A DNA stretch of 64,000 bases from Candidatus Bathyarchaeota archaeon (GTDB lineage: Archaea > Thermoproteota > Bathyarchaeia > Bathyarchaeales > Bathycorpusculaceae), in assembly GCA_026014705.1 (NCBI GenBank), contig JAOZHU010000034.1, forward strand, positions 44,081 through 108,080, read 5' to 3'. A program made the position numbers and the translations under genes. Below, piece after piece: positions 1 through 64,000 of the stretch. The notes under the pieces are model-generated. The model made no database searches and had not been told where the DNA came from. It was given only the letters and a program-made list of their open reading frames with translations. Position 1 is the first letter of the stretch; each line of letters begins with the position of its first letter.

Positions 1-1551
1 AACAATCTTGTGAACAGCGCCATTCTCAAGCAGCACTTCAGAAGTTGACAACCACTTTTGCAGAAGTTCCACTTCCTGAACCGACGGCAAGTTTGACCAG
101 AAGAGCGTGAACTTCGGATGCAGAGGCACCCCAAAATTCAGAGACAACAAATGCGCTTCTGCGGCTGTTGGCTTGTGGACAAACGGGTTCGCCAATAAAG
201 CTTTCAGTCTTTCCTCTGGAAGCTTTGCTGTTTCTGCGGCTTTCGTCAAGTCACCGCCAAATTTTTCTGCGAGAGCGCTTTTTAAGTCTTTAATCCACCA
301 TTCTTCAACGTAGCCTGACGGCGAAAGAGCCTTGCTTGTGTAAAGGAAATCACCGAAGCTGATCAAAATGTCTCCTAAAAACAAGATTTTCTCAATTTTG
401 CCGTTTACGCTTTCAAAGTTCTCAAGGGAAACCCGAACAACTGAGCCATCTTTCAGCAGAACTATAGGCGGTTCAAGTGTGTCCACAGGCACAGTTACGC
501 CGCCTTTGCCAGGAAGTTCCAAGCGCATTTGAGTGCCAGCCGCCAAGAAGCGTTCAACCACAAGCATCGTTGCAGGGTGAATCCCTACCGCTGAGAGCCC
601 CGTATTTCGTGATCTGCCATAGCGCAGCCTAAATCCGCCTCGTCGGGCGGGAAAAGAGAAAATGGGGCGCCCTGCAATCACGTCATCCATGAACCCTGCT
701 GACTTTTGCGGCTGATCAGATTTCTTGCGAAACTCGCGGAGCCAGTCCCAACCTTGAAAACCAAGCTTTTCAATGATTGCTAGGACTTTTGGGGCGCGTC
801 CGACAATGCCGTCGTTTACAACTCTCAAAGCGCCACCTCTTACGCGGTTAGTTTCCACACGCTGAAGATTTCTATACGAAGAGACTTCCACCGGGTCAGA
901 TTCCGTGCCTGTAACTTCAACAGGGAGCCACTCAAGCGCCTTCCGCAATTCTTCATCTGGAATGTGATATTGGAAACGCCCCACTGAACGTTCATACAAC
1001 CGTAGCTCTTCAAGAAAACGAGAGATTTCTTCAGCCGTGGGCTTGTAACGGTCGAGCCCCAGCAAGCGGCGCACGAAATCGCCGACCACAAGCGTCAAAG
1101 CTTGGTCTGTGCCTCCTGCAGAGCGTATTGGACCCGCAAAATATATTGCAAGATACCGTGTGCGGTCGAAATTGCTTTTGATCTTCACGTGTGCGACGCC
1201 TTGTATCGGCGCTGCAGTGAGCCCTTCGGTGAAAATCGCGAGCGCCGTGCGGATAGCTTGCTCCGCTGCTGCCTCGGGTTCCATGTGTCCAAATTTGCCG
1301 TAGACTATTTCTTCGGCAATTTTAAAGGCTATTTCTTCCCGTTGTAATCTCGTGCTCAAATCCCGGATACTTACAGCCACTGCTTTTGGACCTACGAGGC
1401 CTTCCACTAAGTCAGCGATGTCCTGTGCAATTATGCATTCAGTCTTCAGCGACGGGTCTAGTCCCATTGCGCGAGCGGCGTCACTTATTGAGTATAATTG
1501 TTTGAGCTGGCTATCCAATGTGGTAATGTAGTGTTGGTAGCTTTCGCTCAT
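1..1551 (-). CDS. polC: DNA polymerase D large subunit DP2 (partial, 3' end missing)
   Basis: This is the catalytic subunit of the archaeal replicative polymerase PolD, which works with the DP1 subunit encoded at 11812-13362. The start is ATG at 1551, and the frame stays open for 517 codons to the window edge, so only the N-terminal part of a protein that is normally over 1000 residues is present. The diagnostic DP2 stretch YFAGPIRSAGGT lies near residues 127-138, preceded by the conserved AAPIQGVAHVKIK segment. Further on, GGFRLRYGRSRNTG and GIHPATMLVV are also typical of DP2. The catalytic aspartates and zinc fingers lie beyond the window. It is transcribed in the same direction as GGGP synthase and the Elf1-like gene upstream. 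Identification is from family motifs and I regard it as secure. Confidence 0.95.
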   Translation of the reverse strand, partial: MSESYQHYITTLDSQLKQLYSISDAARAMGLDPSLKTECIIAQDIADLVEGLVGPKAVAVSIRDLSTRLQREEIAFKIAEEIVYGKFGHMEPEAAAEQAIRTALAIFTEGLTAAPIQGVAHVKIKSNFDRTRYLAIYFAGPIRSAGGTDQALTLVVGDFVRRLLGLDRYKPTAEEISRFLEELRLYERSVGRFQYHIPDEELRKALEWLPVEVTGTESDPVEVSSYRNLQRVETNRVRGGALRVVNDGIVGRAPKVLAIIEKLGFQGWDWLREFRKKSDQPQKSAGFMDDVIAGRPIFSFPARRGGFRLRYGRSRNTGLSAVGIHPATMLVVERFLAAGTQMRLELPGKGGVTVPVDTLEPPIVLLKDGSVVRVSLENFESVNGKIEKILFLGDILISFGDFLYTSKALSPSGYVEEWWIKDLKSALAEKFGGDLTKAAETAKLPEERLKALLANPFVHKPTAAEAHLLSLNFGVPLHPKFTLFWSNLPSVQEVELLQKWLSTSEVLLENGAVHKIV

Positions 1552-1682
1552 TTTGTGATTCAAGCACGCTTGTCCTCACTTACCATGTGTGTGCCGCGTT
1601 TATTTTGGTTTTCTAGCACAAAAACTGAAAAAACCCTGCGTTGAAAAGCTTACTTCGGCGGATTCAACTCAAAAGTTGCGGG

Positions 1683-2435
1683 CTAAGGCTTTGAACTTTT
1701 GATGCCGCTGATTATGTCGGATACTTTTTGCTTGGCGTCTGCGTCTTCGGTGATGTTGCCTGTTATGATAATGTCTGCGCCTGCGGATACTGCAGCTAAT
1801 GCTTGCTCCTTGGTTTTTATGCCTCCGCCTACTATGAGGGGAACATTAATTAAGCTTTTAACGGTGCGCACCATTTCAGGGGGCACAGGATGCTTGGCGC
1901 CAGACCCACCTTCTAGGTAAATGAAGTGCATTCCAAGATACTGCCCTGCGAGAGCGTGAGCAGCGGCGAGTTCAGGCTTAGAGTAGGGTACGGGGAGAGC
2001 TTTGCCTATTATGCCTGCAGTTCCGCCTTCGCCTACAATAACGTAGCCCATGGAAATCGGTTCCAGACCATACTTTTTCACCAGAGGAGCCCCTAATATT
2101 TGGGCGCCTATGAGGAAGTATGGGTCCACAGAGTTCAAAAGGGACATGAACCATATAGCGTCTGCATAGCGACTGATACCTGTTACGTTATTGGGAAAAA
2201 GGATTGTTGGAATTCTCACGGCGCGCTTAATTGCCTTAACAACGGCGTCAAGGTGAGCCTGCGAAACAAAAGTGGAGCCTCCAATCATTATGGCAGATGT
2301 CCCGCTGGATTTAGAGTTTTCAGCAATCAAGGCAGCTTGGGGGGGCATTACCTTTTCAGGGTCAACGAGAGTAATGTGAATTGCACCTGAAGCCCTGATT
2401 CTTTCGAGCAAGTACTTCTCAACACGTCCAAGCAT
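1683..2435 (-). CDS. Geranylgeranylglyceryl phosphate synthase
   Basis: Forms the first ether bond of archaeal membrane lipids by joining sn-glycerol-1-phosphate to geranylgeranyl diphosphate. The 250-residue length fits the family. Visible motifs are DPEK at residues 25-28 in the first strand of the TIM barrel, YLEGGSGA near 173-180 and IVGGGIKT near 201-208, which form the phosphate and metal binding ends of the barrel. The start is ATG at 2435, 15 bases after the stop of the Elf1-like gene, so the two are probably co-transcribed. The DP2 gene follows 131 bases downstream. CarS, a later enzyme of the same pathway, is encoded at 42664-43179. Confidence 0.95.
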   Translation of the reverse strand: MLGRVEKYLLERIRASGAIHITLVDPEKVMPPQAALIAENSKSSGTSAIMIGGSTFVSQAHLDAVVKAIKRAVRIPTILFPNNVTGISRYADAIWFMSLLNSVDPYFLIGAQILGAPLVKKYGLEPISMGYVIVGEGGTAGIIGKALPVPYSKPELAAAHALAGQYLGMHFIYLEGGSGAKHPVPPEMVRTVKSLINVPLIVGGGIKTKEQALAAVSAGADIIITGNITEDADAKQKVSDIISGIKSSKP

Positions 2436-2450
2436 GCGCAGCCCTCTTGA

Positions 2451-2717
2451 CTAGGCATCTTTGGCGTCAGTTGCAGAGACTCTTCGTGATGCGCCATAAA
2501 TTCTGTCGGTAAACATGCAGTAAACGTCAACTTCGCCTTGTGCAGACTTAACTGGGAATTCTTCCTGAACACCACAACTGCTGCACCCCACGATTGCGCG
2601 ATTTTCCTCTCGGATAAGCGCTACGCTGACTGTTTCTTTACCACACTTAGGGCAAGAGAAGAACTTGGGTAAACGCTTCTTGGGAATGTGAACAACTTTA
2701 CGCCTTCTTCGCCCCAT
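2451..2717 (-). CDS. Elf1-like transcription elongation factor, zinc ribbon
   Basis: A small zinc-ribbon protein of 88 residues. It opens with the basic stretch MGRRRRK and carries two CxxC pairs (C22/C25 and C45/C48), followed by the VDVYCMFTDRIYG segment typical of archaeal Elf1 (Spt4-like zinc ribbon) proteins. An upstream in-frame start at 2753 exists, but the family begins at MGRRRRK, and a purine-rich GGATG lies just upstream of the ATG at 2717, so I chose that start. The family is expected to associate with RNA polymerase during elongation. It precedes GGGP synthase with a 15-base gap. Confidence 0.85.
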   Translation of the reverse strand: MGRRRRKVVHIPKKRLPKFFSCPKCGKETVSVALIREENRAIVGCSSCGVQEEFPVKSAQGEVDVYCMFTDRIYGASRRVSATDAKDA

Positions 2718-2754
2718 CCACAACATCCTTCTGCAATATAGGGTAGTTTGCAAT

Positions 2755-2781
2755 TAGTATTTATGAGCGTCCTTAAATAGT
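2755..2781. promoter_or_regulatory. Divergent TATA-like promoter pair between elf1 and nadE
   Basis: CTTAAATAG at 2772-2780 on the plus strand lies about 47 bases before the nadE start. ATAAATAC on the minus strand at 2758-2765 lies about 41 bases before the elf1 start. Both fit archaeal TATA boxes in position and composition. Assignment is by pattern only. Confidence 0.45.
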
Positions 2782-2826
2782 TGCCTACAACCATAAAACA
2801 TCACAGGTGCGTGACCCAAACTGAAA

Positions 2827-3663
2827 TTGGAGCCTTCTGTCCTCGAATTAGACCTTGTTGACACAGAAAAGAGACTCAGAAGGTTCATCAAAGGATACGT
2901 GGAAAACGCGGGAGCAGAAGGCATAGTTCTAGGCTTATCAGGTGGAGTGGACAGCAACACGATAGCCGCACTCGCCAGCCTCGCAATAGGAGGAGACCGC
3001 GTGCTGGGGCTCATGCTACCAGAAAAAGAAACCTACAACCTCAAAGACATAGCAGACGCAAAAACTGTGGCAGAAAAATTCAGCTTAAAAACTCAAATAT
3101 GCGACATCACACCCGCTTTGGAAGGATTTTACAAAACCATACCAATCTTTGAACCCGCAGACAAGCTTTGCAAAGGCAACATAAAAGCGAGAACACGAAT
3201 GATTTACCTCTACTATTACGCAAACAAGCTCAACAGAATAGTTTGCGGAAGCTCCGACAAGTCAGAAACCATGATGGGCTACTTCACCAAATGGGGCGAC
3301 GTAGCCGCAGACATATCACCAATAATGGACCTCTACAAAACTCAAGTTCGCCAACTCGCCGCGCACCTGGGAATCCCAGCAGAACTTGCAGCAAAAACAG
3401 CCACACCCGCTTTGTGGCCTAATCAGCTTGCTGAAACAGAGTTAGGCATCAAATACGAAACGCTCGACCTAATACTATATGGACTTGAGCGTTTCATGAT
3501 TCCAGAAGATATAGCAAAGCAACTGAACATTGAAAGCGCCTTAGTTAAGAAAGTCAAGAAGAGATGGCTTTCCTCAGAACACAAAAGGCGAATGCCGCTA
3601 ACCGCAAAGCTCGAATATCGAACAGTAGGAGCAGACTTCAGGCTCCCACGCGATAACTACTAA
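2827..3663 (+). CDS. nadE: NAD synthetase, ammonia-dependent type
   Basis: Converts deamido-NAD to NAD with ATP and ammonia, the last step of NAD biosynthesis. The 278-residue protein carries the N-type ATP pyrophosphatase P-loop SGGVDS at residues 38-43. Further family stretches are GNIKARTRMIYLYYYAN, CGSSDKSETMMGYFTKWGD and the region around DISPIMDLYKTQVR. The start is TTG at 2827; no ATG is available in a sensible place. The next gene, a nitrilase-superfamily amidohydrolase, follows after 18 bases. Glutamine-dependent NAD synthetases fuse exactly these two activities, so the pair may cooperate, but that is inference. Confidence 0.92.
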   Translation: MEPSVLELDLVDTEKRLRRFIKGYVENAGAEGIVLGLSGGVDSNTIAALASLAIGGDRVLGLMLPEKETYNLKDIADAKTVAEKFSLKTQICDITPALEGFYKTIPIFEPADKLCKGNIKARTRMIYLYYYANKLNRIVCGSSDKSETMMGYFTKWGDVAADISPIMDLYKTQVRQLAAHLGIPAELAAKTATPALWPNQLAETELGIKYETLDLILYGLERFMIPEDIAKQLNIESALVKKVKKRWLSSEHKRRMPLTAKLEYRTVGADFRLPRDNY

Positions 3664-3681
3664 GAACCCAGAGGAAAACAT

Positions 3682-4515
3682 ATGAAAGAAAAAATCAAGT
3701 TAGCCCTCGCACAGATAGATTGCAAACGCGAAGATAAAAAAGCAAACTTGCAGAAAATCGAGGAATACACACTAAAGGCAAAAGAGCAAGAAGCAGATCT
3801 CGTAATTTTTCCAGAACTCTCACTGACCGGCTACGTTGTTCGAGACCAAATCTACGAACAAGCTGAAACAATACCTGGTCCCGCAACCCAGAAAATAGAA
3901 GCAATAGCAAAGAAAACAGGAATGCACATAATTTTCGGCATGCCTGAACTCAGCGGAAAAACAAAAGCAACAATATTCAACACCGCAGTCTTCATAGGAC
4001 CAAAAGGCACGATAGGCAAATACCGCAAGAGGTACTTGCCCACACACAGCATCTTCGAAGAAAAGAGATACTTCCGCCCCGGCTACCAAACCGCCACATT
4101 CAAAACACCGCTAGGCAACATAGGATTATGCATTTGCTATGATCTATTTTTCCCAGAAGTATGCCGTCTTACACGATTGAAAGGTGCACAGTTGATAGTT
4201 GCTATATCAGCTTCACCCGCCGTCCGCAAAAACTTCTTTGAAGTCTTAACAGCCGCAAGAGCATTAGAAAACACAGCTTTTCTCGCATACGTCAACCTAG
4301 CAGGCGTAGAAGAAGGATTACAGTTCTGGGGTGGAAGCAGACTTGTAAACCCAACGGGAGAGGTTCTCGCCAAAGCCAAGTACGACGAAGAAGACTTCGT
4401 CACATGCACGGTGGATTACAGCGACATGAGACCCACAGAAATCTTCATTCCAACACTCAGAGATTTACGCCCAGAGCTTTTTGATGAACTAAAAGAAAAC
4501 TCGGAAAACCTCTAG
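3682..4515 (+). CDS. Carbon-nitrogen hydrolase (nitrilase superfamily)
   Basis: A 277-residue amidohydrolase with the complete Glu-Lys-Cys triad of the nitrilase superfamily: E45 in FPELSLTGY, a lysine in GKYRKRYLP near residue 116, and C152 in LCICYDLFFPE. The likely reaction is amide or carbamoyl hydrolysis; the substrate cannot be read from sequence. The ATG at 3682 follows an AGGAAA ribosome-binding site. The 18-base gap after nadE suggests an operon, and a role in releasing ammonia from glutamine for NadE is possible. Alternatives are an omega-amidase or an N-carbamoyl hydrolase. Confidence 0.85.
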   Translation: MKEKIKLALAQIDCKREDKKANLQKIEEYTLKAKEQEADLVIFPELSLTGYVVRDQIYEQAETIPGPATQKIEAIAKKTGMHIIFGMPELSGKTKATIFNTAVFIGPKGTIGKYRKRYLPTHSIFEEKRYFRPGYQTATFKTPLGNIGLCICYDLFFPEVCRLTRLKGAQLIVAISASPAVRKNFFEVLTAARALENTAFLAYVNLAGVEEGLQFWGGSRLVNPTGEVLAKAKYDEEDFVTCTVDYSDMRPTEIFIPTLRDLRPELFDELKENSENL

Positions 4516-4542
4516 GAAAAGCACCAAGTTAGAAAGCAGCAA

Positions 4543-4654
4543 GTCACAAATCACAACCGCATCACAGTCCACTGTGATCCCCTACAAAACGGCACATAAT
4601 CACACGTGATTCTTCCGTGATAAGTGACGTCACGCAAATCAAATTATATCACGG
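4543..4654. repeat. Cluster of GTGAT/ATCAC palindromes with 18-bp motif copy A
   Basis: This gene-free stretch (4516-5086) holds several nested inverted repeats. ATCACAGT and ACTGTGAT form a perfect dyad with a CC spacer at 4561-4578. AATCAC and GTGATT pair at 4598-4611. CCGTGATA at 4616-4623 pairs with TATCACGG at 4647-4654. Motif copy A, CGTGATAAGTGACGTCAC, lies at 4616-4633. GTCACAAATCACA at 4543-4555 recurs exactly at 5568-5580. The remainder to 5086 shows no convincing gene. The cluster looks like a protein-binding array. Confidence 0.7.
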
Positions 4655-5086
4655 TGCTAACTCACGCGGCTTGGCAAGAAATACGGAAGAAGAACAGCGG
4701 GAGGCAGTACGCTACAATTCAGAACAGCACCGTGGACCCAAAGTTACGAGAGCATAACTAAAAAAAGGATGCCTACCACAGAAAGAGTAAATAGACAGAA
4801 AAGAGGCTTTGTGTTGCAGAATAAAGATAGCGGTACCAAGTGAGAGTGCCCATAAAAAAACTGCCTCCAAGGTTAATTCAGCATAAAAGTCAGTTTATCA
4901 AGTTAAAAACACAAAAAAGCGCAAATAAAAACCCAGAAATTCATTTTAAGCGTTTTTTAAAGAGTATTTTCCAACAAGGAGCGGGTTTCAGTCAAAGATA
5001 GCCCGTTTAGAGAGTCAACAATAAGCTTAAATTCGGAGCCAGTATACAAAAACGTATCCAATAAGAATTATTCAGAGGAACTGACT

Positions 5087-5566
5087 TTGAAGCTAAAAGA
5101 AGGCATCCAAGCGTTCCTAAACGGGGCGCTAAACGACCCCATTGTAAATATACTGGCAAAAAATAGCCAATTAACAAAAACACAGCTAGAAACACTGCTC
5201 ATAGACGTTTTAGCCGAAAACATGACTGCAAAACAGCTAAAATACGATGAAAAAGCAAGATTAAGGCTAACAAAGGCAAAAATAAGCCGAGGAGCCTTTA
5301 ACAGGACTTTAAAACAGTCCAAAGAAAACGTGATAAAATCAATATATACAGTGCTGCTTCTAGGGTACTTAGGTATCTTTGAAACCACAACTCTCGACCC
5401 ATATCTTGAAGTAGCGAACAAACTGCAAGAGTACATCGAAGCCCACAAAGAAGCCCCGCAAAATGGAGAAGAACGAAAAGAGCATCAAAAAGTCATAGAA
5501 ATCATCCGCGAAGAGCTTGAAACAAGCTTGAAAAGGCTTTCCAGCACATCAGAAAGCACAACGTGA
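5087..5566 (+). CDS. Uncharacterised 159-residue protein
   Basis: I do not recognise this family. The protein is charged and mostly helical, with no transmembrane segment or signal peptide. The middle (residues 60-105) contains ARLRLTKAKISRGAFNRTL and a hydrophobic helix IYTVLLLGYLGIF, and the C-terminus is glutamate-rich and could form a coiled coil. The start is TTG at 5087 preceded by GAGG. Motif copy B overlaps the stop codon, and other copies flank the gene on both sides, so it probably belongs functionally with the next gene at 5848. A helical DNA-associated protein is possible but is only a guess. Confidence 0.7.
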   Translation: MKLKEGIQAFLNGALNDPIVNILAKNSQLTKTQLETLLIDVLAENMTAKQLKYDEKARLRLTKAKISRGAFNRTLKQSKENVIKSIYTVLLLGYLGIFETTTLDPYLEVANKLQEYIEAHKEAPQNGEERKEHQKVIEIIREELETSLKRLSSTSESTT

Positions 5567-5580
5567 CGTCACAAATCACA
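5563..5580 (-). repeat. 18-bp motif copy B
   Basis: On the minus strand this reads TGTGATTTGTGACGTCAC. It contains the 10-bp palindrome GTGACGTCAC and overlaps the stop codon of the 5087-5566 gene. It matches copy C (5727-5744) at 16 of 18 positions and copy A (4616-4633) at 15 of 18. Confidence 0.75.
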
Positions 5581-5726
5581 TCCCAGAAGCAAAGGAATTC
5601 AGCAGGGCAACACTGAGAAAAACAGCGCCCTAGAAAGAGATTCAATTCAAAAAATAAGGGCAAAATGACGCTTTTTTGTACAGCAAAAAGGCAAGCAGCG
5701 ATAAGAAAAAGAGGAGACGCCGAAAC

Positions 5727-5836
5727 TGTGATGTGTGACGTCATAGAACCGTGACTAAAAGAGACCATAAACCTTAAATCTCCATGGACAAACTGTGATA
5801 TGTGATGCAACTGTTTGAATCACGCCCAAATCACAG
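5727..5836 (+). repeat. 18-bp motif copies C and D upstream of the coiled-coil winged-helix gene
   Basis: Copy C at 5727-5744 reads TGTGATGTGTGACGTCAT. A degenerate copy D at 5794-5811 starts TGTGATATGTGATG. ATCACAG at 5830-5836 is the inverse of CTGTGAT at 5793-5799. The sites lie within 125 bases of the ATG at 5848, in promoter position, so the encoded winged-helix protein may bind them. The 5567-5847 gap holds no other evident gene. Confidence 0.7.
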
Positions 5837-5847
5837 AGGCATAAGAG

Positions 5848-6561
5848 ATGATTGAGTTTTTGCTCGTGCTCACAAGCATCTTGCTGAGCGTAACCGTCGG
5901 TGCCGCCTTCGAATACTACAAGCAGGTGCGCAAGGCACAAAGAGAATATGAGAAAGCAAAGGAAGCCGTCGAAGATATCGTCCTGAGTTTCAACAGAGAA
6001 CTTAAACGAGAAACCGAGAAGATAGAGCTTGTAGCGTTCAAGGTTGAGGGACTCGCAGCCAAGGTGGACGCAAGTTTCAAGAAGGCAGACAGCGTAGAAA
6101 AGAAAATAGCGCCAATTGAAAACAGCATAAACGCCATTGTTGAGAACAACGCAAAAGTTTTAGCGCATATAACGGAGTTAGACATTAAGGTGCGTGATGC
6201 CGAAGCGGCACAGGAAACACTTAAAGCAAAAATCGCAGCGGTAGATGAGCAACTTCAAAAAGCCACAGCAATACCCGAAGTCAGAAGCGAACCCGTCATA
6301 CCAATCAGGAGGGACAAAGCGATGGCAGCGTTAACGGATACCGAGGTAGCCGTGTTAGAAATGCTTTCGACGGAAGGAGCAAAAACAGCGCCTGAAATCA
6401 AGGAAAGAGTCCAGCTTAGCAGAGAGCATACCGCGAGGCTAATGAAGAAACTGTATGAAGAAGGCTACCTAGAAAGGGAAACCGGCAAAATCCCGTTTAA
6501 GTACAGTGTCAAAAAAGAAATGGGAACCCTCTTGAACAAAACCGAACCAGAGCAAGCGTAA
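5848..6561 (+). CDS. Membrane-anchored coiled-coil protein with C-terminal winged helix
   Basis: A 237-residue protein in three parts. Residues 3-21 form one hydrophobic transmembrane helix. Residues 25-145 are highly charged with heptad character and predict a long coiled coil. Residues 160-225 form a winged helix: LTDTEVAVLEML, then a recognition-helix region QLSREHTARLMKKLYEEGYL, then a wing, as in MarR or TrmB-type regulators. The ATG at 5848 is preceded by GAGG. Its stop codon abuts the herA stop with no gap, in convergent orientation. The design suggests a membrane-tethered DNA-binding protein; regulator or chromosome-anchoring roles are both possible. Confidence 0.75.
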   Translation: MIEFLLVLTSILLSVTVGAAFEYYKQVRKAQREYEKAKEAVEDIVLSFNRELKRETEKIELVAFKVEGLAAKVDASFKKADSVEKKIAPIENSINAIVENNAKVLAHITELDIKVRDAEAAQETLKAKIAAVDEQLQKATAIPEVRSEPVIPIRRDKAMAALTDTEVAVLEMLSTEGAKTAPEIKERVQLSREHTARLMKKLYEEGYLERETGKIPFKYSVKKEMGTLLNKTEPEQA

Positions 6562-8094
6562 TCAGTTGAGAGAAACATTGTCTTGGCTGCGCAGTTGCTT
6601 AATGCGGGAATCCAATTCGGAAAGCGGCGGCGAGTCAGGAAGCGCATAGTCCACTTTAGAATGCTTAGCCAAATACTCAGGATAATGAGAAACCTTTACA
6701 GGCACCGCAAATTTTATTTTCGGTTCAGATATCAGCAATGCCTCGCCCACGTCAAGCATTTTTATCTCTGTTTCACTGTACTCCATATAAGGCGTGTTCT
6801 CAGTCAAGTAAGCACGATCCTTCTTCAGTTCGGTCTTCATAATAACCTTGGTCCACAACTCGGCGAAAACATCAAAATTAATCCTCGAAGGTCTAGGTGT
6901 CACCGCATTGAGGCCCACACGGTACTTTCGGTATGTAAGAGCAATATCAGAGAATATTGTTCGCGACTTGTTAGGATCAAGAAACTCATGTGCCTCTTCA
7001 AGCGTAATTAGCAAAGTGGGAAGTTTACGCCATTCTTCGTAATTCTCTTCCCACATGCGCTTGTAATGTGCCGCTATCGCTGACGCCAGCAAGCAGACAA
7101 CGCGGTTCTGGTCTTCAGAGCGTAACCCTGAGATGTCAACCAAACAACTTACGCCTTTGCATATGTTCTGCAGGGCATTGTCAATGAAAGTGTAGGCTGA
7201 GGCTGGAAACAGGTCATGTGGCAACGACAAGAGTTTTTGCATCAGAGCCTCGGTAACAACCTTCTGCGCCCGTATGGTTACGTTTCCTTCGTTTCTATAG
7301 ATGTCGCGTGCACGGTCAATCCATTCTGCGCCAAAATGTCGGTATAATTCCCATGCAAGTCTTCGTTGAGGAGGCTGAATATCAGGAAAGAGCATGTCCA
7401 GTTTAGCAGGTGTTATCGTGTGCAGGCCAATAGCCATTTTCCCGTCTCTGGAAGAATAGTATTGAACCTTACTGTGGAATAACGGGTGATCCTTCAGGCC
7501 ACATTGGGGCTTAATTTCTTTGCCTTCCAAGAGTTGCCCAGCAAAATCAAAAATTAGCGCCACGGTTTTCGGGCTGTTGTCGATGATTTGTGCGTTCAGA
7601 ATCAGTTCGGTGTTAGTTTTCCCTGAGCCTGTCATGCCGAACATACCCATCATTCTTGGTATAGCATCAATGTTTATGCCCACTGACCCCAGCAGTTGGT
7701 CTTCTGAACGCAAACGCCCCACTTCAAGCTCGCCTGAAAGTTTGAGGATTGAACAGTCTTCCTCGCTGGCAGCATACACCTTGTCGCGGTAATTTGGGTT
7801 AAATGTGGGAGAGCGCACTTTGCCCAATCGTTTCTCCAAAAAAAGTATCGCGTCAACGCTACGATAGGCTGAATAGGGGCCGAACGCTTCTTTACCCTCG
7901 GCTTCCCGCAACTGTTCAATCAGTTCAAGAGTGGAGCTACTTTCAGAGTTAACAACGCGTGCATAGAATGTTCTTTCCCCTGATTCTATTCGCACTATTT
8001 GACCGAAGGACAGACAAGTTTCCTTGTTCGCTAAGAAAGAGACTGAATCGCCCTTTGTGCCACAAACAAATCCCAGCGGTTCAATATTGGTCAT
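6562..8094 (-). CDS. herA: HerA-type DNA translocase/helicase ATPase
   Basis: A hexameric FtsK-HerA superfamily ATPase that works with NurA in DNA end resection. It carries an N-terminal HAS-like barrel, Walker A GMTGSGKT near residue 155 and a Walker B region LLITLEEAHEFL near residue 360, followed by YRKYRVGLNAVTPRPSRI, as expected in HerA. I prefer the ATG at 8094 over an upstream TTG at 8112. With this start the gene overlaps the end of nurA by 14 bases, so translation is probably coupled. Mre11 and Rad50, often neighbours, are not in this window. Confidence 0.85.
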   Translation of the reverse strand: MTNIEPLGFVCGTKGDSVSFLANKETCLSFGQIVRIESGERTFYARVVNSESSSTLELIEQLREAEGKEAFGPYSAYRSVDAILFLEKRLGKVRSPTFNPNYRDKVYAASEEDCSILKLSGELEVGRLRSEDQLLGSVGINIDAIPRMMGMFGMTGSGKTNTELILNAQIIDNSPKTVALIFDFAGQLLEGKEIKPQCGLKDHPLFHSKVQYYSSRDGKMAIGLHTITPAKLDMLFPDIQPPQRRLAWELYRHFGAEWIDRARDIYRNEGNVTIRAQKVVTEALMQKLLSLPHDLFPASAYTFIDNALQNICKGVSCLVDISGLRSEDQNRVVCLLASAIAAHYKRMWEENYEEWRKLPTLLITLEEAHEFLDPNKSRTIFSDIALTYRKYRVGLNAVTPRPSRINFDVFAELWTKVIMKTELKKDRAYLTENTPYMEYSETEIKMLDVGEALLISEPKIKFAVPVKVSHYPEYLAKHSKVDYALPDSPPLSELDSRIKQLRSQDNVSLN

Positions 8095-9103
8095 TCCACC
8101 ACTCCCATTCAAAAGCGTGCTTCACACCATGAATCTCATCTGCAAAACTGCAACATCGTTCTTCCCTTCGCAACGTGTCCAACAAACCCGCTTCTTTCAA
8201 GCGCTCCTCAATTTTATCGTGATAATGAAGAAGCATAGAATCAGACGGAGCAGAAAAATCATGCGCCAAATAGAGGCTTATGGGATACCCAACGCACCGC
8301 GGGTCTTCAGACACACTGGTTAATGGCGATAGCAGGTCCACAATATCTTGGTTAGTTAGGTAATCCATTACGTCACAGCGGAAAACGTTGGGACTATCAG
8401 AGCACAGTTTCACAATTGCAATGTCACCGTATAAGCTTCGGTCCTTGTCAGCTTTTCTCACCGGGTAGTAGACCCAGATATCGTAGGGTGCAATCATGTA
8501 CGTAGTAGCCACCAAATCGCGCCCTTTGTCATCATGTAAAGAAGGCGAATTTTTGCTGATGGCGAGAAGATTAAGTTCGTTTTTTTCACAGTGCTCATAA
8601 AGGGACACACGAAACTTGCGTTCACCACCAAAATAGCCACCGCCATCCAAAAGCAGGTACATACTACGTACATTTCCATGTACGTAGTAAGACATGTATG
8701 GTGCTTCTTTGAGAACTTTTAAGGCCATCTGGCTTTCCAGTTCGATTCTTATGTCTTGTAGAAAACTCCTACGTACATGGGCATCTCCTACAACAGTGCA
8801 TACCCTCTCAGAGTAATCCCAAGTTACATCACGCCCGCTGACTACTGCGCATGAGACGCGCATGAGATAAATGCCCCAATTATTAGCTCTTTTCAAAGTA
8901 CGCGTAGAACAATCAACAGCGATGAAGCAGCCAGTGTGAGTGGACACTTTTTTGAGTGGTCTTATCAGTGACGCGTCGGGTTTGATTGCCACCATAGGTT
9001 CCACTCGCGCTTCAGCGCTGCCTGCTACACGGCCCTTGTCCACGTAGCATCTAAGTTTTTGTTCCATTTCACTGAAGTCGGCATTTATGTGAGCGCTCAT
9101 CAA
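8081..9103 (-). CDS. nurA: NurA 5'-3' nuclease
   Basis: This 340-residue protein fits NurA, the manganese-dependent 5'-3' nuclease that partners HerA. The first metal-binding aspartate lies in FIAVDCSTRT near residue 90, followed by a second acidic stretch LLLDGGGYFGG and a lysine in LLAISKNS. The C-terminal YPISLYLAHDFSAPSDSMLL resembles the last conserved block. Its overlap with herA strongly supports the call. The DNA also carries a perfect 12-bp inverted repeat (8662-8689) and further copies of the same 10- to 12-mer, described as a separate repeat. Confidence 0.82.
   Translation of the reverse strand: MMSAHINADFSEMEQKLRCYVDKGRVAGSAEARVEPMVAIKPDASLIRPLKKVSTHTGCFIAVDCSTRTLKRANNWGIYLMRVSCAVVSGRDVTWDYSERVCTVVGDAHVRRSFLQDIRIELESQMALKVLKEAPYMSYYVHGNVRSMYLLLDGGGYFGGERKFRVSLYEHCEKNELNLLAISKNSPSLHDDKGRDLVATTYMIAPYDIWVYYPVRKADKDRSLYGDIAIVKLCSDSPNVFRCDVMDYLTNQDIVDLLSPLTSVSEDPRCVGYPISLYLAHDFSAPSDSMLLHYHDKIEERLKEAGLLDTLRREERCCSFADEIHGVKHAFEWEWWNDQY
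8496..8778. repeat. Four copies of ATGTACGTAG(TA) inside nurA
   Basis: ATGTACGTAGTA occurs at 8496-8507 and 8678-8689 on the plus strand, and its complement at 8662-8673. A 10-base version lies at 8769-8778 on the minus strand. The 8662-8673 and 8678-8689 copies form a perfect hairpin with a TTCC loop. The 11-base core TGTACGTAGTA also occurs at 14845-14855 and, inverted, at 28625-28635. In the four in-frame cases I checked, different peptides are encoded around it, so a DNA-level role is conceivable. Confidence 0.6.
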
Positions 9104-9240
9104 GACTCTTCCCGCTATATAGAACCGCTAAAGGAAGATAACTTAAGAGTTAGCAACAGATGTTTTAAATTTTGCGAGAAGTAGGACCAACTTAAAGGTG
9201 CCGTTACGTTGAGCCCCCTGTTGGATAGCTAGTTTTCGAC

Positions 9241-9684
9241 TTATTTCATTTGTTGTTTGATTGTCGCGTGAGGCATCTGCGAGGCAAGCTTGTACTGCAG
9301 ACTGCTGCCTTCCCCATTTCTCAAAAGTAGACCCCTATTGGACATTCGTGCTAAATAAGTGGATACTGTGCTCAAGCTTATGGGTTCCTTAAGGTCTTGT
9401 TCATAGGCAGATTGGACATCGCGAGAGGAAAACCAAACCAGTGGAAAACTTTTCTGAATAACTAATCGCACTTTTTCGAATCTTGAAGAGCTTTTGCCCA
9501 CAACCGCACTACCTAAGTTAGGGTTTGCGCTTTCTCCAGGCATACCGCCTAATAATTCTACAAGATCCAATAGGCGAACAGCTTTATCTCTAGTTATTTG
9601 GCCTTCGAAGGCAATGGTATACCGATTGCCCTCACTATCGAAAAGCTCTACGCGCATTTTCCGAGCAGGCATTCTGGTGTACAC
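9241..9684 (-). CDS. Winged-helix DNA-binding protein
   Basis: A 147-residue protein of unknown family. The N-terminus (MRVELFDSEGNRYTIAFEGQITRDKAVRLLDLVELL) looks like a small beta-rich module followed by a helix. Residues 70-135 look like a winged helix, with the helix-turn-helix in FSSRDVQSAYEQDLKEPISLSTVSTYLARM and a wing ending in LQYKL. The start may be Met10 (9657) rather than 9684. It sits between nurA-herA and the putative replication origin, divergent from orc1/cdc6. A role in origin biology or local regulation is inferred from position only. Confidence 0.7.
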   Translation of the reverse strand: MYTRMPARKMRVELFDSEGNRYTIAFEGQITRDKAVRLLDLVELLGGMPGESANPNLGSAVVGKSSSRFEKVRLVIQKSFPLVWFSSRDVQSAYEQDLKEPISLSTVSTYLARMSNRGLLLRNGEGSSLQYKLASQMPHATIKQQMK

Positions 9685-9869
9685 CCTGGGCGGTGTTCAC
9701 AAACTTTACACTTCACACCTTATAGCTGTTATGGTGAAAGAAAAAAAGTGGGTAAGGATAGAAACGCTCTCAAATTAGAAAAAAGGTAAAATTCAAAGAG
9801 GTTTTAACATTACAAGCTTCACAGAGTTTTAAAATATAGTAAAAAAAGTCACGAAGCCTCAGTTGTGCA

Positions 9870-9892
9870 TTTCCAGTAGAAGCAAAGGGGTG
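9870..9892 (+). promoter_or_regulatory. Origin recognition box 1 (ORB-like)
   Basis: Reads TTTCCAGTAGAA, then GCAAAGGGGTG. This is the ORB arrangement of a short TCCA..GAA dyad followed by a G tract, the binding site type of Orc1/Cdc6. It matches the second box at 17 of 21 positions. Confidence 0.7.
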
Positions 9893-10320
9893 CCTTATTC
9901 ACAGGAAATAGACTGAAAACAAGTAACTGAGCGTAAAAGAAAGGTCTTAAAGATACATCTTAATTACAATTTCACATGGTATTCACAAAGTGTGAAGGAA
10001 GAATCGAGAAAGATGATTTATTCAAATTTAACCCATATGTTGAGGGTTTATGCATTTTTTGTGATATATAGAGTAAAGAGAAGTTTTGCTGTTTATCGTT
10101 TCTGTATGAAGGTAAATTTATGAAAAAGGCAGCCACCCCACAATTTCCTCTCGAGCGGATATAATGAGCATAATGAGTAAAAGCAGTTTAAAAAAATCTG
10201 AAGAAACATCTCTAATTTCTTTTACAACAACTATTAATTAAGGCATGCTTACTCTTATCGTATAGGGTGGAGTATTTTTTTAAGTAAATAGTAATATCTC
10301 GTAGAGCAGTTGTTTAAATT

Positions 10321-10345
10321 TCTCCAGTAGAAACATGGGGGAGTG
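10321..10345 (+). promoter_or_regulatory. Origin recognition box 2 (ORB-like)
   Basis: Reads TCTCCAGTAGAA, then ACATGGGGGAGTG. Same orientation as box 1 and 125 bases before the orc1/cdc6 start, so it could serve both initiation and autoregulation. Confidence 0.7.
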
Positions 10346-10469
10346 CGCCTTTAACTCACTTCTTTATTTAACCAATTACATATACCTTAAAGATTATTGT
10401 GTTGTCTAACTACTTTTTTGTACTGTACGATTTATCTGTTCCACACGAAATATCGGTGTTACCTCTGAA

Positions 10470-11729
10470 ATGATCTTGGGATCCAATATGGGAAACTCAC
10501 ACATACTTGATGGTGTATTCGACAAATTCGTCAACGGTGCTAACCTTTTCAAAGATCGTGAAGTCCTACGCCACGATTACCTGCCTGAGAGACTTCCCCA
10601 TAGAGAAGAGCAAATACAACTTCTCGGGCAAACCGTTGCACCAGTACTTAGAGCTGCACGTTGCTCAAACATTTTCATTTATGGTAAAACTGGCACTGGA
10701 AAGACCGCTGTAACTAAATACGTGCTGAGCCGCTTGGAATCCAAAGCAAAAGAATACGGTGCACCAGTCAAGTTCTGCTACGTTAACTGCCGCATGATAG
10801 GATCAGAATATCGCATTTTTGCTGCTCTTAGCCAAAACCTAGGCATGACAATTCCTTTCACTGGATTATCTGTAGGTGAAGTTTTTGATAGATTCCGAAC
10901 AGGGTTGGATTCCTCTCGGACAATTTTCATTGTGGTCCTGGATGAAGTGGACGCTTTAATCAAGGATCGCGGCGACAGTCTTCTCTATGAATTAACTCGC
11001 ATAAATGAAACCTTGCACAAGAGTAAAGTAGCTCTAATCGGCATATCTAACGATTTGCGCTTGAAAGAGTTCCTTGACCCGAGAGTTTTCAGTTCACTTA
11101 GCGAAGAAGAAATGGTCTTCAGACCCTATGATGCTAGTGAACTGCACAATATTCTACTTGAAAGGTCTAGGTTGTCTTTCCATGAAGGCACTCTCTCTGA
11201 CTCTGCACTGAGTATTTGTTCTGCACTGGCTGCTGCCGAGCATGGTGATGCGAGGCGCGCTTTGGATTTGCTTCGTGTTGCCGGGGAGGTTGCAGAGCGT
11301 CAAGGTGCAAGAGCAATCACCGAGGAACATGTAAGGGAAGCTGAAAAGCATATTGAACATAACCGTGTAGTTGATGCGCTACAGAATTTGACTTTACATT
11401 CTAAATTGGTGCTTCTTAGCGTTTACCACTTGAACAAGTCAAGTGCAACTACTGGCGAAATCTACGATGTTTACACTGAGCTTTGCGGTGAATTGGGCAC
11501 TGGTCTTCTTACTCAACGACGTTTGGGCACTCTTGTTAATGAACTTGATGCGATGGGGCTTTTAAACGCGAAGGTGGTCAGCATGGGCAGGTACGGTCGC
11601 ACAAAGAAGCTTCGCTTAGAGGTTTCTCGTACCTTGCTTAAAGAGGTATTCGGGAACGATGTTAGGCTTGGTCATATGGTTGATTATCGCCCAAAAGCTT
11701 TAATGAAGGGCTCCCAAAGCGGCAACTAA
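10470..11729 (+). CDS. cdc6: Orc1/Cdc6 replication initiator
   Basis: The archaeal origin-binding AAA+ initiator, 419 residues. The N-terminal FKDREVLRHDYLPERLPHREEQI block is diagnostic. Walker A is YGKTGTGKT near residues 71-79, Walker B VVLDEVDAL near 155, and sensor 1 LIGISNDLRLK near 192. The lid domain carries GDARRALDLLR near 270, and a C-terminal winged helix follows from about residue 320 (LTLHSKLVLLSVYHLNK). The start is ATG at 10470; Met7 at 10488 is a possible alternative. It lies directly downstream of the candidate origin and is followed by a poly-T tract. Confidence 0.95.
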   Translation: MILGSNMGNSHILDGVFDKFVNGANLFKDREVLRHDYLPERLPHREEQIQLLGQTVAPVLRAARCSNIFIYGKTGTGKTAVTKYVLSRLESKAKEYGAPVKFCYVNCRMIGSEYRIFAALSQNLGMTIPFTGLSVGEVFDRFRTGLDSSRTIFIVVLDEVDALIKDRGDSLLYELTRINETLHKSKVALIGISNDLRLKEFLDPRVFSSLSEEEMVFRPYDASELHNILLERSRLSFHEGTLSDSALSICSALAAAEHGDARRALDLLRVAGEVAERQGARAITEEHVREAEKHIEHNRVVDALQNLTLHSKLVLLSVYHLNKSSATTGEIYDVYTELCGELGTGLLTQRRLGTLVNELDAMGLLNAKVVSMGRYGRTKKLRLEVSRTLLKEVFGNDVRLGHMVDYRPKALMKGSQSGN

Positions 11730-11758
11730 TAGTTGACTTCCCAAATGTGGGGTTCTTC

Positions 11759-11769
11759 AATTTTTTTTT
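11759..11769 (+). terminator. Poly-T transcription terminator after orc1/cdc6
   Basis: A run of nine T residues about 30 bases after the stop codon fits an archaeal intrinsic terminator. It lies at the convergent junction with the PolD small subunit gene. Confidence 0.55.
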
Positions 11770-11811
11770 ACGCTTGTTTGTAGGGCCTTTTAATGATTTG
11801 CAACGCCGTTT

Positions 11812-13362
11812 CTAAACGAATGAAAGCACAGTGGTTTCAAGCGTTTGTAGGTCTACCACTGGCACTTTGCCAGGGGTCGGAACTAACCCGAGTTTTTGCA
11901 TGTACTCGGTTTGTTCTTGCCAACCGCCAGAATTTACGATTAACACTCCACGGTAGTTACAGTAACCCAACACGTGCGTATGTCCTGCGTGGAAAACGTC
12001 TGGTACCCTTTCTATTACGAGGTAGTCTCGGTTTTCTGGCGAAAGCATTGTTTTTCCGCCATAGACTGGTGCGAGGTGGCGGCTTTGCAGTAATAGTTTC
12101 ATTGATTTTTCTGGGTGCTCATGGTCCATGCCTGGTACAGTGGCTATTATGTCATCTAGACTGCGTCCATGGTACATTAGCACTTCAACTTTGTGGAGAC
12201 TGAGTAAACAGGGGTTTCCGACAGAGTACACTTTTCTGGTTTCTTGCAGGGTTTTGAGGTAGTCGTTTGCTATGGCTGGTTGGGGCAGTGATTGCCTTGG
12301 GGCGTCATGGTTTCCAGGCGCAACAATTACTTCCACATAGTCGGGTATTTGCTCGATCAGCCTTGAGGCAAAGCGATATTGTTTGTGGATGTCTTTTACC
12401 ACGAGTTCTTTGGCTTGGTTTGGGTAAATTCCTACGCCGTCAACAATGTCGCCTGCGATGAGTACGTATTTCACGTGGCCTGCTATCTCTTTCATTTCAT
12501 CGTTGCCGTATTTGCCGTTTAGCCACAGTATGAACCTTTTGAAGGCTTCTTTTTGGAATTTGTTGCTGCCTACGTGCATGTCTGAGGTGAGCACGGCGTA
12601 GATGGGTTCGGTTGCCCTGTGCTGCGGTTTCTGTCCCACTTCTGGGAAGATTATGTCTTCGGCTAGGAAGAGGCGGCTTCTTGTTTTCGCGACGGCAATG
12701 CACACGACTTGGTCAGGAAGTAGCAGCCGAGCTTTCTTGTGCAGTTCTTCGGGCGCGTTGTGGGACACAAGTACCGTGGCGCTGGTTTGTAGGTCCTCGA
12801 TTGTTACCATTATCTGCTGTTTTGCTTCGCGTTTTTCGGTTATTATGCCGATTATTTTTAGTTTTGTTTTTGGTGGTGATTTTACGGCTTCCGCTATTGG
12901 TGTTGCCGCTTTGACGTCTATTCTTTGCCTTAGTAATCGTTCCAGCCGTTTGAAGCGGTCTTGGAAGTATTGAAGGTAGTCTTCGATGCTGCCGTTGGAG
13001 TTGAGTTTGCCTGTGGGGTCTTCTACAATGTTGATGTCTGCTTTAACATCTTTTGCGTAGGGGTAGAATGCACTTTGTGTTCCGGTTATTTGTTTTTCGG
13101 GTTGTGTCTCATCGAGTTCGCCTAGTGGTTTGTTTTGCGTTTCTTCTGAGGGCTTCGATGGCTTCAGTAGTGTTTCCAGAAAGGTTCGGTCAATGAAAAA
13201 TGGTTTTTCTTCTAACTCTTTTATTCGTTGTAAGGCTTTGCTTACTACTTCTGTGGGGTCATCTGTGGCTGTGATCATGCTTAGAAATTCGAAGGCGTCT
13301 CTGTTTAGCTGGTATCCTGCTGCAATGGCTGTTTCTATTGCTTTTTGTAGTTTTTCGCTCAT
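11812..13362 (-). CDS. polB: DNA polymerase D small subunit DP1
   Basis: Proofreading 3'-5' exonuclease subunit of PolD, 516 residues. The N-terminal part is a helical domain with a variable linker, then an OB fold (residues 160-240). A calcineurin-like phosphoesterase domain follows, with SDMHVGS, AGDIVDG, APGNHDAPRQ and the late AGHTHVLGY motif. The terminal NSGGWQEQTEYMQKLGLVPTPGKVPVVDL stretch is characteristic of DP1. The start codon overlaps the stop of the DUF429 gene by four bases (ATGA). The large subunit lies at 1-1551 rather than adjacent. Confidence 0.95.
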   Translation of the reverse strand: MSEKLQKAIETAIAAGYQLNRDAFEFLSMITATDDPTEVVSKALQRIKELEEKPFFIDRTFLETLLKPSKPSEETQNKPLGELDETQPEKQITGTQSAFYPYAKDVKADINIVEDPTGKLNSNGSIEDYLQYFQDRFKRLERLLRQRIDVKAATPIAEAVKSPPKTKLKIIGIITEKREAKQQIMVTIEDLQTSATVLVSHNAPEELHKKARLLLPDQVVCIAVAKTRSRLFLAEDIIFPEVGQKPQHRATEPIYAVLTSDMHVGSNKFQKEAFKRFILWLNGKYGNDEMKEIAGHVKYVLIAGDIVDGVGIYPNQAKELVVKDIHKQYRFASRLIEQIPDYVEVIVAPGNHDAPRQSLPQPAIANDYLKTLQETRKVYSVGNPCLLSLHKVEVLMYHGRSLDDIIATVPGMDHEHPEKSMKLLLQSRHLAPVYGGKTMLSPENRDYLVIERVPDVFHAGHTHVLGYCNYRGVLIVNSGGWQEQTEYMQKLGLVPTPGKVPVVDLQTLETTVLSFV

Positions 13363-13955
13363 GTTATGATGTTTCTCCAGTGGTTTTTCCTCGGTACGGT
13401 TATGGCTGCTCTTTTGTTGCCTATTTGCTCTGTTTGCCGCTTTAAATGTAGCCTTGCTGTTAATGCTGCTGTGACAGCGTCGATTTCGTGTGTTGCCAAC
13501 GGGCGTGTTTCTATTTCGCCCTTTAGTTCTAGTGCTTTCAGTGTTTCTTGGATTGCCTTCCAGTCTTTTAATGGTATTTGCAGGGCTTTGCGCGTTGAAG
13601 TTGGATGCACTTCAATCGTTCTATATGCTTTCCTTTTTAATAGTCTATTCAATTTTACTGCGCGTTCGGTTAACGTTTTCATTGCGGGCAGAGTTGGAGG
13701 GAATACGCGGTAGCCCTTTTTCCTCATTTCTCTTTCTGCGGGTCTGAATGTTTCCCCCTTTTTCGGCAAGCTCAAAGGGGCGTCTATGGCGACGAGGACT
13801 GGTTTGTTTACTGTTATGTACTCTAAAATCTCTGTGTCTGTGTGGATTACGCTTGTTTCCACGGTCTTGTTTTTTAGCAGTGCTATTCCTGTTGGATTCT
13901 TACTTAACCCTGCCAAATCTATGCCAATTGTACATTCGCCATCAAATTTCAACAT
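13359..13955 (-). CDS. DUF429-type protein, predicted RNase H-like fold
   Basis: A 198-residue protein that begins IGIDLAGLSKNPTGIALL, the first strand-turn-strand of an RNase H-like fold with its aspartate. VLVAIDAPLSLP and FRPAEREMRKKGYRVFPP follow, and HEIDAVTAALTARLH carries a late acidic pair. This pattern matches DUF429, whose function is not established; nuclease activity is a prediction of fold. The four-base ATGA overlap with the PolD small subunit implies translational coupling, which suggests a link with DNA metabolism. Confidence 0.75.
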   Translation of the reverse strand: MLKFDGECTIGIDLAGLSKNPTGIALLKNKTVETSVIHTDTEILEYITVNKPVLVAIDAPLSLPKKGETFRPAEREMRKKGYRVFPPTLPAMKTLTERAVKLNRLLKRKAYRTIEVHPTSTRKALQIPLKDWKAIQETLKALELKGEIETRPLATHEIDAVTAALTARLHLKRQTEQIGNKRAAITVPRKNHWRNIIT

Positions 13956-14032
13956 GCATGCTCCTGTTTATACACGTAACTCTTATTTAGATATGTTCCC
14001 AAATATGTCAACCGTTAACGAGGAGCTTTGCC

Positions 14033-15004
14033 ATGGGAGAATTGCGGAAGGTTCAACGTACACCTACTGGAACTTTCTTTGTTTGTTTGCCACGAGCTTG
14101 GGCTGAACAGCACGGGTTGGAGAAGGGCAATTTGGTGGAAGTCGGGGAAACCGGTGATGGCAAACTCTTTATTGACCCGAAGTATGCTGCTGCGCCTTTG
14201 CCTAAAGTTGCCTCATTGACTGCTGGTCCTTATTTGCGGCGTGAAATTATCAGTCGTTACCTTCTCGGGTTTGACATTATCCGTATAGAGGCAAAGGACC
14301 GCATTGCCTTCGACATTAGGAACGTTGTTAAGAGTACAATGGGCTCTTTGGTTGGCTTAGAGATTGTTGAAGAGAGCCATTCGCAGATAGTTCTCCAGTG
14401 TTTGTTGGAGCCTGCCAGTTTTCTGCCAGAGAAAATCTTGCGTCGGAACTACTCTATAGTTGCAGGGATGCATCGTGACGCGTTGGGGTCTTTCGTTGAC
14501 GGCGATTTGCAGTTGGCTAAGAGCGTTACTGTTCGAGATGATGAGAGCAACAGGTTCTATTTCTTGTTGGTGCGTATTCTGCGTACGATAATCCAGAATC
14601 CCAGTTTAAGCGAAAAGTTTGGGATAACTTCCCTTGACTGCTTAGATTACCGTTTGGCAGCGAGTTTAATTGAGGCAATTGGTGACGCTTCTGTGCAGGT
14701 GGCTGCTAAGACAATTGAACTCAATGGTGCTGCGCCTCCTGAAACGCTGCGGCGGCTGCTTGTTGCGCTGCAGGCTGTCTGCTATGAGGCTCATGAGCAA
14801 GCGTTGAAGGCGTTTGTGAATAGTGACATTGCTCTGGCTGAGGGTGTACGTAGTATGCATGAACGGATCCAATTGCTGTTTCCTGAAATTGAACGCACTG
14901 CTAAAAATCACCCGCTTGAAGTGATGCCTCATGTTTTAGCTGTGGCGGCTTTTCTAAGGCAGATTTACGAGCATAGCGTGGACTTGACAGATTTGGTGGT
15001 CTAA
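14033..15004 (+). CDS. PhoU-domain regulator with N-terminal AbrB-like DNA-binding domain
   Basis: A 323-residue protein. Residues 1-50 (VQRTPTGTFFVCLPRAWAEQHGLEKGNLVEVGE) form a swapped-hairpin AbrB/SpoVT DNA-binding domain. Residues about 110-315 are all helical and contain two PhoU repeats, with the acidic metal-binding pattern around RDDESNRFYFLLVR and AEGVRSMHER. Archaeal AbrB-PhoU fusions are usually called phosphate uptake regulators; no pst genes are present here. The ATG is preceded by GAGGAG, and an ATTTAGATAT TATA-like box lies near 13984-13993. Confidence 0.82.
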   Translation: MGELRKVQRTPTGTFFVCLPRAWAEQHGLEKGNLVEVGETGDGKLFIDPKYAAAPLPKVASLTAGPYLRREIISRYLLGFDIIRIEAKDRIAFDIRNVVKSTMGSLVGLEIVEESHSQIVLQCLLEPASFLPEKILRRNYSIVAGMHRDALGSFVDGDLQLAKSVTVRDDESNRFYFLLVRILRTIIQNPSLSEKFGITSLDCLDYRLAASLIEAIGDASVQVAAKTIELNGAAPPETLRRLLVALQAVCYEAHEQALKAFVNSDIALAEGVRSMHERIQLLFPEIERTAKNHPLEVMPHVLAVAAFLRQIYEHSVDLTDLVV

Positions 15005-15221
15005 ATCCGGTTGCTACTTTGGGCTTAGGTGTGTGGCTTGATGTGCTCTGCGGGGTTTATACCCCCTTATTTATAGTAAACAACATGCTTTTGGTTGTGA
15101 AAAATGCTAATAGCCGCTTGTTCCTCTCTTTTTCTGCAGTGATTGCCTGTTAGACTCCGAACATGTTGGCGTGTGCGATACTGAAAACGTTTTATGACAG
15201 TACCGTACTCCTTTTATTCGA

Positions 15222-15350
15222 GCCGGGGTGGCGGAGTGGTTATCGCGCTGGCCTCGAGATCCGCGTAAGCAGAATGTGGGCTATGCGAATAGGGCAGGAT
15301 AGCCAGTGGGCCTTTGGCTCGCAGGGGTTCGAGTCCCTTCCCCGGCGCCA
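15222..15350 (+). tRNA. tRNA-Ser(CGA) with intron and encoded CCA
   Basis: The acceptor stem pairs GCCGGGG with CCCCGGC, followed by discriminator G and CCA. The D stem is GCG/CGC. The anticodon stem is CTGGC/GCCAG and the loop CTCGAGA gives anticodon CGA at 15255-15257. The 42-base intron spans 15259-15300, after position 37, the canonical archaeal site. The long variable arm pairs GGGCC with GGCTC, typical of class II serine tRNA. The T stem-loop is AGGGG, TTCGAGT, CCCTT. A TATA-like TTTTATGA lies near 15190. Confidence 0.93.
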
Positions 15351-15439
15351 CTAACATATCGTAGCAAAGGCGCCCTTAGCGTTACTTTAACGCCACCTAT
15401 AATCCAATTTTTACCCCTCACCTGAGGGAAAGGTTTGTG

Positions 15440-17483
15440 TTAGGGCTTTGAGTGGCGCTTCTGCTGATGCTTCTTAGCCATAAGCGCACTCGAACTTAAC
15501 ACAAACGTTATTACTATTGCAAACACTATGCCTGTTGGAAATTCTGGAATCGTATTGGTTGACCCTGTTTGAGTTGATGGTGTCGGGGATGATGTGGTTG
15601 GTGCTGGACTGCTAGTTGGCGAAGGTGACGAAGTAGCGGAATCTTGAATGTTTACATTGTACACTTCAATGATATTTACTGCAGCTGTTGAACGGGTGTC
15701 TTGAATGGCGAATATGTACCGTGTTGCGTTTGAATTAATCCATCCCACTTTTGTGCTTCTGCCTTCGCTTGGCATAATGTCGTAGAGTTTTGTACCGTTG
15801 ATATCAAGAACGGCGCCATTGGCGACGAAAATAGTTTTTCCGTCACCTGAAAAACGGATATCGGTAAAATCTTCATAGCACCGCCACAGCACATTTCCGT
15901 CTAAATCAAACATTGTTAAGAGTCCCCCGCCCACCAATACCTTAGTGCCGTCTGGGGAGAAACGGCATGTAGCAAAACCATTGTGCAGATCCGTAGTAAA
16001 CTTTACAGTGCCGTCGGATGTTTTGATTAGACTGACATATCCTCAAATGAAACAAATAAGCTTCATTTGAGGATATGTCAAAACCGTTAACGTAAGGCCA
16101 ACAGCCAATCCACTGTCGCCATACCAGTGAGCCATCAACAACTCTGAATTTGTAAAGGAAACCGCTGCTTGAAGGAATGTAAACGTACTGGTCATCTTTG
16201 GAAAAAATTACTTCTCTTACTTCCGAACCAACCCACACAGACCATCTGATAGAGCCGTCTTCAGAGTTAAGAAGATACGCATATGCTCCATGAACAGGTA
16301 CAAGAAGGCATTCGCCGTTATGAGTGAATTTTATTGCCCGCGTGTAGAATTCTCCCTCTGTGCTGTTTGGGAAATTTTGTGAGGTAATGTATTTCTGCCA
16401 TATGGTTGTACCGTCTGTCCCATTTAGCAACCGAATGTAGTTCACAAAGCCTGCTGGTCCTGTCTGGAACCCTTCAAGTTTTGTCCCGAAAGCTACGTAT
16501 TTTCCATCTTCAGTAATGTCTGCCGACCATGATTCCCACCCCATGTTGTGAGTCCACAGAATGTTGCCGGTGCCGGTGTCCAAAAGGTACAGTCTTGCCT
16601 GCGTCTTGATTGATTCATCCTCCCAGTTTTCCATACCGTTAACTAGTAAAAGTTTGGTTTCGTCAGCGGTTGCAGCGCATCTCCAAAAACCTATGTTTCC
16701 AATATGATTCTTCATTAAAGTTGCTGTTACTGTTGATGAACCAGTTTTTCGCATAAGCGCGATTGTGTAAGACGGTTGTATGTTGTTCCCGTTGATTTCA
16801 AATGTTCTCGCATAATACCCCTCTTTTTGGGCGATTAGAAAATAAACTGGGCTTTCGCCAAGTTTGAGCGTGAACTGACCGTTTGCGTCAGACGCCGTGG
16901 GTAGTTTTGCGCCGAATGCACCAGCGTCAAGTTGTACATTTGGCAATGGCCTTCCTTCTTCATCCACAGTAACTCCTTGTATAGTCACGCCTCCTTGTGA
17001 AGGAAAGGCGTTGACTACTTTTATTTGAATGGTTTTGTTTACCGAGAACGTATTGTTTGGGCTATCCCAGTTATTGTTGTTATCGAAAAATTGTATACAA
17101 AAGGTTCGACTGATTATCTGTGGAACATTTGGGTTGTATCCTAACTGGCCACTTTGAAACACAATTTTGAACCACATAGACTCGCTAGGGGCCAGCAGTA
17201 CATCTCCTTGAGGCGCTTGAACTGCAGGGCTCTGGGGATACTCGATACAGTATTGGTTGAAATGCACCTTGAGAACCTTGTTTCCAATGTTTGTGGCTTG
17301 AAACTTGAAAATAAACCAGCTTTCCATCGGATCAATGAAGCTAAATTGAGTTTGTGAGAAATCAAGGGATAAGTCATTTTCTAAACAGGAATTCGCAGAG
17401 GCGGTAATAGGTGTTAAGCTGCTTGCCATAAAGGCGCATAGCATAAGAGCCAACAAAAGAGATGAGCCTTTTCCCATGAGCAT
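15440..17483 (-). pseudogene. Secreted beta-propeller surface protein, broken by a frameshift
   Basis: Two consecutive reading frames (17483-15942 and 15937-15440) together make one protein. The N-terminus has a signal peptide (LLLALMLCAFMASSLTPITASA). An Ig-like region follows, then a carboxypeptidase-regulatory-like domain (VTVDEEGRPLPNVQLDAGAFG) and WD/PQQ-like propeller blades. The second frame continues the blades, then a Ser/Thr/Pro linker, then IPEFPTG with a transmembrane helix and a basic tail. Between the frames the reading phase shifts near 16030-16080, where a perfect 19-bp inverted repeat sits. Reading past the shift, GGYVSLIKTSDGTV restores a normal blade. The gene is either a true pseudogene or carries a sequence error. 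Confidence 0.75.
16033..16080. repeat. Perfect 19-bp inverted repeat at the propeller frameshift
   Basis: Arms TGACATATCCTCAAATGAA (16033-16051) and its exact complement (16062-16080) are separated by 10 bases. One arm encodes normal propeller sequence; the other coincides with the frameshift. This is what template switching inside an imperfect palindrome would leave. Confidence 0.9.
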
Positions 17484-18206
17484 CCCTTCAAGCGTGACAT
17501 TAACATTTTATCAGCTTTCAATTTGCCTCTGCTATTGCAAAGTTAACTTATTATTAGATTTGTGTGTCTCTAAATAGAAACGCTGGGTCGTTCGCTCTAA
17601 TATGTAATGCTTGTACAATTACCAACAATAGGGCAATACCAGAGGATGACTTGTTTATTTCAGCTCTTTCTGCACGCCATCGATTCTTCTGGTTTTCCTT
17701 CAGCCTTTTCCATCCTCTTGGCGGGCAAAACTGCGGAACTACTACGGCGAAATGTACTCAGAAGAACTCGTCATCTCCTCTGTTACCTGAAACCTTCACC
17801 GGCGCCATAAAAATAAGATTGTTCAAAGTCATCTGCTTGCGTCGCTTTCAGGGTGTCATTGGTTTTAGTATAGTGTTATGCAATCCTTTGATGACTTGTT
17901 TGTAGTTGTTGTTAATTGGATAGTATAATCGTCAACAGCTTCGATTGTTGGAAGAAGAGAAAGGCTTTCACTAACCTGTCTAACAAAAGTGTTCCTCGTC
18001 TACAATAACGACGCCGCTTCTCTGCGACGTGGGGGCGGTAAAGTTTGGGGTGCCATTCGTTTTCTTTTGTTTCCCTTTCCTGCGTTCTGCGCGTTTTTTG
18101 GCTTATTGCTGAATGTTCCGTGGTGACTTGGTTCTTTAAGGTGTTTGCATGCAGCAAGAGCTTGGATGAAAAGAGTGTTGAATAGAACCAGAGACATGAC
18201 TGTTGG
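17484..18206. other. Gene-free interval
   Basis: No reading frame on either strand looks coding: the available frames are rich in Cys, Phe, Ser and Arg without family patterns. A short frame on the minus strand just after the 18207-18584 gene (18000-18197) could be a remnant of an extended C-terminus. I see no recognisable RNA gene. Confidence 0.5.
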
Positions 18207-18584
18207 CTATATGGCACCGGCAACTGCGATTATGTTGTTTGTGACTGCAAAGGTGAGCACAATGAGCGAAAGGGCGTATCCTGATTCTAAAGCGTGCTTT
18301 CCTACATACGAGTCGCTTTTCATAATTGTTTCCCTCTTGTCTGCTTTGTAGAATAGGGTTCCTACGAGTATTACTGCGGCGAGTTTTACCAAGCTGAAAA
18401 GTAGAATGTTGTTCTGTGTTAGCTCTGCGAATAGGGGGTTAATTTCTATGGCTCCGAAACAGAGGGTGCCTGTAACCGTGGTTGCCCAGTCCAGAGTTCC
18501 CATAATTATCAGAGCAAAACAGAACACTATGCCTTTTTTGAGCATGAGTTTCTTCTGTTTCTCCCCATCGTGAATTGTGTGCAT
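18207..18584 (-). CDS. Small multi-pass membrane protein (DUF5658-like)
   Basis: A 125-residue protein with four hydrophobic helices, near residues 18-38, 58-77, 98-112 and the C-terminus. The stretch MGTLDWATTVTGTLCFGAIEINPLFAEL, with a conserved-looking D-TT and GAxExNP, resembles the DUF5658 family of archaeal and bacterial membrane proteins of unknown function. The true start may be Met14 at 18545, directly before the first helix. No neighbour suggests a role. Confidence 0.7.
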   Translation of the reverse strand: MHTIHDGEKQKKLMLKKGIVFCFALIIMGTLDWATTVTGTLCFGAIEINPLFAELTQNNILLFSLVKLAAVILVGTLFYKADKRETIMKSDSYVGKHALESGYALSLIVLTFAVTNNIIAVAGAI

Positions 18585-18831
18585 GTGCGCAATGTTGCCA
18601 ATACGTATTTTGAATGTTCATCGAGCATATCTGCTGTACACGTATGCTTCGAAGTTTAAAGAAATAGCTCAAAACTGAACTAAGTCTTGTGGCGTAATTT
18701 AATTTTTAACGCTAGTGTGCACAGCATTTCTGTTGGACACTAATAAGCCATGGGCTTTTTGGAAGACAGTGTTGGTGAAGCAAGGCTCTTTGTGCAGCTG
18801 AAATTCTTACCATAACGTTTCAGGCTTGGTT

Positions 18832-19155
18832 CTATAAGCCGAAAATGCTTTGTTTTTTCTCCTTGGCTGCTTCTTCGTTGTCTTGCCCTTCTTCTCTTAT
18901 ATGGTGCGCTACGTGGATGGCTAAGCTTGTGGCGGCGCCTGCGGAAAGCCCCAGAAGCAAATTGGTGAGCCACATGTGTTGTACGCTGTTTAGGAGGGCT
19001 ATTACGACGAGCAAGTCGAAGGTTACTGCGATGATTAAGTACCCGTAGCACCATGTTTTGACGCTTGTGCCTCTGGGTTGGTTTATGCCGATTCCTGTTA
19101 GCACACCGAGCATGACCAAGAAGCCGATTAGTGCGTAAACCCAGTCGTAAATCAA
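18832..19155 (-). CDS. Small membrane protein with three transmembrane helices
   Basis: A 107-residue protein of unknown family. Helices lie near residues 5-24, 38-60 and 64-82, followed by a charged cytoplasmic tail with two histidines and many Glu/Lys (HVAHHIREEGQDNEEAAKEKK). The ATG at 19155 lies 131 bases from the divergent radical SAM gene, so they could share a regulatory region. No function is proposed. Confidence 0.65.
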   Translation of the reverse strand: MIYDWVYALIGFLVMLGVLTGIGINQPRGTSVKTWCYGYLIIAVTFDLLVVIALLNSVQHMWLTNLLLGLSAGAATSLAIHVAHHIREEGQDNEEAAKEKKQSIFGL

Positions 19156-19285
19156 CGTTTTTCACCGCTGCAATAGCTATGTGTTGCTCCTCGGCGCTTT
19201 AATAGTTTGCTTTGACTCTTCACGCGTTTCCTTTTAGACGCAGCGGTAACTTTTTACTGGACATTGAAAGTAATATCAACTAAAG

Positions 19286-21388
19286 TTGGTGGCTGCAGTA
19301 ACAAACTTTGATGAAACCCACTGTCATAAATGGGCTTTGCTACTTCACGAACGACATGAAAAACTGCAACATCTTCTTCACGCTATAGCTGAGGCGAACT
19401 TGGCTCAAGCGAAGAGCTTGTTTTCGCAAATTTTCCGCGGAGTAACAGGTGGCAAAAACGGTGACCCGGGCATGGGTGGCTCTCTCTTGTACCACATGGC
19501 AATGGTTACTAAGATGGCGGCGGAAACAAGTTTCCTTATAGAAGAATTGAACGTGCACGCGCCTGATGTGACTGAACCTTTAATGCGGTTTTACGGTGAC
19601 TTTGTAGCTGATGTGAAAGCGCTCGCTCACGAAATAGTTCCTGTAGCCATCGCCTCAGAAGGTGATACCCCTGCAGTTTTGGGCACCAGCGAGAAAATCG
19701 CCCTGTTCACACGATTAACCGTGCGAACCAAAGCCGTGGAAGCCCAAATCGCAAATGGTGACGCTGCCGCTGGAGAGTCCGTCCAGAGTTTGTTCCGCGA
19801 GTGGAGTGAACAAGTTATCGGCATGCGCTTGCGGCAGGAGTACGAAACCATTAAAGGCTTGCTTATTTCCGCTGAGCTGGCTGGAACCACAGGTTTGCAG
19901 CGTCTGCAAACTGCAATGAGCCGCGTGCAAACAAAGTTCGGTGAAGAAACCGTTAACATAGCCCTCGAAGTCACTCTGAAGGTTGGACTGAGACGGGAGA
20001 AGCTGCAGGACATCATGCTGAGCGACCATTTTATCAACTATACAATGGACATGGAAAAACTGGATGGGCGTATGGACTTCTTAAACTGCCCAATTTTCGG
20101 CAGTCACAAATATCTCGCAGAAAAAATGAACGTACCTGACGCAGTAGCAACGCTTTTTTGCACTCATTTCTGTTACGCTCACGCCAAAGCCATGCTAGAG
20201 ACAGTTCTTCCCTTCCCCTTCACGTTATGGCAGCCTCAGCGTATCGCTACTCATGGCAAATGCGAGTTCTATCTCAAACTTGCAGCGCCATCTAAAATCA
20301 CGGTTTCAGAACGGTTTGTCCCGCTCGTTGTCTCCTGGAACGTAACGCGAAAATGCAACTTGAAGTGCCCCCACTGCTACATAAACGCTACTAAAAATGA
20401 GCTGCAAGGCGAATTAAACACTGAAGAAGCAAAAGGGCTAATTGACCAAATCAGCGAAGTCAGCAAACCGCTGCTCATATTAAGCGGCGGCGAACCCATG
20501 CTGCGCAACGACATCTTCGAACTAATCCGCTACGGTGCCGAGAAGGGATTGCGAATGGGCTTAGGCAGCAACGGCGCCCTCATTGATGCTGCTGCCGCAA
20601 AGAAACTCAAGGACGCAGGGATAAAAACAGTTTCCATAAGCTTAGACTCAAATATCCCCGTGCAGCACGATGAGTTCAGAGGAGTAGCTGGTTCATGGGA
20701 AAAAGCCGTTAATGCGATAAAAGCGCTGCGCGAAAACGGCGTGCTTGTCCAAGTGAACACGACTCTAACACAACAAAATCATCGCCAAATCGACGAGATC
20801 ATGTCTCTGGCGGAACAACTTGGCGTGGAAAACTTCCACTTGTTCTTCCTTGTTCCCACAGGCAGAGGCGTGAAAATCGCTGACATATCCCCAACAATGT
20901 ACGAAGACATGATTAAGGCAACGTTCGCAAAAACCGCTAAACACAAACTTAACGTGAGACCCTCCTGTGCCCCTCAGTTCATGCGCATAGCCAAAGACAT
21001 GGGCTTAGACATGCGCCAATGGATCCGCGGCTGCATCGCTGGTCTTTACTACTGCCGCGTTTACCCAAACGGCGACATCACTCCATGCCCCTATCTTCCA
21101 GTAAAACTCGGCAACATCCGCGAAAAAACCTTCAACGACATTTGGTTCAATTCCACAGTTTTCAAAACACTGCGCGATTTTGACGCTTTGAAGGGTAAAT
21201 GCGGTGCATGTGAACACCGCAGTGTATGTGGCGGTTGCCGCGCACGGGCTTACGGTCTCTCAAGCGACTTTATTGATTTCTGCGGCGACCTACATGAACC
21301 CACCGAACTGAAAGGAGACTATTTAGCTGAAGATCCATGGTGCGTTTACCAGCCACATGCTTCCACTGCAGAAAAAACCCCGCATTGA
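19286..21388 (+). CDS. Radical SAM/SPASM protein with N-terminal ATC-hydrolase-like domain
   Basis: A 700-residue multidomain protein. Residues 1-130 are helical with several histidines. Residues about 260-330 (FLNCPIFGSHKYLAEKMN, TLFCTHFCYAH, IATHGKCEFYLKL) resemble L-2-amino-thiazoline-4-carboxylate hydrolase-like domains. The radical SAM domain starts with CNLKCPHCY near residue 360 and has SGGEP. The SPASM region has CIAGLYYCRVYPNGDITPCPY and CGACEHRSVCGGCRARAY, and the end LAEDPWCVY resembles heme-pathway enzymes of the AhbC/AhbD/NirJ group. The substrate is unknown. The start is TTG at 19286 or GTG at 19289. Confidence 0.82.
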   Translation: MVAAVTNFDETHCHKWALLLHERHEKLQHLLHAIAEANLAQAKSLFSQIFRGVTGGKNGDPGMGGSLLYHMAMVTKMAAETSFLIEELNVHAPDVTEPLMRFYGDFVADVKALAHEIVPVAIASEGDTPAVLGTSEKIALFTRLTVRTKAVEAQIANGDAAAGESVQSLFREWSEQVIGMRLRQEYETIKGLLISAELAGTTGLQRLQTAMSRVQTKFGEETVNIALEVTLKVGLRREKLQDIMLSDHFINYTMDMEKLDGRMDFLNCPIFGSHKYLAEKMNVPDAVATLFCTHFCYAHAKAMLETVLPFPFTLWQPQRIATHGKCEFYLKLAAPSKITVSERFVPLVVSWNVTRKCNLKCPHCYINATKNELQGELNTEEAKGLIDQISEVSKPLLILSGGEPMLRNDIFELIRYGAEKGLRMGLGSNGALIDAAAAKKLKDAGIKTVSISLDSNIPVQHDEFRGVAGSWEKAVNAIKALRENGVLVQVNTTLTQQNHRQIDEIMSLAEQLGVENFHLFFLVPTGRGVKIADISPTMYEDMIKATFAKTAKHKLNVRPSCAPQFMRIAKDMGLDMRQWIRGCIAGLYYCRVYPNGDITPCPYLPVKLGNIREKTFNDIWFNSTVFKTLRDFDALKGKCGACEHRSVCGGCRARAYGLSSDFIDFCGDLHEPTELKGDYLAEDPWCVYQPHASTAEKTPH

Positions 21389-21547
21389 CAGCAAATTAGT
21401 TAAGCTCCTCCGCAATTATCTGATTGCACTGGCGCCTCAATGGGCATTCACTCAAAAAGCGTTAGCAAGCTCGAAACCACCGCTCTCGCTTCTCGTAGCC
21501 CGCCTATAAATCTAAAGTTTAACCCTGGCTCAGGGCGCCTTTCAGAC

Positions 21548-21730
21548 TTATGGGCTTGCTGCCAGCGCCATCTTTAACGTTTTTTTCCGCGGAGACATTT
21601 TCACAATCTTTATTTTTGTTTTGCTCAGTTTTTCTTTTGCCGCATTCTGCGCCTCGCTTCTGGTTTGGAAGACGCCTTTAAGCTCAATCCACGGCAAGCT
21701 ATCTTCGATTTTAACCAATGCTGAATACAT
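21548..21730 (-). CDS. Small basic uncharacterised protein (60 residues)
   Basis: The short frame has a coding-like pattern: VKIEDSLPWIELKGVFQTRSEAQNAAKEKLSKTKIKIVKM followed by a basic tail SPRKKTLKMA. Alternating hydrophobic strands and an Ala-rich helix suggest a small alpha-beta fold. No family is recognised and no ribosome-binding site is decisive, so the call rests on residue pattern only. Confidence 0.5.
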   Translation of the reverse strand: MYSALVKIEDSLPWIELKGVFQTRSEAQNAAKEKLSKTKIKIVKMSPRKKTLKMALAASP

Positions 21731-22141
21731 CCCATCTTACGCTCTGAAACAGTCTGCGCCCAGCGAATTAAAACGGTTGTGAACGCCCACTAATGATTCA
21801 AGATAAGCCTTAGAAACCTATTTAAGCAGTCTAATTCACATCAATAAAAAGTTCGGGAAACGAAGGTTGAGGCTGAGTCGGCAGCTCACCGTCAACAACG
21901 ATATCGAATAGGTGCCTGTGAATGGTCAAAAGCAGCCAAACGCAAGAGGAGGGGGAACAGGATGAAAGTTGCAAGCAATCCGCGTTTTCGATTCGCAGTT
22001 TTACCAGCTCCGCCTTCAGCGAACCCACTGCGGCTCCGTTTAACCTTTTTTGACTGTGCATTTGATTCTTCCTTCTCCTTATCTCTATGTCACCCGCTCC
22101 TTTTGACAGGGGCTTCTGCCTTTTCAGGGAGTCGATAACCA
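21731..22141. other. Interval without a convincing gene
   Basis: A minus-strand frame at 21831-22142 exists, but it starts at a TTG that overlaps the ATG of the divergent transporter and its composition is not family-like. Another phase in the same stretch encodes a short hydrophobic helix after a basic segment, so a decayed membrane-protein gene is conceivable. Confidence 0.4.
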
Positions 22142-23341
22142 ATGGCGCATTCAGGTGGCTCCAAGAATTTCCTCGGTTTGCTCAAAGAGACTCTGTCTGC
22201 GTATATCTTTGACATTGGTGGTTTGTTTGCGGGTTTTGTGGTTGCGTCTCAGCTTGGCGTTTTCCAGATGGCGCCATGGGCGATTGCCTTGTACCCTGCA
22301 ATCGTCAGCGCAAAAGGTGTGATTGGTGGTTTGCTTAGTGGTCGCCTAAGCACCGCATTACATCTCGGTACAATCTACCCTAGATTCTCTGGAAACACAA
22401 AAAGCTTCTATAAACTCGTTCAAGCGCTTGTAGTCCTTACTTTAGCAACGAGCGTCGCTATGAGTTCAGTTTCCTTGCTTTTCGGTCACTTGTTCTGGGG
22501 AATAACGCTTGGTGATTTTCCCGCTATCCTCTCCGTAATAGTGTCCACTATGGCGCTGGGGTTCTTTCTTTCTCTGATAACTATGAAAGTCGCGTTCAGC
22601 TCGTTCAAGAAAGGCTTAGACCCGGATATCGTTGTGTACCCTGTGATGTCAACCTTCGCCGACATCTTCATCACGCTCTGCTATGTTTTGGTTCTCACCT
22701 TGTTCTTCTTTCTGGATTTTGGCAAGGTGCTCCTCACCGCAATTGGAATCGCTCATCTGCTTCTTGTAATCTATATTATCCCTAAGAACCTGCATGAACC
22801 AGAATTCGTCAAAACAATCAAAGAGTCTCTAGCCACCCTAGTTATTGTAGCTTTCATCGTTAACATAACAGGAACAATCCTGAAAGAAATCAGCAGCGTT
22901 GTGGAAAACCGAAAGGAAATTTACACTGTTTACCCTGCCTTGATTGACATGATAGGTGATGTTGGTTTAGTTGTCGGTTCCACCGCAACAACAAAACTTG
23001 CTTTAGGGTTGCTCAAGCCGTCCTTTTCCTCGATACGCCACCATACGCGAACCATTTTCACCGCGTGGGCTGCCTCAATTATGCTCTTCGCCCTGTTAGG
23101 TGGGTTGTCTCTGACCATTAATGGTATACTTTCCTTTTCAGCTTTTTCCAGTCTCCTTATAGTACTACTGATTGCCAACATAATTGCCGTAGTCGCCATA
23201 GTTCTCTTATCCTACGGCATTTCGATTCTAACGTTTAAGAAGGGGCTCGACCCAGACAACTTCGTCATACCCATCGAAAGCTCTTTTGCCGACAGCGTAA
23301 CCTCTATTGCGCTGCTAACCGCATTGCTTCTGATGGGATAA
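22142..23341 (+). CDS. MgtE/SLC41-like divalent cation transporter, duplicated membrane domain
   Basis: A 399-residue integral membrane protein with about ten helices in two homologous halves. Each half carries the MgtE membrane-domain signature: FKKGLDPDIVVYPVMSTFADI near residues 159-179 and FKKGLDPDNFVIPIESSFADS near 366-386. The cytoplasmic N and CBS domains of bacterial MgtE are absent. The two following genes encode PhoU-TrkA_C proteins and probably supply the regulatory part. Magnesium or another divalent ion is the expected substrate, by family. Confidence 0.85.
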   Translation: MAHSGGSKNFLGLLKETLSAYIFDIGGLFAGFVVASQLGVFQMAPWAIALYPAIVSAKGVIGGLLSGRLSTALHLGTIYPRFSGNTKSFYKLVQALVVLTLATSVAMSSVSLLFGHLFWGITLGDFPAILSVIVSTMALGFFLSLITMKVAFSSFKKGLDPDIVVYPVMSTFADIFITLCYVLVLTLFFFLDFGKVLLTAIGIAHLLLVIYIIPKNLHEPEFVKTIKESLATLVIVAFIVNITGTILKEISSVVENRKEIYTVYPALIDMIGDVGLVVGSTATTKLALGLLKPSFSSIRHHTRTIFTAWAASIMLFALLGGLSLTINGILSFSAFSSLLIVLLIANIIAVVAIVLLSYGISILTFKKGLDPDNFVIPIESSFADSVTSIALLTALLLMG

Positions 23342-23404
23342 CCGCACAGAGTATACTTAAAATATTGCCTGAATCTTATTTAATCGCGGAGCGCCTCTCA
23401 AAAA

Positions 23405-24013
23405 ATGCCCCACTTCGAAAAAATAGAGTACAAGCCCATCCCCGTCCGACAGCTTCTCTTGGAAATGAAGAATACATCTGAACTTATGATCGACTTGGCT
23501 TACTCCGCTGCCTTGTTCAATGACAAAGAGCTAGCGGAAGACGTGTTGGAACTTGAAAGCCGTGTTGACACGCTCGCCTATTTGCTAGATATGGAAATCA
23601 TGGTTGCCGCCAGAGATTCAAGGGACGCTGAGTCGCTGATAGGCGTCTCAACGGTGGCTGCTGCCACAGACAAAATCTCCGACGCTGCCGCCGACATAGC
23701 GGCCATTGTTACGCGTAACATTGGCGTGCACCCCATAGTGGGCGAGATTTTTGAAAAAGTTGAAGAGCGTCTCATGAAGGCCACTGTGAAAGACGGCTCA
23801 GCCATCGCTGGGAAGGAACTGTGCGCCCTTGATTTGGCTGCCAGAATGGGCGTCGACATCATCGCCATACGCAGAAACAAGGATTGGCTGCTCGACCCTG
23901 ATGAAACCGAACGCGTTTTTCCCGGAGATATCTTGATAACTCGGGGTGCTCCAGCAGGCATCAAGCAGTTCAAAGACCTCGCTGAAGGAAGGCTCACTCA
24001 ATTGGAGGAGTAA
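23405..24013 (+). CDS. PhoU-like plus TrkA_C (RCK C-terminal) domain protein, first copy
   Basis: A 202-residue soluble protein. Residues 10-110 are a PhoU-like helical domain (LLEMKNTSELMIDLAYSAAL, ELAEDVLELESRVD). Residues 120-195 form a TrkA_C ligand-binding domain with IIAIRRNKDWLLDPDETERVFPGDILITRG. It follows the MgtE-like gene by 63 bases, and its stop TAA overlaps the next ATG by one base. It is probably the cytoplasmic regulator of the transporter. It is a clear paralogue of the next gene. Confidence 0.82.
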   Translation: MPHFEKIEYKPIPVRQLLLEMKNTSELMIDLAYSAALFNDKELAEDVLELESRVDTLAYLLDMEIMVAARDSRDAESLIGVSTVAAATDKISDAAADIAAIVTRNIGVHPIVGEIFEKVEERLMKATVKDGSAIAGKELCALDLAARMGVDIIAIRRNKDWLLDPDETERVFPGDILITRGAPAGIKQFKDLAEGRLTQLEE

Positions 24014-24609
24014 TGGTGACTGGGCTGGCACGGTTTGAAGAAATTGCGGCGCGGTTTGTTGAGTTAAAGAACACTTCCGAGTTAATGATGGACTTAGCTT
24101 ATTCCGCGTTAATGCTGAACAGCAAGGAGTTAGCCGAGGAAGTCCAGCGGCTTGAAGAGTATGTGGACAATTTGCACACGGAATTTGAACTTTTGGCTTT
24201 AACAAGCGCCTTCAAGAAGGAAGAAGCGTCTGGCTTTTTAGGCTTAATCCGTTTAGGCGTGGCGACTGAAAAAATCGCGGATGCAGCAGCTGAGATGGCC
24301 GAGGTTGTTCTGCGCGGCATTGAACCCCATCCAGTGTTGAAACTTACCATACGAGAAGCTGAAGAAACGGTTGCCCAAGCCTGCGTTACCGAGAGTTCCC
24401 CTCTCATCAACAAGACTTTGAAAGAGGCACGTGTGCACGAAGAAACAGGCATGTGGGTTCTCGTAATAAAACGTGGCGGAAAGTGTCTGCGTCCTAAACC
24501 TGACTCACGGATCCAATCAGGCGACATCCTAATAGCGTCGGGTTACTCTGAAGGCGTTGAAGACCTGAGGCGCCTTGCTTCTCCAGACGACACATGCACA
24601 ATTGAATAG
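24013..24609 (+). CDS. PhoU-like plus TrkA_C domain protein, second copy
   Basis: A 198-residue paralogue of the preceding gene with the same layout. The PhoU-like part has ELKNTSELMMDLAYSALMLNSKELAEEVQRLEEYVDNL, and the TrkA_C part has VLVIKRGGKCLRPKPDSRIQSGDILIASG. The start overlaps the previous stop by one base (TAATG), so the genes are co-translated and the products may form heteromers. The transporter cassette ends here. Confidence 0.82.
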   Translation: MVTGLARFEEIAARFVELKNTSELMMDLAYSALMLNSKELAEEVQRLEEYVDNLHTEFELLALTSAFKKEEASGFLGLIRLGVATEKIADAAAEMAEVVLRGIEPHPVLKLTIREAEETVAQACVTESSPLINKTLKEARVHEETGMWVLVIKRGGKCLRPKPDSRIQSGDILIASGYSEGVEDLRRLASPDDTCTIE

Positions 24610-24703
24610 TCTGAATACTTACTTTTACTGCATTAAAACTATAAGTTTGCCCCTGCTTACTTTTGTTACCTGAGGGATAGCTATCGACGCACCTACTGAG
24701 AAG

Positions 24704-25003
24704 ATGGAAACCGCCAGCCGCTTTACTTGCCCGAATGCTTCTTGCGGGAGAATCTTCGATAGGCCTCTCAAGGCTGTAAATCTGCAGCTTAATTCTGAAA
24801 AATTTTATTATGCATGCCCGTACTGCTTGACTGAAATAGTCGTGGAAGCTGAAAAACCCGCGACAGCTTCAAGTGAAAAATCCTTGTCTTGCACGCATCA
24901 TGTGGGCTATCTCAGTGAGCGGTCGTCTGGCGAAAGCATTCCTGAAGAATGCATTTTGTGCAAGAACCTCACGGCTTGCATGCTCAAGAACATGCGGCGA
25001 TAA
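24704..25003 (+). CDS. Cysteine-rich zinc-binding protein (99 residues)
   Basis: An uncharacterised small protein with a zinc-ribbon-like N-terminus: CPNASCGRIFDRPL (C9, C14) and YYACPYCLTEIVVE (C38, C41). A C-terminal cluster, CTHHVGYL followed by ECILCKNLTACMLKNM, could bind a second metal. The two clusters are joined by an Ala/Ser/Lys linker. No membrane segment is seen. A nucleic-acid or protein adaptor role is plausible but unproven. Confidence 0.7.
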   Translation: METASRFTCPNASCGRIFDRPLKAVNLQLNSEKFYYACPYCLTEIVVEAEKPATASSEKSLSCTHHVGYLSERSSGESIPEECILCKNLTACMLKNMRR

Positions 25004-25164
25004 GGCGTCTTCCTTTTGGTGTTGTGCGCACAATGTTCTGAATCTGCTTATGGCGCGGTTTGTTAGAGAATTATGTTTTTAGGGTTAACTTCCGTTGGTG
25101 GTTAGTTTAAAAAAAACAGGCTAGGATATTGTTGCCTGCTGGATTATGTAGAACGTTTGGGAGA

Positions 25165-25542
25165 TTAGCTTTTTCTTTTCTTTTCAGGTTTCTTCTCTTC
25201 TGCGGCAGGTTCAGGCGTTGCTTCCTCTGGTTTTGGCGCTTCTGCTTTTGGCTCTTCTTTTTTCTCTTCGATTTCGGAAGTTATTTCTTCAATGGGTTTC
25301 GGCGGCGGGGTAGTCGCCATTGTCCAGCCAATCCACGCGCCTATTGCTAGGATTGCGACAAACGCTACGAGCACCGGTATGGCGATTAGCCAGTATCTAA
25401 CAGCTGCCAAATCAGCTATTTTCAGCCACGGTAGCATGGCGGTAATTGGTTCGTAAAAGAAAAGTGCTGCAATGTACAGTACAGCGACCAGCACGCAAAC
25501 GAGGCAGATTACTCCACCTATTGCTTGATCTTTGCTTGCCAT
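25165..25542 (-). CDS. Membrane protein with two helices and acidic-basic tail
   Basis: A 125-residue protein. Hydrophobic helices lie near residues 8-30 and 50-75. The remaining 50 residues are a low-complexity Pro/Glu/Lys/Ala cytoplasmic tail (KPIEEITSEIEEKKEE onward) ending in KKPEKKRKS. It resembles small archaeal membrane proteins of unknown function. The ATG at 25542 is clear. Confidence 0.65.
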   Translation of the reverse strand: MASKDQAIGGVICLVCVLVAVLYIAALFFYEPITAMLPWLKIADLAAVRYWLIAIPVLVAFVAILAIGAWIGWTMATTPPPKPIEEITSEIEEKKEEPKAEAPKPEEATPEPAAEEKKPEKKRKS

Positions 25543-25618
25543 TTATTAATTCACCACTTATAGCCCTCTTATTATTTCAAGCCATTTAAAGTTTACCATG
25601 AAAATCGGAGTATGCAGG

Positions 25619-26875
25619 TTAAGTGGTTCCCATTTCCCATGTTGCAAGGTACTTCTGCTGTTCGGGCGTGAGCTTGTCGATTTTTACGCCCATTGAGTGG
25701 AGTTTCAGTTCGGCCACGGTTTCATCGATGTTCTGCGGTACTGCGTAAACTTTCGGCGTCAGTTTCGCTGTCTTAGCCATGTACTCCGCGCATAAGGCTT
25801 GGTTTGCAAAGGACATGTCCATAACTTCAGATGGATGACCTTCTGCCGCTGCCAAGTTAACTAGCCTTCCCTCGGCTAGAAGGTAAAGTCTCCTACCATC
25901 CTTCAGCGTGTACTCTTCTAGGTTAGGTCTCATTGTTCTTTTGGCTGTGGAGAGTCCTTCGAGGTCTTGCAGGTTTATTTCCACATTGAAGTGCCCACTG
26001 TTGGCGATTATGGCGCCGTCTTTCATGCGTTCCATGTGTTCTTTTCTTATGACGTTGAGGTCTCCTGTGGCCGTCACGAAAATGTCGCCTATGGCTGCTG
26101 CTTCGCTCAGTGGTACGACGCGTAAGCCGTTCATTACTGCTTCTAACGCTCTAAGCGGGTTTGTTTCGGTGATTATCACGTTGGCGCCTAAGCCTTGGGC
26201 GCGCATCGCTATGCCTCTGGAGCACCATCCGTAACCGCAGACCACGAAGGTTTTGCCTGCCAAAAGTGTGTTGGTGGCTCTTAGGATGCCGTCGATTGTG
26301 CTTTGGCCGGTGCCGTAGCGGTTGTCAAACAAGTACTTCGTGTAAGCGTCGTTTACGGCTATGATGGCGTATTTTAGGCTTCCAGTTTTTTCCATCGCTC
26401 TCAGCCGTAGTACGCCTGTGGTGGTTTCTTCGGTTCCGCCTTTAACGTTGGCTAGCTCGTTTTGGCGTTTGGTGTGGAGTGTGCCGACGAGGTCTGCGCC
26501 GTCGTCAAGCGTTATCGCTGGCTTGTAATCTAGCACTTTGTTGATGCACTGGTAGTATTCTTCTGTGGTTTGCCCTCGCCAAGCGAAGACGTGGATGCCT
26601 TTTTCAGCCAATGCTGCTGCCACATCGTCTTGTGTGGAAAGCGGGTTTGAGCCGCAGAGGGCCACTATAGCGCCTCCGGCTGCTAAGGCATCTGCTAACA
26701 CAGCGGTTTCTTTGGTAACGTGTAGGCAAGCGCCTAAGGTTAAGCCTTTGAAGGGTTTTTCTTTGCTGAATCGGGTTTTGATTTGGTTTAGGACTGGCAT
26801 GTGTGCTGCTGCCCACTCGATTTGCAGGTGTCCTTGGGCTGCCAGCGCTTTGTCTTTAACTTGGGAGTCTTTCAT
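25619..26875 (-). CDS. ahcY: Adenosylhomocysteinase
   Basis: Hydrolyses S-adenosylhomocysteine to adenosine and homocysteine, removing the by-product that inhibits methyltransferases. The 418-residue length fits the archaeal form. Signatures include [18 protein letters not shown], the lysine-aspartate stretch [26 protein letters not shown], the NAD-binding [10 protein letters not shown] near residue 217, and [10 protein letters not shown]. The C-terminal region has [26 protein letters not shown]. The start is ATG at 26875. Confidence 0.96.
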
Positions 26876-27038
26876 TTGTGTTTCCTTCTTTTAGGAAAGG
26901 ATTGTTGACGGGTTATTTAGCTTTGCTTCGTTGCTTGAAATTAAAGCGGTTTTTAGCGTGTTCGGCGAAGGGTTTGTTGAGTAGTTTTTGTGGTTGGAAA
27001 AGTTTAATTATTGTTTGTTTGCACCTAGTTTGTGAGGC

Positions 27039-27650
27039 TTGCATGTGAAGGAACCTTTTGCCAAGTTTGTCGAGAACACGTTAGAGCCGCGCACTCTGCT
27101 GATTACATGTGGGCTGCCGGGAACTTGGAAAACCGAGACTTCTGAGGAAATCGCCAAGATAAAAGGGTACCCGATTCTGAGGAGCGATTTGATTCGGCTG
27201 GAAGTGCTCAAGAACGAGGACATCTTTGACACGAAGGTTGCAGGTGACATGCGTAAGCGGTTGTCGGTTTATGATGAGCTGTTTCGGCGGGCAGACGACC
27301 ATGCGCAGAAGAGCAAGCAGGGAGTGATTTTGGATGCTACGTTTGTCACGCAGGACCTGCGGCGACGAGCGGCAGAAATCGCAGCCAAGCACGGTTTGAC
27401 TTTTGCGATTCTGCAAACCAGCTGCTCTGAAGAGGCGTCTGTTAGGCGGATTTTGAGGCGGACTAAGGAGAAGTATGAGTCGAACGCTTTGACGGTGGAG
27501 GCTTACCGCAATAACAAGAGCAAGTTTGAGCCTGTGGATGTGGATGATTTGAAAAGGCGGTTTCCGCATTTGCGCATTGTGCATTTTACGGTGGACACGG
27601 AACAAGACCCGCCTGAAACATGGTTCGTTATTGGCGTGGACAAAAGATAG
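27039..27650 (+). CDS. P-loop kinase of the AAA_33/polynucleotide-kinase-like type
   Basis: A 203-residue P-loop protein with Walker A GLPGTWKTE near residues 26-34, RSDLIR near 47-52 where small-molecule kinases bind the acceptor, and the strand GVILDATFVTQDLRRRA near 96-112. A lid-like RRILRRTKEKYESN follows. These match zeta-toxin/PNK-like kinases. It is 19 bases from a PHP phosphoesterase gene and close to the APH-like gene at 28551; those two kinase modules are fused in some bacteria. The start is TTG at 27039 or GTG at 27045. The substrate is unknown. Confidence 0.75.
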   Translation: MHVKEPFAKFVENTLEPRTLLITCGLPGTWKTETSEEIAKIKGYPILRSDLIRLEVLKNEDIFDTKVAGDMRKRLSVYDELFRRADDHAQKSKQGVILDATFVTQDLRRRAAEIAAKHGLTFAILQTSCSEEASVRRILRRTKEKYESNALTVEAYRNNKSKFEPVDVDDLKRRFPHLRIVHFTVDTEQDPPETWFVIGVDKR

Positions 27651-27668
27651 CTGGGCACTGTTTTCGCA

Positions 27669-28538
27669 ATGATAATCGACTTGCATATTCACTCTAAAAG
27701 TTCCGACGGCGCATTGGCTGTCGACGAGGTTATCAGGGAAGCTAAACGCAGGTGCATCGAGTTCATGTCGATTACTGACCATGATTCGATTGGCTGCCAC
27801 GAGGCGGCTGTGGAGTTGACGGCGCAGACGGGAATCCGCTATGTCACTGGTGTTGAGTTGAACGTGACTTTCTCGCATCCCAGCTACCGCGATGGAAAGC
27901 CTGTATCGTTGGATTTCTTAGGCTACCAGTTTGACGCAGCGAACAAAGCGTTGAAAGCGAAGCTGGAGCAGATGGCTGCTTACCGCGAGGAAAGAGCCGC
28001 CAAAATTTTAGCCAATCTTAATTCGGAATTTGAGAAAGAAGGCAAAGGCAAGCTGACCAAGGGCGATTTTGAGGAGATTCAGGCTTCCGTTGACGGCGTG
28101 CTCGGCAGACCGCACATAGCCGACTATCTCGTGCGAAAAGGCATTGTTAAGAGTAGGCAGGAAGCTTTTGACCGTTATCTTGTGAAGTGTGATGTGCCCA
28201 AGTTTCCGCTTTACCTTGAAGAGGCATCGCGGCTTGTGCGGGCGGCTGGCGGAAAACTGGTGATTGCACATCCCAACGACCCTCACGGGACATCGCTTGT
28301 GGCACTGACTAAATTGTTGCCTGAGCAGACTCAAATAATTGAAGAGTCAATGATGGCTTACATTGACGGCGTAGAATGCTGGCACTCCAGAAACGACGCA
28401 GAAACAACCGAGCACTATTTACGGTTCGCTAAAAAGCATAGGCTACTTGTGACGGGGGGAAGTGACTGCCACCAAAAACCCATCGTAATGGGAACAGTGA
28501 GAATCCCCGAATACGTGGCAGAGCAGTTTCGGCTCTAA
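27669..28538 (+). CDS. PHP-domain phosphoesterase
   Basis: A 289-residue metal-dependent phosphoesterase. The PHP motifs are all visible: DLHIHSKSSDG near residues 4-14, TDHDSIG near 38-44, GVELNV near 61-66, IAHPNDPHG near 199-207 and GGSDCHQ near 266-272. The arrangement resembles TrpH/RNase AM-type proteins acting on phosphate monoesters or nucleotides. It follows the P-loop kinase gene directly, and the APH-like gene converges with it 12 bases away, which suggests that this trio acts on related phosphorylated substrates. Confidence 0.85.
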   Translation: MIIDLHIHSKSSDGALAVDEVIREAKRRCIEFMSITDHDSIGCHEAAVELTAQTGIRYVTGVELNVTFSHPSYRDGKPVSLDFLGYQFDAANKALKAKLEQMAAYREERAAKILANLNSEFEKEGKGKLTKGDFEEIQASVDGVLGRPHIADYLVRKGIVKSRQEAFDRYLVKCDVPKFPLYLEEASRLVRAAGGKLVIAHPNDPHGTSLVALTKLLPEQTQIIEESMMAYIDGVECWHSRNDAETTEHYLRFAKKHRLLVTGGSDCHQKPIVMGTVRIPEYVAEQFRL

Positions 28539-28550
28539 ATGGCTTCTTGC

Positions 28551-29558
28551 TCATAGCGTTTTCGAGTATGCGGCGGCGAGAGTGAAATATGCTTTCGCTT
28601 GTTTCTTTGCGGCGTTCTTCTCGTTACTACGTACATTGGGATCTTTGAGTTTGAAGCTTGTTACTTTTCCGCGCACGTAAGCCCTGTAGCACTTGTAGAA
28701 CGGCAGAAGCCGCAGCAGCTCTAGGTCTCCAGAATACTTCACATACCTTTCAATAAAGAAGTCTGACAGGTCACTTCGTCCCTTGAAATCTAAATCCATA
28801 GCCAAGAAAGCCACGTCAGCGGCAACGTCGCAGTATCTGAAGCGTTCGTTGAATTCTATGGCGTCGAAAATGTAGACTTGGTCTGCCACGAAAATGTTGT
28901 CCGAGTGGATGTCGCCATGGCAATCTCTGATTCTGCCCGTGGCTATTCTCTTCTCGAAGAGCTCTGTGTTGCTTTGCATGAATGCTTCGACTTTGTTGCG
29001 GATTAGCTTAAAATCCTCAGCAGGTATTGTTGTGCCGGTGTACTCTGTAGTCTGTTCAAAGTTCTCCTTCCAATTAGTTTCTATCGTTGCTAAGGAGCCG
29101 AAAGTGCTTATTCGCCTGCTGGTTTCCGCCTTGGCGTGAAAATCCGCAATTGTCTTTGCTATGCTGTCAACAAGCCTATTGTCAACCTTGTTTTCTTCCA
29201 GAAGCCTGCTCAGCATTGTTTCCTGCGGCATCCGCTTCATCTTCACGGCATACTCGACTGTTTTGCCTGCGCCTTTAATTCGTATGGTGTCTACCTTGTT
29301 TATGGGCACAACTTCCAAGTACATGTCTCCGCACAGCCGCCTGTTTAGCTCAAGCTCTTTTTCACAGAAGAACCGCCGCTTCTCCAGCGTGGTGAAATCC
29401 AAAAAGCCGAAGTCTACTGCCTTTTTTACCTTGTAAACGAAGCGCTCAGTTAAGAAGACAAACGAGATGTGTGTTTGCACCAGTTCAACATTGCCCACGT
29501 CTTCGTCGTAAGCTTCTGGTTTCATCAAAGCTTCTACTATTTGCTTTTGAGCAGTCAT
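28551..29558 (-). CDS. Aminoglycoside-phosphotransferase-like kinase
   Basis: A 335-residue protein kinase-like (APH fold) enzyme. The N-terminal lobe has VFLTERFVYKVKKAVDFGFLDFTTLEKRRFFCEKELELNRRL. The catalytic loop is CHGDIHSDNIF, and the metal-binding segment is IFDAIEFNERFRYCDVAADVAFLAMDLDF. This is the N-terminal half of bacterial proteins in which it is fused to an AAA_33 kinase; here the second half appears as a separate gene at 27039-27650. The phosphoacceptor is unknown, and there is no evidence of antibiotic resistance. Confidence 0.8.
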   Translation of the reverse strand: MTAQKQIVEALMKPEAYDEDVGNVELVQTHISFVFLTERFVYKVKKAVDFGFLDFTTLEKRRFFCEKELELNRRLCGDMYLEVVPINKVDTIRIKGAGKTVEYAVKMKRMPQETMLSRLLEENKVDNRLVDSIAKTIADFHAKAETSRRISTFGSLATIETNWKENFEQTTEYTGTTIPAEDFKLIRNKVEAFMQSNTELFEKRIATGRIRDCHGDIHSDNIFVADQVYIFDAIEFNERFRYCDVAADVAFLAMDLDFKGRSDLSDFFIERYVKYSGDLELLRLLPFYKCYRAYVRGKVTSFKLKDPNVRSNEKNAAKKQAKAYFTLAAAYSKTL

Positions 29559-29789
29559 TTCTGGAATTTTGCCCTCCTTGAGGCTGCCTCCTATTGCCTG
29601 TTATGCCAGAACTCTTATGAGCAATATAGAATTATCTGTGCCTCGAACCACAGCGATTGTTTGCTGTTCTGCTGGTTCAAACTTGCCTGCTCTCATGCCA
29701 AAAGTGTCTATGTGTGTTTTTCGACATATTCCAAAATGGACTGAAAGATTAAATACGCTTCCAAGTCTCCATTAACCTCGGAGAACGAC

Positions 29790-29909
29790 ATGAACATCGA
29801 CACCATCGAAGACCTGAAGGCTGCGCTCAAACAAGTAGGCTACTCTAAAAAAGCAATAACCGAAATCATAAAATGGTACAACGGCGCAAACCGCCCTTTG
29901 CCAAACTAG
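29790..29909 (+). CDS. 39-residue helical protein
   Basis: A short open frame that looks real: MNIDTIEDLKAALKQVGYSK, then KAITEIIKWYNGANRPLPN. The pattern of two amphipathic helices split by GYSKKA resembles tiny conserved archaeal proteins. A GGAG lies 8 bases before the ATG, and a GATTAAATAC TATA-like box lies about 40 bases upstream. It sits alone between the divergent APH-like gene and the convergent pyrE. The function is unknown. Confidence 0.65.
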   Translation: MNIDTIEDLKAALKQVGYSKKAITEIIKWYNGANRPLPN

Positions 29910-29922
29910 CTCTGGGCAAAAG

Positions 29923-30534
29923 TTACTTCTTGATGTAGCCTAAAACCGCGTCTGCCTGTTCCTTCGAGATGCTTTTAGATTGGCTAAGAGAAGCCACTAC
30001 CTCCGAAATCTTCGCTAAGGCATGCACGCTGTAACCGAGGCTTTCCAGTTTTTCTCTTCCGCCTTGCTCCCTGTCCACCACAACCAGCAAATGCTTCACC
30101 TTTGCGCCGCGTTCCTCAAGCGGCTTTATCCCCTCAAACTTGGACAAGCCCTCGCTCACCACATCATCAAAAAACACTATGCTGTCGCCATGCGTTACTT
30201 CTGCACCCGCAGTCCTGCCTGTTGCGCCATACGCTTTGTCTTCTTTCCGCACCACAACACATGGCAAACCCACGGCGCAAGCGATACTGGGCAAAATCAA
30301 CGCACCCTTAAGCTCAATGGAAGCCAACTTAGTTACCCTCTCAGACGCCATAATTTGCCTCACTGCTTCGGCTGCCAAATCGGCAACAGCGCAAAGGTCT
30401 CGCGGTGAAGAAAGCAAACACGCAAGGTCAATATAGTAAGGGCTTAGCGCTCCAGACTTAATCTTGAACGTGCCAAACTTTAAGCAACCTGACCTGTAAA
30501 GCGCACGGGCAACAGTGTCGGGTACAGTAGACAT
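29923..30534 (-). CDS. pyrE: Orotate phosphoribosyltransferase-like protein
   Basis: A 203-residue type I phosphoribosyltransferase. The N-terminal FGTFKIKSGALSPYYIDLACLLSSPRDL is the OPRTase signature region, and CVVVRKEDKAYG holds the lysine loop. The PRPP-binding motif SIVFFDDVVSEGLSKFEGI deviates from the usual DDVxTTG form by having SEG. It should make orotidylate from orotate and PRPP, the fifth step of UMP synthesis, though the altered PRPP loop leaves room for another base. The gene stands alone. Confidence 0.8.
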   Translation of the reverse strand: MSTVPDTVARALYRSGCLKFGTFKIKSGALSPYYIDLACLLSSPRDLCAVADLAAEAVRQIMASERVTKLASIELKGALILPSIACAVGLPCVVVRKEDKAYGATGRTAGAEVTHGDSIVFFDDVVSEGLSKFEGIKPLEERGAKVKHLLVVVDREQGGREKLESLGYSVHALAKISEVVASLSQSKSISKEQADAVLGYIKK

Positions 30535-30696
30535 TTCCGAAATCCCTCTTTCCAGTGCGAAATCGCAAATTTAACTCTTTACTACTCCCTGCTATTCGTT
30601 TCAGCGGGAAGCGGCGCAAAAAAGCTGCTTAGCCCAAAAGTGGGAGCAACGTTTCTGCGTGCAGAGGTTTTCTCCAGCCTCAGCGCGAGCCTTATC

Positions 30697-30746
30697 AAAA
30701 GATATATAACAAGCCAGCGTCGTATTGGTAAAAAGTTCGGAGGCTC
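30697..30746 (+). promoter_or_regulatory. Promoter and ribosome-binding site of the dUTPase-fold gene
   Basis: AAAGATATATAAC at about 30698-30710 is a strong TATA-like box about 40 bases before the ATG at 30747. GGAGG at 30739-30743 is a good ribosome-binding site. Confidence 0.55.
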
Positions 30747-31274
30747 ATGCAGTTGGGCGTCTTAGGAAGAGACAAACTGAAAGAATTAATCGACAATTAC
30801 AAGGTAATTTACCCCCACGACTACACGCTTCTAGACGGCGACGGCTACATCCTCACCGTCAAAGAAGAAACCACCGTCAACTACTTAGAACACAAAAACC
30901 TAGTATCCTACGAAGTTGTTTTCACCCCGCCAAACTTCGTAGCTCACTTAACAGCCAAAAGCAAATACGGCAGAATGGGCTTATCCTTCCTGAACGCTGC
31001 CAAAGTGCACAGTGGCTTCATCGGACGCCTCGTGCTGGAACTCGTGAACCTCAGCAACGACCGACGCCCCATAGTCATCAAACGCGGCGACCCATTCATG
31101 CACATGGAATTCATCACCCGCGAAGGCGAACCTGCACCCTACATGGGCGAATTCCAATTCCAATACTTGACTGAAGAAGAAATACAAATGTACATTCCAA
31201 TACTAAAGAAAACTTTCCCGAACTATGAAGAACTCGCCAAGACATGGTTCAAAAACAAACGGCTACAAGCATAA
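30747..31274 (+). CDS. dUTPase/dCTP-deaminase superfamily protein
   Basis: A 175-residue protein of the trimeric dUTPase fold. The core signature AKSKYGRMGLSFLNAAKVHSGFIGRLVLELVNLS (residues about 72-105) corresponds to the SSxGRxGL and xxGF.G..LEL.N motifs. LDGDGYIL and RRPIVIKRGDPFMHMEF follow the usual strand order. It should act on dCTP or dUTP to prevent uracil in DNA; deaminase versus diphosphatase activity cannot be decided. The catalytic arginine of classic dCTP deaminases (SSxxR) appears shifted to Lys-Tyr-Gly-Arg. Confidence 0.8.
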   Translation: MQLGVLGRDKLKELIDNYKVIYPHDYTLLDGDGYILTVKEETTVNYLEHKNLVSYEVVFTPPNFVAHLTAKSKYGRMGLSFLNAAKVHSGFIGRLVLELVNLSNDRRPIVIKRGDPFMHMEFITREGEPAPYMGEFQFQYLTEEEIQMYIPILKKTFPNYEELAKTWFKNKRLQA

Positions 31275-31283
31275 CTTGTCACG

Positions 31284-32597
31284 TTACTTCTGGAAAACAT
31301 GAATTTCCCTGCCCACCCTATGCCTCTCCTCAGCGTCAACAAAAGACGCCATCCCCGCCATCTCCTCTTTAATGGCAACATCAGCAGAGAAAACCTTCTC
31401 CTGAAACAGGAACACGCGCTTAAAACCGGTGCCTTCAGCTTTCTCGCCAACAGGCATGGTTACCGCTTTGCCTGAACGCGTCCGCATATACGGCGACACA
31501 AGCACTAGACGCCCTCCCACTTTAAGCGCATCATACGCTTCTTCCAGAAAACCATAAAACACCCGTTCAAGCTTAGCAATGACTCTCACCGCATACTGCA
31601 CAGTGGGCAGTTGCCGCAAAGCAGGACCCAAATCAGGCTCCGTGGCTATGCAATCAACTTCCTTGCCAAGCTTGCTTGTTAACTTGCGCGCGTCACCCTG
31701 CAAAACTCGGTAATCCGCATTATCAAGCCCGTACTCGCCTGTGAGCCAATCAAGATTCGCGTTGGCGGCTTTGACGCACCACGGGTTTATGTCCACGCCA
31801 ACCACCTGCGCCCGGGTCAGCAACGCCTCCTGAAGAATCGTGCCCACTCCACAGAACGGATCCACGAAAAGCTTGCCTGAAGTGCACGCAGCCAAATTAA
31901 CCATAATCCGCGCCAACCGCGGCGGCATGGCGAAAATCTTACGCTGAACTGGTTTACCCACATCCCGTTTTTGAAACTCAAACGGGTTATGCACAGCCAC
32001 AGTGGTAGCAACTGCAGTTTGCTTCTTGCCTATGCAGAACAAGATTTCTGCTTTGTCTTCAACCAAGTTCTTTTTCAACACCTCAACCGCGCTTAACTGC
32101 GGCTGCACTCTGGTTTTAGCGAACCCCATGAAACTTGATTTCCTGCCACGCGCCGCCAGCATTTGTTTTATGGTGCTTCCCACGAACCGCTGAACAGCAT
32201 TGGCAGTTGGGCGTAAAGAATCGTCTGCACAGTAAACGCTCACTCCGAAAACAGTTTTCGCTGTCGCTTCCTCGGGTACGCTGGCAACTATGTCACTTAC
32301 CGCGATTGCCGTTTTTACTTGTTCCCGCGCCTGTTTGTCCTTGCGCAGAAATGCTTCTTCGGCAATGTGGGTTGCAAAATTTCCATTTACTTTCCCGATT
32401 TTCAAGATTCCCCCCAGCTCGTCAATGGCTATAGCTCTTGCATAATCCTCTGCGCTGGCGGCGAAGAATTCTTTTGAGATTTGCTGCACCTCAAACTTCA
32501 CTGCTCTGGCTTCTAAAAACGAGATAAGCTCTGCTAAGGATAGTTTCCAGTTCTTCCCGGGAATAAAAACGCAAATTGCTTGTGCTGCACTGGGCAT
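31284..32597 (-). CDS. Trm11/TrmG10-like tRNA guanine methyltransferase
   Basis: A 437-residue protein with an N-terminal region resembling a THUMP/ferredoxin-like RNA-binding part (residues 1-180) and a C-terminal Rossmann methyltransferase. The SAM motif I is FVDPFCGVGTILQEALL near residue 245. The motif IV position reads IATEPDLGPALR rather than DPPYG. TEPxLGP is found in a branch of archaeal TrmG10/Trm11 relatives, so the target may be N2 of a tRNA guanine, but this is uncertain. The start is ATG at 32597. Confidence 0.75.
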   Translation of the reverse strand: MPSAAQAICVFIPGKNWKLSLAELISFLEARAVKFEVQQISKEFFAASAEDYARAIAIDELGGILKIGKVNGNFATHIAEEAFLRKDKQAREQVKTAIAVSDIVASVPEEATAKTVFGVSVYCADDSLRPTANAVQRFVGSTIKQMLAARGRKSSFMGFAKTRVQPQLSAVEVLKKNLVEDKAEILFCIGKKQTAVATTVAVHNPFEFQKRDVGKPVQRKIFAMPPRLARIMVNLAACTSGKLFVDPFCGVGTILQEALLTRAQVVGVDINPWCVKAANANLDWLTGEYGLDNADYRVLQGDARKLTSKLGKEVDCIATEPDLGPALRQLPTVQYAVRVIAKLERVFYGFLEEAYDALKVGGRLVLVSPYMRTRSGKAVTMPVGEKAEGTGFKRVFLFQEKVFSADVAIKEEMAGMASFVDAEERHRVGREIHVFQK

Positions 32598-32691
32598 GAT
32601 TCCACAATTCCTAAAGCAGGTTTTCCCTATATAAGCAGTTGATGGCGTTCATCTCAAAGCATCACTTGCTTGATTAACTGAGAAAGCTAGA

Positions 32692-32736
32692 CAACTATGC
32701 AAAGGTCTATCCGTATAGTTGCAAATCGTTTAAATA
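32692..32736 (+). promoter_or_regulatory. L10e promoter with upstream inverted repeat
   Basis: TTTAAATA at 32729-32736 is a TATA box 35 bases before the ATG at 32771. CAACTAT (32692-32698) and ATAGTTG (32715-32721) form a 7-bp inverted repeat ending 7 bases upstream of it, a position suited to a regulator. Confidence 0.45.
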
Positions 32737-32770
32737 GCGCTTAAGGGTGTATGCTAAAAAGGGATATTGC

Positions 32771-33304
32771 ATGCATGCACGTAATTATCGACCTGTAAGA
32801 GGGCAAGCTTACACGCGGAAAAAGTTTGCACGAGGATTCCCGCCGCCCAAAATAGTAAAGTTCACAATGGGCGACACCAAGACAAACTTTGACTACGAAG
32901 CTAAACTTGTAGCCTCGAAGCGGGTTCAAATTCGCCACAGCGCTTTAGAAGCAGCGCGAGTGGCAACAAACCGCGTTTTGATGGATAAACTTGTTAACGA
33001 CTACCTCATGCAGGTTCACCCGTATCCTCATATTATCCTCAGAGAAAACAAGATGATTTTTGGAGCTCATGCTGACCGCCTTCAGCAGGGAATGCGCAGG
33101 TCATTTGGGAAAGCAATCGGCACTGCAGCTAGGATAGAGCCTGATCAAGTGCTGATAACTGTCAGGGTTAAAGCTAACGCTGTAGAAACAGCCAAAGAAT
33201 CCCTGAAGCGAGGAAGCGCAAAGCTCCCGTTGCCGTGCAAAATCGTGGTTGAAAAACTGCAATCTCCAGACGTAAACGACAAGGCGGAGACGGAGACGGC
33301 TTGA
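32771..33304 (+). CDS. rpl10e: Ribosomal protein L10e (uL16)
   Basis: Large-subunit ribosomal protein placed near the tRNA-binding site of the ribosome. The start ATG at 32771 gives MHARNYRPVRGQAYTRKKFA, matching the family N-terminus; an upstream in-frame start at 32747 is unlikely. The central VHPYPHIILRENKMIFGAHADRLQQGMRRSFGK is diagnostic. The last residues (NDKAETETA) are a short acidic tail. Its stop codon overlaps the TTG start of PEP synthase (TTGA), so the two genes are translationally coupled. Confidence 0.95.
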   Translation: MHARNYRPVRGQAYTRKKFARGFPPPKIVKFTMGDTKTNFDYEAKLVASKRVQIRHSALEAARVATNRVLMDKLVNDYLMQVHPYPHIILRENKMIFGAHADRLQQGMRRSFGKAIGTAARIEPDQVLITVRVKANAVETAKESLKRGSAKLPLPCKIVVEKLQSPDVNDKAETETA

Positions 33305-35730
33305 GCACGGCAAAAAAAGATCTGGTAATCTGGTTCGACAAGCTCCGAAAAACTGATGTTCCTCTTGTGGGTGGCAAGAACGCCAGCCTAGGCGAAATGA
33401 TCAACGCCAAAATGCCTGTTCCGCCGGGCTTTGCCGTGACTGCTTATGCTTACGAAAAGTTTATTGTGGAAACTCGCATAGCCGAGATGATATACAAGAT
33501 TATTAATGAAACTGTGACCGACAAGAATGACCCCAAGCAGTATTCTGTAGCTTCCGAGAAAATCCGTGAACTCATTGAAAAATCACAGATGCCGAAAGCC
33601 ATTGAGAACGCCGTGAAAACGGCTTACAAGGAACTGAACAAGATGCTGGATATGAAAGACGCCTTTGTCGCTGTGCGGTCTAGCGCTACGGCTGAAGATT
33701 TACCTGACGCGTCTTTTGCAGGTCAACAAGAAACTTACCTCAACGTCAGGGGCGTTGATGACCTGCTGGACAAAGTCATGAAGTGCTGGTCCAGCCTGTT
33801 CACCCCACGAGCAATCTTCTACAGAAACGAAAAAGGCTTCCCACATGAAAAAGTTCTCATAAGCGTTGGGGTTCAGAAAATGGTGAACTCCCGAGCCGCA
33901 GGCGTCATGTTCACAATAAACCCTGTGACCGGAAACACAGAAGAGCTTGTAATAGAAGGCAATTACGGTTTAGGCGAAACCGTAGTCTCTGGCGCAGTGA
34001 ACCCTGACGACTTTGTGGTTGACAAGAAAACACTGAAAATAAAGGAAAGGCGAATCGCGAAGAAAACAATCCAGTACATTCGCGACCCAGAAACGGGTAA
34101 AACGGTTCATTTAGATGTGCCCGAAGACAAGCAGAAGGTACCTTGCGTAAGCGATGAGGAGATTTTGAAACTGGCAGAGCTATGTACGCTCATTGAGAAC
34201 CATTACGGAGTGCCTATGGACATAGAGTGGGCAATTGACAAAGACTTATCTTTTCCCAAAAACATATTCGTTGTTCAAGCTCGCCCTGAAACAGTTTGGA
34301 GCGCCAAGCCCATGGAAGCCCCTGAACGGCCTGAAGAAAAGAAGCCTGAAGCAGACTTGAAAATAATTGTGAAAGGCATTTCCGCTGGCAGAAGAGGATA
34401 CGGTTCAGGCACCGCGAAAGTCGTTTTGTCTCCGGACGAAGCCGCGAAGACCATGAAGAAAGGCGATATCTTGGTAACTGACATGACTAACCCTGATTTT
34501 GTTCCGTTCATGAAAATCGCAGGTGCAATCGTCACCGACAAAGGCGGCATAACCTCTCACGCAGCAATTGTAAGCCGTGAACTCAGCATTCCCTGCATTG
34601 TAGGCACAGAGACCGCCACGAAAGTCATGCAAACAGGCAAAGAATATACGGTTGACTCGAGAAACGGGGTAGTGTACGAAGGCGTAATCCCACAGACTGC
34701 CCAAGCTGCAGCACCAAGCGCTAATGCGGTGGTTAACGCTGTGGAATCTGTGCCTGTGACCGCGACAAAGATCTACATGAATTTGGGCGTTCCAGAGAAA
34801 GCGGAAGATTACAAGAACTTGCCCTTTGAAGGCATTGGTTTGATGCGTGTTGAATTCACTCTCGCCAGCGCCATAGGTGACCACCCGCTATATCTTGTGG
34901 AGACAGGGCAGGGGCAAACGTTTGTGGATAAACTCGCTCAAAGTGTGGCAACAGTTGCTAGAGCTGTGCAGCCGCGTCCTGTTGTCGTGCGCTTGAGTGA
35001 TTTTAAGACTAATGAGTATCGCGAATTGAAAGGCGGCGACAAATACGAAATTGTCGAGGAGAACCCGATGCTTGGTTGGCGAGGTTGCAGCCGCTACATT
35101 AGCAAGTGGTATGAAAAAGCCTTCAGACTGGAATGCCAAGCAATAAAGAAATGCCGCGTAGAATGGGGGCTCAAGAACGTTTGGGTTATGCTTCCGATGG
35201 TGCGCACGCTTTGGGAAGCCCGCAAGGTACTTGCCATCATGAAGGAGGAGGGGTTGGAGCGGTCGCTTGACTTTAAAGTGTGGTTCATGGCTGAGACGCC
35301 GTCAATAGCCATAATGGCGGATGAGTTTTCCAAGCTTGTCGACGGCTTTTCCATAGGCTCGAACGACATGACGCAGGGCATCCTCATGATTGACCGAGAC
35401 TCTGAACGACTCGGACAGATGGGGTACTTCGACGAAAGAGACCCAGCGGTTAAAAGAATAATTGCGCATCTCATCCGCGTGGCTCATGAAAACGGCTGCA
35501 CAGTGTCAATATGCGGTGAGGGACCGTCGAACCTGCCTGACTTCGCCGAATTCCTAGTTCGCGTTGGAATCGACAGCATATCCGTGAACAACGATGCGGT
35601 TGTCGCCACAAAGAAGCTCGTCGCCAGCATAGAACAGAAAATAATTCTTGAACGGCTCGCTGAGCAAGCCGCCATTGCTGCTGGGCGTCCCATTCGGAAA
35701 CCTAAAGCAGACTGGGAATGGACGCCCTAG
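33301..35730 (+). CDS. ppsA: Phosphoenolpyruvate synthase
   Basis: Makes PEP from pyruvate with ATP, the entry to gluconeogenesis. Length 809. The N-terminal ATP-grasp domain begins WFDKLRKTDVPLVGGKNASLGEM and has VRSSATAEDLPDASFAGQQETYLN. The central phosphohistidine domain has GGITSHAAIVSRELSIPCIVG with the catalytic His near residue 421. The C-terminal PEP-binding barrel has FSIGSNDMTQGIL and a cysteine motif SICGEGPSNLPDF. A Pro/Glu-rich linker lies near 340-355. The start is TTG at 33301, overlapping the L10e stop by four bases. Confidence 0.95.
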   Translation: MSTAKKDLVIWFDKLRKTDVPLVGGKNASLGEMINAKMPVPPGFAVTAYAYEKFIVETRIAEMIYKIINETVTDKNDPKQYSVASEKIRELIEKSQMPKAIENAVKTAYKELNKMLDMKDAFVAVRSSATAEDLPDASFAGQQETYLNVRGVDDLLDKVMKCWSSLFTPRAIFYRNEKGFPHEKVLISVGVQKMVNSRAAGVMFTINPVTGNTEELVIEGNYGLGETVVSGAVNPDDFVVDKKTLKIKERRIAKKTIQYIRDPETGKTVHLDVPEDKQKVPCVSDEEILKLAELCTLIENHYGVPMDIEWAIDKDLSFPKNIFVVQARPETVWSAKPMEAPERPEEKKPEADLKIIVKGISAGRRGYGSGTAKVVLSPDEAAKTMKKGDILVTDMTNPDFVPFMKIAGAIVTDKGGITSHAAIVSRELSIPCIVGTETATKVMQTGKEYTVDSRNGVVYEGVIPQTAQAAAPSANAVVNAVESVPVTATKIYMNLGVPEKAEDYKNLPFEGIGLMRVEFTLASAIGDHPLYLVETGQGQTFVDKLAQSVATVARAVQPRPVVVRLSDFKTNEYRELKGGDKYEIVEENPMLGWRGCSRYISKWYEKAFRLECQAIKKCRVEWGLKNVWVMLPMVRTLWEARKVLAIMKEEGLERSLDFKVWFMAETPSIAIMADEFSKLVDGFSIGSNDMTQGILMIDRDSERLGQMGYFDERDPAVKRIIAHLIRVAHENGCTVSICGEGPSNLPDFAEFLVRVGIDSISVNNDAVVATKKLVASIEQKIILERLAEQAAIAAGRPIRKPKADWEWTP

Positions 35731-36009
35731 TGCTGCGTCATGACTTGAATTTGTTCAGCGCGTCTGAGGACAGTTCCATTATGGCGTGACAACAAGCTTT
35801 CGTATCCTTCTTGGAGTTGAGTTAGTTCTTATGTTGTTATCTTAGTGGTCAGTTTGGAATTTTTTCTTGGTTGTTTCTTCTTGTTGCTAAGTGCTGTATG
35901 CTTTGTGACTTTTGGGTTTAATTTGGTAAAAAGTCGGTAAAAAACTGGGAAAATCATTCTATATCGCCATCTGAAAGGTGACGTACACAAAAGATAGGAG
36001 TGGAGAAAA

Positions 36010-38649
36010 ATGAGGAATTTGATGAGTGAACCAAAACTCTCTAGGGTTACGATGCTTCTAATGGCAACTGTTGCGGCTACCTTAGTTACTGTGCCTCTCG
36101 TTAGCGCACATGACCCTGCGTGGACAATTCCAACATGGACGTATGTCGCGGTGACTAATGATGTTATAGGTGTCAACCAAGAATTGACAATTGTCTTTTG
36201 GCTTAATGCGGTTCCGCCCACAGCTATTGGTGCCTATGGCGACAGATGGACTTTCACGGTGGAAGTGACCAAGCCAGACGGCTCCAAAGAAACATTAGGA
36301 CCGTATACATCTGATCCTGTGGGAAGCGGATACGCTACATATACCCCCACCCAGGTGGGTACATACACCATTGTAGCGAAATTTGCTGAACACGTAATAA
36401 CTGGTACACCTGTTCCTCCTACGGGCTATTACGGCACTACCGCTGCTTACATCAACGATACATATGAAGCCAGTGAAAGTGACCCAATAGAGGTCATTGT
36501 GCAGGAAGAGCCAATTTCTGCTTGGTCTGAGGCGCCGCTTCCAACGCAGTTCTGGACGCGTCCAATAAACAACATGAACAGAAACTGGGCACAGTTGGCA
36601 GGGAATTGGCTGGCTGGTGCAGCACAAAATGTTGGAGCAACAACAAACTTTGGCTACGGTGAAGGCCCCGAAAGTGCTCACATAATGTGGGCAACACCGT
36701 TTTGGTCTGGCGGCGTCATGGACGCGAGGTACGGCGATTACGGCTACTATACTGGGTTGTCCTATGAATCCTACGGGCTTAGTCCACCGATAATTCTTAA
36801 CGGAAAACTTTACTACAATGTTCAAACGCCGCCGCGTTATGGCTGGTATTGTCTTGACCTGTACACTGGCGAAGTCGAGTATTTCCACAACACTACTGGC
36901 GCTGTTTCATATTCGAATCCGCCTTACGAATTTGACTATTCAGGTCAAATCAAAGGCGAACTGCTGGCTTTTGGCCAAATATACAATTATGAATCGCCGA
37001 ACCAGCACGGAGGTTTCCCCTACCTGTGGAGCACTACACATCCCTATGACTCTAATGCGTGGATGATGTTTGATGCATACACTGGAAACTGGATCTGCAA
37101 TATTGGCAATGTGACACAGACCGAACGCAGAGGCACGAGGACAATAACTACTGGTGCTACAGGTACGGCTGTCTACGGCAAAGACGGAAGCATACTGCGC
37201 TACAACATCGTCAACTTGGGCACTACCACACCAGAGTATTACTTGCAAGTGTGGAACACCAGCCGAGCAATATGGTATGAATCCACTTGGAGCAGTAACG
37301 AATATTGGATGTGGCGGCCTGATCTGAATTACACATTTGATGGGCGAAACGGCTTTTCTTTGAATGCCTCAATACCTGACATGACTGGCGCTAGCATTTA
37401 CGCAGTTCGTGAAGACCAATATGTGATCGTTGGGACTGCCGGCAAGAACAATGGCACTTATGTACTACAGGGCTGGCTGGCTGCTTTGAACTTGAAAGCT
37501 GACTCAAACGGCGTTATCACCCCAACATTGCTGTGGAATGTCACTTACACACCACCGGAAACTTCGTTGCCTGACACTGTTTATGCAAGCTTGAATTATG
37601 GGCGCATGAGCGGACCAGTTGTTGACCCTGAAGACGGCGTTTTTCTCTTTTCGGAATCATTGACTAGACTACGTTGGTGCTACAGTCTCGAAACAGGCCA
37701 ATTACTGTGGAAAAGCGACAGTGAACCTCAAATGAACTACTATACTATGAGCACTGCAATCTATGATGGCAAACTTTTCTCTTACGGCTACGCTGGCAAA
37801 GTAATAGCCTACGACATAAAAACCGGCAAAATCCTGTGGAACTACACTGCTGCGCAAGAGGGCTTTGAGTCTCCTTACGGCAATTACCCGCTCTCATTAG
37901 GCTGCATCGCTGACGGCAAACTTTACTTCTACTCGACTGAGCACTCGCCTACTATGCCCTTGTGGCGCGGCTCATACATCCGCTGCATCAACGCATCCAA
38001 CGGCGCAGAACTATGGACGATATCCCATTGGGGCACGGGCTTCGCCATCGCAGACGGCTACCTTGTAGGGCTCAACCTCTATGACAACCAGATATACTGT
38101 TACGGCAAAGGTCCAAGTGCCACGACGGTTGGCGTTCAAAACGACGTTATCACTCACGGAAACAGCGTGCTCATTAAGGGCACGGTGACTGATCAATGTG
38201 CAGGCGCAAAGGCGATTGCAGAAAAACTAGGCTACATAAACGGCGTTCCCGCGGTCTCTGACGCCAGCATGCGTGCGTGGATGGAGTACCTGTATATGCA
38301 GCAAGCAATGCCCACTGATGTAATTGGCGTTGAAGTTGCCTTGGACGCGCTTGATCCGAACGGCAACTTTGTGCACATTGGCACGGTTACGAGCGACAGC
38401 AGCGGAATGTTCAAGAAGGCTTTTGTTCCAGAGGTTCCAGGCGAATACACCATTATCGCTACGTTCACAGGCTCTAACTCCTACTACGGCTCCTACGCTG
38501 AAACAGCCATATACGTCGAAGAGGCGCCGCCGGCAACTTCGTCACCAGAGTATCCGCAGCCAATCGACCCTACATGGACAATAATAGGCGCGACAATTGC
38601 AATGATTATTGCGCTCGCAATTGCTGCAGTCTGGATAAGGAGAAAGTAA
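36010..38649 (+). CDS. Secreted PQQ-like beta-propeller protein with C-terminal membrane anchor
   Basis: A large surface protein of 879 residues. The N-terminus is a signal peptide (MLLMATVAATLVTVPLVSA), then an Ig-like domain. Propeller blades run over about 230-700, with blade phrases such as CYSLETGQLLWKS and AYDIKTGKILWNYT. Another Ig-like domain covers 740-850 (VPGEYTIIATFTGSNSYYGS), followed by a Pro-rich spacer and a transmembrane helix with the tail WIRRK. The ATG is preceded by GGAGTGGAG and a TATA-like CTATAT near 35959. An enzymatic role is not evident; an S-layer-associated or binding role is more likely. Confidence 0.82.
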   Translation: MRNLMSEPKLSRVTMLLMATVAATLVTVPLVSAHDPAWTIPTWTYVAVTNDVIGVNQELTIVFWLNAVPPTAIGAYGDRWTFTVEVTKPDGSKETLGPYTSDPVGSGYATYTPTQVGTYTIVAKFAEHVITGTPVPPTGYYGTTAAYINDTYEASESDPIEVIVQEEPISAWSEAPLPTQFWTRPINNMNRNWAQLAGNWLAGAAQNVGATTNFGYGEGPESAHIMWATPFWSGGVMDARYGDYGYYTGLSYESYGLSPPIILNGKLYYNVQTPPRYGWYCLDLYTGEVEYFHNTTGAVSYSNPPYEFDYSGQIKGELLAFGQIYNYESPNQHGGFPYLWSTTHPYDSNAWMMFDAYTGNWICNIGNVTQTERRGTRTITTGATGTAVYGKDGSILRYNIVNLGTTTPEYYLQVWNTSRAIWYESTWSSNEYWMWRPDLNYTFDGRNGFSLNASIPDMTGASIYAVREDQYVIVGTAGKNNGTYVLQGWLAALNLKADSNGVITPTLLWNVTYTPPETSLPDTVYASLNYGRMSGPVVDPEDGVFLFSESLTRLRWCYSLETGQLLWKSDSEPQMNYYTMSTAIYDGKLFSYGYAGKVIAYDIKTGKILWNYTAAQEGFESPYGNYPLSLGCIADGKLYFYSTEHSPTMPLWRGSYIRCINASNGAELWTISHWGTGFAIADGYLVGLNLYDNQIYCYGKGPSATTVGVQNDVITHGNSVLIKGTVTDQCAGAKAIAEKLGYINGVPAVSDASMRAWMEYLYMQQAMPTDVIGVEVALDALDPNGNFVHIGTVTSDSSGMFKKAFVPEVPGEYTIIATFTGSNSYYGSYAETAIYVEEAPPATSSPEYPQPIDPTWTIIGATIAMIIALAIAAVWIRRK

Positions 38650-38677
38650 ACACGTACCTCAACCAAACTCACTCTCC

Positions 38678-38685
38678 TTTTTTTT
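38678..38685 (+). terminator. Poly-T terminator after the propeller gene
   Basis: A run of eight T residues 29 bases downstream of the stop codon, preceded by pyrimidine-rich DNA. Confidence 0.5.
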
Positions 38686-39056
38686 CGCATGCAAACGTGG
38701 AGGAAACCTGTGGGGCTGAAAAGGCTTTGAGCGGAAGAAAGCAACTAACAGCAGTAGCTGTTGTTTCAAGGGTTGCATTTCTCTCTTTTCTCCTGTATTT
38801 TCGCCCGCTCCGAGCCTCAGCACACCCTTTTCCTGACCGATTTCATCTGGCAACCGGCACTAACCTTGACGGTGGCTCGCTAAACATTGGCTTTATGCCT
38901 TTTTTCCAGATGGGAGGCATACCTGCATCGCGTTGCTCTGCAAGCCACGCCACGTGTAATATGCAAAAACGAGGTTTTGGGCACTGAAGGCGCGTCAGAA
39001 ACATCTTGTTAAAGCTTCTAACATGCTCACTTAATAATTAGCTCCTTCCATCATTA
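38686..39056. other. Gene-free interval before dph2
   Basis: No convincing frame on either strand: a plus-strand frame across 38574-38987 overlaps the propeller gene and has no family-like features. CTTAATAATTAG near 39030-39041 could be the dph2 TATA box. Confidence 0.45.
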
Positions 39057-40088
39057 ATGGGAAGAACTCGCATAGGTGTACGAAAAGTGAAAGGCTTCGA
39101 TTTCGAAGAAGAACGCATAAAACAAGAAATAACCAAGCTCGGCGCAAAACGTGTTCTGTTGCAGTTACCTGAAGGACTCAAACCTGAAGCGCCGCGCTTG
39201 GTCAAAATCATTGAGAAAGCTGGTGTGCTCCCCATAGTCAGCGCAGACCCTTGCTACGGCGCTTGCGACCTAGCCACAGGCGAAGCGGAGCTTTTAGGCG
39301 TTGATTTAATTGTACATTTTGGGCACTCGAAACTGTTGAAACATGAAAGTGTTCCCACAATCTACGTGGAAAGTCGCGCAACTGTAACGGTTGACGATGC
39401 CGTTGAACTGGCTGTTCCATTGCTGGGCAATTGGAGCAAGATTGGCTTAGCCACGACTGTGCAGCATGTGCAAACGCTTGATCGCGTCAGAGAGATTCTT
39501 GTGCGGGCGGGGAAAATTGTAGTCATCGGCGACGCTGGCAGAATAAGCTACGCAGGGCAAGTTACAGGCTGCGACTATAGCAACGTGAAAACCATAGCTG
39601 ATGCTGTTGAGGCTTTCCTTTTCGTTGGCGGCGGGCAGTTCCACGCGTTAGGCATAGCTCTCAGCGCGTCCAAACCCACCGTCATCGCTGACCCTTACGA
39701 AAAGAGAGCCTACTCAATAGATGCTATCGCAAAGAAAATTCTCAAGCAGCGCTGGTCATGGGTTGAAGAGGCTGAGCACGCTAAAACCTTCGGCGTTTTG
39801 GTTGGCTTGAAGCTGGGGCAGAAACGGTTTGATGAAGCCCTGAAAATTAAAGAGTCAATCGAAAGAAAAGGGAAAACGGTTCTTCTTTTAGCCATCAGAG
39901 AAGTTCTGCCTGAATCCTTAATGGAGTTTCCAGCAATCGATGCCTACGTGAACACTGCGTGCCCACGCATATCGCTTGAAGCCGCATCGAAATTCTCGAA
40001 GCCAGTGTTAACAGTAAACGAGTTCAAAGTAGTTTCTGGCGAGTTTACATGGGAAACCCTGCTCAAGAAAGGCTTATTCGAAAACTAG
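39057..40088 (+). CDS. dph2: Diphthamide synthesis radical SAM enzyme Dph2
   Basis: Transfers the 3-amino-3-carboxypropyl group of SAM to a histidine of elongation factor 2, the first step of diphthamide synthesis. The protein has 343 residues. The three cysteines that bind the 4Fe-4S cluster are visible, one per domain: SADPCYGACDL near residue 64, GQVTGCDYSN near 171 and VNTACPRIS near 302. LLQLPEGLKPEAPRLV is the typical N-terminal stretch. The gene overlaps the following methyltransferase by 40 bases. Confidence 0.92.
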   Translation: MGRTRIGVRKVKGFDFEEERIKQEITKLGAKRVLLQLPEGLKPEAPRLVKIIEKAGVLPIVSADPCYGACDLATGEAELLGVDLIVHFGHSKLLKHESVPTIYVESRATVTVDDAVELAVPLLGNWSKIGLATTVQHVQTLDRVREILVRAGKIVVIGDAGRISYAGQVTGCDYSNVKTIADAVEAFLFVGGGQFHALGIALSASKPTVIADPYEKRAYSIDAIAKKILKQRWSWVEEAEHAKTFGVLVGLKLGQKRFDEALKIKESIERKGKTVLLLAIREVLPESLMEFPAIDAYVNTACPRISLEAASKFSKPVLTVNEFKVVSGEFTWETLLKKGLFEN

Positions 40089-40747
40089 ATTTAGAACGGT
40101 TTCTGTCCCAAATCAAACCGCACCCTTCTCCAGATGTGCACTTGGAACAGTACACCACACCTGAATCCGTAGCAGCCACAATGCTGCATATAGCAGCCTA
40201 CACTTACGGCGACATCGTAGCAAAACGTGTCTTAGACTTAGGCTGCGGCACTGGCAGACTTGCACTGGGCAGCGCATTTCTAGGCGCCAAATCCGTATTA
40301 GGCGTTGACGTCGACAAATCAGCGGTGAAAATTGCCGCTGAAACCTCGGCGTCGCTGGGTTTCAAAACCAAGATGAACTGGGTCATAGGTGACGTTAATG
40401 CCGTGGCTGGAGAGTTTGACACCGTGCTGCAGAATCCGCCTTTCGGAGTGCAAAAACGCGGCGCTGACCGGGTCTTCTTGGAAAAGGCCCTGCACGTAGC
40501 CAAAGCAGTATACTCGCTGCACAATCACCCGTTCACTGATGAGCCGTTTGTGAGGAGGCTCAGAGCAAAAGCCAGCCTACTGCAAGTTGAGGCGTCACCT
40601 TTCATTAAACGCTTTGTGGCGAAGTACGGCGGCAGAATCGACGCAGTTTACGCGATGCTGCTGCCTATTCCACGCATGTTCGGCTTCCACACAAAGACAA
40701 GAAGCGAAATCATAATCGACCTCTACATAATAAAAAAAGAAAAATAA
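40049..40747 (+). CDS. METTL5-like RNA adenine methyltransferase
   Basis: A 232-residue class I SAM methyltransferase. DLGCGTGRLALGSAFLGAKSVLGVDVD is motif I with its acidic end, and TVLQNPPFGVQKRGADRVFLEKAL is the NPPF catalytic motif of N6-adenine methyltransferases. LEQYTTPESVAATMLHIA near the N-terminus is characteristic of the archaeal METTL5 (rRNA m6A) group. The ATG at 40049 lies inside dph2, 40 bases before its stop; no better in-frame start exists downstream. Both neighbours modify the translation machinery. Confidence 0.85.
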   Translation: MGNPAQERLIRKLDLERFLSQIKPHPSPDVHLEQYTTPESVAATMLHIAAYTYGDIVAKRVLDLGCGTGRLALGSAFLGAKSVLGVDVDKSAVKIAAETSASLGFKTKMNWVIGDVNAVAGEFDTVLQNPPFGVQKRGADRVFLEKALHVAKAVYSLHNHPFTDEPFVRRLRAKASLLQVEASPFIKRFVAKYGGRIDAVYAMLLPIPRMFGFHTKTRSEIIIDLYIIKKEK

Positions 40748-40905
40748 ATGTCCACGACGGTTTTGCCCAGCATAGTCAGCGTGTTCACAAGGCTCAACCT
40801 TTCCATGCGGTGCCCTGTACCACTTTATGCAAAGCGGTTTTTACAGTGAATTGTCTATTAAGTTGGCTTATTGAAATTGAAAATCTTTCTAAACGTGATT
40901 TTAGC

Positions 40906-41715
40906 CTAGTGCCTCTTTCTGTGATAGGCAAGCAAACCTGCGACGGCGGCGGCTGTTGAAACTGCTGTAGCGGTTGCGGCGATTGGCATGGTTGGGGGCG
41001 GCTCTGTTTTGGGTGTTGTTATGGTGAAGTTGATTGTTTCGGATGCGCCTACATTGCCTGCGTGGTCTTTGGCGTAGACTGTCAGGCTGTGCACTCCGTC
41101 CAATAGCCCATTCAGGGTCAGGTTTCCGCTGATTGTAACGTTTTCCGCTCCGTCCAAGCTGTACGTGATTTGCGTTGCTGGCTCGTTCACTGCAAGATTC
41201 AGCGGAATGTCCCATTTGTCGTATGTCCTGTTTTCCACAGATAGCAGTAAGACAAACGGTGCAGTAGTGTCAACTGTGAAACATATCACGGATGAAGAAT
41301 TTATGTAAAACCTAGTGCTGATTGGAAGGTTGGGCGCGATGTTTGGGATGGTTCCGTATTGAACGTACCATCCGACTCCTATGGTTTGAATTAATATGCT
41401 GTGGTTGCCCTCAGGAATACCAAAGAGCTGAAGGGAAACGTCGAATAAATCTATGTCACGCCCCTGGTTTTGCCAGCGGTGTTCGACTGGGGAGCAGTAA
41501 CATTGAAGACCAGTGGTAGGCGGTTGACCGCGTATACCGTGTTATTCCCGGGAGAGCTTACCGCTAACGGGCGGATAAGTATCAGCGCCCGCAGGCACTT
41601 CACCCGCATAATAATACGGATTCGCAACCGCTAAACCAACAAATAGCCCTCCAACCGCTACTGAAAATAGAAGAGCTAATGTGAAAACCACAAGCATTTT
41701 TTCCCAACAGCGCAT
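40906..41715 (-). pseudogene. Membrane-anchored Ig-like surface protein with two frameshifts
   Basis: Three frames in series form one protein. 41715-41544 encodes a signal peptide (MLVVFTLALLFSVAVGGLFVG) and PVSGKLSRE. A second phase gives NNTVYAVNRLPLVFNVTAPQSNTAG, and a third phase, open from about 41458 to 40906, gives DIDLFDVSLQLFGIPEGNHS, Ig-like repeats (ITYSLDGAENVTISG) and a C-terminal helix with tail YHRKRH. The shifts fall near CCCGGGAATAAC (around 41550) and CCAGGGGCGTGAC (around 41460), both next to homopolymers. True decay and sequencing error are both possible. Confidence 0.65.
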
Positions 41716-41742
41716 CGCATCTCTCTTCCTTAAATCAAGCAT

Positions 41743-42235
41743 TATACTACAGTCATTTCGGGATTAAAGGGTTCTTGTCAAGGTTTATTGACTAAACAGG
41801 TCATTTCTAAGTCAAATTTTCTTGACAAACTCCGATTCAGAGCGAAAAACGGAAACTAAGCTCGGTATATTTGGAGCCTAAAAGTCAATCAATGCAGAAA
41901 TCAGTAAAGGGTATACCCCGCACAGCGCTTTCAAGGCTATATACCCTGCTAAAAGGGGAGACCGTAGAAGAAAAACCGCACAACGGCACACAACCCCACT
42001 CCTGAACACAACCCAGAAAAACGAAGCAACACGCCGCGCTACGCGCACCAAAAAAGCTAAACAAGACGCTTTCTCCTCACGTGCCCAAAAACCCCAAACA
42101 AAACACCTGAAAAACACGGCGCTTAAAGAAAAGCTTTAAACACCCCATGGGAAGCATATTTAAGCAAGAACGCAAAGAATTCATTAACAGAAAACCACGC
42201 CAAAGAAACACCAAATCAACAACGAGGAAGAAAAA
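41743..42235. other. Interval with hairpin and possible 37-residue frame
   Basis: AGGGTATA (near 41908) and TATACCCT (near 41938) form an 8-bp inverted repeat. A 37-residue frame at 41892-42005 (MQKSVKGIPRTALSRLYTLL onward) covers it, but it lacks a well-placed ribosome-binding site, so I do not call it. GCATATTTAAG near 42155-42165 is a likely TATA box for the next gene. Confidence 0.4.
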
Positions 42236-42658
42236 ATGGCAAAAAAAGTCAAAAAACAAACCGCCCAAGTACCCTTCTCGCTGAGCAGATGGTTCAGAAA
42301 AATCTCAACCACCCAACCCTCATCCTTCGCGGTCACCATAATTGTACTCGCAGCAGCCATCTTTCTTTTCGGAGGAGGATTATATACAATAACGGCTGAA
42401 AACATACTGCCCTCAGCCTACGTCAGCGGACGCTTCTACTTCCTCTATCCTGAACTAAGCAACCAATTCATATCAGACACCGTAATCTCCACTTTGCTCT
42501 ACGCAATGGGCTTCATCGGTATACTCGCCATTTACCAAAGCACAAAACACGCTTACAAACCGCGGCAAGCCTACATGATGCTCATAATAGGCGTGACACT
42601 TCTGTTCTTGGCGTACCTGTTCTTGGAAGGCGCCATCAACATTAAGCTTGGTCGCTAA
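42236..42658 (+). CDS. Three-helix membrane protein
   Basis: A 140-residue protein with a basic N-terminus (MAKKVKKQ) and transmembrane helices near residues 31-53, 82-99 and 113-131. The ends of the last two helices enclose the loop YQSTKHAYKPRQAYM. The arrangement is reminiscent of archaeal proteins annotated as oligosaccharyltransferase-associated (OST3/OST6-like) subunits, but I cannot verify this. It has a GAGGAAG ribosome-binding site and converges with carS five bases away. Confidence 0.7.
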   Translation: MAKKVKKQTAQVPFSLSRWFRKISTTQPSSFAVTIIVLAAAIFLFGGGLYTITAENILPSAYVSGRFYFLYPELSNQFISDTVISTLLYAMGFIGILAIYQSTKHAYKPRQAYMMLIIGVTLLFLAYLFLEGAINIKLGR

Positions 42659-42663
42659 CCGTT

Positions 42664-43179
42664 TCACCAAGGATTACTTTTCAATTTCAACTTGTAAGCC
42701 AAAAAGTTAGTGAACAAGTGTATCGGCGGAGTAATAACGAGAACGGCAACAGCCAGTTCCCAGTACACCATAGACAGAGGTAACGAAAACAAAAGCGCGC
42801 CCACAACAAAGTCGATTTGGTCGATTATTGGGAGCAATCCGCCTGGGGTTATGTTTAAACGGCGTTTTATGAAGGCTCCAGTTAAATCACCTATCAAAGC
42901 GCCTAGTGGCGTGAGAACACTGAACAGCACACTGTAAGTGGCAAAGCCAAAAACAAACCCTTCCACAATGCCGACAAATATGCCTATGAACCAGCCGAAG
43001 AAGAAGCCGCGGAAAGTTTTGTTTTTACCAAAAATTCGTTTCCCATCCAAAAAGTTTTTCCCAAAATCCATCGCGATCCCTCCGCCAGCGAGTACAGGCG
43101 CCCCATTTGCGCAATAGGCGGGAAATATGAATTTCAGTGCTTCACCGATGAGTATGGCGATGTCCATGTAATCAACCAT
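42664..43179 (-). CDS. carS: CDP-archaeol synthase CarS
   Basis: Activates the archaeal lipid core 2,3-bis-O-geranylgeranylglycerol phosphate with CTP, before polar head groups are added. The 171-residue membrane protein has about five helices. Signature stretches are PAYCANGAPVLAGGG near residues 20-34, DGKRIFGKNKTFRGFFFGW near 45-63, GDLTGAFIKRRLNITPGG near 97-114 and LLPIIDQIDFVVGAL. It follows radB with a six-base gap, so they probably share a transcript. Confidence 0.93.
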   Translation of the reverse strand: MVDYMDIAILIGEALKFIFPAYCANGAPVLAGGGIAMDFGKNFLDGKRIFGKNKTFRGFFFGWFIGIFVGIVEGFVFGFATYSVLFSVLTPLGALIGDLTGAFIKRRLNITPGGLLPIIDQIDFVVGALLFSLPLSMVYWELAVAVLVITPPIHLFTNFLAYKLKLKSNPW

Positions 43180-43185
43180 TCTTTG

Positions 43186-43881
43186 TTAGTGGAAGCGGTG
43201 GTCGTGTATGCCTGTTTCGTCTATGCGCAGGTGGCAAGTTGCTTCTTTGGGGTTTTGGGTGGTTTTTTCGATTACCGCTTTGATTATCTGTGGGTTTTCA
43301 GTGGGCTTCATGGCAATTACTGTGTCTGCCCAGAATTTTAACACTCTGGTAGCCACAGGCGCTACGCTAATGGCTGTTTCGTTGAAAACGCTTCTCACTT
43401 GGCTGGTGACTATGATTGGAAGTTTTTGGGTTTTCGCTGTTTGCGCCAAAATTGCCATTTGCCTGTTCAACTCGCGGTTAAGCTCAAAAGTCTTCTTAGA
43501 GTATTCTGCAATTCTAGCGCGGTACAATGAAGTGACTGTGTCTATGATTACTAAACCAAAGTTTTTCGCAGTATAATCCGATAAACGGTCAATAACGGCT
43601 GCTTGCTCGTGGAAATCGTTCGGCTTGACGAGAAGTATGAGCTCAGCAATTTCCTCAAATTTTCCCGCCGCTACCTGTGACAGCCGCTTGGCGGAAAACG
43701 TGTTATCACAATCCATATACAACGTTTTGTAGTTTTGCATGGCACAGTTCACAGCACACTGCATCGCCAGCGTTGTTTTGCCCGTTTCTGGCTCACCATA
43801 GATCAGTGTAATGTTTTCTGGTGAGATGCCTCCGTTCAAGTGGCTGTCAACGCACCCGCAACCTGTTAAAATTTTCTTCAT
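43186..43881 (-). CDS. radB: RadB, archaeal RecA-family recombination regulator
   Basis: A short RecA-family ATPase (about 231 residues from Met at 43881) lacking the N-terminal DNA-binding domain of RadA. Walker A is GEPETGKTTLA near residue 29, and Walker B is FGLVIIDTVTSLYRA near 110. The late strand LPIIVTSQVRSVF resembles DNA-contacting loop 1. The preferred start MKKILTGCGCVDSHLNGGI is typical of RadB; an upstream GTG/ATG at 43899 is possible. It likely assists RadA in homologous recombination. The adjacent carS gene is functionally unrelated. Confidence 0.88.
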   Translation of the reverse strand: MKKILTGCGCVDSHLNGGISPENITLIYGEPETGKTTLAMQCAVNCAMQNYKTLYMDCDNTFSAKRLSQVAAGKFEEIAELILLVKPNDFHEQAAVIDRLSDYTAKNFGLVIIDTVTSLYRARIAEYSKKTFELNRELNRQMAILAQTAKTQKLPIIVTSQVRSVFNETAISVAPVATRVLKFWADTVIAMKPTENPQIIKAVIEKTTQNPKEATCHLRIDETGIHDHRFH

Positions 43882-43964
43882 CACGCTAACACACATCAAC
43901 GATTATAAAGTGCGAAACCAATAATTGTTTTGCGCTTACACGTATAGCCACATAGGAAGGTCGT

Positions 43965-44612
43965 ATGAAAGCGAAGGTCGTAGTCGCAACAGTTTCAGGA
44001 AAAGCCTATTTCATGCTAGTCAACGAGTTAAAAGAAAGAGACATGGCTTTTCTAAGCGTAATTCCCGGTGATTCGTTGCCCGCAGAAACAAAGGTAGTCC
44101 TGACCACAGAAAAAGAAAAACATCTAATAAAACATGAAAAAATACTAGTTTACAGTGAGGACGCAGTAGTCAGCACCGTGGTAAATGACGCCCAGAGGAT
44201 TCTCCAAGGAAAAGAAAATTACGAAAAAATCGTAGTAGGCATAGACCCCGGCGAAGTGTTCGGGTTAGCAGTCATAGCAGATGGGAAAATCAATGAAACC
44301 TGCAACTGCTTCAGCGTCCGAGAAATACTAGAAAAACTCAGGAGTATCCTGCAAGATTTTGACGCTTCTTCAACTGCGGTTTCGGTTAAGATTGGCAATG
44401 GAGTTCCAGCGTACAAGGACCTGTTGGAGGCTTTGGATTCCACGTTGCCTCCTGAAGTGGTTTTGGAAGTAGTAAGCGAGGCAGGAACCGACAGGCATAT
44501 TGATGAGAAGAAACATAGACGTGGACTTAGGGACATAGTTTCAGCCATACGCATCGCTGGAAGAACAGGATACACTTGCCCGCGGAGGAAAATAGATGAA
44601 GAAAACAATTGA
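43965..44612 (+). CDS. Predicted RNase H-fold protein
   Basis: A 215-residue protein of uncertain function. The first 90 residues form a small alpha-beta domain. From residue 88, KIVVGIDPGEVFGLAVIADG is the first strand-turn-strand of an RNase H-like fold (RuvC/YqgF type) with Asp and a glycine-rich turn. VSVKIGNG follows, and KKHRRGLRDIVSAIRIAGRTG near the end could hold the last acidic residue. Nuclease activity is a fold-based prediction. It overlaps the Clp1-type kinase gene by 17 bases, so a shared RNA-processing role is plausible. Confidence 0.7.
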   Translation: MKAKVVVATVSGKAYFMLVNELKERDMAFLSVIPGDSLPAETKVVLTTEKEKHLIKHEKILVYSEDAVVSTVVNDAQRILQGKENYEKIVVGIDPGEVFGLAVIADGKINETCNCFSVREILEKLRSILQDFDASSTAVSVKIGNGVPAYKDLLEALDSTLPPEVVLEVVSEAGTDRHIDEKKHRRGLRDIVSAIRIAGRTGYTCPRRKIDEENN

Positions 44613-45687
44613 AAAAGGTAAAACGCTCTTAGTAGACGGTCCAGCCTCTGTCTCAGTTGTTTCCGGCAAAGTGGACGTGTTCGGCGCAACAGTGAAAAAC
44701 TCCGTTAAAATTGTGGTTCGAGAAGGAAAACGGTTGCCTTTCACTGCTTTGGAGACAGCGAACTTGGGGATTTTGCTGGGAGAAAACGCAGGTGTTGAAG
44801 AAGTCGACGGCAGCACCATTCCGCAGTCATGGGCTGAAGCGGCTGAAACTCTTAAAAATGTGCAAAAAAAGCCGTTTACTATTATGATTTTGGGGAAGTC
44901 TGATTCTGGAAAAACGAGCTTCTGCACTTATCTGATAAACCGTTTAATCAGCGAAAACCAGAAAATTGCAGTTTTAGACGGAGATTTGGGGCAGTCCGAT
45001 GTCGGTCCGCCGTGCACAGTTGCTTACGCCTTTGCAACCAAGTCGGTCACAGACCTGTTCACGCTGAGAGCAGAAAACGCCTTCTTTGTGGGATTTACGT
45101 CGCCAAGCGAAAGCCCAGACAAAGCAATTAAAGGCATGACGTTGATGAAGCAGGAGATTCTGGACAAAGTGGCTGATTTTGTTGTTGTGAACAGTGACGG
45201 CTGGGTTGAAGGCGAAGAGGCTGTGAGGTACAAGTCACAGTTGGCTGAAGCGCTTAACCCCGACCTATTTTTCTGCATTCCGCAAAGCAACGAATTGGAA
45301 CCGTTGCTTGCTGCGCTTGAGCGATTTAGAAAAATCACGGTTGATTCGCCTGTGGTTATCCGACAGCGAAGCAGAGAAAAACGTAGGAACCTGCGAGAAC
45401 TAGGCTACGCAAAATACCTAGCCGGCGCAAAAGTGAAAACGTGGCCCCTGAGAATGCTGACAATCGAAACACAAAATGATACGCCCGCCGAACAAAAACA
45501 CCCAGAAGGCTCATTGTTAGGACTATACGACGCTCAAAGAAAACTGTTAGGCATCGGCGTCTTGCACAGAGTTGACCCAGTGAGAAAAGCCTTAAAAGTG
45601 TTGACTTCAGTCTCAATCAAACCTGCGATTGTCGCTTTTGGAAAAGTGAGATTGGACGAAAACTTCAAAGAAAACGTCAACGCTTAA
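44596..45687 (+). CDS. Clp1/Grc3-type RNA 5'-hydroxyl kinase
   Basis: A 363-residue P-loop kinase. An N-terminal beta-rich domain (residues 1-85) precedes Walker A MILGKSDSGKTSFCTYLINRL near 97. The Clp1-specific AVLDGDLGQSDVGPPCTVAYA near 125 follows, then FFVGFTSPSESPDKAIKG and a C-terminal beta domain. Members phosphorylate RNA 5'-OH ends, as in tRNA splicing or rRNA processing. Here that fits with an intron-containing tRNA in the same window. It is coupled to the preceding RNase H-fold gene and overlaps the convergent XPD gene by 11 bases. Confidence 0.85.
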   Translation: MKKTIEKGKTLLVDGPASVSVVSGKVDVFGATVKNSVKIVVREGKRLPFTALETANLGILLGENAGVEEVDGSTIPQSWAEAAETLKNVQKKPFTIMILGKSDSGKTSFCTYLINRLISENQKIAVLDGDLGQSDVGPPCTVAYAFATKSVTDLFTLRAENAFFVGFTSPSESPDKAIKGMTLMKQEILDKVADFVVVNSDGWVEGEEAVRYKSQLAEALNPDLFFCIPQSNELEPLLAALERFRKITVDSPVVIRQRSREKRRNLRELGYAKYLAGAKVKTWPLRMLTIETQNDTPAEQKHPEGSLLGLYDAQRKLLGIGVLHRVDPVRKALKVLTSVSIKPAIVAFGKVRLDENFKENVNA

Positions 45688-47608
45688 AGAAACCCTGTAT
45701 CTCCTGAGCCAGAACATCATCTTGGTCGGGCAGAATTTTCAGTCCCTTGCTTATCCACGAGGGCAGAAAACTGCGGCAGTAGTTTGTGGCAAAGCGGTAG
45801 TCCAAGAAAACTATGGCGCCCCTATCCTCCAGTGTGCGGATGGGTCTTCCGGCAGCTTGTGAGGCCTTTTTCATAGCGGGCAAGATGTAGCCGTATTCAC
45901 GTCCAAGCCGCGGAAAACACTTCTCATAGTATTCAATTTGGGCTTTAACTCTGGGAGTCGGTTCCGCGTAGGGGACGCCTACAATTATTACGGAGTTCAT
46001 TTGGTTGCCGGGGAAGTCCACGCCTTCAGAAGTGCGCCCGCCCTGAACGCCGAGGAACACTGCGCCGCCGCGCTCAGCCTGAGCCTTGAATTCAGAGACC
46101 ATTCTCTCGTTGGCTTTGGAGCTCATGCCTCTGCGCTCGCGGAACAATGGTTTTTCTAATGCTTCAGCTAAGCCTTCAGCGATTAAGGCGTTTAGTACGC
46201 CGAAGGAAGCGGCGAATATGCCTGTGTTTCCGTGTGTGTTTTGCACTACTTCGTTGACGCGTTTTATGATTGTTTGGTACATTGTGGGGATTCTTTTTTC
46301 CATGGCTGTTGTGACGCCTAGGCAAACAACGGACAACACATGCTCTTTGGGGAAAGGCGACGGTGCAATATGTTTGACGGTGTTTTCCGGGAGTTTAGTT
46401 ATTCGCGCGTATGCTTCGAGAGGTTGGAGGGTTCCCGACATGACGACGCTGGCGTAGGCTGATGAGAACACGGGAGCCGTGATTTTGGAGGGGTCTAAGG
46501 CAACGATTTCCAGCTTTGCAGTGGGCGTTTTTTCGCGGCTCATGTATGTGCTTGCGATGTTGATGAAGGATTCGTCGCCGAGTGTTTCCAGCCATTTCAG
46601 CATGAATTCGCTCATGCCGTGAATGTACGAGCGGGGGGTTTTTCCTTCGGCTAACAGGCTGCGTTTGATGAAGCTGCCTACTTCGTGCATGTGTTCGAAG
46701 AAGTCGCGTGGTTTGGTTATGTCGCCTTGTTTTTTTATTATGTCTATGAGGGTTTCAGGCGGGATTATGGTTTCTTTGTCTATGCTTGCTGCTATTGTTT
46801 CCAGTTCGTTGCGCAGAAGCTTGGCGAAGGATGCTATGCTGCTGTTTTCGATTTTTCTTGCTTCAAATTCCGCCTGTTTCAGAACGAACAGGGAGAGCCC
46901 GCTGCTTGCGATTTCGATGGCTGTGTCAGGCAAGTTGTGGGCTTCGTCTACTACTAGGATGACTTTTTGAAAGTCTGTGTCGAGGTTTTTGAGAAATGAA
47001 GTGCGAATTACGGGGTCAAAAACGTATAGGTAGCTGAGGGCGATGACCTTGAATTCGGATAGTGACGCTTTGATTAGCTCGTAGGGGCATAGGGCTTTTT
47101 TTCGGCAGATTTTCTGGATTTCTGAAGCTTTGCAGGGGTGAGAGGTTATTTGTTGCTGAACTTGGAGGAAGTCTTCAGTGTTCTCTTCCATGTTTGTGTA
47201 GAAGGGGCATCGGTCTTTGGCTTTGAGCATTTCGCAGACTTCCATTAGGGATTTCGCGTCGAACGTCCGTCTGGAAGCAAATTCGTTGAGGCACATTTCG
47301 TGGCGTCCGCGAAGCGAAATGCCTGAAACTGGCGTTTTTTTGCATATGGCTTTTAGTTCTTCTATGACGCGGTCGTGCTGCCTGTGAGTTCTCGCCACAT
47401 ACAATATTTTCAAATCATTTTCTATCGTTGTAGGGAGGCATGCTGACAGTGCGGAGATGGTTTTGCCTAAGCCGTTGCTGCCTTCGATGAGCACTGAGCA
47501 GCGGTTTTCAACAGCGCTGAAAACTGTTTTTATGAACTCGTCTTGAAAAGGTCGCACAGTTGAGTACGGGAAATATTCTGCAACTTCTTTCGGCAGCTTA
47601 GTCATCAT
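45677..47608 (-). CDS. xpd: XPD/Rad3-type iron-sulfur DNA helicase
   Basis: A 5'-3' superfamily 2 helicase of 643 residues. Motif I is IEGSNGLGKTISAL near residue 43. The iron-sulfur region has cysteines in RHEMC, LMEVC and DRCPFY followed by KICRKKALCPYEL. Motif II is VVDEAHNLPD near 220. Motifs V/VI appear as GGRTSEGVDFPG and QAAGRPIRTLEDRGAIVFLDYR near 595. Expected roles are nucleotide excision repair or removal of DNA secondary structures. The gene begins one base after the endonuclease III stop, forming a repair operon. Confidence 0.9.
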   Translation of the reverse strand: MMTKLPKEVAEYFPYSTVRPFQDEFIKTVFSAVENRCSVLIEGSNGLGKTISALSACLPTTIENDLKILYVARTHRQHDRVIEELKAICKKTPVSGISLRGRHEMCLNEFASRRTFDAKSLMEVCEMLKAKDRCPFYTNMEENTEDFLQVQQQITSHPCKASEIQKICRKKALCPYELIKASLSEFKVIALSYLYVFDPVIRTSFLKNLDTDFQKVILVVDEAHNLPDTAIEIASSGLSLFVLKQAEFEARKIENSSIASFAKLLRNELETIAASIDKETIIPPETLIDIIKKQGDITKPRDFFEHMHEVGSFIKRSLLAEGKTPRSYIHGMSEFMLKWLETLGDESFINIASTYMSREKTPTAKLEIVALDPSKITAPVFSSAYASVVMSGTLQPLEAYARITKLPENTVKHIAPSPFPKEHVLSVVCLGVTTAMEKRIPTMYQTIIKRVNEVVQNTHGNTGIFAASFGVLNALIAEGLAEALEKPLFRERRGMSSKANERMVSEFKAQAERGGAVFLGVQGGRTSEGVDFPGNQMNSVIIVGVPYAEPTPRVKAQIEYYEKCFPRLGREYGYILPAMKKASQAAGRPIRTLEDRGAIVFLDYRFATNYCRSFLPSWISKGLKILPDQDDVLAQEIQGFFKR

Positions 47609-47609
47609 C

Positions 47610-48272
47610 TCAGTTCCATTGTCCTTTCGAGGGGCAGTGCATGTTTACTGGGCACTGTGCGCACAGTGGGCGCTTAGCTTTGCAGTATTTTCGCCCGTGG
47701 GCAATTAGCAGCACATGCACGGCTAAATAGTCACCGGGCTTGTAAAGCAATTGGAGGTTTTCGCGGACAGTTTCGTAGTCGCCAGTTGCTGGTGCGAAGC
47801 CTAGTCGTTTTGACACGCGGTTCACGTGTGTATCCACTGGTATAGTGGGTTGTTTGGCGGAAAAGAGTAAGACAACATCTGCTGTTTTCGGTCCTATGCC
47901 TGGAAATTGCATGAGCGCTTTTCTTGCTTCCTCTAAAGGCAGCGCCAATATAGGCGTTAGAGTGCCGTGGAGGTTTTCAATTATTGCTTTTGAAACGTGT
48001 TTGATTGTTTTGGCTTTGTTCTTGTAGAGTCCCGCCGTGCGCAAGCACGCCTCTATCTGGCTGGTTTCGGCGTTTGCAAGCGCTTCGGGAGTTATTTCGA
48101 ACCGCTTCGACAAGTTTTCGAAGGCTCTCGCCGTGTTTCTATCAGCCGTATTCTGTGAAATAATCGTGACAATCAACGTTTTAAACGGGTCATTTTTCGA
48201 CTTGCTCCACGCAGGCATATCTAGTTTTTGCCGCAGTTCTCGCAATACAGTTTCTGCTCGTGCTTCTGCCAC
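47610..48272 (-). CDS. nth: Endonuclease III (DNA glycosylase/AP lyase)
   Basis: Removes oxidised pyrimidines and cleaves AP sites. The helix-hairpin-helix is LMQFPGIGPKTADVVLLF, followed by the catalytic Asp in TIPVDTHVNRVSKRLG. The iron-sulfur cluster pattern is C-x6-C-x2-C-x5-C (CKAKRPLCAQCPVNMHC). The catalytic Lys lies in the HhH as GPKTAD. The frame is open upstream to 48497, but a TATTTATAG box on the minus strand near 48320-48330 implies a short message, and I chose GTG at 48272, giving about 220 residues as in other Nth proteins. Confidence 0.9.
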   Translation of the reverse strand: MAEARAETVLRELRQKLDMPAWSKSKNDPFKTLIVTIISQNTADRNTARAFENLSKRFEITPEALANAETSQIEACLRTAGLYKNKAKTIKHVSKAIIENLHGTLTPILALPLEEARKALMQFPGIGPKTADVVLLFSAKQPTIPVDTHVNRVSKRLGFAPATGDYETVRENLQLLYKPGDYLAVHVLLIAHGRKYCKAKRPLCAQCPVNMHCPSKGQWN

Positions 48273-48508
48273 TTCAATGTCTCCGAACCTGAAGATGGTA
48301 AATAGTGAATTCAACAGTCTATAAATACTAATCAGGGCAGATTCCGAGAAAAACGAGGAAACAAAACCGAAAAAGCGAGCACGCTTACTTGTTTCATTCA
48401 CATGCCGTAAACATACGCTTCGAAGCAAACCCTTTGCCGAGAACAGCCGGCATTTAAAATTAAATACTTGGACAGCTAAAACAAGAGTATTTGACAAAGT
48501 GAGGTTGA

Positions 48509-49042
48509 ATGGAACTCACAAAGAAACTGCACGCGATGCTGCTTCTCGCAGGAGTTTTCGCGGCTTCGTTTCTAACAGTGTTTCTGGCAATTGCCCTTAC
48601 TCAATCCGCGTATTCTACTCCTTCCAAGGTTGTCTTAGCAGTTGATGGCATGGCAGTAACGCTGGGTCCACCGCCCAACTCCGCAAACATCCCGCTTGAC
48701 ACCACAATCATAATAGACACCTTGAACTCTGCAGAAATAAGCAGCCTGCACATAACACCTGAACTGCCCATTGACCGCGTAACCAGCGAGAATTCAGGTT
48801 CGCTTTCGTCTCTGAGAACCTTCTATCCTGCCCAGCAGCTGAAACCCGGCACGACCTATCATGTGTCGGCAACAATCATGGGCACGCCAGTTGCATGGAG
48901 CTTCACTGCTGCTTCGGAACCGTTTAAGCCGGGAGCCAGCTTTTTCTTCGCGACCTATGCGGCATGGATTGCGCTGTCAACTGCAGCCGCAGCAACTGCA
49001 ATCGCTGGATTCATCGTGTGGCAAAAAAGAAAACAAAGCTAA
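48509..49042 (+). CDS. Membrane-anchored Ig-like extracellular protein
   Basis: A 177-residue protein with an N-terminal signal or anchor helix (MLLLAGVFAASFLTVFLAIAL) and an Ig-like beta domain with the Big_5-like phrases LGPPPNSANIPLDTTIIID and LKPGTTYHVSATIMGTPVAWSFT. A C-terminal transmembrane helix with the basic tail WQKRKQS follows. It resembles other surface proteins in this window in layout. The function is unknown. Confidence 0.75.
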   Translation: MELTKKLHAMLLLAGVFAASFLTVFLAIALTQSAYSTPSKVVLAVDGMAVTLGPPPNSANIPLDTTIIIDTLNSAEISSLHITPELPIDRVTSENSGSLSSLRTFYPAQQLKPGTTYHVSATIMGTPVAWSFTAASEPFKPGASFFFATYAAWIALSTAAAATAIAGFIVWQKRKQS

Positions 49043-49278
49043 AGCTACCATAAACACTTGCCTAAAGCGTATTGAGAGGGAATACGACGCGAACAAGCAA
49101 GGTCACATGAGCGCTTTTTGTAACAGTTATTACGAGATAAGTTCCTGCTGTGCAGGAAACCCGGGTCACCGATACTCGTTATGCACTGGTTTTTGTCTTC
49201 TGAAGCCAGAATGTGAAGCCTTTTAAAGCAATTAATAATAAGGCAGGACAGTACAATCAAGCAGTGGAGATGCACCAA

Positions 49279-49650
49279 ATGGAGCGCGCCAAAGTTGTAA
49301 AGGAAGAAATAGTCGAGCAGAACACGCCTTTCTTGGCTGTTTACGTGGAGTCAAAAAACTCTTGCCTAATAATGCTCAGCGAGAAAGAGGACCGTATGGG
49401 GACTTTGGCGGTCGCTGTTCCAAAACCTGACAACGTTCTGGGTCCAGTCACGTCATCAGTGTTGTTAGGCAACAGACACGTGGTTTCAGCCCGCATGTTC
49501 GCCGAGTACGTTGCCGTGAAAAAAGGCAAAATCGCGTTGGTTTCCGTCTATTTGGACAAGGTCAGCGAGTTGGAAGCGCAAGCGTTTTTCACGCGTCTCC
49601 TCGAAAAGGTGCTGCGGACGGAAAGCCGGAAAGAAGCCGAAAAAATATAA
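49279..49650 (+). CDS. Small alpha-beta protein resembling archaeal proteasome-assembly chaperones
   Basis: About 123 residues. The pattern of paired hairpins (TPFLAVYVESKNSCLIMLSE, MGTLAVAVP), a loop GPVTSSVLLGNRHVVSARMFAEYVA, a last strand pair and a long C-terminal helix resembles Pac3/Pac4-type homodimers. I offer that only as a possibility. I chose ATG at 49279 because GGAG lies nine bases upstream; in-frame alternatives are ATG 49270 and GTG 49213. The gene is not obviously linked to its neighbours. Confidence 0.6.
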   Translation: MERAKVVKEEIVEQNTPFLAVYVESKNSCLIMLSEKEDRMGTLAVAVPKPDNVLGPVTSSVLLGNRHVVSARMFAEYVAVKKGKIALVSVYLDKVSELEAQAFFTRLLEKVLRTESRKEAEKI

Positions 49651-49694
49651 CCTGCGCTGGCTGCTGCGGATTAGGGCGTTGAAAGGGAAAGAAC

Positions 49695-50183
49695 ATGATT
49701 TACAGGTTGCAGCCTACTGATTTTAACGCTATTCTAACAGTCGTCAACGACGCTGCACAAGCGTATAAAGGCGTAATCCCTGAGGACAGGTGGCGAGAAC
49801 CCTATATGCCTGCACATGAACTTGAAGCAGAAATTCTAAGCGGAGTAGAATTCTACGGCTGGAAAGAGGGCGATGTCTTGATAGCGGTTATGGGCATCCA
49901 GCTTGTTAACGATGTTACTTTGATCAGACATGCGTACGTGCAGACTGCGCATCAGAGAAAAGGAATCGGCGAAAAACTGCTGAAACATCTCATTGGTTTA
50001 GCTCGAACACCCACAGTGCTGGTAGGCACTTGGGAAGCGGCTTACTGGGCTGTGCACTTCTACGAGAAACACGGCTTCACACTGGTGCCAACAGAAGAAA
50101 AGAACAGACTGCTCAAAAAATACTGGAACATCCCAGAACGGCAAATAGAAACTTCCGTCGTGCTAAAACTCGCAGAGAAATAA
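49695..50183 (+). CDS. GNAT-family acetyltransferase
   Basis: A 162-residue GNAT enzyme. The acetyl-CoA-binding motif is HAYVQTAHQRKGIGEKLLKHL near residues 77-98 (Q/RxxGxG/A), followed by VGTWEAAYWAVHFYEKHGF near 115-134, the typical last strand and helix. The N-terminal RLQPTDFNAILTVVNDAAQAY is also usual. The substrate cannot be read from sequence; small-molecule or protein N-acetylation are both possible. The ATG at 49695 follows GAAAGGGAAAG. Confidence 0.85.
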   Translation: MIYRLQPTDFNAILTVVNDAAQAYKGVIPEDRWREPYMPAHELEAEILSGVEFYGWKEGDVLIAVMGIQLVNDVTLIRHAYVQTAHQRKGIGEKLLKHLIGLARTPTVLVGTWEAAYWAVHFYEKHGFTLVPTEEKNRLLKKYWNIPERQIETSVVLKLAEK

Positions 50184-50278
50184 ACCTCGCTTTCACACTT
50201 GCCACTGCACCACAAGCGAATTTTGTAATTAGCTTTTCATACGCACCAATTCTTATGCACAACGAACCAAAATTTTAA

Positions 50279-50776
50279 GTGAAGCAGGTGATTCTCACGG
50301 CTCAAGAGAAATCAAAAGTTTTCCTGAAAGCAGGAATGGTAATGTCAAAGGAAGTCATAACAATAGACGAAAACGCGTCAGTTAAAGAAGCCGCAGACAT
50401 CATGAACGAAGCCGAAATAAGCTGCATAGTCGCCACCAAAAAAGGACAACCAATAGGCATAATCACTGAGCGCGACCTACTGAAACGCATAGTTTCCGAG
50501 GGCAAAAACGCAGAAAAAACCCAAGTTAAACGCATAATGTCAACCCCGCTAATCACTATTGCACCAAACACGGACGCTGAAGAAGCCGCCCGATTAATGT
50601 TCGAAAAGAAAATAAAAAAGCTAGCAGTAATCGACCAAAACCGCCTCGTAGGCGTAGTCAGCTTAACAGACATAGCCCGCGCGCAACCGAGCATAACCAA
50701 GGTGCTGCAGCAACTTGCCGCATTTCAGGATACGCCGAAAAGCATCAAGAAAGCCTTAGACTGCTACATCGTATGA
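50279..50776 (+). CDS. CBS-domain pair protein
   Basis: A 165-residue protein made of two CBS domains (residues about 18-75 and 85-140), with the repeated pattern VxxAAxxMxxxxIxxLxVxD. Segments include MSKEVITIDENASVKEAADIMNEAEISCIVATK and MSTPLITIAPNTDAEEAARLMFEKKIKKLAVID. Such pairs bind adenosyl nucleotides and sense energy state or SAM. A short C-terminal helix follows. The start is GTG at 50279. There is no partner enzyme domain. Confidence 0.88.
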   Translation: MKQVILTAQEKSKVFLKAGMVMSKEVITIDENASVKEAADIMNEAEISCIVATKKGQPIGIITERDLLKRIVSEGKNAEKTQVKRIMSTPLITIAPNTDAEEAARLMFEKKIKKLAVIDQNRLVGVVSLTDIARAQPSITKVLQQLAAFQDTPKSIKKALDCYIV

Positions 50777-50861
50777 TCCTGCTGCCCAACAACAGCGCCG
50801 TTTTCAAAAGTTGTTTTACATTTAAGAGCAAGCACGTGCAGTAGTCATTAGGCATAACAGA

Positions 50862-51923
50862 ATGAAAAAAACCCTACTGCTCAAAGTTGACCCACTGAGG
50901 CCAGAACCTGAAAAAGTGCAAGCAGCAGCCGCGTTCATCAAAAAAGGCGGCTTGGTGGCGTTCCCAACCGAAACAGTCTACGGCTTAGGCGCAGACGCAC
51001 TTAACCCAAAGGCGGTTCTAGCGCTGTTCGAAGCGAAAAAGCGCCCGCTGGATAACCCGCCGATAGTTCACGTGGCAAATACAAACGATGTGCACAAGCT
51101 AGCCGGGCAAGTTCCGAAGGAAGCTGAACTGCTAATGAAAACGTTTTGGCCTGGACCATTAACCTTAGTTTTCAAGCACGCAGATGCTGTGCCCAAAGTA
51201 ACCGTTGCAGGTTTAGATACAATAGCCATCAGGATGCCGCAGCATAACGTTGCGTTAGCCCTGATTAACGAAAGCAGCTGCCCCATCGCCGCGCCAAGCG
51301 CGAACTTGGCGGGTAAACCCAGCCCAACCTCAGCCCAACATGTCTTCGATGACCTGAACGGAAGAATCGACGCGGTTCTCGACGCTGGAGCAACATGCAT
51401 AGGTGTTGAATCGACGGTGCTGGACATGAGCGTTAATCCGCCGATGGTGCTTCGCCCCGGCGGAACACCCTTCGAAGCTTTAAAGAAGGCTCTTGGCGAC
51501 GTGAGGCTGCACCCGTTTGTTGTTGCTGAGGAAGAGGTGCCTTTGGCGAAGGCGCGGTCGCCTGGGATGCGGCATAAGCATTATGCGCCGAATGCGAGGG
51601 TGTTTCTTGTGGAGGGCGCTGTTCCTGCAGTGGTTGCTAAGGTTAAGGAGTTAACTGAAGCGTATAGGCTGAAGCAGTGCAAGGTGGGTGTGTTGGCTAC
51701 TGATGAGACAATGGCGGCTTACAGCGCGAATGCGGTTAAGTCGCTGGGCAGCCGCTTTAACTTGGCGGCTGTCGCCCAAAACCTGTTTAGGCTGTTGAGA
51801 GAATTTGACAGTGAAGGCGTAGACGTGATAATCGCGGAAGGTGTGCCTGCTGAGGGCTTAGGCTTGGCGGTTATGAACAGGCTGCGCAAAGCTTCAGCCT
51901 ACAACATCGTAAGGGCAGAGTAA
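50862..51923 (+). CDS. sua5: Threonylcarbamoyl-AMP synthase (Sua5/YrdC)
   Basis: Makes L-threonylcarbamoyladenylate for the universal t6A37 modification of ANN-decoding tRNAs. Residues 1-205 are the YrdC domain, with GGLVAFPTETVYGLGADAL, the substrate-binding KKRPLDNPPIVHV and PIAAPSANLAGKPSPTSAQHV. The linker ending RSPGMRHKHYAPNARV leads into the C-terminal Sua5 domain (about 240-350). It is the long, two-domain form, 353 residues. It lies upstream of the thermosome with its own separate promoter between. Confidence 0.93.
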   Translation: MKKTLLLKVDPLRPEPEKVQAAAAFIKKGGLVAFPTETVYGLGADALNPKAVLALFEAKKRPLDNPPIVHVANTNDVHKLAGQVPKEAELLMKTFWPGPLTLVFKHADAVPKVTVAGLDTIAIRMPQHNVALALINESSCPIAAPSANLAGKPSPTSAQHVFDDLNGRIDAVLDAGATCIGVESTVLDMSVNPPMVLRPGGTPFEALKKALGDVRLHPFVVAEEEVPLAKARSPGMRHKHYAPNARVFLVEGAVPAVVAKVKELTEAYRLKQCKVGVLATDETMAAYSANAVKSLGSRFNLAAVAQNLFRLLREFDSEGVDVIIAEGVPAEGLGLAVMNRLRKASAYNIVRAE

Positions 51924-51930
51924 AGCGAAG

Positions 51931-51960
51931 AAAAACTTATATCGAAGGGGGAACTTTCCC
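51931..51960 (+). promoter_or_regulatory. Thermosome promoter with GGGAA/TTCCC dyad
   Basis: AACTTATATC is a TATA-like box at about 51934-51943. GGGAA at 51948-51952 and TTCCC at 51955-51959 form an inverted repeat just downstream of it, a place where a repressor would block initiation. Confidence 0.5.
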
Positions 51961-52012
51961 GTTTAGAATTCAGCATATTATGTGTAAACAAGGAAATTGG
52001 TGATTGAAAGAA

Positions 52013-53686
52013 ATGTCTACAGGAAACACTGTTCCAGTTTTAGTGTTGAAGGAAGGCACAGGCAGGTCAACTGGGCGCGAAGCGCAGAAGAACAATATTA
52101 TGGCTGCGAAAATCGTGGCTGAAACCGTGAAAACCACCTTGGGTCCATGCGGCATGGACAAGATGCTGGTCAGCAGTTTCGGTGATGTCGCTATAACAAA
52201 CGACGGCGCAACCATAATGAAAGAGCTTGATGTGCAGCATCCAGCGGCGAAAATGCTTGTGGAAGTAGCCAAAGCGCAGGATAACGAGGTTGGCGACGGA
52301 ACAACCACCGCCGTGGTTCTAGCTGGAGAACTGCTTGCCAAAGCTGAGGGCTTACTGGATAAGAACGTGCACCCGACTGTGATTATCGAAGGCTTCAAAA
52401 AAGCCAGCGAAAAAGCGCAGGAAGTTCTGGACAAGTTAGCCATACCCGTGTGTATCACGGATGATGAAACCCTGCGGGAAGTCGCATCTACATCGTTGGC
52501 TAGCAAAGGCATCACTGTGGCTGCGGACCACTTCGCCAGAGTAGCGGTTGACGCAGTTAAGCAGGTGGCTGAGGAAGTGAATGGCAAGTACAAAGCTGAT
52601 ATTGACTTAATCAAGATTGTCAAGAAACACGGCAAGAGCTTGGATGAGACTGAGCTTGTGAAGGGCATCGTCGTCGACAAGGAGGTTGCCAGTTCGCAGA
52701 TGCCGAAACTTGTGGAAGACGCTAAAATAGCGTTGCTGAACGCTAAATTGGAGATTGAAAAAACCGAGTTCGACGCGAAAATCAACATTGAAAGCCCAGA
52801 GCAGATTGATGCGTTTCTGCGGCAAGAAGAAGCCATGCTTAAGGAAATGGCTGATGCCATCGCTAAGGCGGGCGCTAACGTGGTGTTCTGCGAGAAAGGC
52901 ATAGATGACATGGTGCTGCATTACTTGGCGAAACGCGGCATATTGGCAGTAAAAAGCGTAAGCAGCAACGACATGGAAAAACTGGCGCGCGCAACAGGCG
53001 GCAAGGCAGTTGCCAGCGTTAAAGACTTAACCGCTGAGGTTCTTGGGAAGGCAAAGAAAGTGGAAGAGGTAAAAATCGGCGATGACAAGCTCATCTATGT
53101 GCGGGAATGCAAGAACCCGAAGGCAGTAACTATCGTTATCAGGGGCGGCTCAACACACGTGATTGACGAAGCAGAGCGTTCGCTGCATGACAGCCTATGC
53201 GTGGTTAGAAACGCAGTTGAAGACGCAAAAATCATCGGAGGCGGCGGTGCGCCAGAGGCAGAAATCGCTAAAGCGCTGAAACGTTACGCGGTTAAAGTCG
53301 GCGGGCGCGAGCAATTGGCCATTGAAGCCTTTGCAGAAGCGGTGGAAGCGATTCCGTTGACCTTGGCTGAAAACGCTGGGTTAGACCCAATAGACATCAT
53401 GGTGGCGCTGAGGGCTAAGCACGAGAACGATGCTAACAAGTACTTCGGCATTGACGTCAACACGGGTGAAATAAAAAGTATGATTGACTTGGTGGTTCTT
53501 GAGCCGTTGCGCGTGAAGCAGCAGGTTGTGAAATCTGCCACTGAAGCTGCGAACATGATTTTGAAGATTGACGATTTGATTTCTGTGAAGGGCGGCGGAA
53601 AGGCTCCTCCTATGCCTCCTGGCGGTATGGGCGGCGGCATGGGCGGGATGGGCGGTATGGGCATGGGCGGGATGCCCCCATACTAA
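52013..53686 (+). CDS. thsA: Thermosome subunit (group II chaperonin)
   Basis: ATP-driven double-ring chaperonin that folds proteins in the archaeal cytosol. From ATG 52013 the protein has 557 residues. Hallmarks are TTLGPCGMDKMLV, VTNDGAT-like AITNDGATIMKELDVQHPAAKM, GDGTTTAVVLAGELL near residue 95, and GGGAPEAEIA and LRAKHEN... in the equatorial domain. The C-terminus is the Gly-Met-rich tail GGMGGGMGGMGGMGMGG. An in-frame TTG at 52004 is less likely because ATG 52013 has GGTGATTG upstream. Only this one subunit gene is in the window. Confidence 0.95.
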   Translation: MSTGNTVPVLVLKEGTGRSTGREAQKNNIMAAKIVAETVKTTLGPCGMDKMLVSSFGDVAITNDGATIMKELDVQHPAAKMLVEVAKAQDNEVGDGTTTAVVLAGELLAKAEGLLDKNVHPTVIIEGFKKASEKAQEVLDKLAIPVCITDDETLREVASTSLASKGITVAADHFARVAVDAVKQVAEEVNGKYKADIDLIKIVKKHGKSLDETELVKGIVVDKEVASSQMPKLVEDAKIALLNAKLEIEKTEFDAKINIESPEQIDAFLRQEEAMLKEMADAIAKAGANVVFCEKGIDDMVLHYLAKRGILAVKSVSSNDMEKLARATGGKAVASVKDLTAEVLGKAKKVEEVKIGDDKLIYVRECKNPKAVTIVIRGGSTHVIDEAERSLHDSLCVVRNAVEDAKIIGGGGAPEAEIAKALKRYAVKVGGREQLAIEAFAEAVEAIPLTLAENAGLDPIDIMVALRAKHENDANKYFGIDVNTGEIKSMIDLVVLEPLRVKQQVVKSATEAANMILKIDDLISVKGGGKAPPMPPGGMGGGMGGMGGMGMGGMPPY

Positions 53687-53696
53687 AAACCCCAAC

Positions 53697-53706
53697 TTTT
53701 TTGTTT
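53697..53706 (+). terminator. Poly-T terminator after the thermosome gene
   Basis: TTTTTTGTTTT about 10 bases after the stop codon fits an archaeal T-rich terminator. Confidence 0.5.
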
Positions 53707-53883
53707 TAACTTGCTTTTGGAAATCACTCAGTAGTCGGCTGTTTGCGTTTTTATGTGAATGCAAAATAGCTTAAGCTGTGGTTCTTGCTTGTTTTGCCAA
53801 ATGACACTTCAAATTTATATGCGGGGAAGGGCAGAAATAGGTTTGGTGCGTGTCTGTTTGACGGTTCTGGAGAGAAATGCGTT

Positions 53884-54630
53884 ATGAAGCATGTTAAAAT
53901 TACGGCGTTTGACTGTCCTGACGCGTGGTTTCAGGCGTTGAGTCACATTTGGGGCGAGGGCGATGTTTTTCAAGTTGGCTATGGCTCAGAGGTTTCGGAA
54001 ACCAAGAAGCTCAATTTGACTATTGAAATTTTGCATCCTGAAAACAGACCGCTGGTCGCTGATAAGGCGCCTTGCGACATGAAGTATGTGCAGTGGTACG
54101 CGTTGACTTACTTGTGGTGCGGTGAGGGTAAGCAGGATGAAACGTACACTTACGGCAGCCGCTTGAGGGAGCCCGTGGACCAGATCGATGAGGTGGTTAA
54201 GCGGTATGTGCAGGAGCAGCGGGACAGGCAGGTCACGATGGTGGTACGGCTGCCTGAGGACATTAAGAAAACGCGTGCTGGGACACAGGAAAAGCATGAG
54301 CCGCCCTGCTTGAGCCTAATTGACACGGAGATTCTGGAAGGGCAGCTTCATTTGACGTGCTATTTTCGCTCGTGGGATGCGTACGCGGGTTTGCCAGCGA
54401 ACATCGCTGGATTGCAGCTTTTTAACGAGGCTTTGGTGTCTGAGATAAATGCGCGAAGCAGCTTGGCGTTGAAGACTGGGAAGTTGATTTTTCACTCGAA
54501 GAATTGTCATATCTACCAGCGGCAATTCAAGCTTGTGAAGGAGTTGCTGGAGCCGAAAAGCAGCGTTGATAACATTCCGAGAATGGCGAAGACAATGAAA
54601 GGCGCATCGAAAGAGGCGCACAGCACATAA
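53884..54630 (+). CDS. thyA: Thymidylate synthase (ThyA family)
   Basis: Methylates dUMP to dTMP. From ATG 53884 the protein is 248 residues. The catalytic cysteine lies in EPPCLSLIDTEILEGQLHLT, as in PPCH...Q of ThyA. CYFRSWDAYAGLPANIAGLQLFNEAL matches the RSxDxxxGLPxNIA phosphate/dUMP region, and LIFHSKNCHIYQRQF matches the late H-I-Y substrate motif. The catalytic-site histidine after PPC is replaced by Leu, common in divergent archaeal ThyA. An upstream in-frame start at 53785 is unlikely. The methyl donor could be a non-folate carrier. Confidence 0.8.
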   Translation: MKHVKITAFDCPDAWFQALSHIWGEGDVFQVGYGSEVSETKKLNLTIEILHPENRPLVADKAPCDMKYVQWYALTYLWCGEGKQDETYTYGSRLREPVDQIDEVVKRYVQEQRDRQVTMVVRLPEDIKKTRAGTQEKHEPPCLSLIDTEILEGQLHLTCYFRSWDAYAGLPANIAGLQLFNEALVSEINARSSLALKTGKLIFHSKNCHIYQRQFKLVKELLEPKSSVDNIPRMAKTMKGASKEAHST

Positions 54631-54668
54631 CGTGTTGCTTTCCGTCAATAGAGCGCCTGTGTGAGGGG

Positions 54669-55004
54669 TTGTGGTTGAGCGAAAAGTACATCCGCGTTAA
54701 AACATGGGAGGACTTCAAGCGCTTAGGCACTGAATTGAAGCCTGAAGCGGTGGTTTACAGCATTGATCAGAATGGCATGTCCAAGACCAAGGAGCTTACT
54801 TGTTTGCGGTTGATTTTGCCTGCAAGCAGCGGCTACTACGTGTATTTGGATTTTCCAAAAGATGGTGCTTTGAGGGAAACGGGAATTCCGATACGCGAAG
54901 ATAGGCTTGGCAATCGTTGCCTGCGAGATGAAGACGTTACGCGATTCCTAAGAGACGCGTTTGGTAGAGCGGACTTGCAGGTTTACTCTTTCTGGACAAC
55001 TTAG
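54669..55004 (+). CDS. Uncharacterised 111-residue protein
   Basis: A small soluble alpha-beta protein with no recognised family. Strand-like segments (LTCLRLILPASSGYYVYLDFP) are followed by charged loops and the ending VTRFLRDAFGRADLQVYSFWTT. The start at 54669 is GTG/TTG-type. Its stop overlaps the convergent ACR3 gene stop by four bases. It may be transcribed with thyA, 38 bases upstream. Confidence 0.6.
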   Translation: MWLSEKYIRVKTWEDFKRLGTELKPEAVVYSIDQNGMSKTKELTCLRLILPASSGYYVYLDFPKDGALRETGIPIREDRLGNRCLRDEDVTRFLRDAFGRADLQVYSFWTT

Positions 55005-56044
55005 GTGCTCGGTTTTTTGCGCGGAAAATATTTTCTCGTCCGTAAGCCGAGTTTGACAATTGAAAGCATCAGAGGCACTTCCATGAGTGGTCCAATCACG
55101 GTTGCCAGCGCGGCGCCTGAGCCGACACCGTAAAGAGTTATGGCTACGGCGATGGCGACTTCGAAGTGGCTGCTGCTGCCTATTATTGTTGTGTCGATGG
55201 CGGTTTCGTATTTCCAGCCTAGAAAATAGCCAAGCGGGTACGTCCACGCAATCATAATGGCGTAATGCAGCAGGTTGGGCGCTGCGAGGTAAGCTACTAG
55301 TAGGGGTTCGTTGAGAATTGTTTGTCCTGCAAAGGAGAATAGAACAATCAGTGTTGTCAGCAGCGCGACGATTGAGATTTTGCCTACGGCTGGCTGGTAA
55401 ACATTTTTGAACCATTCTTCACCCTTTTTGCCGATAACCAGCCTGCGGGATAATGCGCCTGAGGCGACTGGTAAGGCGATGAAGGCTAAAACGCTGAACG
55501 CGATTAAATCCCACGGTACTGGGATGCTGCTGACGCCTAGGTATAAGCCTGCTAAAGGCGCGTAGAGAATCAGCATCAGCAAAGCGTTAATGGCAGTGTT
55601 AATCAAGCCCTGTGCCATGTCGCCTTTCGCAAGGAACATCCACCACATGACCATGGCTGTGCAGGGTGACAAGCCTAGAAGTATGACGCCGGCGATGTAC
55701 TGAGGGTTTCCAGCCAGAAACGTGTTTGCCAACACGGTCATTATTATTGGCGCTATGACCCAGTTAGCAATTATTGTCACCAGTAACGGTTTAGGGTTCC
55801 GCGCTGCCTGTTTTATGTCGCTGAATCTTATGCCGACTACAGTGGGGTACATCATAAAAAATAGCAGTACGCCGATTGGAATGGATAATTGGGCGAACTT
55901 GAGCGAGTCCATGAACTCGCCGAATTCAGGCAGGAATCGGCCAACCAGCAAGCCGACGACAATGCAGATGGCTATCCAGAGTGTGAGATACTTCTCCCAC
56001 AGTCCCAAAGACGATTCCTTCAGGTATGCTTCTTTGATTTCCAA
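55001..56044 (-). CDS. acr3: ACR3-type arsenite efflux transporter
   Basis: A 347-residue carrier with about ten helices of the BASS superfamily. The diagnostic ACR3 motif LLGLSPCTAMVMWWMFLAKGD near residues 123-143 includes the substrate cysteine of helix 4, and a glutamate is present in PLMEVPLML of the late helix. It exports arsenite or antimonite. It lies 17 bases downstream of the ArsR gene in one operon. Confidence 0.88.
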   Translation of the reverse strand: MEIKEAYLKESSLGLWEKYLTLWIAICIVVGLLVGRFLPEFGEFMDSLKFAQLSIPIGVLLFFMMYPTVVGIRFSDIKQAARNPKPLLVTIIANWVIAPIIMTVLANTFLAGNPQYIAGVILLGLSPCTAMVMWWMFLAKGDMAQGLINTAINALLMLILYAPLAGLYLGVSSIPVPWDLIAFSVLAFIALPVASGALSRRLVIGKKGEEWFKNVYQPAVGKISIVALLTTLIVLFSFAGQTILNEPLLVAYLAAPNLLHYAIMIAWTYPLGYFLGWKYETAIDTTIIGSSSHFEVAIAVAITLYGVGSGAALATVIGPLMEVPLMLSIVKLGLRTRKYFPRKKPST

Positions 56045-56061
56045 TTTAGTTCAATCTCCGC

Positions 56062-56391
56062 TTAGCGGCACGTAAGATTCTTGAAAACTTCTTTTGCCAG
56101 TGCGGCGACAAGTTCAGGGGTTAAACTGTCAACAACAGCGTATATTCTGTGGTCAACGACTGAGTACATTCGTTTGTTGCCGTCTTTTCGGCATCTGACG
56201 ATTCCTGTGTCTTTCAGAATTTTCAGGTGGCGGGAGACAACTGGCTGAATGAGGTTTAGGTAAGGTACGATTTCGCGCACGCATTTTTCTTTGTCGCGCA
56301 AAAATGCGAGTATCTCAAGCCTGACCGGGTCTGCGAGGGCGTTTAGGACGGTGGCTTTGAACCTGTTTTGGTTTTCCAGCGGGGTGACCAT
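56062..56391 (-). CDS. arsR: ArsR-family winged-helix repressor
   Basis: A 109-residue regulator. The ArsR winged helix has KATVLNALADPVRLEILAFLRDKEKCVREIVPYLNLIQPVVSRHLKILKDTGIVRCRKDGNKRMYSV. Cysteines at CVREI and CR, and a third at the C-terminus, could sense metalloid, although the usual ELCVCDL box is not exact. It heads the acr3 operon and faces a ferredoxin gene across a palindromic operator at 56408-56433. Confidence 0.88.
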   Translation of the reverse strand: MVTPLENQNRFKATVLNALADPVRLEILAFLRDKEKCVREIVPYLNLIQPVVSRHLKILKDTGIVRCRKDGNKRMYSVVDHRIYAVVDSLTPELVAALAKEVFKNLTCR

Positions 56392-56407
56392 GTTTTCCCC
56401 ATTATAA

Positions 56408-56433
56408 CATAATAATATTTAAATATTGTTATG
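56408..56433. promoter_or_regulatory. Palindromic ArsR-type operator 1
   Basis: A 26-bp near-perfect palindrome, CATAATAATATTT followed by AAATATTGTTATG, between arsR and the divergent ferredoxin gene. It overlaps the TATA-like centre, so binding would block both promoters. Confidence 0.7.
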
Positions 56434-56466
56434 AATCAAACTTGAGACGATGGAGCGTTAGCACAG

Positions 56467-56757
56467 ATGGCGGAAGAAACATTTCACGGAATCCCGAGAA
56501 ACAAAATACCTTGGTACCCGACAATAGATTACGAAAAATGCCTCGCTTGCGGCAAATGTGTAGACTACTGCAAACTCGGCGTGTACGAATGGGACGAGCA
56601 GCAGGGAAAAAAGAAACCTGCAGTGAAAAATCCCTACAATTGCGTGGTGCTATGCACGGGCTGCCAAGAAATATGCCCTTCAGGCGCAATTAAGCACCCG
56701 TCAAAAACAGAAACACTCGAGATTATCAGAAAACTGCGCAAAGCTCAACACCATTAG
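56467..56757 (+). CDS. Two-cluster 4Fe-4S ferredoxin
   Basis: A 96-residue protein with one clear 4Fe-4S motif, CLACGKCVDYCKLGVY (residues about 25-40). A second is CVVLCTGCQEICPSGAI (about 59-75), of the C-x3-C-x2-C-x3-CP form. The N-terminal EETFHGIPRNKIPWYP is typical of the larger archaeal ferredoxin-like iron-sulfur proteins. It is divergent from arsR and shares its operator, so its expression may respond to arsenic. The partner enzyme is unknown. Confidence 0.82.
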   Translation: MAEETFHGIPRNKIPWYPTIDYEKCLACGKCVDYCKLGVYEWDEQQGKKKPAVKNPYNCVVLCTGCQEICPSGAIKHPSKTETLEIIRKLRKAQHH

Positions 56758-56804
56758 GATTCTTCCCGGCGACGATTGCAGACGGCAGTGCTGTACGTTT
56801 GCCC

Positions 56805-57416
56805 TTAACTATTGGGCTTTTTGCCAATCGCCATACCGTACCACATGAAAACCTTGGCTATTACAGGGATTATCGCACCTGAAGCGGTGCGCGTCAGAAC
56901 AGTGAGCAAGAAGCCGTCTACGCCTGTTATCACGTTTGAAGGCGAAAGTTGGAAGAGCCAGAAAAGCAGCAGTCCGCCGATGGTTGTGGAGACTACCCCA
57001 GCAATTAGCATTCTCTTAAAATTCTCTGAGCGTTTATTCAATGCTCCCGCCATATAGCCTATCAGCATGGCGCTGAGAACGTAGCCCAGCACGGTTGGAC
57101 CAAACCCCGTGAGAAATCGTCCGCCTGAGAAAGCACCGTACTTCACAGCCCACCATATTGCGTAGATGCTGCCGAGCAGGAAGCCTGAGGCGCCACCTGC
57201 CCACCTGTTCCAAACCAGCCCAAGAAGCAGCGGAACCCCAACGACTATGACCATTTCTTCTATTTCGCTTATGATCCCGATAACCACGCCGAAAGATTCC
57301 ATGCCGAAAAGCGAGCTTAGCCGAGAAAAACCTACGATAACCAAAACCACTAAGACGGGAATAATAATGCCGTAGAATAGGTCGGTCAGTTTCCATTCTT
57401 TCCAGCTGAGGTCCAT
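56805..57416 (-). CDS. Multi-pass membrane protein under a matching ArsR-type operator
   Basis: A 203-residue protein with about six helices, including residues 14-30, 52-67, 82-96, 105-122, 138-158 and 170-190. The family is not recognised. It converges with the ferredoxin gene and carries a 26-bp operator-like site (57447-57472) just upstream, 21 of 26 identical to the arsR operator. It may be part of the same regulon. Confidence 0.7.
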   Translation of the reverse strand: MDLSWKEWKLTDLFYGIIIPVLVVLVIVGFSRLSSLFGMESFGVVIGIISEIEEMVIVVGVPLLLGLVWNRWAGGASGFLLGSIYAIWWAVKYGAFSGGRFLTGFGPTVLGYVLSAMLIGYMAGALNKRSENFKRMLIAGVVSTTIGGLLLFWLFQLSPSNVITGVDGFLLTVLTRTASGAIIPVIAKVFMWYGMAIGKKPNS

Positions 57417-57446
57417 TAGGCGTCCACGCAGGTGAAGCCATAGATT

Positions 57447-57472
57447 TATGCAAATATTTAAATTTTGTTATG
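57447..57472. promoter_or_regulatory. Palindromic ArsR-type operator 2
   Basis: TATGCAAATATTT followed by AAATTTTGTTATG. Matches operator 1 at 21 of 26 positions and includes a TTTAAAT centre that serves as a TATA box for the minus-strand membrane protein starting at 57416. Confidence 0.6.
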
Positions 57473-57644
57473 AAAGCGCCAAGCTTACACCGCTTATCGT
57501 GCCCCAAACGGTCATGTCGCCGCCATGAAACCGCACAAAACTCTCAGGTTTCTCGTCTTGCCCAAAATCGAGAACCCCTTTTAAAATTACATTAGTAATA
57601 AGATATATCTATGCCCTCCAAGATACTCAAGTGCGGCGGACAAA

Positions 57645-58037
57645 ATGTTGACTCCTTGCGAAGTCGCGGTGAAATGCGCTTTACCTTCAATCCGCGCAAT
57701 GATAGCAAACGAGCTCACAAACAAATACCAACTGAAACAGGAACACGCTGCAAAACTCCTTGAAATGAGCCAGTCAGCCATAAGCCTCTACCAAGCGAAA
57801 CTGCGTGGAACCTCGTTGAACCTGCAAAACGACCCCGAAATCACAGCATTGGTGACGAAGCACGCAGATTACCTTGTCAAAGGCTTTTCAGCGCAAGAAG
57901 AAAAACTCCTATCGATATGCGGAATCTGCAAAACCTTGCGAGCGAAAGGTTTCCTATGCGAGATACACAAGACCTTCGACCCGTCCATAAACATTGAAAC
58001 ATGCAGAGTCTGCCAAGCAGCCACTCAATGCCCATAG
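57645..58037 (+). CDS. HTH (Xre-like) regulator with C-terminal cysteine-rich domain
   Basis: A 130-residue predicted regulator. The helix-turn-helix lies in LTNKYQLKQEHAAKLLEMSQSAISLYQAKLRG (residues about 24-55). The C-terminal part has CGICKTLRAKGFLCEIHK and CRVCQAATQCP, seven cysteines that could bind zinc or an iron-sulfur cluster. The ATG at 57645 follows an AAGATATATC TATA-like box near 57600. Archaeal proteins of this type are annotated as predicted transcriptional regulators without known ligands. Confidence 0.78.
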   Translation: MLTPCEVAVKCALPSIRAMIANELTNKYQLKQEHAAKLLEMSQSAISLYQAKLRGTSLNLQNDPEITALVTKHADYLVKGFSAQEEKLLSICGICKTLRAKGFLCEIHKTFDPSINIETCRVCQAATQCP

Positions 58038-58140
58038 ATGCCTGAAGCTTCAGCAGATTCCGAGAACACCTGCATGTTTGTAATAACCCTTTAAAGTGCC
58101 GACAACAATTTAGTTTTAGCTAAGCGAGGAAACAAAGCGC

Positions 58141-58647
58141 ATGGGTTACTTAGCAGTCTGGAAAATCCTAGAAGAAATCATAATAGAGCTCCGTAGAAAA
58201 GGGCAATCAATTCCAGCCGCGGTTATGAACGACCTGAGAGCAGCGCAAACAATGATTAAAATCATGAATGCTAGCGGAAAACACGGTGACGCAAGCCAGA
58301 AAATCGAGGAATACCTCAGCACCGTGGAAGCGCGTCTGGTCACTGAAGCCCAAAAACATTTCCCGCCCGAACGCATAGACGAATGGCTCAGACGCATAGA
58401 ACAGGCTAACATTGAAACAGACAGTGGAGACGACGAAACAAGATTCATAGCAGGCGTCCCACGCGACCAAAAATGGATACGCGTCGAACCCCTAGCCAAT
58501 CTGCCTCTTGAACGTCTTGAGCAACTCGCAAAAGAAACGAACCTCTCCGCTGCAATCCAAAAAGACGGACGAATGATAGTCTACGGACAAGCCGACGACC
58601 TGAAAGACTTTATTAAAAAAATGACTGAACAAACAGGCAAAAAATGA
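58141..58647 (+). CDS. DUF2096-like archaeal protein
   Basis: A 168-residue soluble protein. The N-terminal MGYLAVWKILEEIIIELRRKGQSIPAAVMNDLRAAQTMIKI is the hallmark of the archaeal DUF2096 family. The C-terminal half (from about 110) forms a compact alpha-beta part with KWIRVEPLANLPLERLEQLAKETNLSAAIQKDGRMIVYGQADDLKDFIKKM. Function is unknown; it is found across archaea. A mobile element is inserted about 150 bases downstream. Confidence 0.8.
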   Translation: MGYLAVWKILEEIIIELRRKGQSIPAAVMNDLRAAQTMIKIMNASGKHGDASQKIEEYLSTVEARLVTEAQKHFPPERIDEWLRRIEQANIETDSGDDETRFIAGVPRDQKWIRVEPLANLPLERLEQLAKETNLSAAIQKDGRMIVYGQADDLKDFIKKMTEQTGKK

Positions 58648-58803
58648 AACAGGAAAACACCCACTGCGGATGCCTCAGAAGCGGCAAACCTCTCTCTCCA
58701 TAAACTGAGAATCCGACACGACTCTGCATTTGAATTGACCCCTATAACTCGGTTAAGCAAAAACATGAGCATATTTGCAGCCTATTAGCAGTCCAATGCA
58801 GAA

Positions 58804-58840
58804 ACCTATAGGTAACAAAAGCCTTTATTTAGTTATCTAA
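58804..58840 (+). repeat. Left end (attL-like) of the integrated element
   Basis: Core ACCTATAG at 58804-58811 merges into the arm CTATAGGTAACAAAA at 58806-58820. Ten spacer bases follow, then AGTTATCTAA at 58831-58840. Mirror image of the right end. Confidence 0.8.
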
Positions 58841-58894
58841 CGTTTATTTGTACGTAATAGCTTAACACTTTCCAAAAAGGATGTGAGATAAAGC

Positions 58895-60043
58895 ATGAGC
58901 GCAAACGAGAACGAACCAATGATTTCATGGCTTAACGAGTACAGGGATGCTAAAGTTCGTTCAACGGCTGAGGGAGCATTCAAACTTTATCTGCAATGGA
59001 CAAAGAAAACGCCTAAACAACTTATAGACGAATTCGACCAAGTTAAAACAAGAAGCCAAATTCTCCAATTCCAAAACTACCTGATAAACGAATACGTTTC
59101 ACCAGCAAGAAAAGAAAAGCTGAAACCTAACTCTGTTCGTAGTATCCTCAATAAAGTACGTGCCTTCTACTCAAGCCAAAAAGAAATGGTCAGAAACTTA
59201 AAGGGAAAAGTTATAGATGTTGAAATGGCAAAAGGCGAACACGTTTTCAGCATAGACGACCTTAGAGCAATGTACGCAATTGGCGATTTGAGGGATAAAG
59301 CAATTCTGGCGACAGCTACGAGTTTAGGCTGGGAAATAAGCGCATTTATGGGTTTAGAAAAAGACTTCGTTGAAAGTTTGGTTAAACGTGCAAGAAGCCA
59401 AAATTTGGAATTCATAGCGTTTGATTGGCAACGAAAGAAATCGGGAGCTACTCAATACGGGATTCTTAACCCAATGGCGATTTTCAGCTTAGAAAACTAC
59501 TTAGCCAAATTGAACAAGGAAAACCCAAACCAAACTAAACTGTTCGACATAACAGAGGTAAGCATAAACAACATACTGAGAAAACTGGTTCAGGACAGCA
59601 ACATCGTAACTGTGGGAACAATTCGCTTTCACCTTATCCGCAAGTTCTTAATGAATGCCCTAAGCGATGCGGGGTTAAACAGCTTCGAAGTTAAATTGAT
59701 TATGGGCAAGGAAATAGGCGTATCTGACAGAACATATTTGCAAACTTTGAAGAAATCAGCTTTCGAGAAGTACAAGCAATGCTATCCGACTCACCTGAGC
59801 CTTTCGCAACATGTTAACGGTGCGGCTAAATACTCAATTCTCGTTGATTTGGTGACAAAGCATGTCCAAGCACAGCAGCATCTCGTTGATTACATGAAGC
59901 AAAACGGAATGTTGGAACATGTTCCGCAACCAATCCAAGACGAATTAAACAGCGTTGCAGAATTCGCTAAGTTGATGCAAACTAAGAACGGCAAGAAACC
60001 CGAATCTGAAAAGCCAAGAGAAGAGGATAATATTGTCGAATGA
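58895..60043 (+). CDS. Tyrosine recombinase-like integrase
   Basis: A 382-residue protein. Residues 10-110 resemble a SAM-like core-binding domain (ISWLNEYRDAKVRSTAEGAFKLYLQWT, NSVRSILNKVRAFYSSQ). The catalytic part has IRFHLIRKFLMNALSDAG, with the HxxR box near residue 248, and DRTYLQTLKKSAFEKYKQC with the candidate nucleophile Tyr near 279. The first catalytic arginine position reads SLGWEISAFMGL, with Glu instead of Arg, and the late His position has GK. The protein may use a variant active site. It ends in a charged tail overlapping a tiny frame. Confidence 0.75.
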   Translation: MSANENEPMISWLNEYRDAKVRSTAEGAFKLYLQWTKKTPKQLIDEFDQVKTRSQILQFQNYLINEYVSPARKEKLKPNSVRSILNKVRAFYSSQKEMVRNLKGKVIDVEMAKGEHVFSIDDLRAMYAIGDLRDKAILATATSLGWEISAFMGLEKDFVESLVKRARSQNLEFIAFDWQRKKSGATQYGILNPMAIFSLENYLAKLNKENPNQTKLFDITEVSINNILRKLVQDSNIVTVGTIRFHLIRKFLMNALSDAGLNSFEVKLIMGKEIGVSDRTYLQTLKKSAFEKYKQCYPTHLSLSQHVNGAAKYSILVDLVTKHVQAQQHLVDYMKQNGMLEHVPQPIQDELNSVAEFAKLMQTKNGKKPESEKPREEDNIVE

Positions 60044-60152
60044 AGAAACCAAATTACTAAAACAGATTCTTGCTGAGCTACGAGAAATCAAATCTGCAAT
60101 AAATAAAAACGCCAAATCAACGTATGATGCAATTAGGTACTTTAACCCGTAA
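60033..60152 (+). CDS. 39-residue coiled-coil-like protein overlapping the integrase end
   Basis: A TTG start at 60033 (GAGGAT upstream) gives a frame reading MSNEETKLLKQILAELREIK then SAINKNAKSTYDAIRYFNP. The heptad-like leucine pattern in the first half looks coding. It overlaps the 3' end of the integrase by 11 bases, which suggests translational coupling. Confidence 0.5.
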   Translation: MSNEETKLLKQILAELREIKSAINKNAKSTYDAIRYFNP

Positions 60153-60832
60153 TTTTCTTTTTTCTTTATTTCGATAAAGTCAACCAAATCAACATCCTAT
60201 AATTTAAAAAATTAGCCAATAACGCACGAAGCCTGAGCAGGATATATGTGGTTTTTCGTGGTTGCAGAAGGCAGGGGAGAGGTTTCAGGTTAGTTTTTCG
60301 TTTTTGCTTTGGTTATTTGTAAATAACTAAAATGTCGCTTTGTTTATCTGTTTTCTGGAAAATGTTTTTAACCATCGTTTCCGATTTATTAGTCGGGAAT
60401 AGGCGATGACAGCGGTCAAAATAGAAAAATCGGTTATAATCAAGCCCATAAAAGCTAAATCAAGATGTTTTGCGGTTAGAATTAGTTAAAACGAAGACGG
60501 CATACAGCGACATACATACGCCTTTCGGAGTCAAACATTTTCAAGGGACTTCATTTGAGACTTTATCCAAATTTTTTAAGCGCCTTTCAGTTGTTTTTAA
60601 AGAGGTCTGAGAACAATTACGTGGGAAGACTGAAAAAGAACGTACAGAATAATTATTTGTTTCGCCAGTAACCCTTTTTTCAAAATCTCCACAACATCGT
60701 TGTTTAAAATTAGATAATTCAAAAAAGTCAAAAAACAAAAAGGGGTAGGGGAGATTTGATAATTTGTTTTTCGGTCATAGCTACGAAAAATGCTTTAACT
60801 CCTAAATAATACACGTCACTATAGAAAAAGCA
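60153..60832. other. Gene-poor AT-rich part of the element
   Basis: No long frame. A possible 27-residue frame lies at 60406-60489 (MTAVKIEKSVIIKPIKAKSR onward), with weak support. AAATCTCC (near 60685) and GGAGATTT (near 60750) form an 8-bp inverted repeat about 55 bases apart, so an RNA structure is conceivable. CTATAG at 60819-60824 lies just before the nuclease gene. Confidence 0.4.
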
Positions 60833-61465
60833 ATGAAAGAGATAAAGCAAATAGACTTCACCTGTCCAAATTGCGAAAAAGAGTACATAGTATTAACTCC
60901 AATCGAAGAGATATTTTGCGGAAAAGGTGTTTGCTGTTCGTGTTGCAAGAAACAAGGCTTGCAATCTGATGAATGTAAGATGTTTCAGTTAGAGCTTAAA
61001 CGGGAATCCAATGGCACGTTTCTAAGCAGAGATGATATTAAAGGTCTCTTAATGGAGAAAGCGGTTAGCGATGCATTAACTTCTTTAAAAATACCTCACA
61101 CTCACAACCCATTTAATAATACTTACCCATGCTATCAGAATAAAAGACCTGATATTATAATTGAGAAACTTAATCTCGCCATAGAGTGCAAAAATTTAAA
61201 TCAAATTCAAATAGAGCAAAGTCTCTCTAACGCTTGGCTCGATGAAAACATAATAAGCAGACCTTACTTTAAAAATTACAAGCGTAAAATCGCATTTTTC
61301 AGCTACAAACCACGACAATCAAGTATTAAGTATCTGAATACGCATGGCTGGCGAATTTACAGTTTAGGCACACAAATTCTTACGGTAAAACAAATGAGAA
61401 AATCAATGGGCAAAATGAAACAAAGATTCTATTGGCTGAAGGTACATTTTCCTTCCCAATTGTAA
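60833..61465 (+). CDS. Zinc-finger PD-(D/E)XK nuclease-like protein
   Basis: A 210-residue element gene. The N-terminus is cysteine-rich: FTCPNCEKEY, then FCGKGVCCSCCKKQGLQSDEC, suggesting one or two zinc sites. From residue about 70, MEKAVSDALTSLKIPHTHNPF leads to KRPDIIIEKLNLAIECKNLNQ, a textbook PD-(D/E)XK core (Asp102, Glu112, Lys114 region). The rest, KIAFFSYKPRQSSIKYLNTHGWRIYSLG, fits the later strands. Base composition is AT-rich, unlike the host. A restriction-like or Holliday-junction-resolvase-like role is possible; the exact target is unknown. Confidence 0.72.
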   Translation: MKEIKQIDFTCPNCEKEYIVLTPIEEIFCGKGVCCSCCKKQGLQSDECKMFQLELKRESNGTFLSRDDIKGLLMEKAVSDALTSLKIPHTHNPFNNTYPCYQNKRPDIIIEKLNLAIECKNLNQIQIEQSLSNAWLDENIISRPYFKNYKRKIAFFSYKPRQSSIKYLNTHGWRIYSLGTQILTVKQMRKSMGKMKQRFYWLKVHFPSQL

Positions 61466-61558
61466 TATGCATGACATCCACACATCAATCAAACAAAAAA
61501 GGCGAACACCCCAGTTTTCAGGGTTAATTTATCAAATTATGTTAATTGTTATTAAATT

Positions 61559-61614
61559 CACTAATTGTCTAATTACTACTATGTTATTAACTAATTACTA
61601 ATTAACTAACTAAC
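61559..61614. repeat. Short AT-rich CTAATT repeats
   Basis: CTAATT occurs at 61561, 61569, 61591 and 61598, followed by AACTAAC repeats, within the AT-rich intergenic part of the element (61466-61828). Such arrays can be iterons or recombination accessory sites; it is otherwise gene-free. Confidence 0.5.
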
Positions 61615-61828
61615 ATTATCATATAAGGTAATGGTTGTTGCGCTAAAAGCATGGAGAAATTGACGAACCATTAAACAAATAGTGTATAATAGCATGTTGA
61701 AGTGTATGATAGGCTGAAGAGCTTGTTTGGTGAACATGCCGAATAGCAAAACCTAAAACTAACCGAAAAAGCGTGTTCTAAAGAATAGAATTAAATTAAG
61801 GTTAACATGTATATTGTATAGGGGTAAG

Positions 61829-62782
61829 ATGAAGAGAACGGCATTAGCACTAACACTCATCGTGACCGTTCTTGTTATGACGATAGTCGTTTTCTTATTT
61901 GTAGGAGTAAAGCCTAATTCATCCTCCTCCGATAACCCTGAACAGAAAACCCTGCTCGTAGAGAGTTTTAACGCCACAACTATCGGCAGTAAAGTAATTG
62001 GTGGCAATATCGTTCTTATTAACCCTACAAACAAGAGTTTTGAGAACTTAACATTAACAGTAAAAATAGACGATTCCGAACCAATAGTGCCAATTCTGCG
62101 TTTAATTAAGCCCTTAGCTACTGGAGCGACATTTAATCATTATTTAGTTGCAATAACTCAAATAAGCATCGAATCAAACCAAAATGAGACAATTCAGCTT
62201 TACCTATATAACCCAGACAAAATGGAACCACCTTTCTACGAGACAAGCGTAAACGTCCAAACTTTTAGTTCTCATGTAATCAGGTTTTACTTAACACAAA
62301 ACACCCTTGGCGACATAATAAACGGGCAACCATTCACAATTCCTCAAGAAAAGGCTTACTTACAAATCACAGGTTACAGTTCGATAGAACACGACAATGA
62401 CACATGGCATGAGATTTTCAACAGTACCAGAAATCGGTATGAATACATAAACGACAAGCCCAATTTCTACCAGCAATATCATCATTCTGCATTCTTTCCA
62501 CTCGACCCAAGCTCCTATAATTGGGCAAAATCACTAAACCAAATAGGCGAACATTACTTCAATGTAACAATATTCAATAACAATACTTTTCCAGTTGGAA
62601 AGGTAACATTGAATTTTGGAGACGGTGGTGTGGAAATGGCGTTGCAAGACAAAATTATCCAACCAAATGAAACATATGTTTTCCCAATAGCCGTGAGTGG
62701 CAAGGATTGGTCGAGCGTTGAAAATGTTAATCAACTGAGCAATTTCTTTCCAGCATATGCAAGTGGCGATTTGGTCCAATAG
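61829..62782 (+). CDS. Signal-anchored extracellular protein of the element
   Basis: A protein of about 317 residues. The N-terminus is an uncleaved-looking signal anchor (MKRTALALTLIVTVLVMTIVVFLFVG), followed by a beta-rich, Asn/Thr-rich outer domain with many potential N-glycosylation sites, and no catalytic motif. I chose ATG 61829 because AGGGGTAAG lies directly upstream; an in-frame TTG at 61814 is the alternative. It is the last gene before the right end. Surface exclusion, adhesion or defence-type roles are conceivable but unsupported. Confidence 0.7.
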   Translation: MKRTALALTLIVTVLVMTIVVFLFVGVKPNSSSSDNPEQKTLLVESFNATTIGSKVIGGNIVLINPTNKSFENLTLTVKIDDSEPIVPILRLIKPLATGATFNHYLVAITQISIESNQNETIQLYLYNPDKMEPPFYETSVNVQTFSSHVIRFYLTQNTLGDIINGQPFTIPQEKAYLQITGYSSIEHDNDTWHEIFNSTRNRYEYINDKPNFYQQYHHSAFFPLDPSSYNWAKSLNQIGEHYFNVTIFNNNTFPVGKVTLNFGDGGVEMALQDKIIQPNETYVFPIAVSGKDWSSVENVNQLSNFFPAYASGDLVQ

Positions 62783-62824
62783 CGTTTTTGCAAACGATTA
62801 AATAATTGCGTAAAATTATTTGAC

Positions 62825-62859
62825 TTAGATAACTCAAGCGAAGGTTTTGTTACCTATAG
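62825..62859 (-). repeat. Right end (attR-like) of the integrated element
   Basis: TTAGATAACT at 62825-62834, ten bases, then TTTTGTTACCTATAG at 62845-62859. Exact inverse of the left-end arms with identical spacing. The core ACCTATAG spans 62852-62859. Confidence 0.8.
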
Positions 62860-63049
62860 AGGGTCTATCCGTAACGCCTCTTCCGGAACTGTATACAAAG
62901 GAGGCTATAGATCACTCCAAACACAACAGCGCCTATTTATAGTTTAAATAAGGGGCCTATAGTTTTTTCCACGCACTAGTTTCCAGCTTCCTGCAAGGGG
63001 AAAATCTAAATGCAAGTGTGCAGCATGGTAATAGCGAGTTGGCAACAGC

Positions 63050-63430
63050 ATGACCGCAAAAGTAAAAGAAGACCCAGTCAAAATGCACAAAGACGCAAAC
63101 AACCTAATGGACAACGGCAAATACCAAGAAGCACGTGAACTTTTCCTACGCACAGCAGAGCTTTACCGCAAATCACAAAACTACTTCGACGCCGCAACAA
63201 TGCACTATAAAGCAGGCGAATGCAGCTTCGCATTGAAAGAATACGAAAAAGCAATCGAGCAATTCACCAAATCCGCTGACCTTTCATTCGAAAAAGGCTA
63301 CGACCGATTCGGCTTAAGCGCCTTAGACTACGCGAAAGACTGCAACAAAGCCTTAGGCAATACGCAGCAAGTGGCGGAACTGGAAAAGAAAATCAAAGAA
63401 GTTAAGGCAAAACTTGAAAGCACCTTCTAA
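63050..63430 (+). CDS. Tetratricopeptide-repeat protein
   Basis: A 126-residue all-helical protein with about three TPR-like repeats: ANNLMDNGKYQEARELFLRTAELYRKS, ATMHYKAGECSFALKEYEKAIEQFTKSADLSFE and YDRFGLSALDYAKDCNKALGNTQQVAELEKK. It is probably a scaffold for protein-protein contacts. TATTTATAG near 62935 could be its TATA box. The partner is unknown. Confidence 0.8.
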   Translation: MTAKVKEDPVKMHKDANNLMDNGKYQEARELFLRTAELYRKSQNYFDAATMHYKAGECSFALKEYEKAIEQFTKSADLSFEKGYDRFGLSALDYAKDCNKALGNTQQVAELEKKIKEVKAKLESTF

Positions 63431-63547
63431 ACGCCGATGTGGATATCAACCAAGCCACGTTTTTTCTTTTTCCCGCAAGCAACAGGTAACTTTAGAAATC
63501 CATAATAAAACCTAAAACCCAATTCTCTAACATCAAAGGCTCCCAAC

Positions 63548-64000
63548 ATGCCCACACTTTTCAAAGACCTAGCAGACCTCCTCGAAAAAATAGCCGCCAC
63601 ACGCAAACGCCTAGAAATAGTAAGCTTAACCGCTGACTTCCTGAAATCCTTAGACGCGGAAGAAACCGAACCAGCAGTCTCCATGATTCTCGGCAACGCA
63701 TTCCCGAAATACAACCAAAAAACCCTAGACATCAGCTGGACAACCCTGAGCAAAATCCTGCAACGCGTAACTAACGCAGACTGGAAAATTTTCCTCGACG
63801 CATTCAGCAGCACAGGCGACATCGGCTCAGCCACAAAAGCCCTCTTCGAAAAAACCACTCTAAAAAAGCAAACTATACTCTTCACAAAACCGCTCACGAT
63901 AACCGAAGTCAGACGCAACTTAGAAGCCATCGCCGAAACCTCAGGCTCAGGCGCAAGAGAAAAGAAAGAACGCCTGCTCACAGCGCTTTTAAGCCAAGCC
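63548..64000 (+). CDS. lig: ATP-dependent DNA ligase, N-terminal part (runs off right edge)
   Basis: Only 151 codons are present, from ATG 63548. The frame begins MPTLFKDLADLLEKIAATRK followed by RLEIVSLTADFLKSLDAEETEPAVSMILGNAFPKYNQKTLDISW. This is the helical DNA-binding N-terminal domain of archaeal/eukaryotic ATP-dependent DNA ligase. The adenylated lysine lies beyond the window. It seals Okazaki fragments and repair nicks. Confidence 0.85.
   Translation, partial: MPTLFKDLADLLEKIAATRKRLEIVSLTADFLKSLDAEETEPAVSMILGNAFPKYNQKTLDISWTTLSKILQRVTNADWKIFLDAFSSTGDIGSATKALFEKTTLKKQTILFTKPLTITEVRRNLEAIAETSGSGAREKKERLLTALLSQA

Follow-up and report, generated by a model that had tools for sequence, protein, structure and literature searches.

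What is the stretch of 4,056 bp (about 4.06 kb) at positions 58804-62859 of the window, the 64-kb stretch of DNA analyzed here, and how did it come to lie where it does? Its borders are sharp, and its GC content is 36.5% overall (0.34-0.40 along it), against approximately 45-50% in the surrounding DNA. The sequence ACCTATAG occurs as a direct repeat at the two borders and, on the + strand of the window, only there (58804 and 62852). Just inside, CTATAGGTAACAAAA is found at 58806 (+) and 62845 (-) and AGTTATCTAA at 58831 (+) and 62825 (-), with no other occurrence of either in the window. The left end, attL (58804-58840, + strand), thus comprises the core ACCTATAG (58804-58811), the inner arm CTATAGGTAACAAAA (58806-58820), and the outer arm AGTTATCTAA (58831-58840); in the right end, attR (62825-62859, - strand), the arms are inverted and end in the core (62852-62859). 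Of all inverted pairs in the region, these ends form the longest (35 nt at 83% complementarity, with 3,984 nt between the two), and a perfect 15-mer inverted match accompanied by a second 10-mer at an equal offset lies far beyond chance (<1e-7 by a rough estimate). When the arm pair GGTAACAAAA-N-AGTTATCTAA was searched for throughout the 1.99-Mb genome, only these two ends were found (0 for the reversed-pattern control); the element is present as a single copy in the genome and is known from one metagenome-assembled genome (MAG). An earlier note on this DNA had predicted an integrated element of an archaeal host with exactly these boundaries, whose joined ends would form a perfect palindrome. 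The core, the arms, the GC drop, and the flanks described below bear out the boundaries, the host is archaeal, and a check of the sequence confirmed that the predicted junction, TTTTGTTACCTATAGGTAACAAAA, is a 24-bp perfect palindrome. The stretch is a real integrative element. Within it, a 30-nt segment at 60320-60349 matches the right end of the element itself at 70% and is perhaps an older end that predates the addition of the genes for the nuclease-like and surface proteins described below.

No tRNA gene was found in the 64-kb window, and Rfam gave no family at the insertion site. In the relatives examined, the gene for DUF2096, which is the left neighbor of the element, was not found beside the TPR gene, which is its right neighbor; the TPR gene is instead part of a conserved pair with a DNA ligase gene, without DUF2096 as a neighbor. 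Because gene order in this neighborhood is not conserved in the genomes compared, which include no close relative, the joined flanks were used as the search query, and unoccupied copies of the matching sequence were taken as the evidence for an empty site. The joined flanks matched, across the junction, a dispersed intergenic repeat of Bathyarchaeia of approximately 50-100 bp. One copy in the element's own genome (G000:C18:15756-15808) runs straight through the junction with 96% identity along 53 nt (E-value 6e-19), and the junction was spanned at 61 loci with unoccupied repeat copies. The left half of the repeat, CATATTTGCAGCCTATTAGCAGTCCAATGCAGAAACCTATAG, lies at 58770-58811 (+ strand) and ends in the shared core, and the right half, AGGGTCTATCCG...GGAGGCTATAGA, lies at 62860-62911 (+ strand). 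The aligned copies read CATATTTGGAGCCTAATAG-NNATNC-NATGCAGAAACCTATAGRGGGT(CTA/AGG)TC and continue into a tail that varies, and the insertion point is the CTATAG of the repeat, TGCAGAAACCTATAG^RGGGTCTA. Therefore, the empty site that the earlier note had predicted, GCAGAAACCTATAG joined to AGGGTCTATCC, does exist, and the element has ACCTATAG at both ends and joined flanks equal to unoccupied copies of its target. What had gone unnoticed is that this site is a dispersed repeat, that the host carries 27 copies of it (0 for the reversed-pattern control), and that other elements use the same point.

The repeat core was found in 23 of the 91 genomes of the family, in up to 49 copies (control, 0 in all), and 30 of the 31 matches in named genomes were to Candidatus Bathyarchaeota MAGs. 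All but one of 29 repeat cores lay outside long open reading frames, whereas 77% of random positions are coding. In the host genome, the opposite end of the repeat copies bears a further site of the CTATAG type. No covarying RNA structure and no supported fold were found in the repeat, and for this reason we do not call it an RNA gene. Elsewhere in the window, a degenerate copy with three mismatches lies at 41866-41902 without an insertion (chance expectation, 0 in 100 shuffles). At three loci (L121, L130, and L132), the repeat occurs in tandem arrays of two or three copies, in which the variable hexamer is drawn from limited sequence choices.

The only recombinase-like gene of the element (58895-60043, + strand) encodes a protein of 382 amino acids. 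Its AlphaFold2 model (pLDDT 84.7) has the catalytic fold of a tyrosine recombinase, and a Foldseek search with this model gave archaeal XerA (5hxy) as the best match (E-value 2e-7), followed by the Tn1549 and lambda integrases. The predicted fold, together with the catalytic lysine, HxxR motif, and tyrosine, shows that what the earlier note had described as recombinase-like is a tyrosine recombinase. Residues K182, H246, R249, K272, and Y281 are conserved without exception in 18 relatives, and a lysine stands at the position of the third histidine. These results bear on whether the locus might be a DDE/IS-type transposon, with the inverted ends as its termini and ACCTATAG as nothing more than the 8-bp duplication of a preferred target site. 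Inverted ends with an 8-bp direct repeat do have such a form, and bacterial IS elements are known to target repeats (PMC1525189); however, the sole candidate enzyme has the fold and residues of a tyrosine recombinase, and CTATAG belongs to the element's own ends and is the same in the other integrase elements at the site. We regard a transposon origin as highly improbable.

The Box I arginine is absent from the integrase, with E147 at the aligned position. Among 31 aligned integrases, the 13 with a Box I arginine never have another at K-2, counted from the catalytic lysine, whereas the 18 without it all carry R-x-K, an exchange whose apparent significance is inflated by the shared ancestry of these proteins. 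The R-x-K group includes both the integrase of this element (R180-x-K182) and the second repeat-targeting lineage described below. In IntCTnDOT-type recombinases, some members of which lack the Box I arginine, a downstream arginine functionally replaces it (PMC8138268), and from the alignment we infer that R180 substitutes for the missing residue here. Membership in the tyrosine recombinase family rests on the fold and the other residues, and published exceptions to the Box I arginine exist. The missing arginine, along with the single genomic copy, would also fit an inactive remnant, that is, an element once integrated by the same route whose recombinase is now dead. We consider this unlikely: every gene is open, the ends are intact, the core is perfectly palindromic, R-x-K is universal among the aligned integrases that lack the Box I residue, and the relocated arginine has its counterpart in IntCTnDOT. 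Because of this precedent, it is plausible that the integrase is active despite the substitution.

One copy of the repeat is broken off exactly after ACCTATAG and leads into a second lineage of tyrosine recombinases, represented by Int154 (G017:C78). Int154 and the integrase of the window match each other in BLASTP only with an E-value of 0.15 and lie on opposite sides of a branch with 100/100 support. Left junctions of the Int154 lineage read TGCAGAAACCTATAG|GGAAG in G017 and G129 and TGCAGAAACCTATAG|GGAGAG in G108, and in G102 and G049 the integrase end adjoins the other half of the repeat, meaning that the element is reversed. Two elements of this lineage are complete: one of 10.84 kb (G129:C26, 247,216-258,058) in the same orientation as the element of the window, and one of 9.58 kb (G102:C1, about 1,187,027-1,196,605) in the reverse orientation. 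When the flanks of each are joined, they align with repeats through the junction (E-values of 2e-22 and 4e-12, respectively), and further single junctions of the lineage were found at the CTATAG of the repeat. In G110, where no repeat was found, a member lies at ACCTATAG in an unrelated context, which suggests that the minimum target may be the core, not the whole repeat. In locus L198 (G108:C124, minus strand), end-like sequences at 18 and 1676 place a second CCTATAGGGAACTTAC 1.66 kb inside the first; the two are perhaps tandem elements.

In G118 (L195 and L196) and G119 (L194), related integrases bound apparently complete elements of 2.7-3.3 kb with inverted ends; apart from the integrase, the principal gene in these codes for a protein that is signal-anchored or bears a signal. 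These three, together with L191 and L192, plausibly occupy a second, CCTTATAT-type site that resembles the other end of the repeat. For integrases of the window type in G030, G099, and other genomes, the repeat was not visible at the upstream ends, so this choice of target does not extend to every member of the family. In L271 (G132:C15), a degenerate fragment of the repeat, GTTATTAGGCTCCAAATAG, is present in reverse approximately 200 bp upstream of an integrase of the window type, perhaps as another use of the repeat. Viral contigs searched with the integrase, the repeat core, and the attP gave no match.

The association between repeat and integrases could also be read in the opposite direction, with the repeat as the elements' own product, a minimal non-autonomous relative or remnant spread by the integrases, instead of a host sequence that they exploit. 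The repeat is dispersed and intergenic, its copies in the host genome have the second CTATAG-type site, and related elements occupy the similar CCTTATAT site, all of which are consistent with such an origin. However, repeats are abundant in G107, G032, and G024, genomes that gave no close match to either integrase lineage; the arms of the examined elements are unlike the repeat beyond the core; and no duplication on either side of the repeat was seen by eye. We judge this origin to be slightly less likely even than an inactive remnant. Very different elements of related archaea appear to share this repeat as a landing pad that can be reused.

The remaining gene content is as the earlier note described it: in addition to the recombinase, the element encodes a 39-amino acid frame, a 210-amino acid protein with zinc-binding-type cysteines and a PD-(D/E)XK-like pattern, and a signal-anchored protein of 317-322 amino acids. 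The 39-amino acid frame (60033-60152, + strand) has a TTG start, overlaps the end of the integrase gene, and has a weak match to a PHROG of unknown function (E-value 0.0013); it is possibly a small accessory protein. The 210-amino acid protein (60833-61465, + strand) contains CxxC pairs and D107...E118-x-K120, and on this residue pattern it is a putative Zn-ribbon PD-(D/E)XK nuclease; the structure prediction reached a pLDDT of only 47.7 and did not confirm the fold, and searches gave neither a PADLOC match nor a convincing PDB relative. A homologue that is 80-81% identical is encoded in G106, which belongs to another genus, in a different element. There (L261, G106:C64, 8308-10600), approximately 930 bp of the nuclease region recur at about 80% identity beside a different integrase, and a transposase gene splits two stretches of DNA common with the element of the window. 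The signal-anchored protein (61829-62782, + strand; about 317 amino acids) is of host type: it is a member, at 36-48% identity, of a family of Bathyarchaeia surface proteins that occur in chromosomal clusters. Because the recombinase, nuclease, and surface genes differ in history, the element is modular, and we infer that the latter two are exchangeable cargo. Searches of the element's proteins against Pfam, PHROGs, and NCBIfam recognized no conjugation gene (relaxase, coupling ATPase, or type IV secretion) and no DDE or Cas1-type transposase. Identity as an integrative conjugative element was therefore rejected, and the resemblance to such elements drawn in the earlier note has no support beyond the integrase. 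A casposon was rejected for want of a Cas1-type match, and an IS or DDE transposon was rejected on gene content, the recombinase being of the tyrosine fold.

Taken together, the locus is very probably a 4.06-kb integrative element of Bathyarchaeia that was inserted by its own tyrosine recombinase at CTATAG within an intergenic repeat dispersed through the host genome. The integrase would pair attL with attR and excise the element as a circle, the junction of which would be the 24-bp palindromic attP, and the circle could then reinsert into any of dozens of equivalent repeat copies. Because the core and arms are symmetrical, the orientation would not be fixed by the site, which agrees with the two orientations observed in the Int154 lineage. 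To move between cells, the element would depend on a helper or on DNA uptake, and its benefit would be a safe intergenic site that is never exhausted. A broader reading, which we offer tentatively and hold at somewhat less than even chances, is that the repeat, conserved in Bathyarchaeia, provides docking points across the whole genome, neutral as to orientation, to several unrelated tyrosine-recombinase elements of approximately 4-11 kb. These would form a class of archaeal elements whose integrases use a relocated catalytic arginine and which resemble transposons in their many equivalent sites and free orientation while recombining in the site-specific manner of phages.

Where the sites of archaeal integrases have been mapped, most are a single tRNA gene or the end of a single gene. 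The integrase of this element shares its catalytic fold with archaeal Xer and SSV-type integrases; however, characterized archaeal integrases act mostly at tRNA genes and in some cases at sites between or within other genes (PMC8371274), whereas the target here is a repeat, and the integrase gene is not split by integration. The nearest class is that of the cryptic integrated elements (CIE) of Thaumarchaeota, which are likewise small, with a tyrosine recombinase, few recognizable genes, and short direct repeats, and some of which occupy intergenic sites; the multicopy dispersed target, the use by more than one integrase lineage, and the palindromic junction set the present element apart from CIE in those parts of their description consulted (PMC6563490). 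The comparison with IntCTnDOT-type enzymes, which are carried by bacterial conjugative elements, covered the arginine exchange: some of them lack the Box I residue and have a downstream arginine in its role (PMC8138268), a role proposed here for R180. The integrase of the window differs in having a lysine for the third histidine, and we do not assign it to their subgroup. IS elements that target bacterial REP sequences also use a dispersed extragenic repeat as their insertion site (PMC1525189), but they do so with transposases, and bacterial REPs are palindromic, whereas the Bathyarchaeia repeat has no supported fold. In the part of the literature covered, we found no report of archaeal tyrosine-recombinase elements that target a dispersed repeat, and it is the multicopy repeat target that distinguishes this element from known integrative elements.

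With their short, symmetrical sites, the integrases are candidates for use as tools, and the fixed junction provides a simple probe, in the form of orphan repeat halves, for mobile elements in uncultured Bathyarchaeia. For the elements, a multicopy intergenic attB offers a large, inexhaustible supply of harmless sites and allows amplification; for the host, att sites at many positions mean that recombination between copies could rearrange the chromosome.
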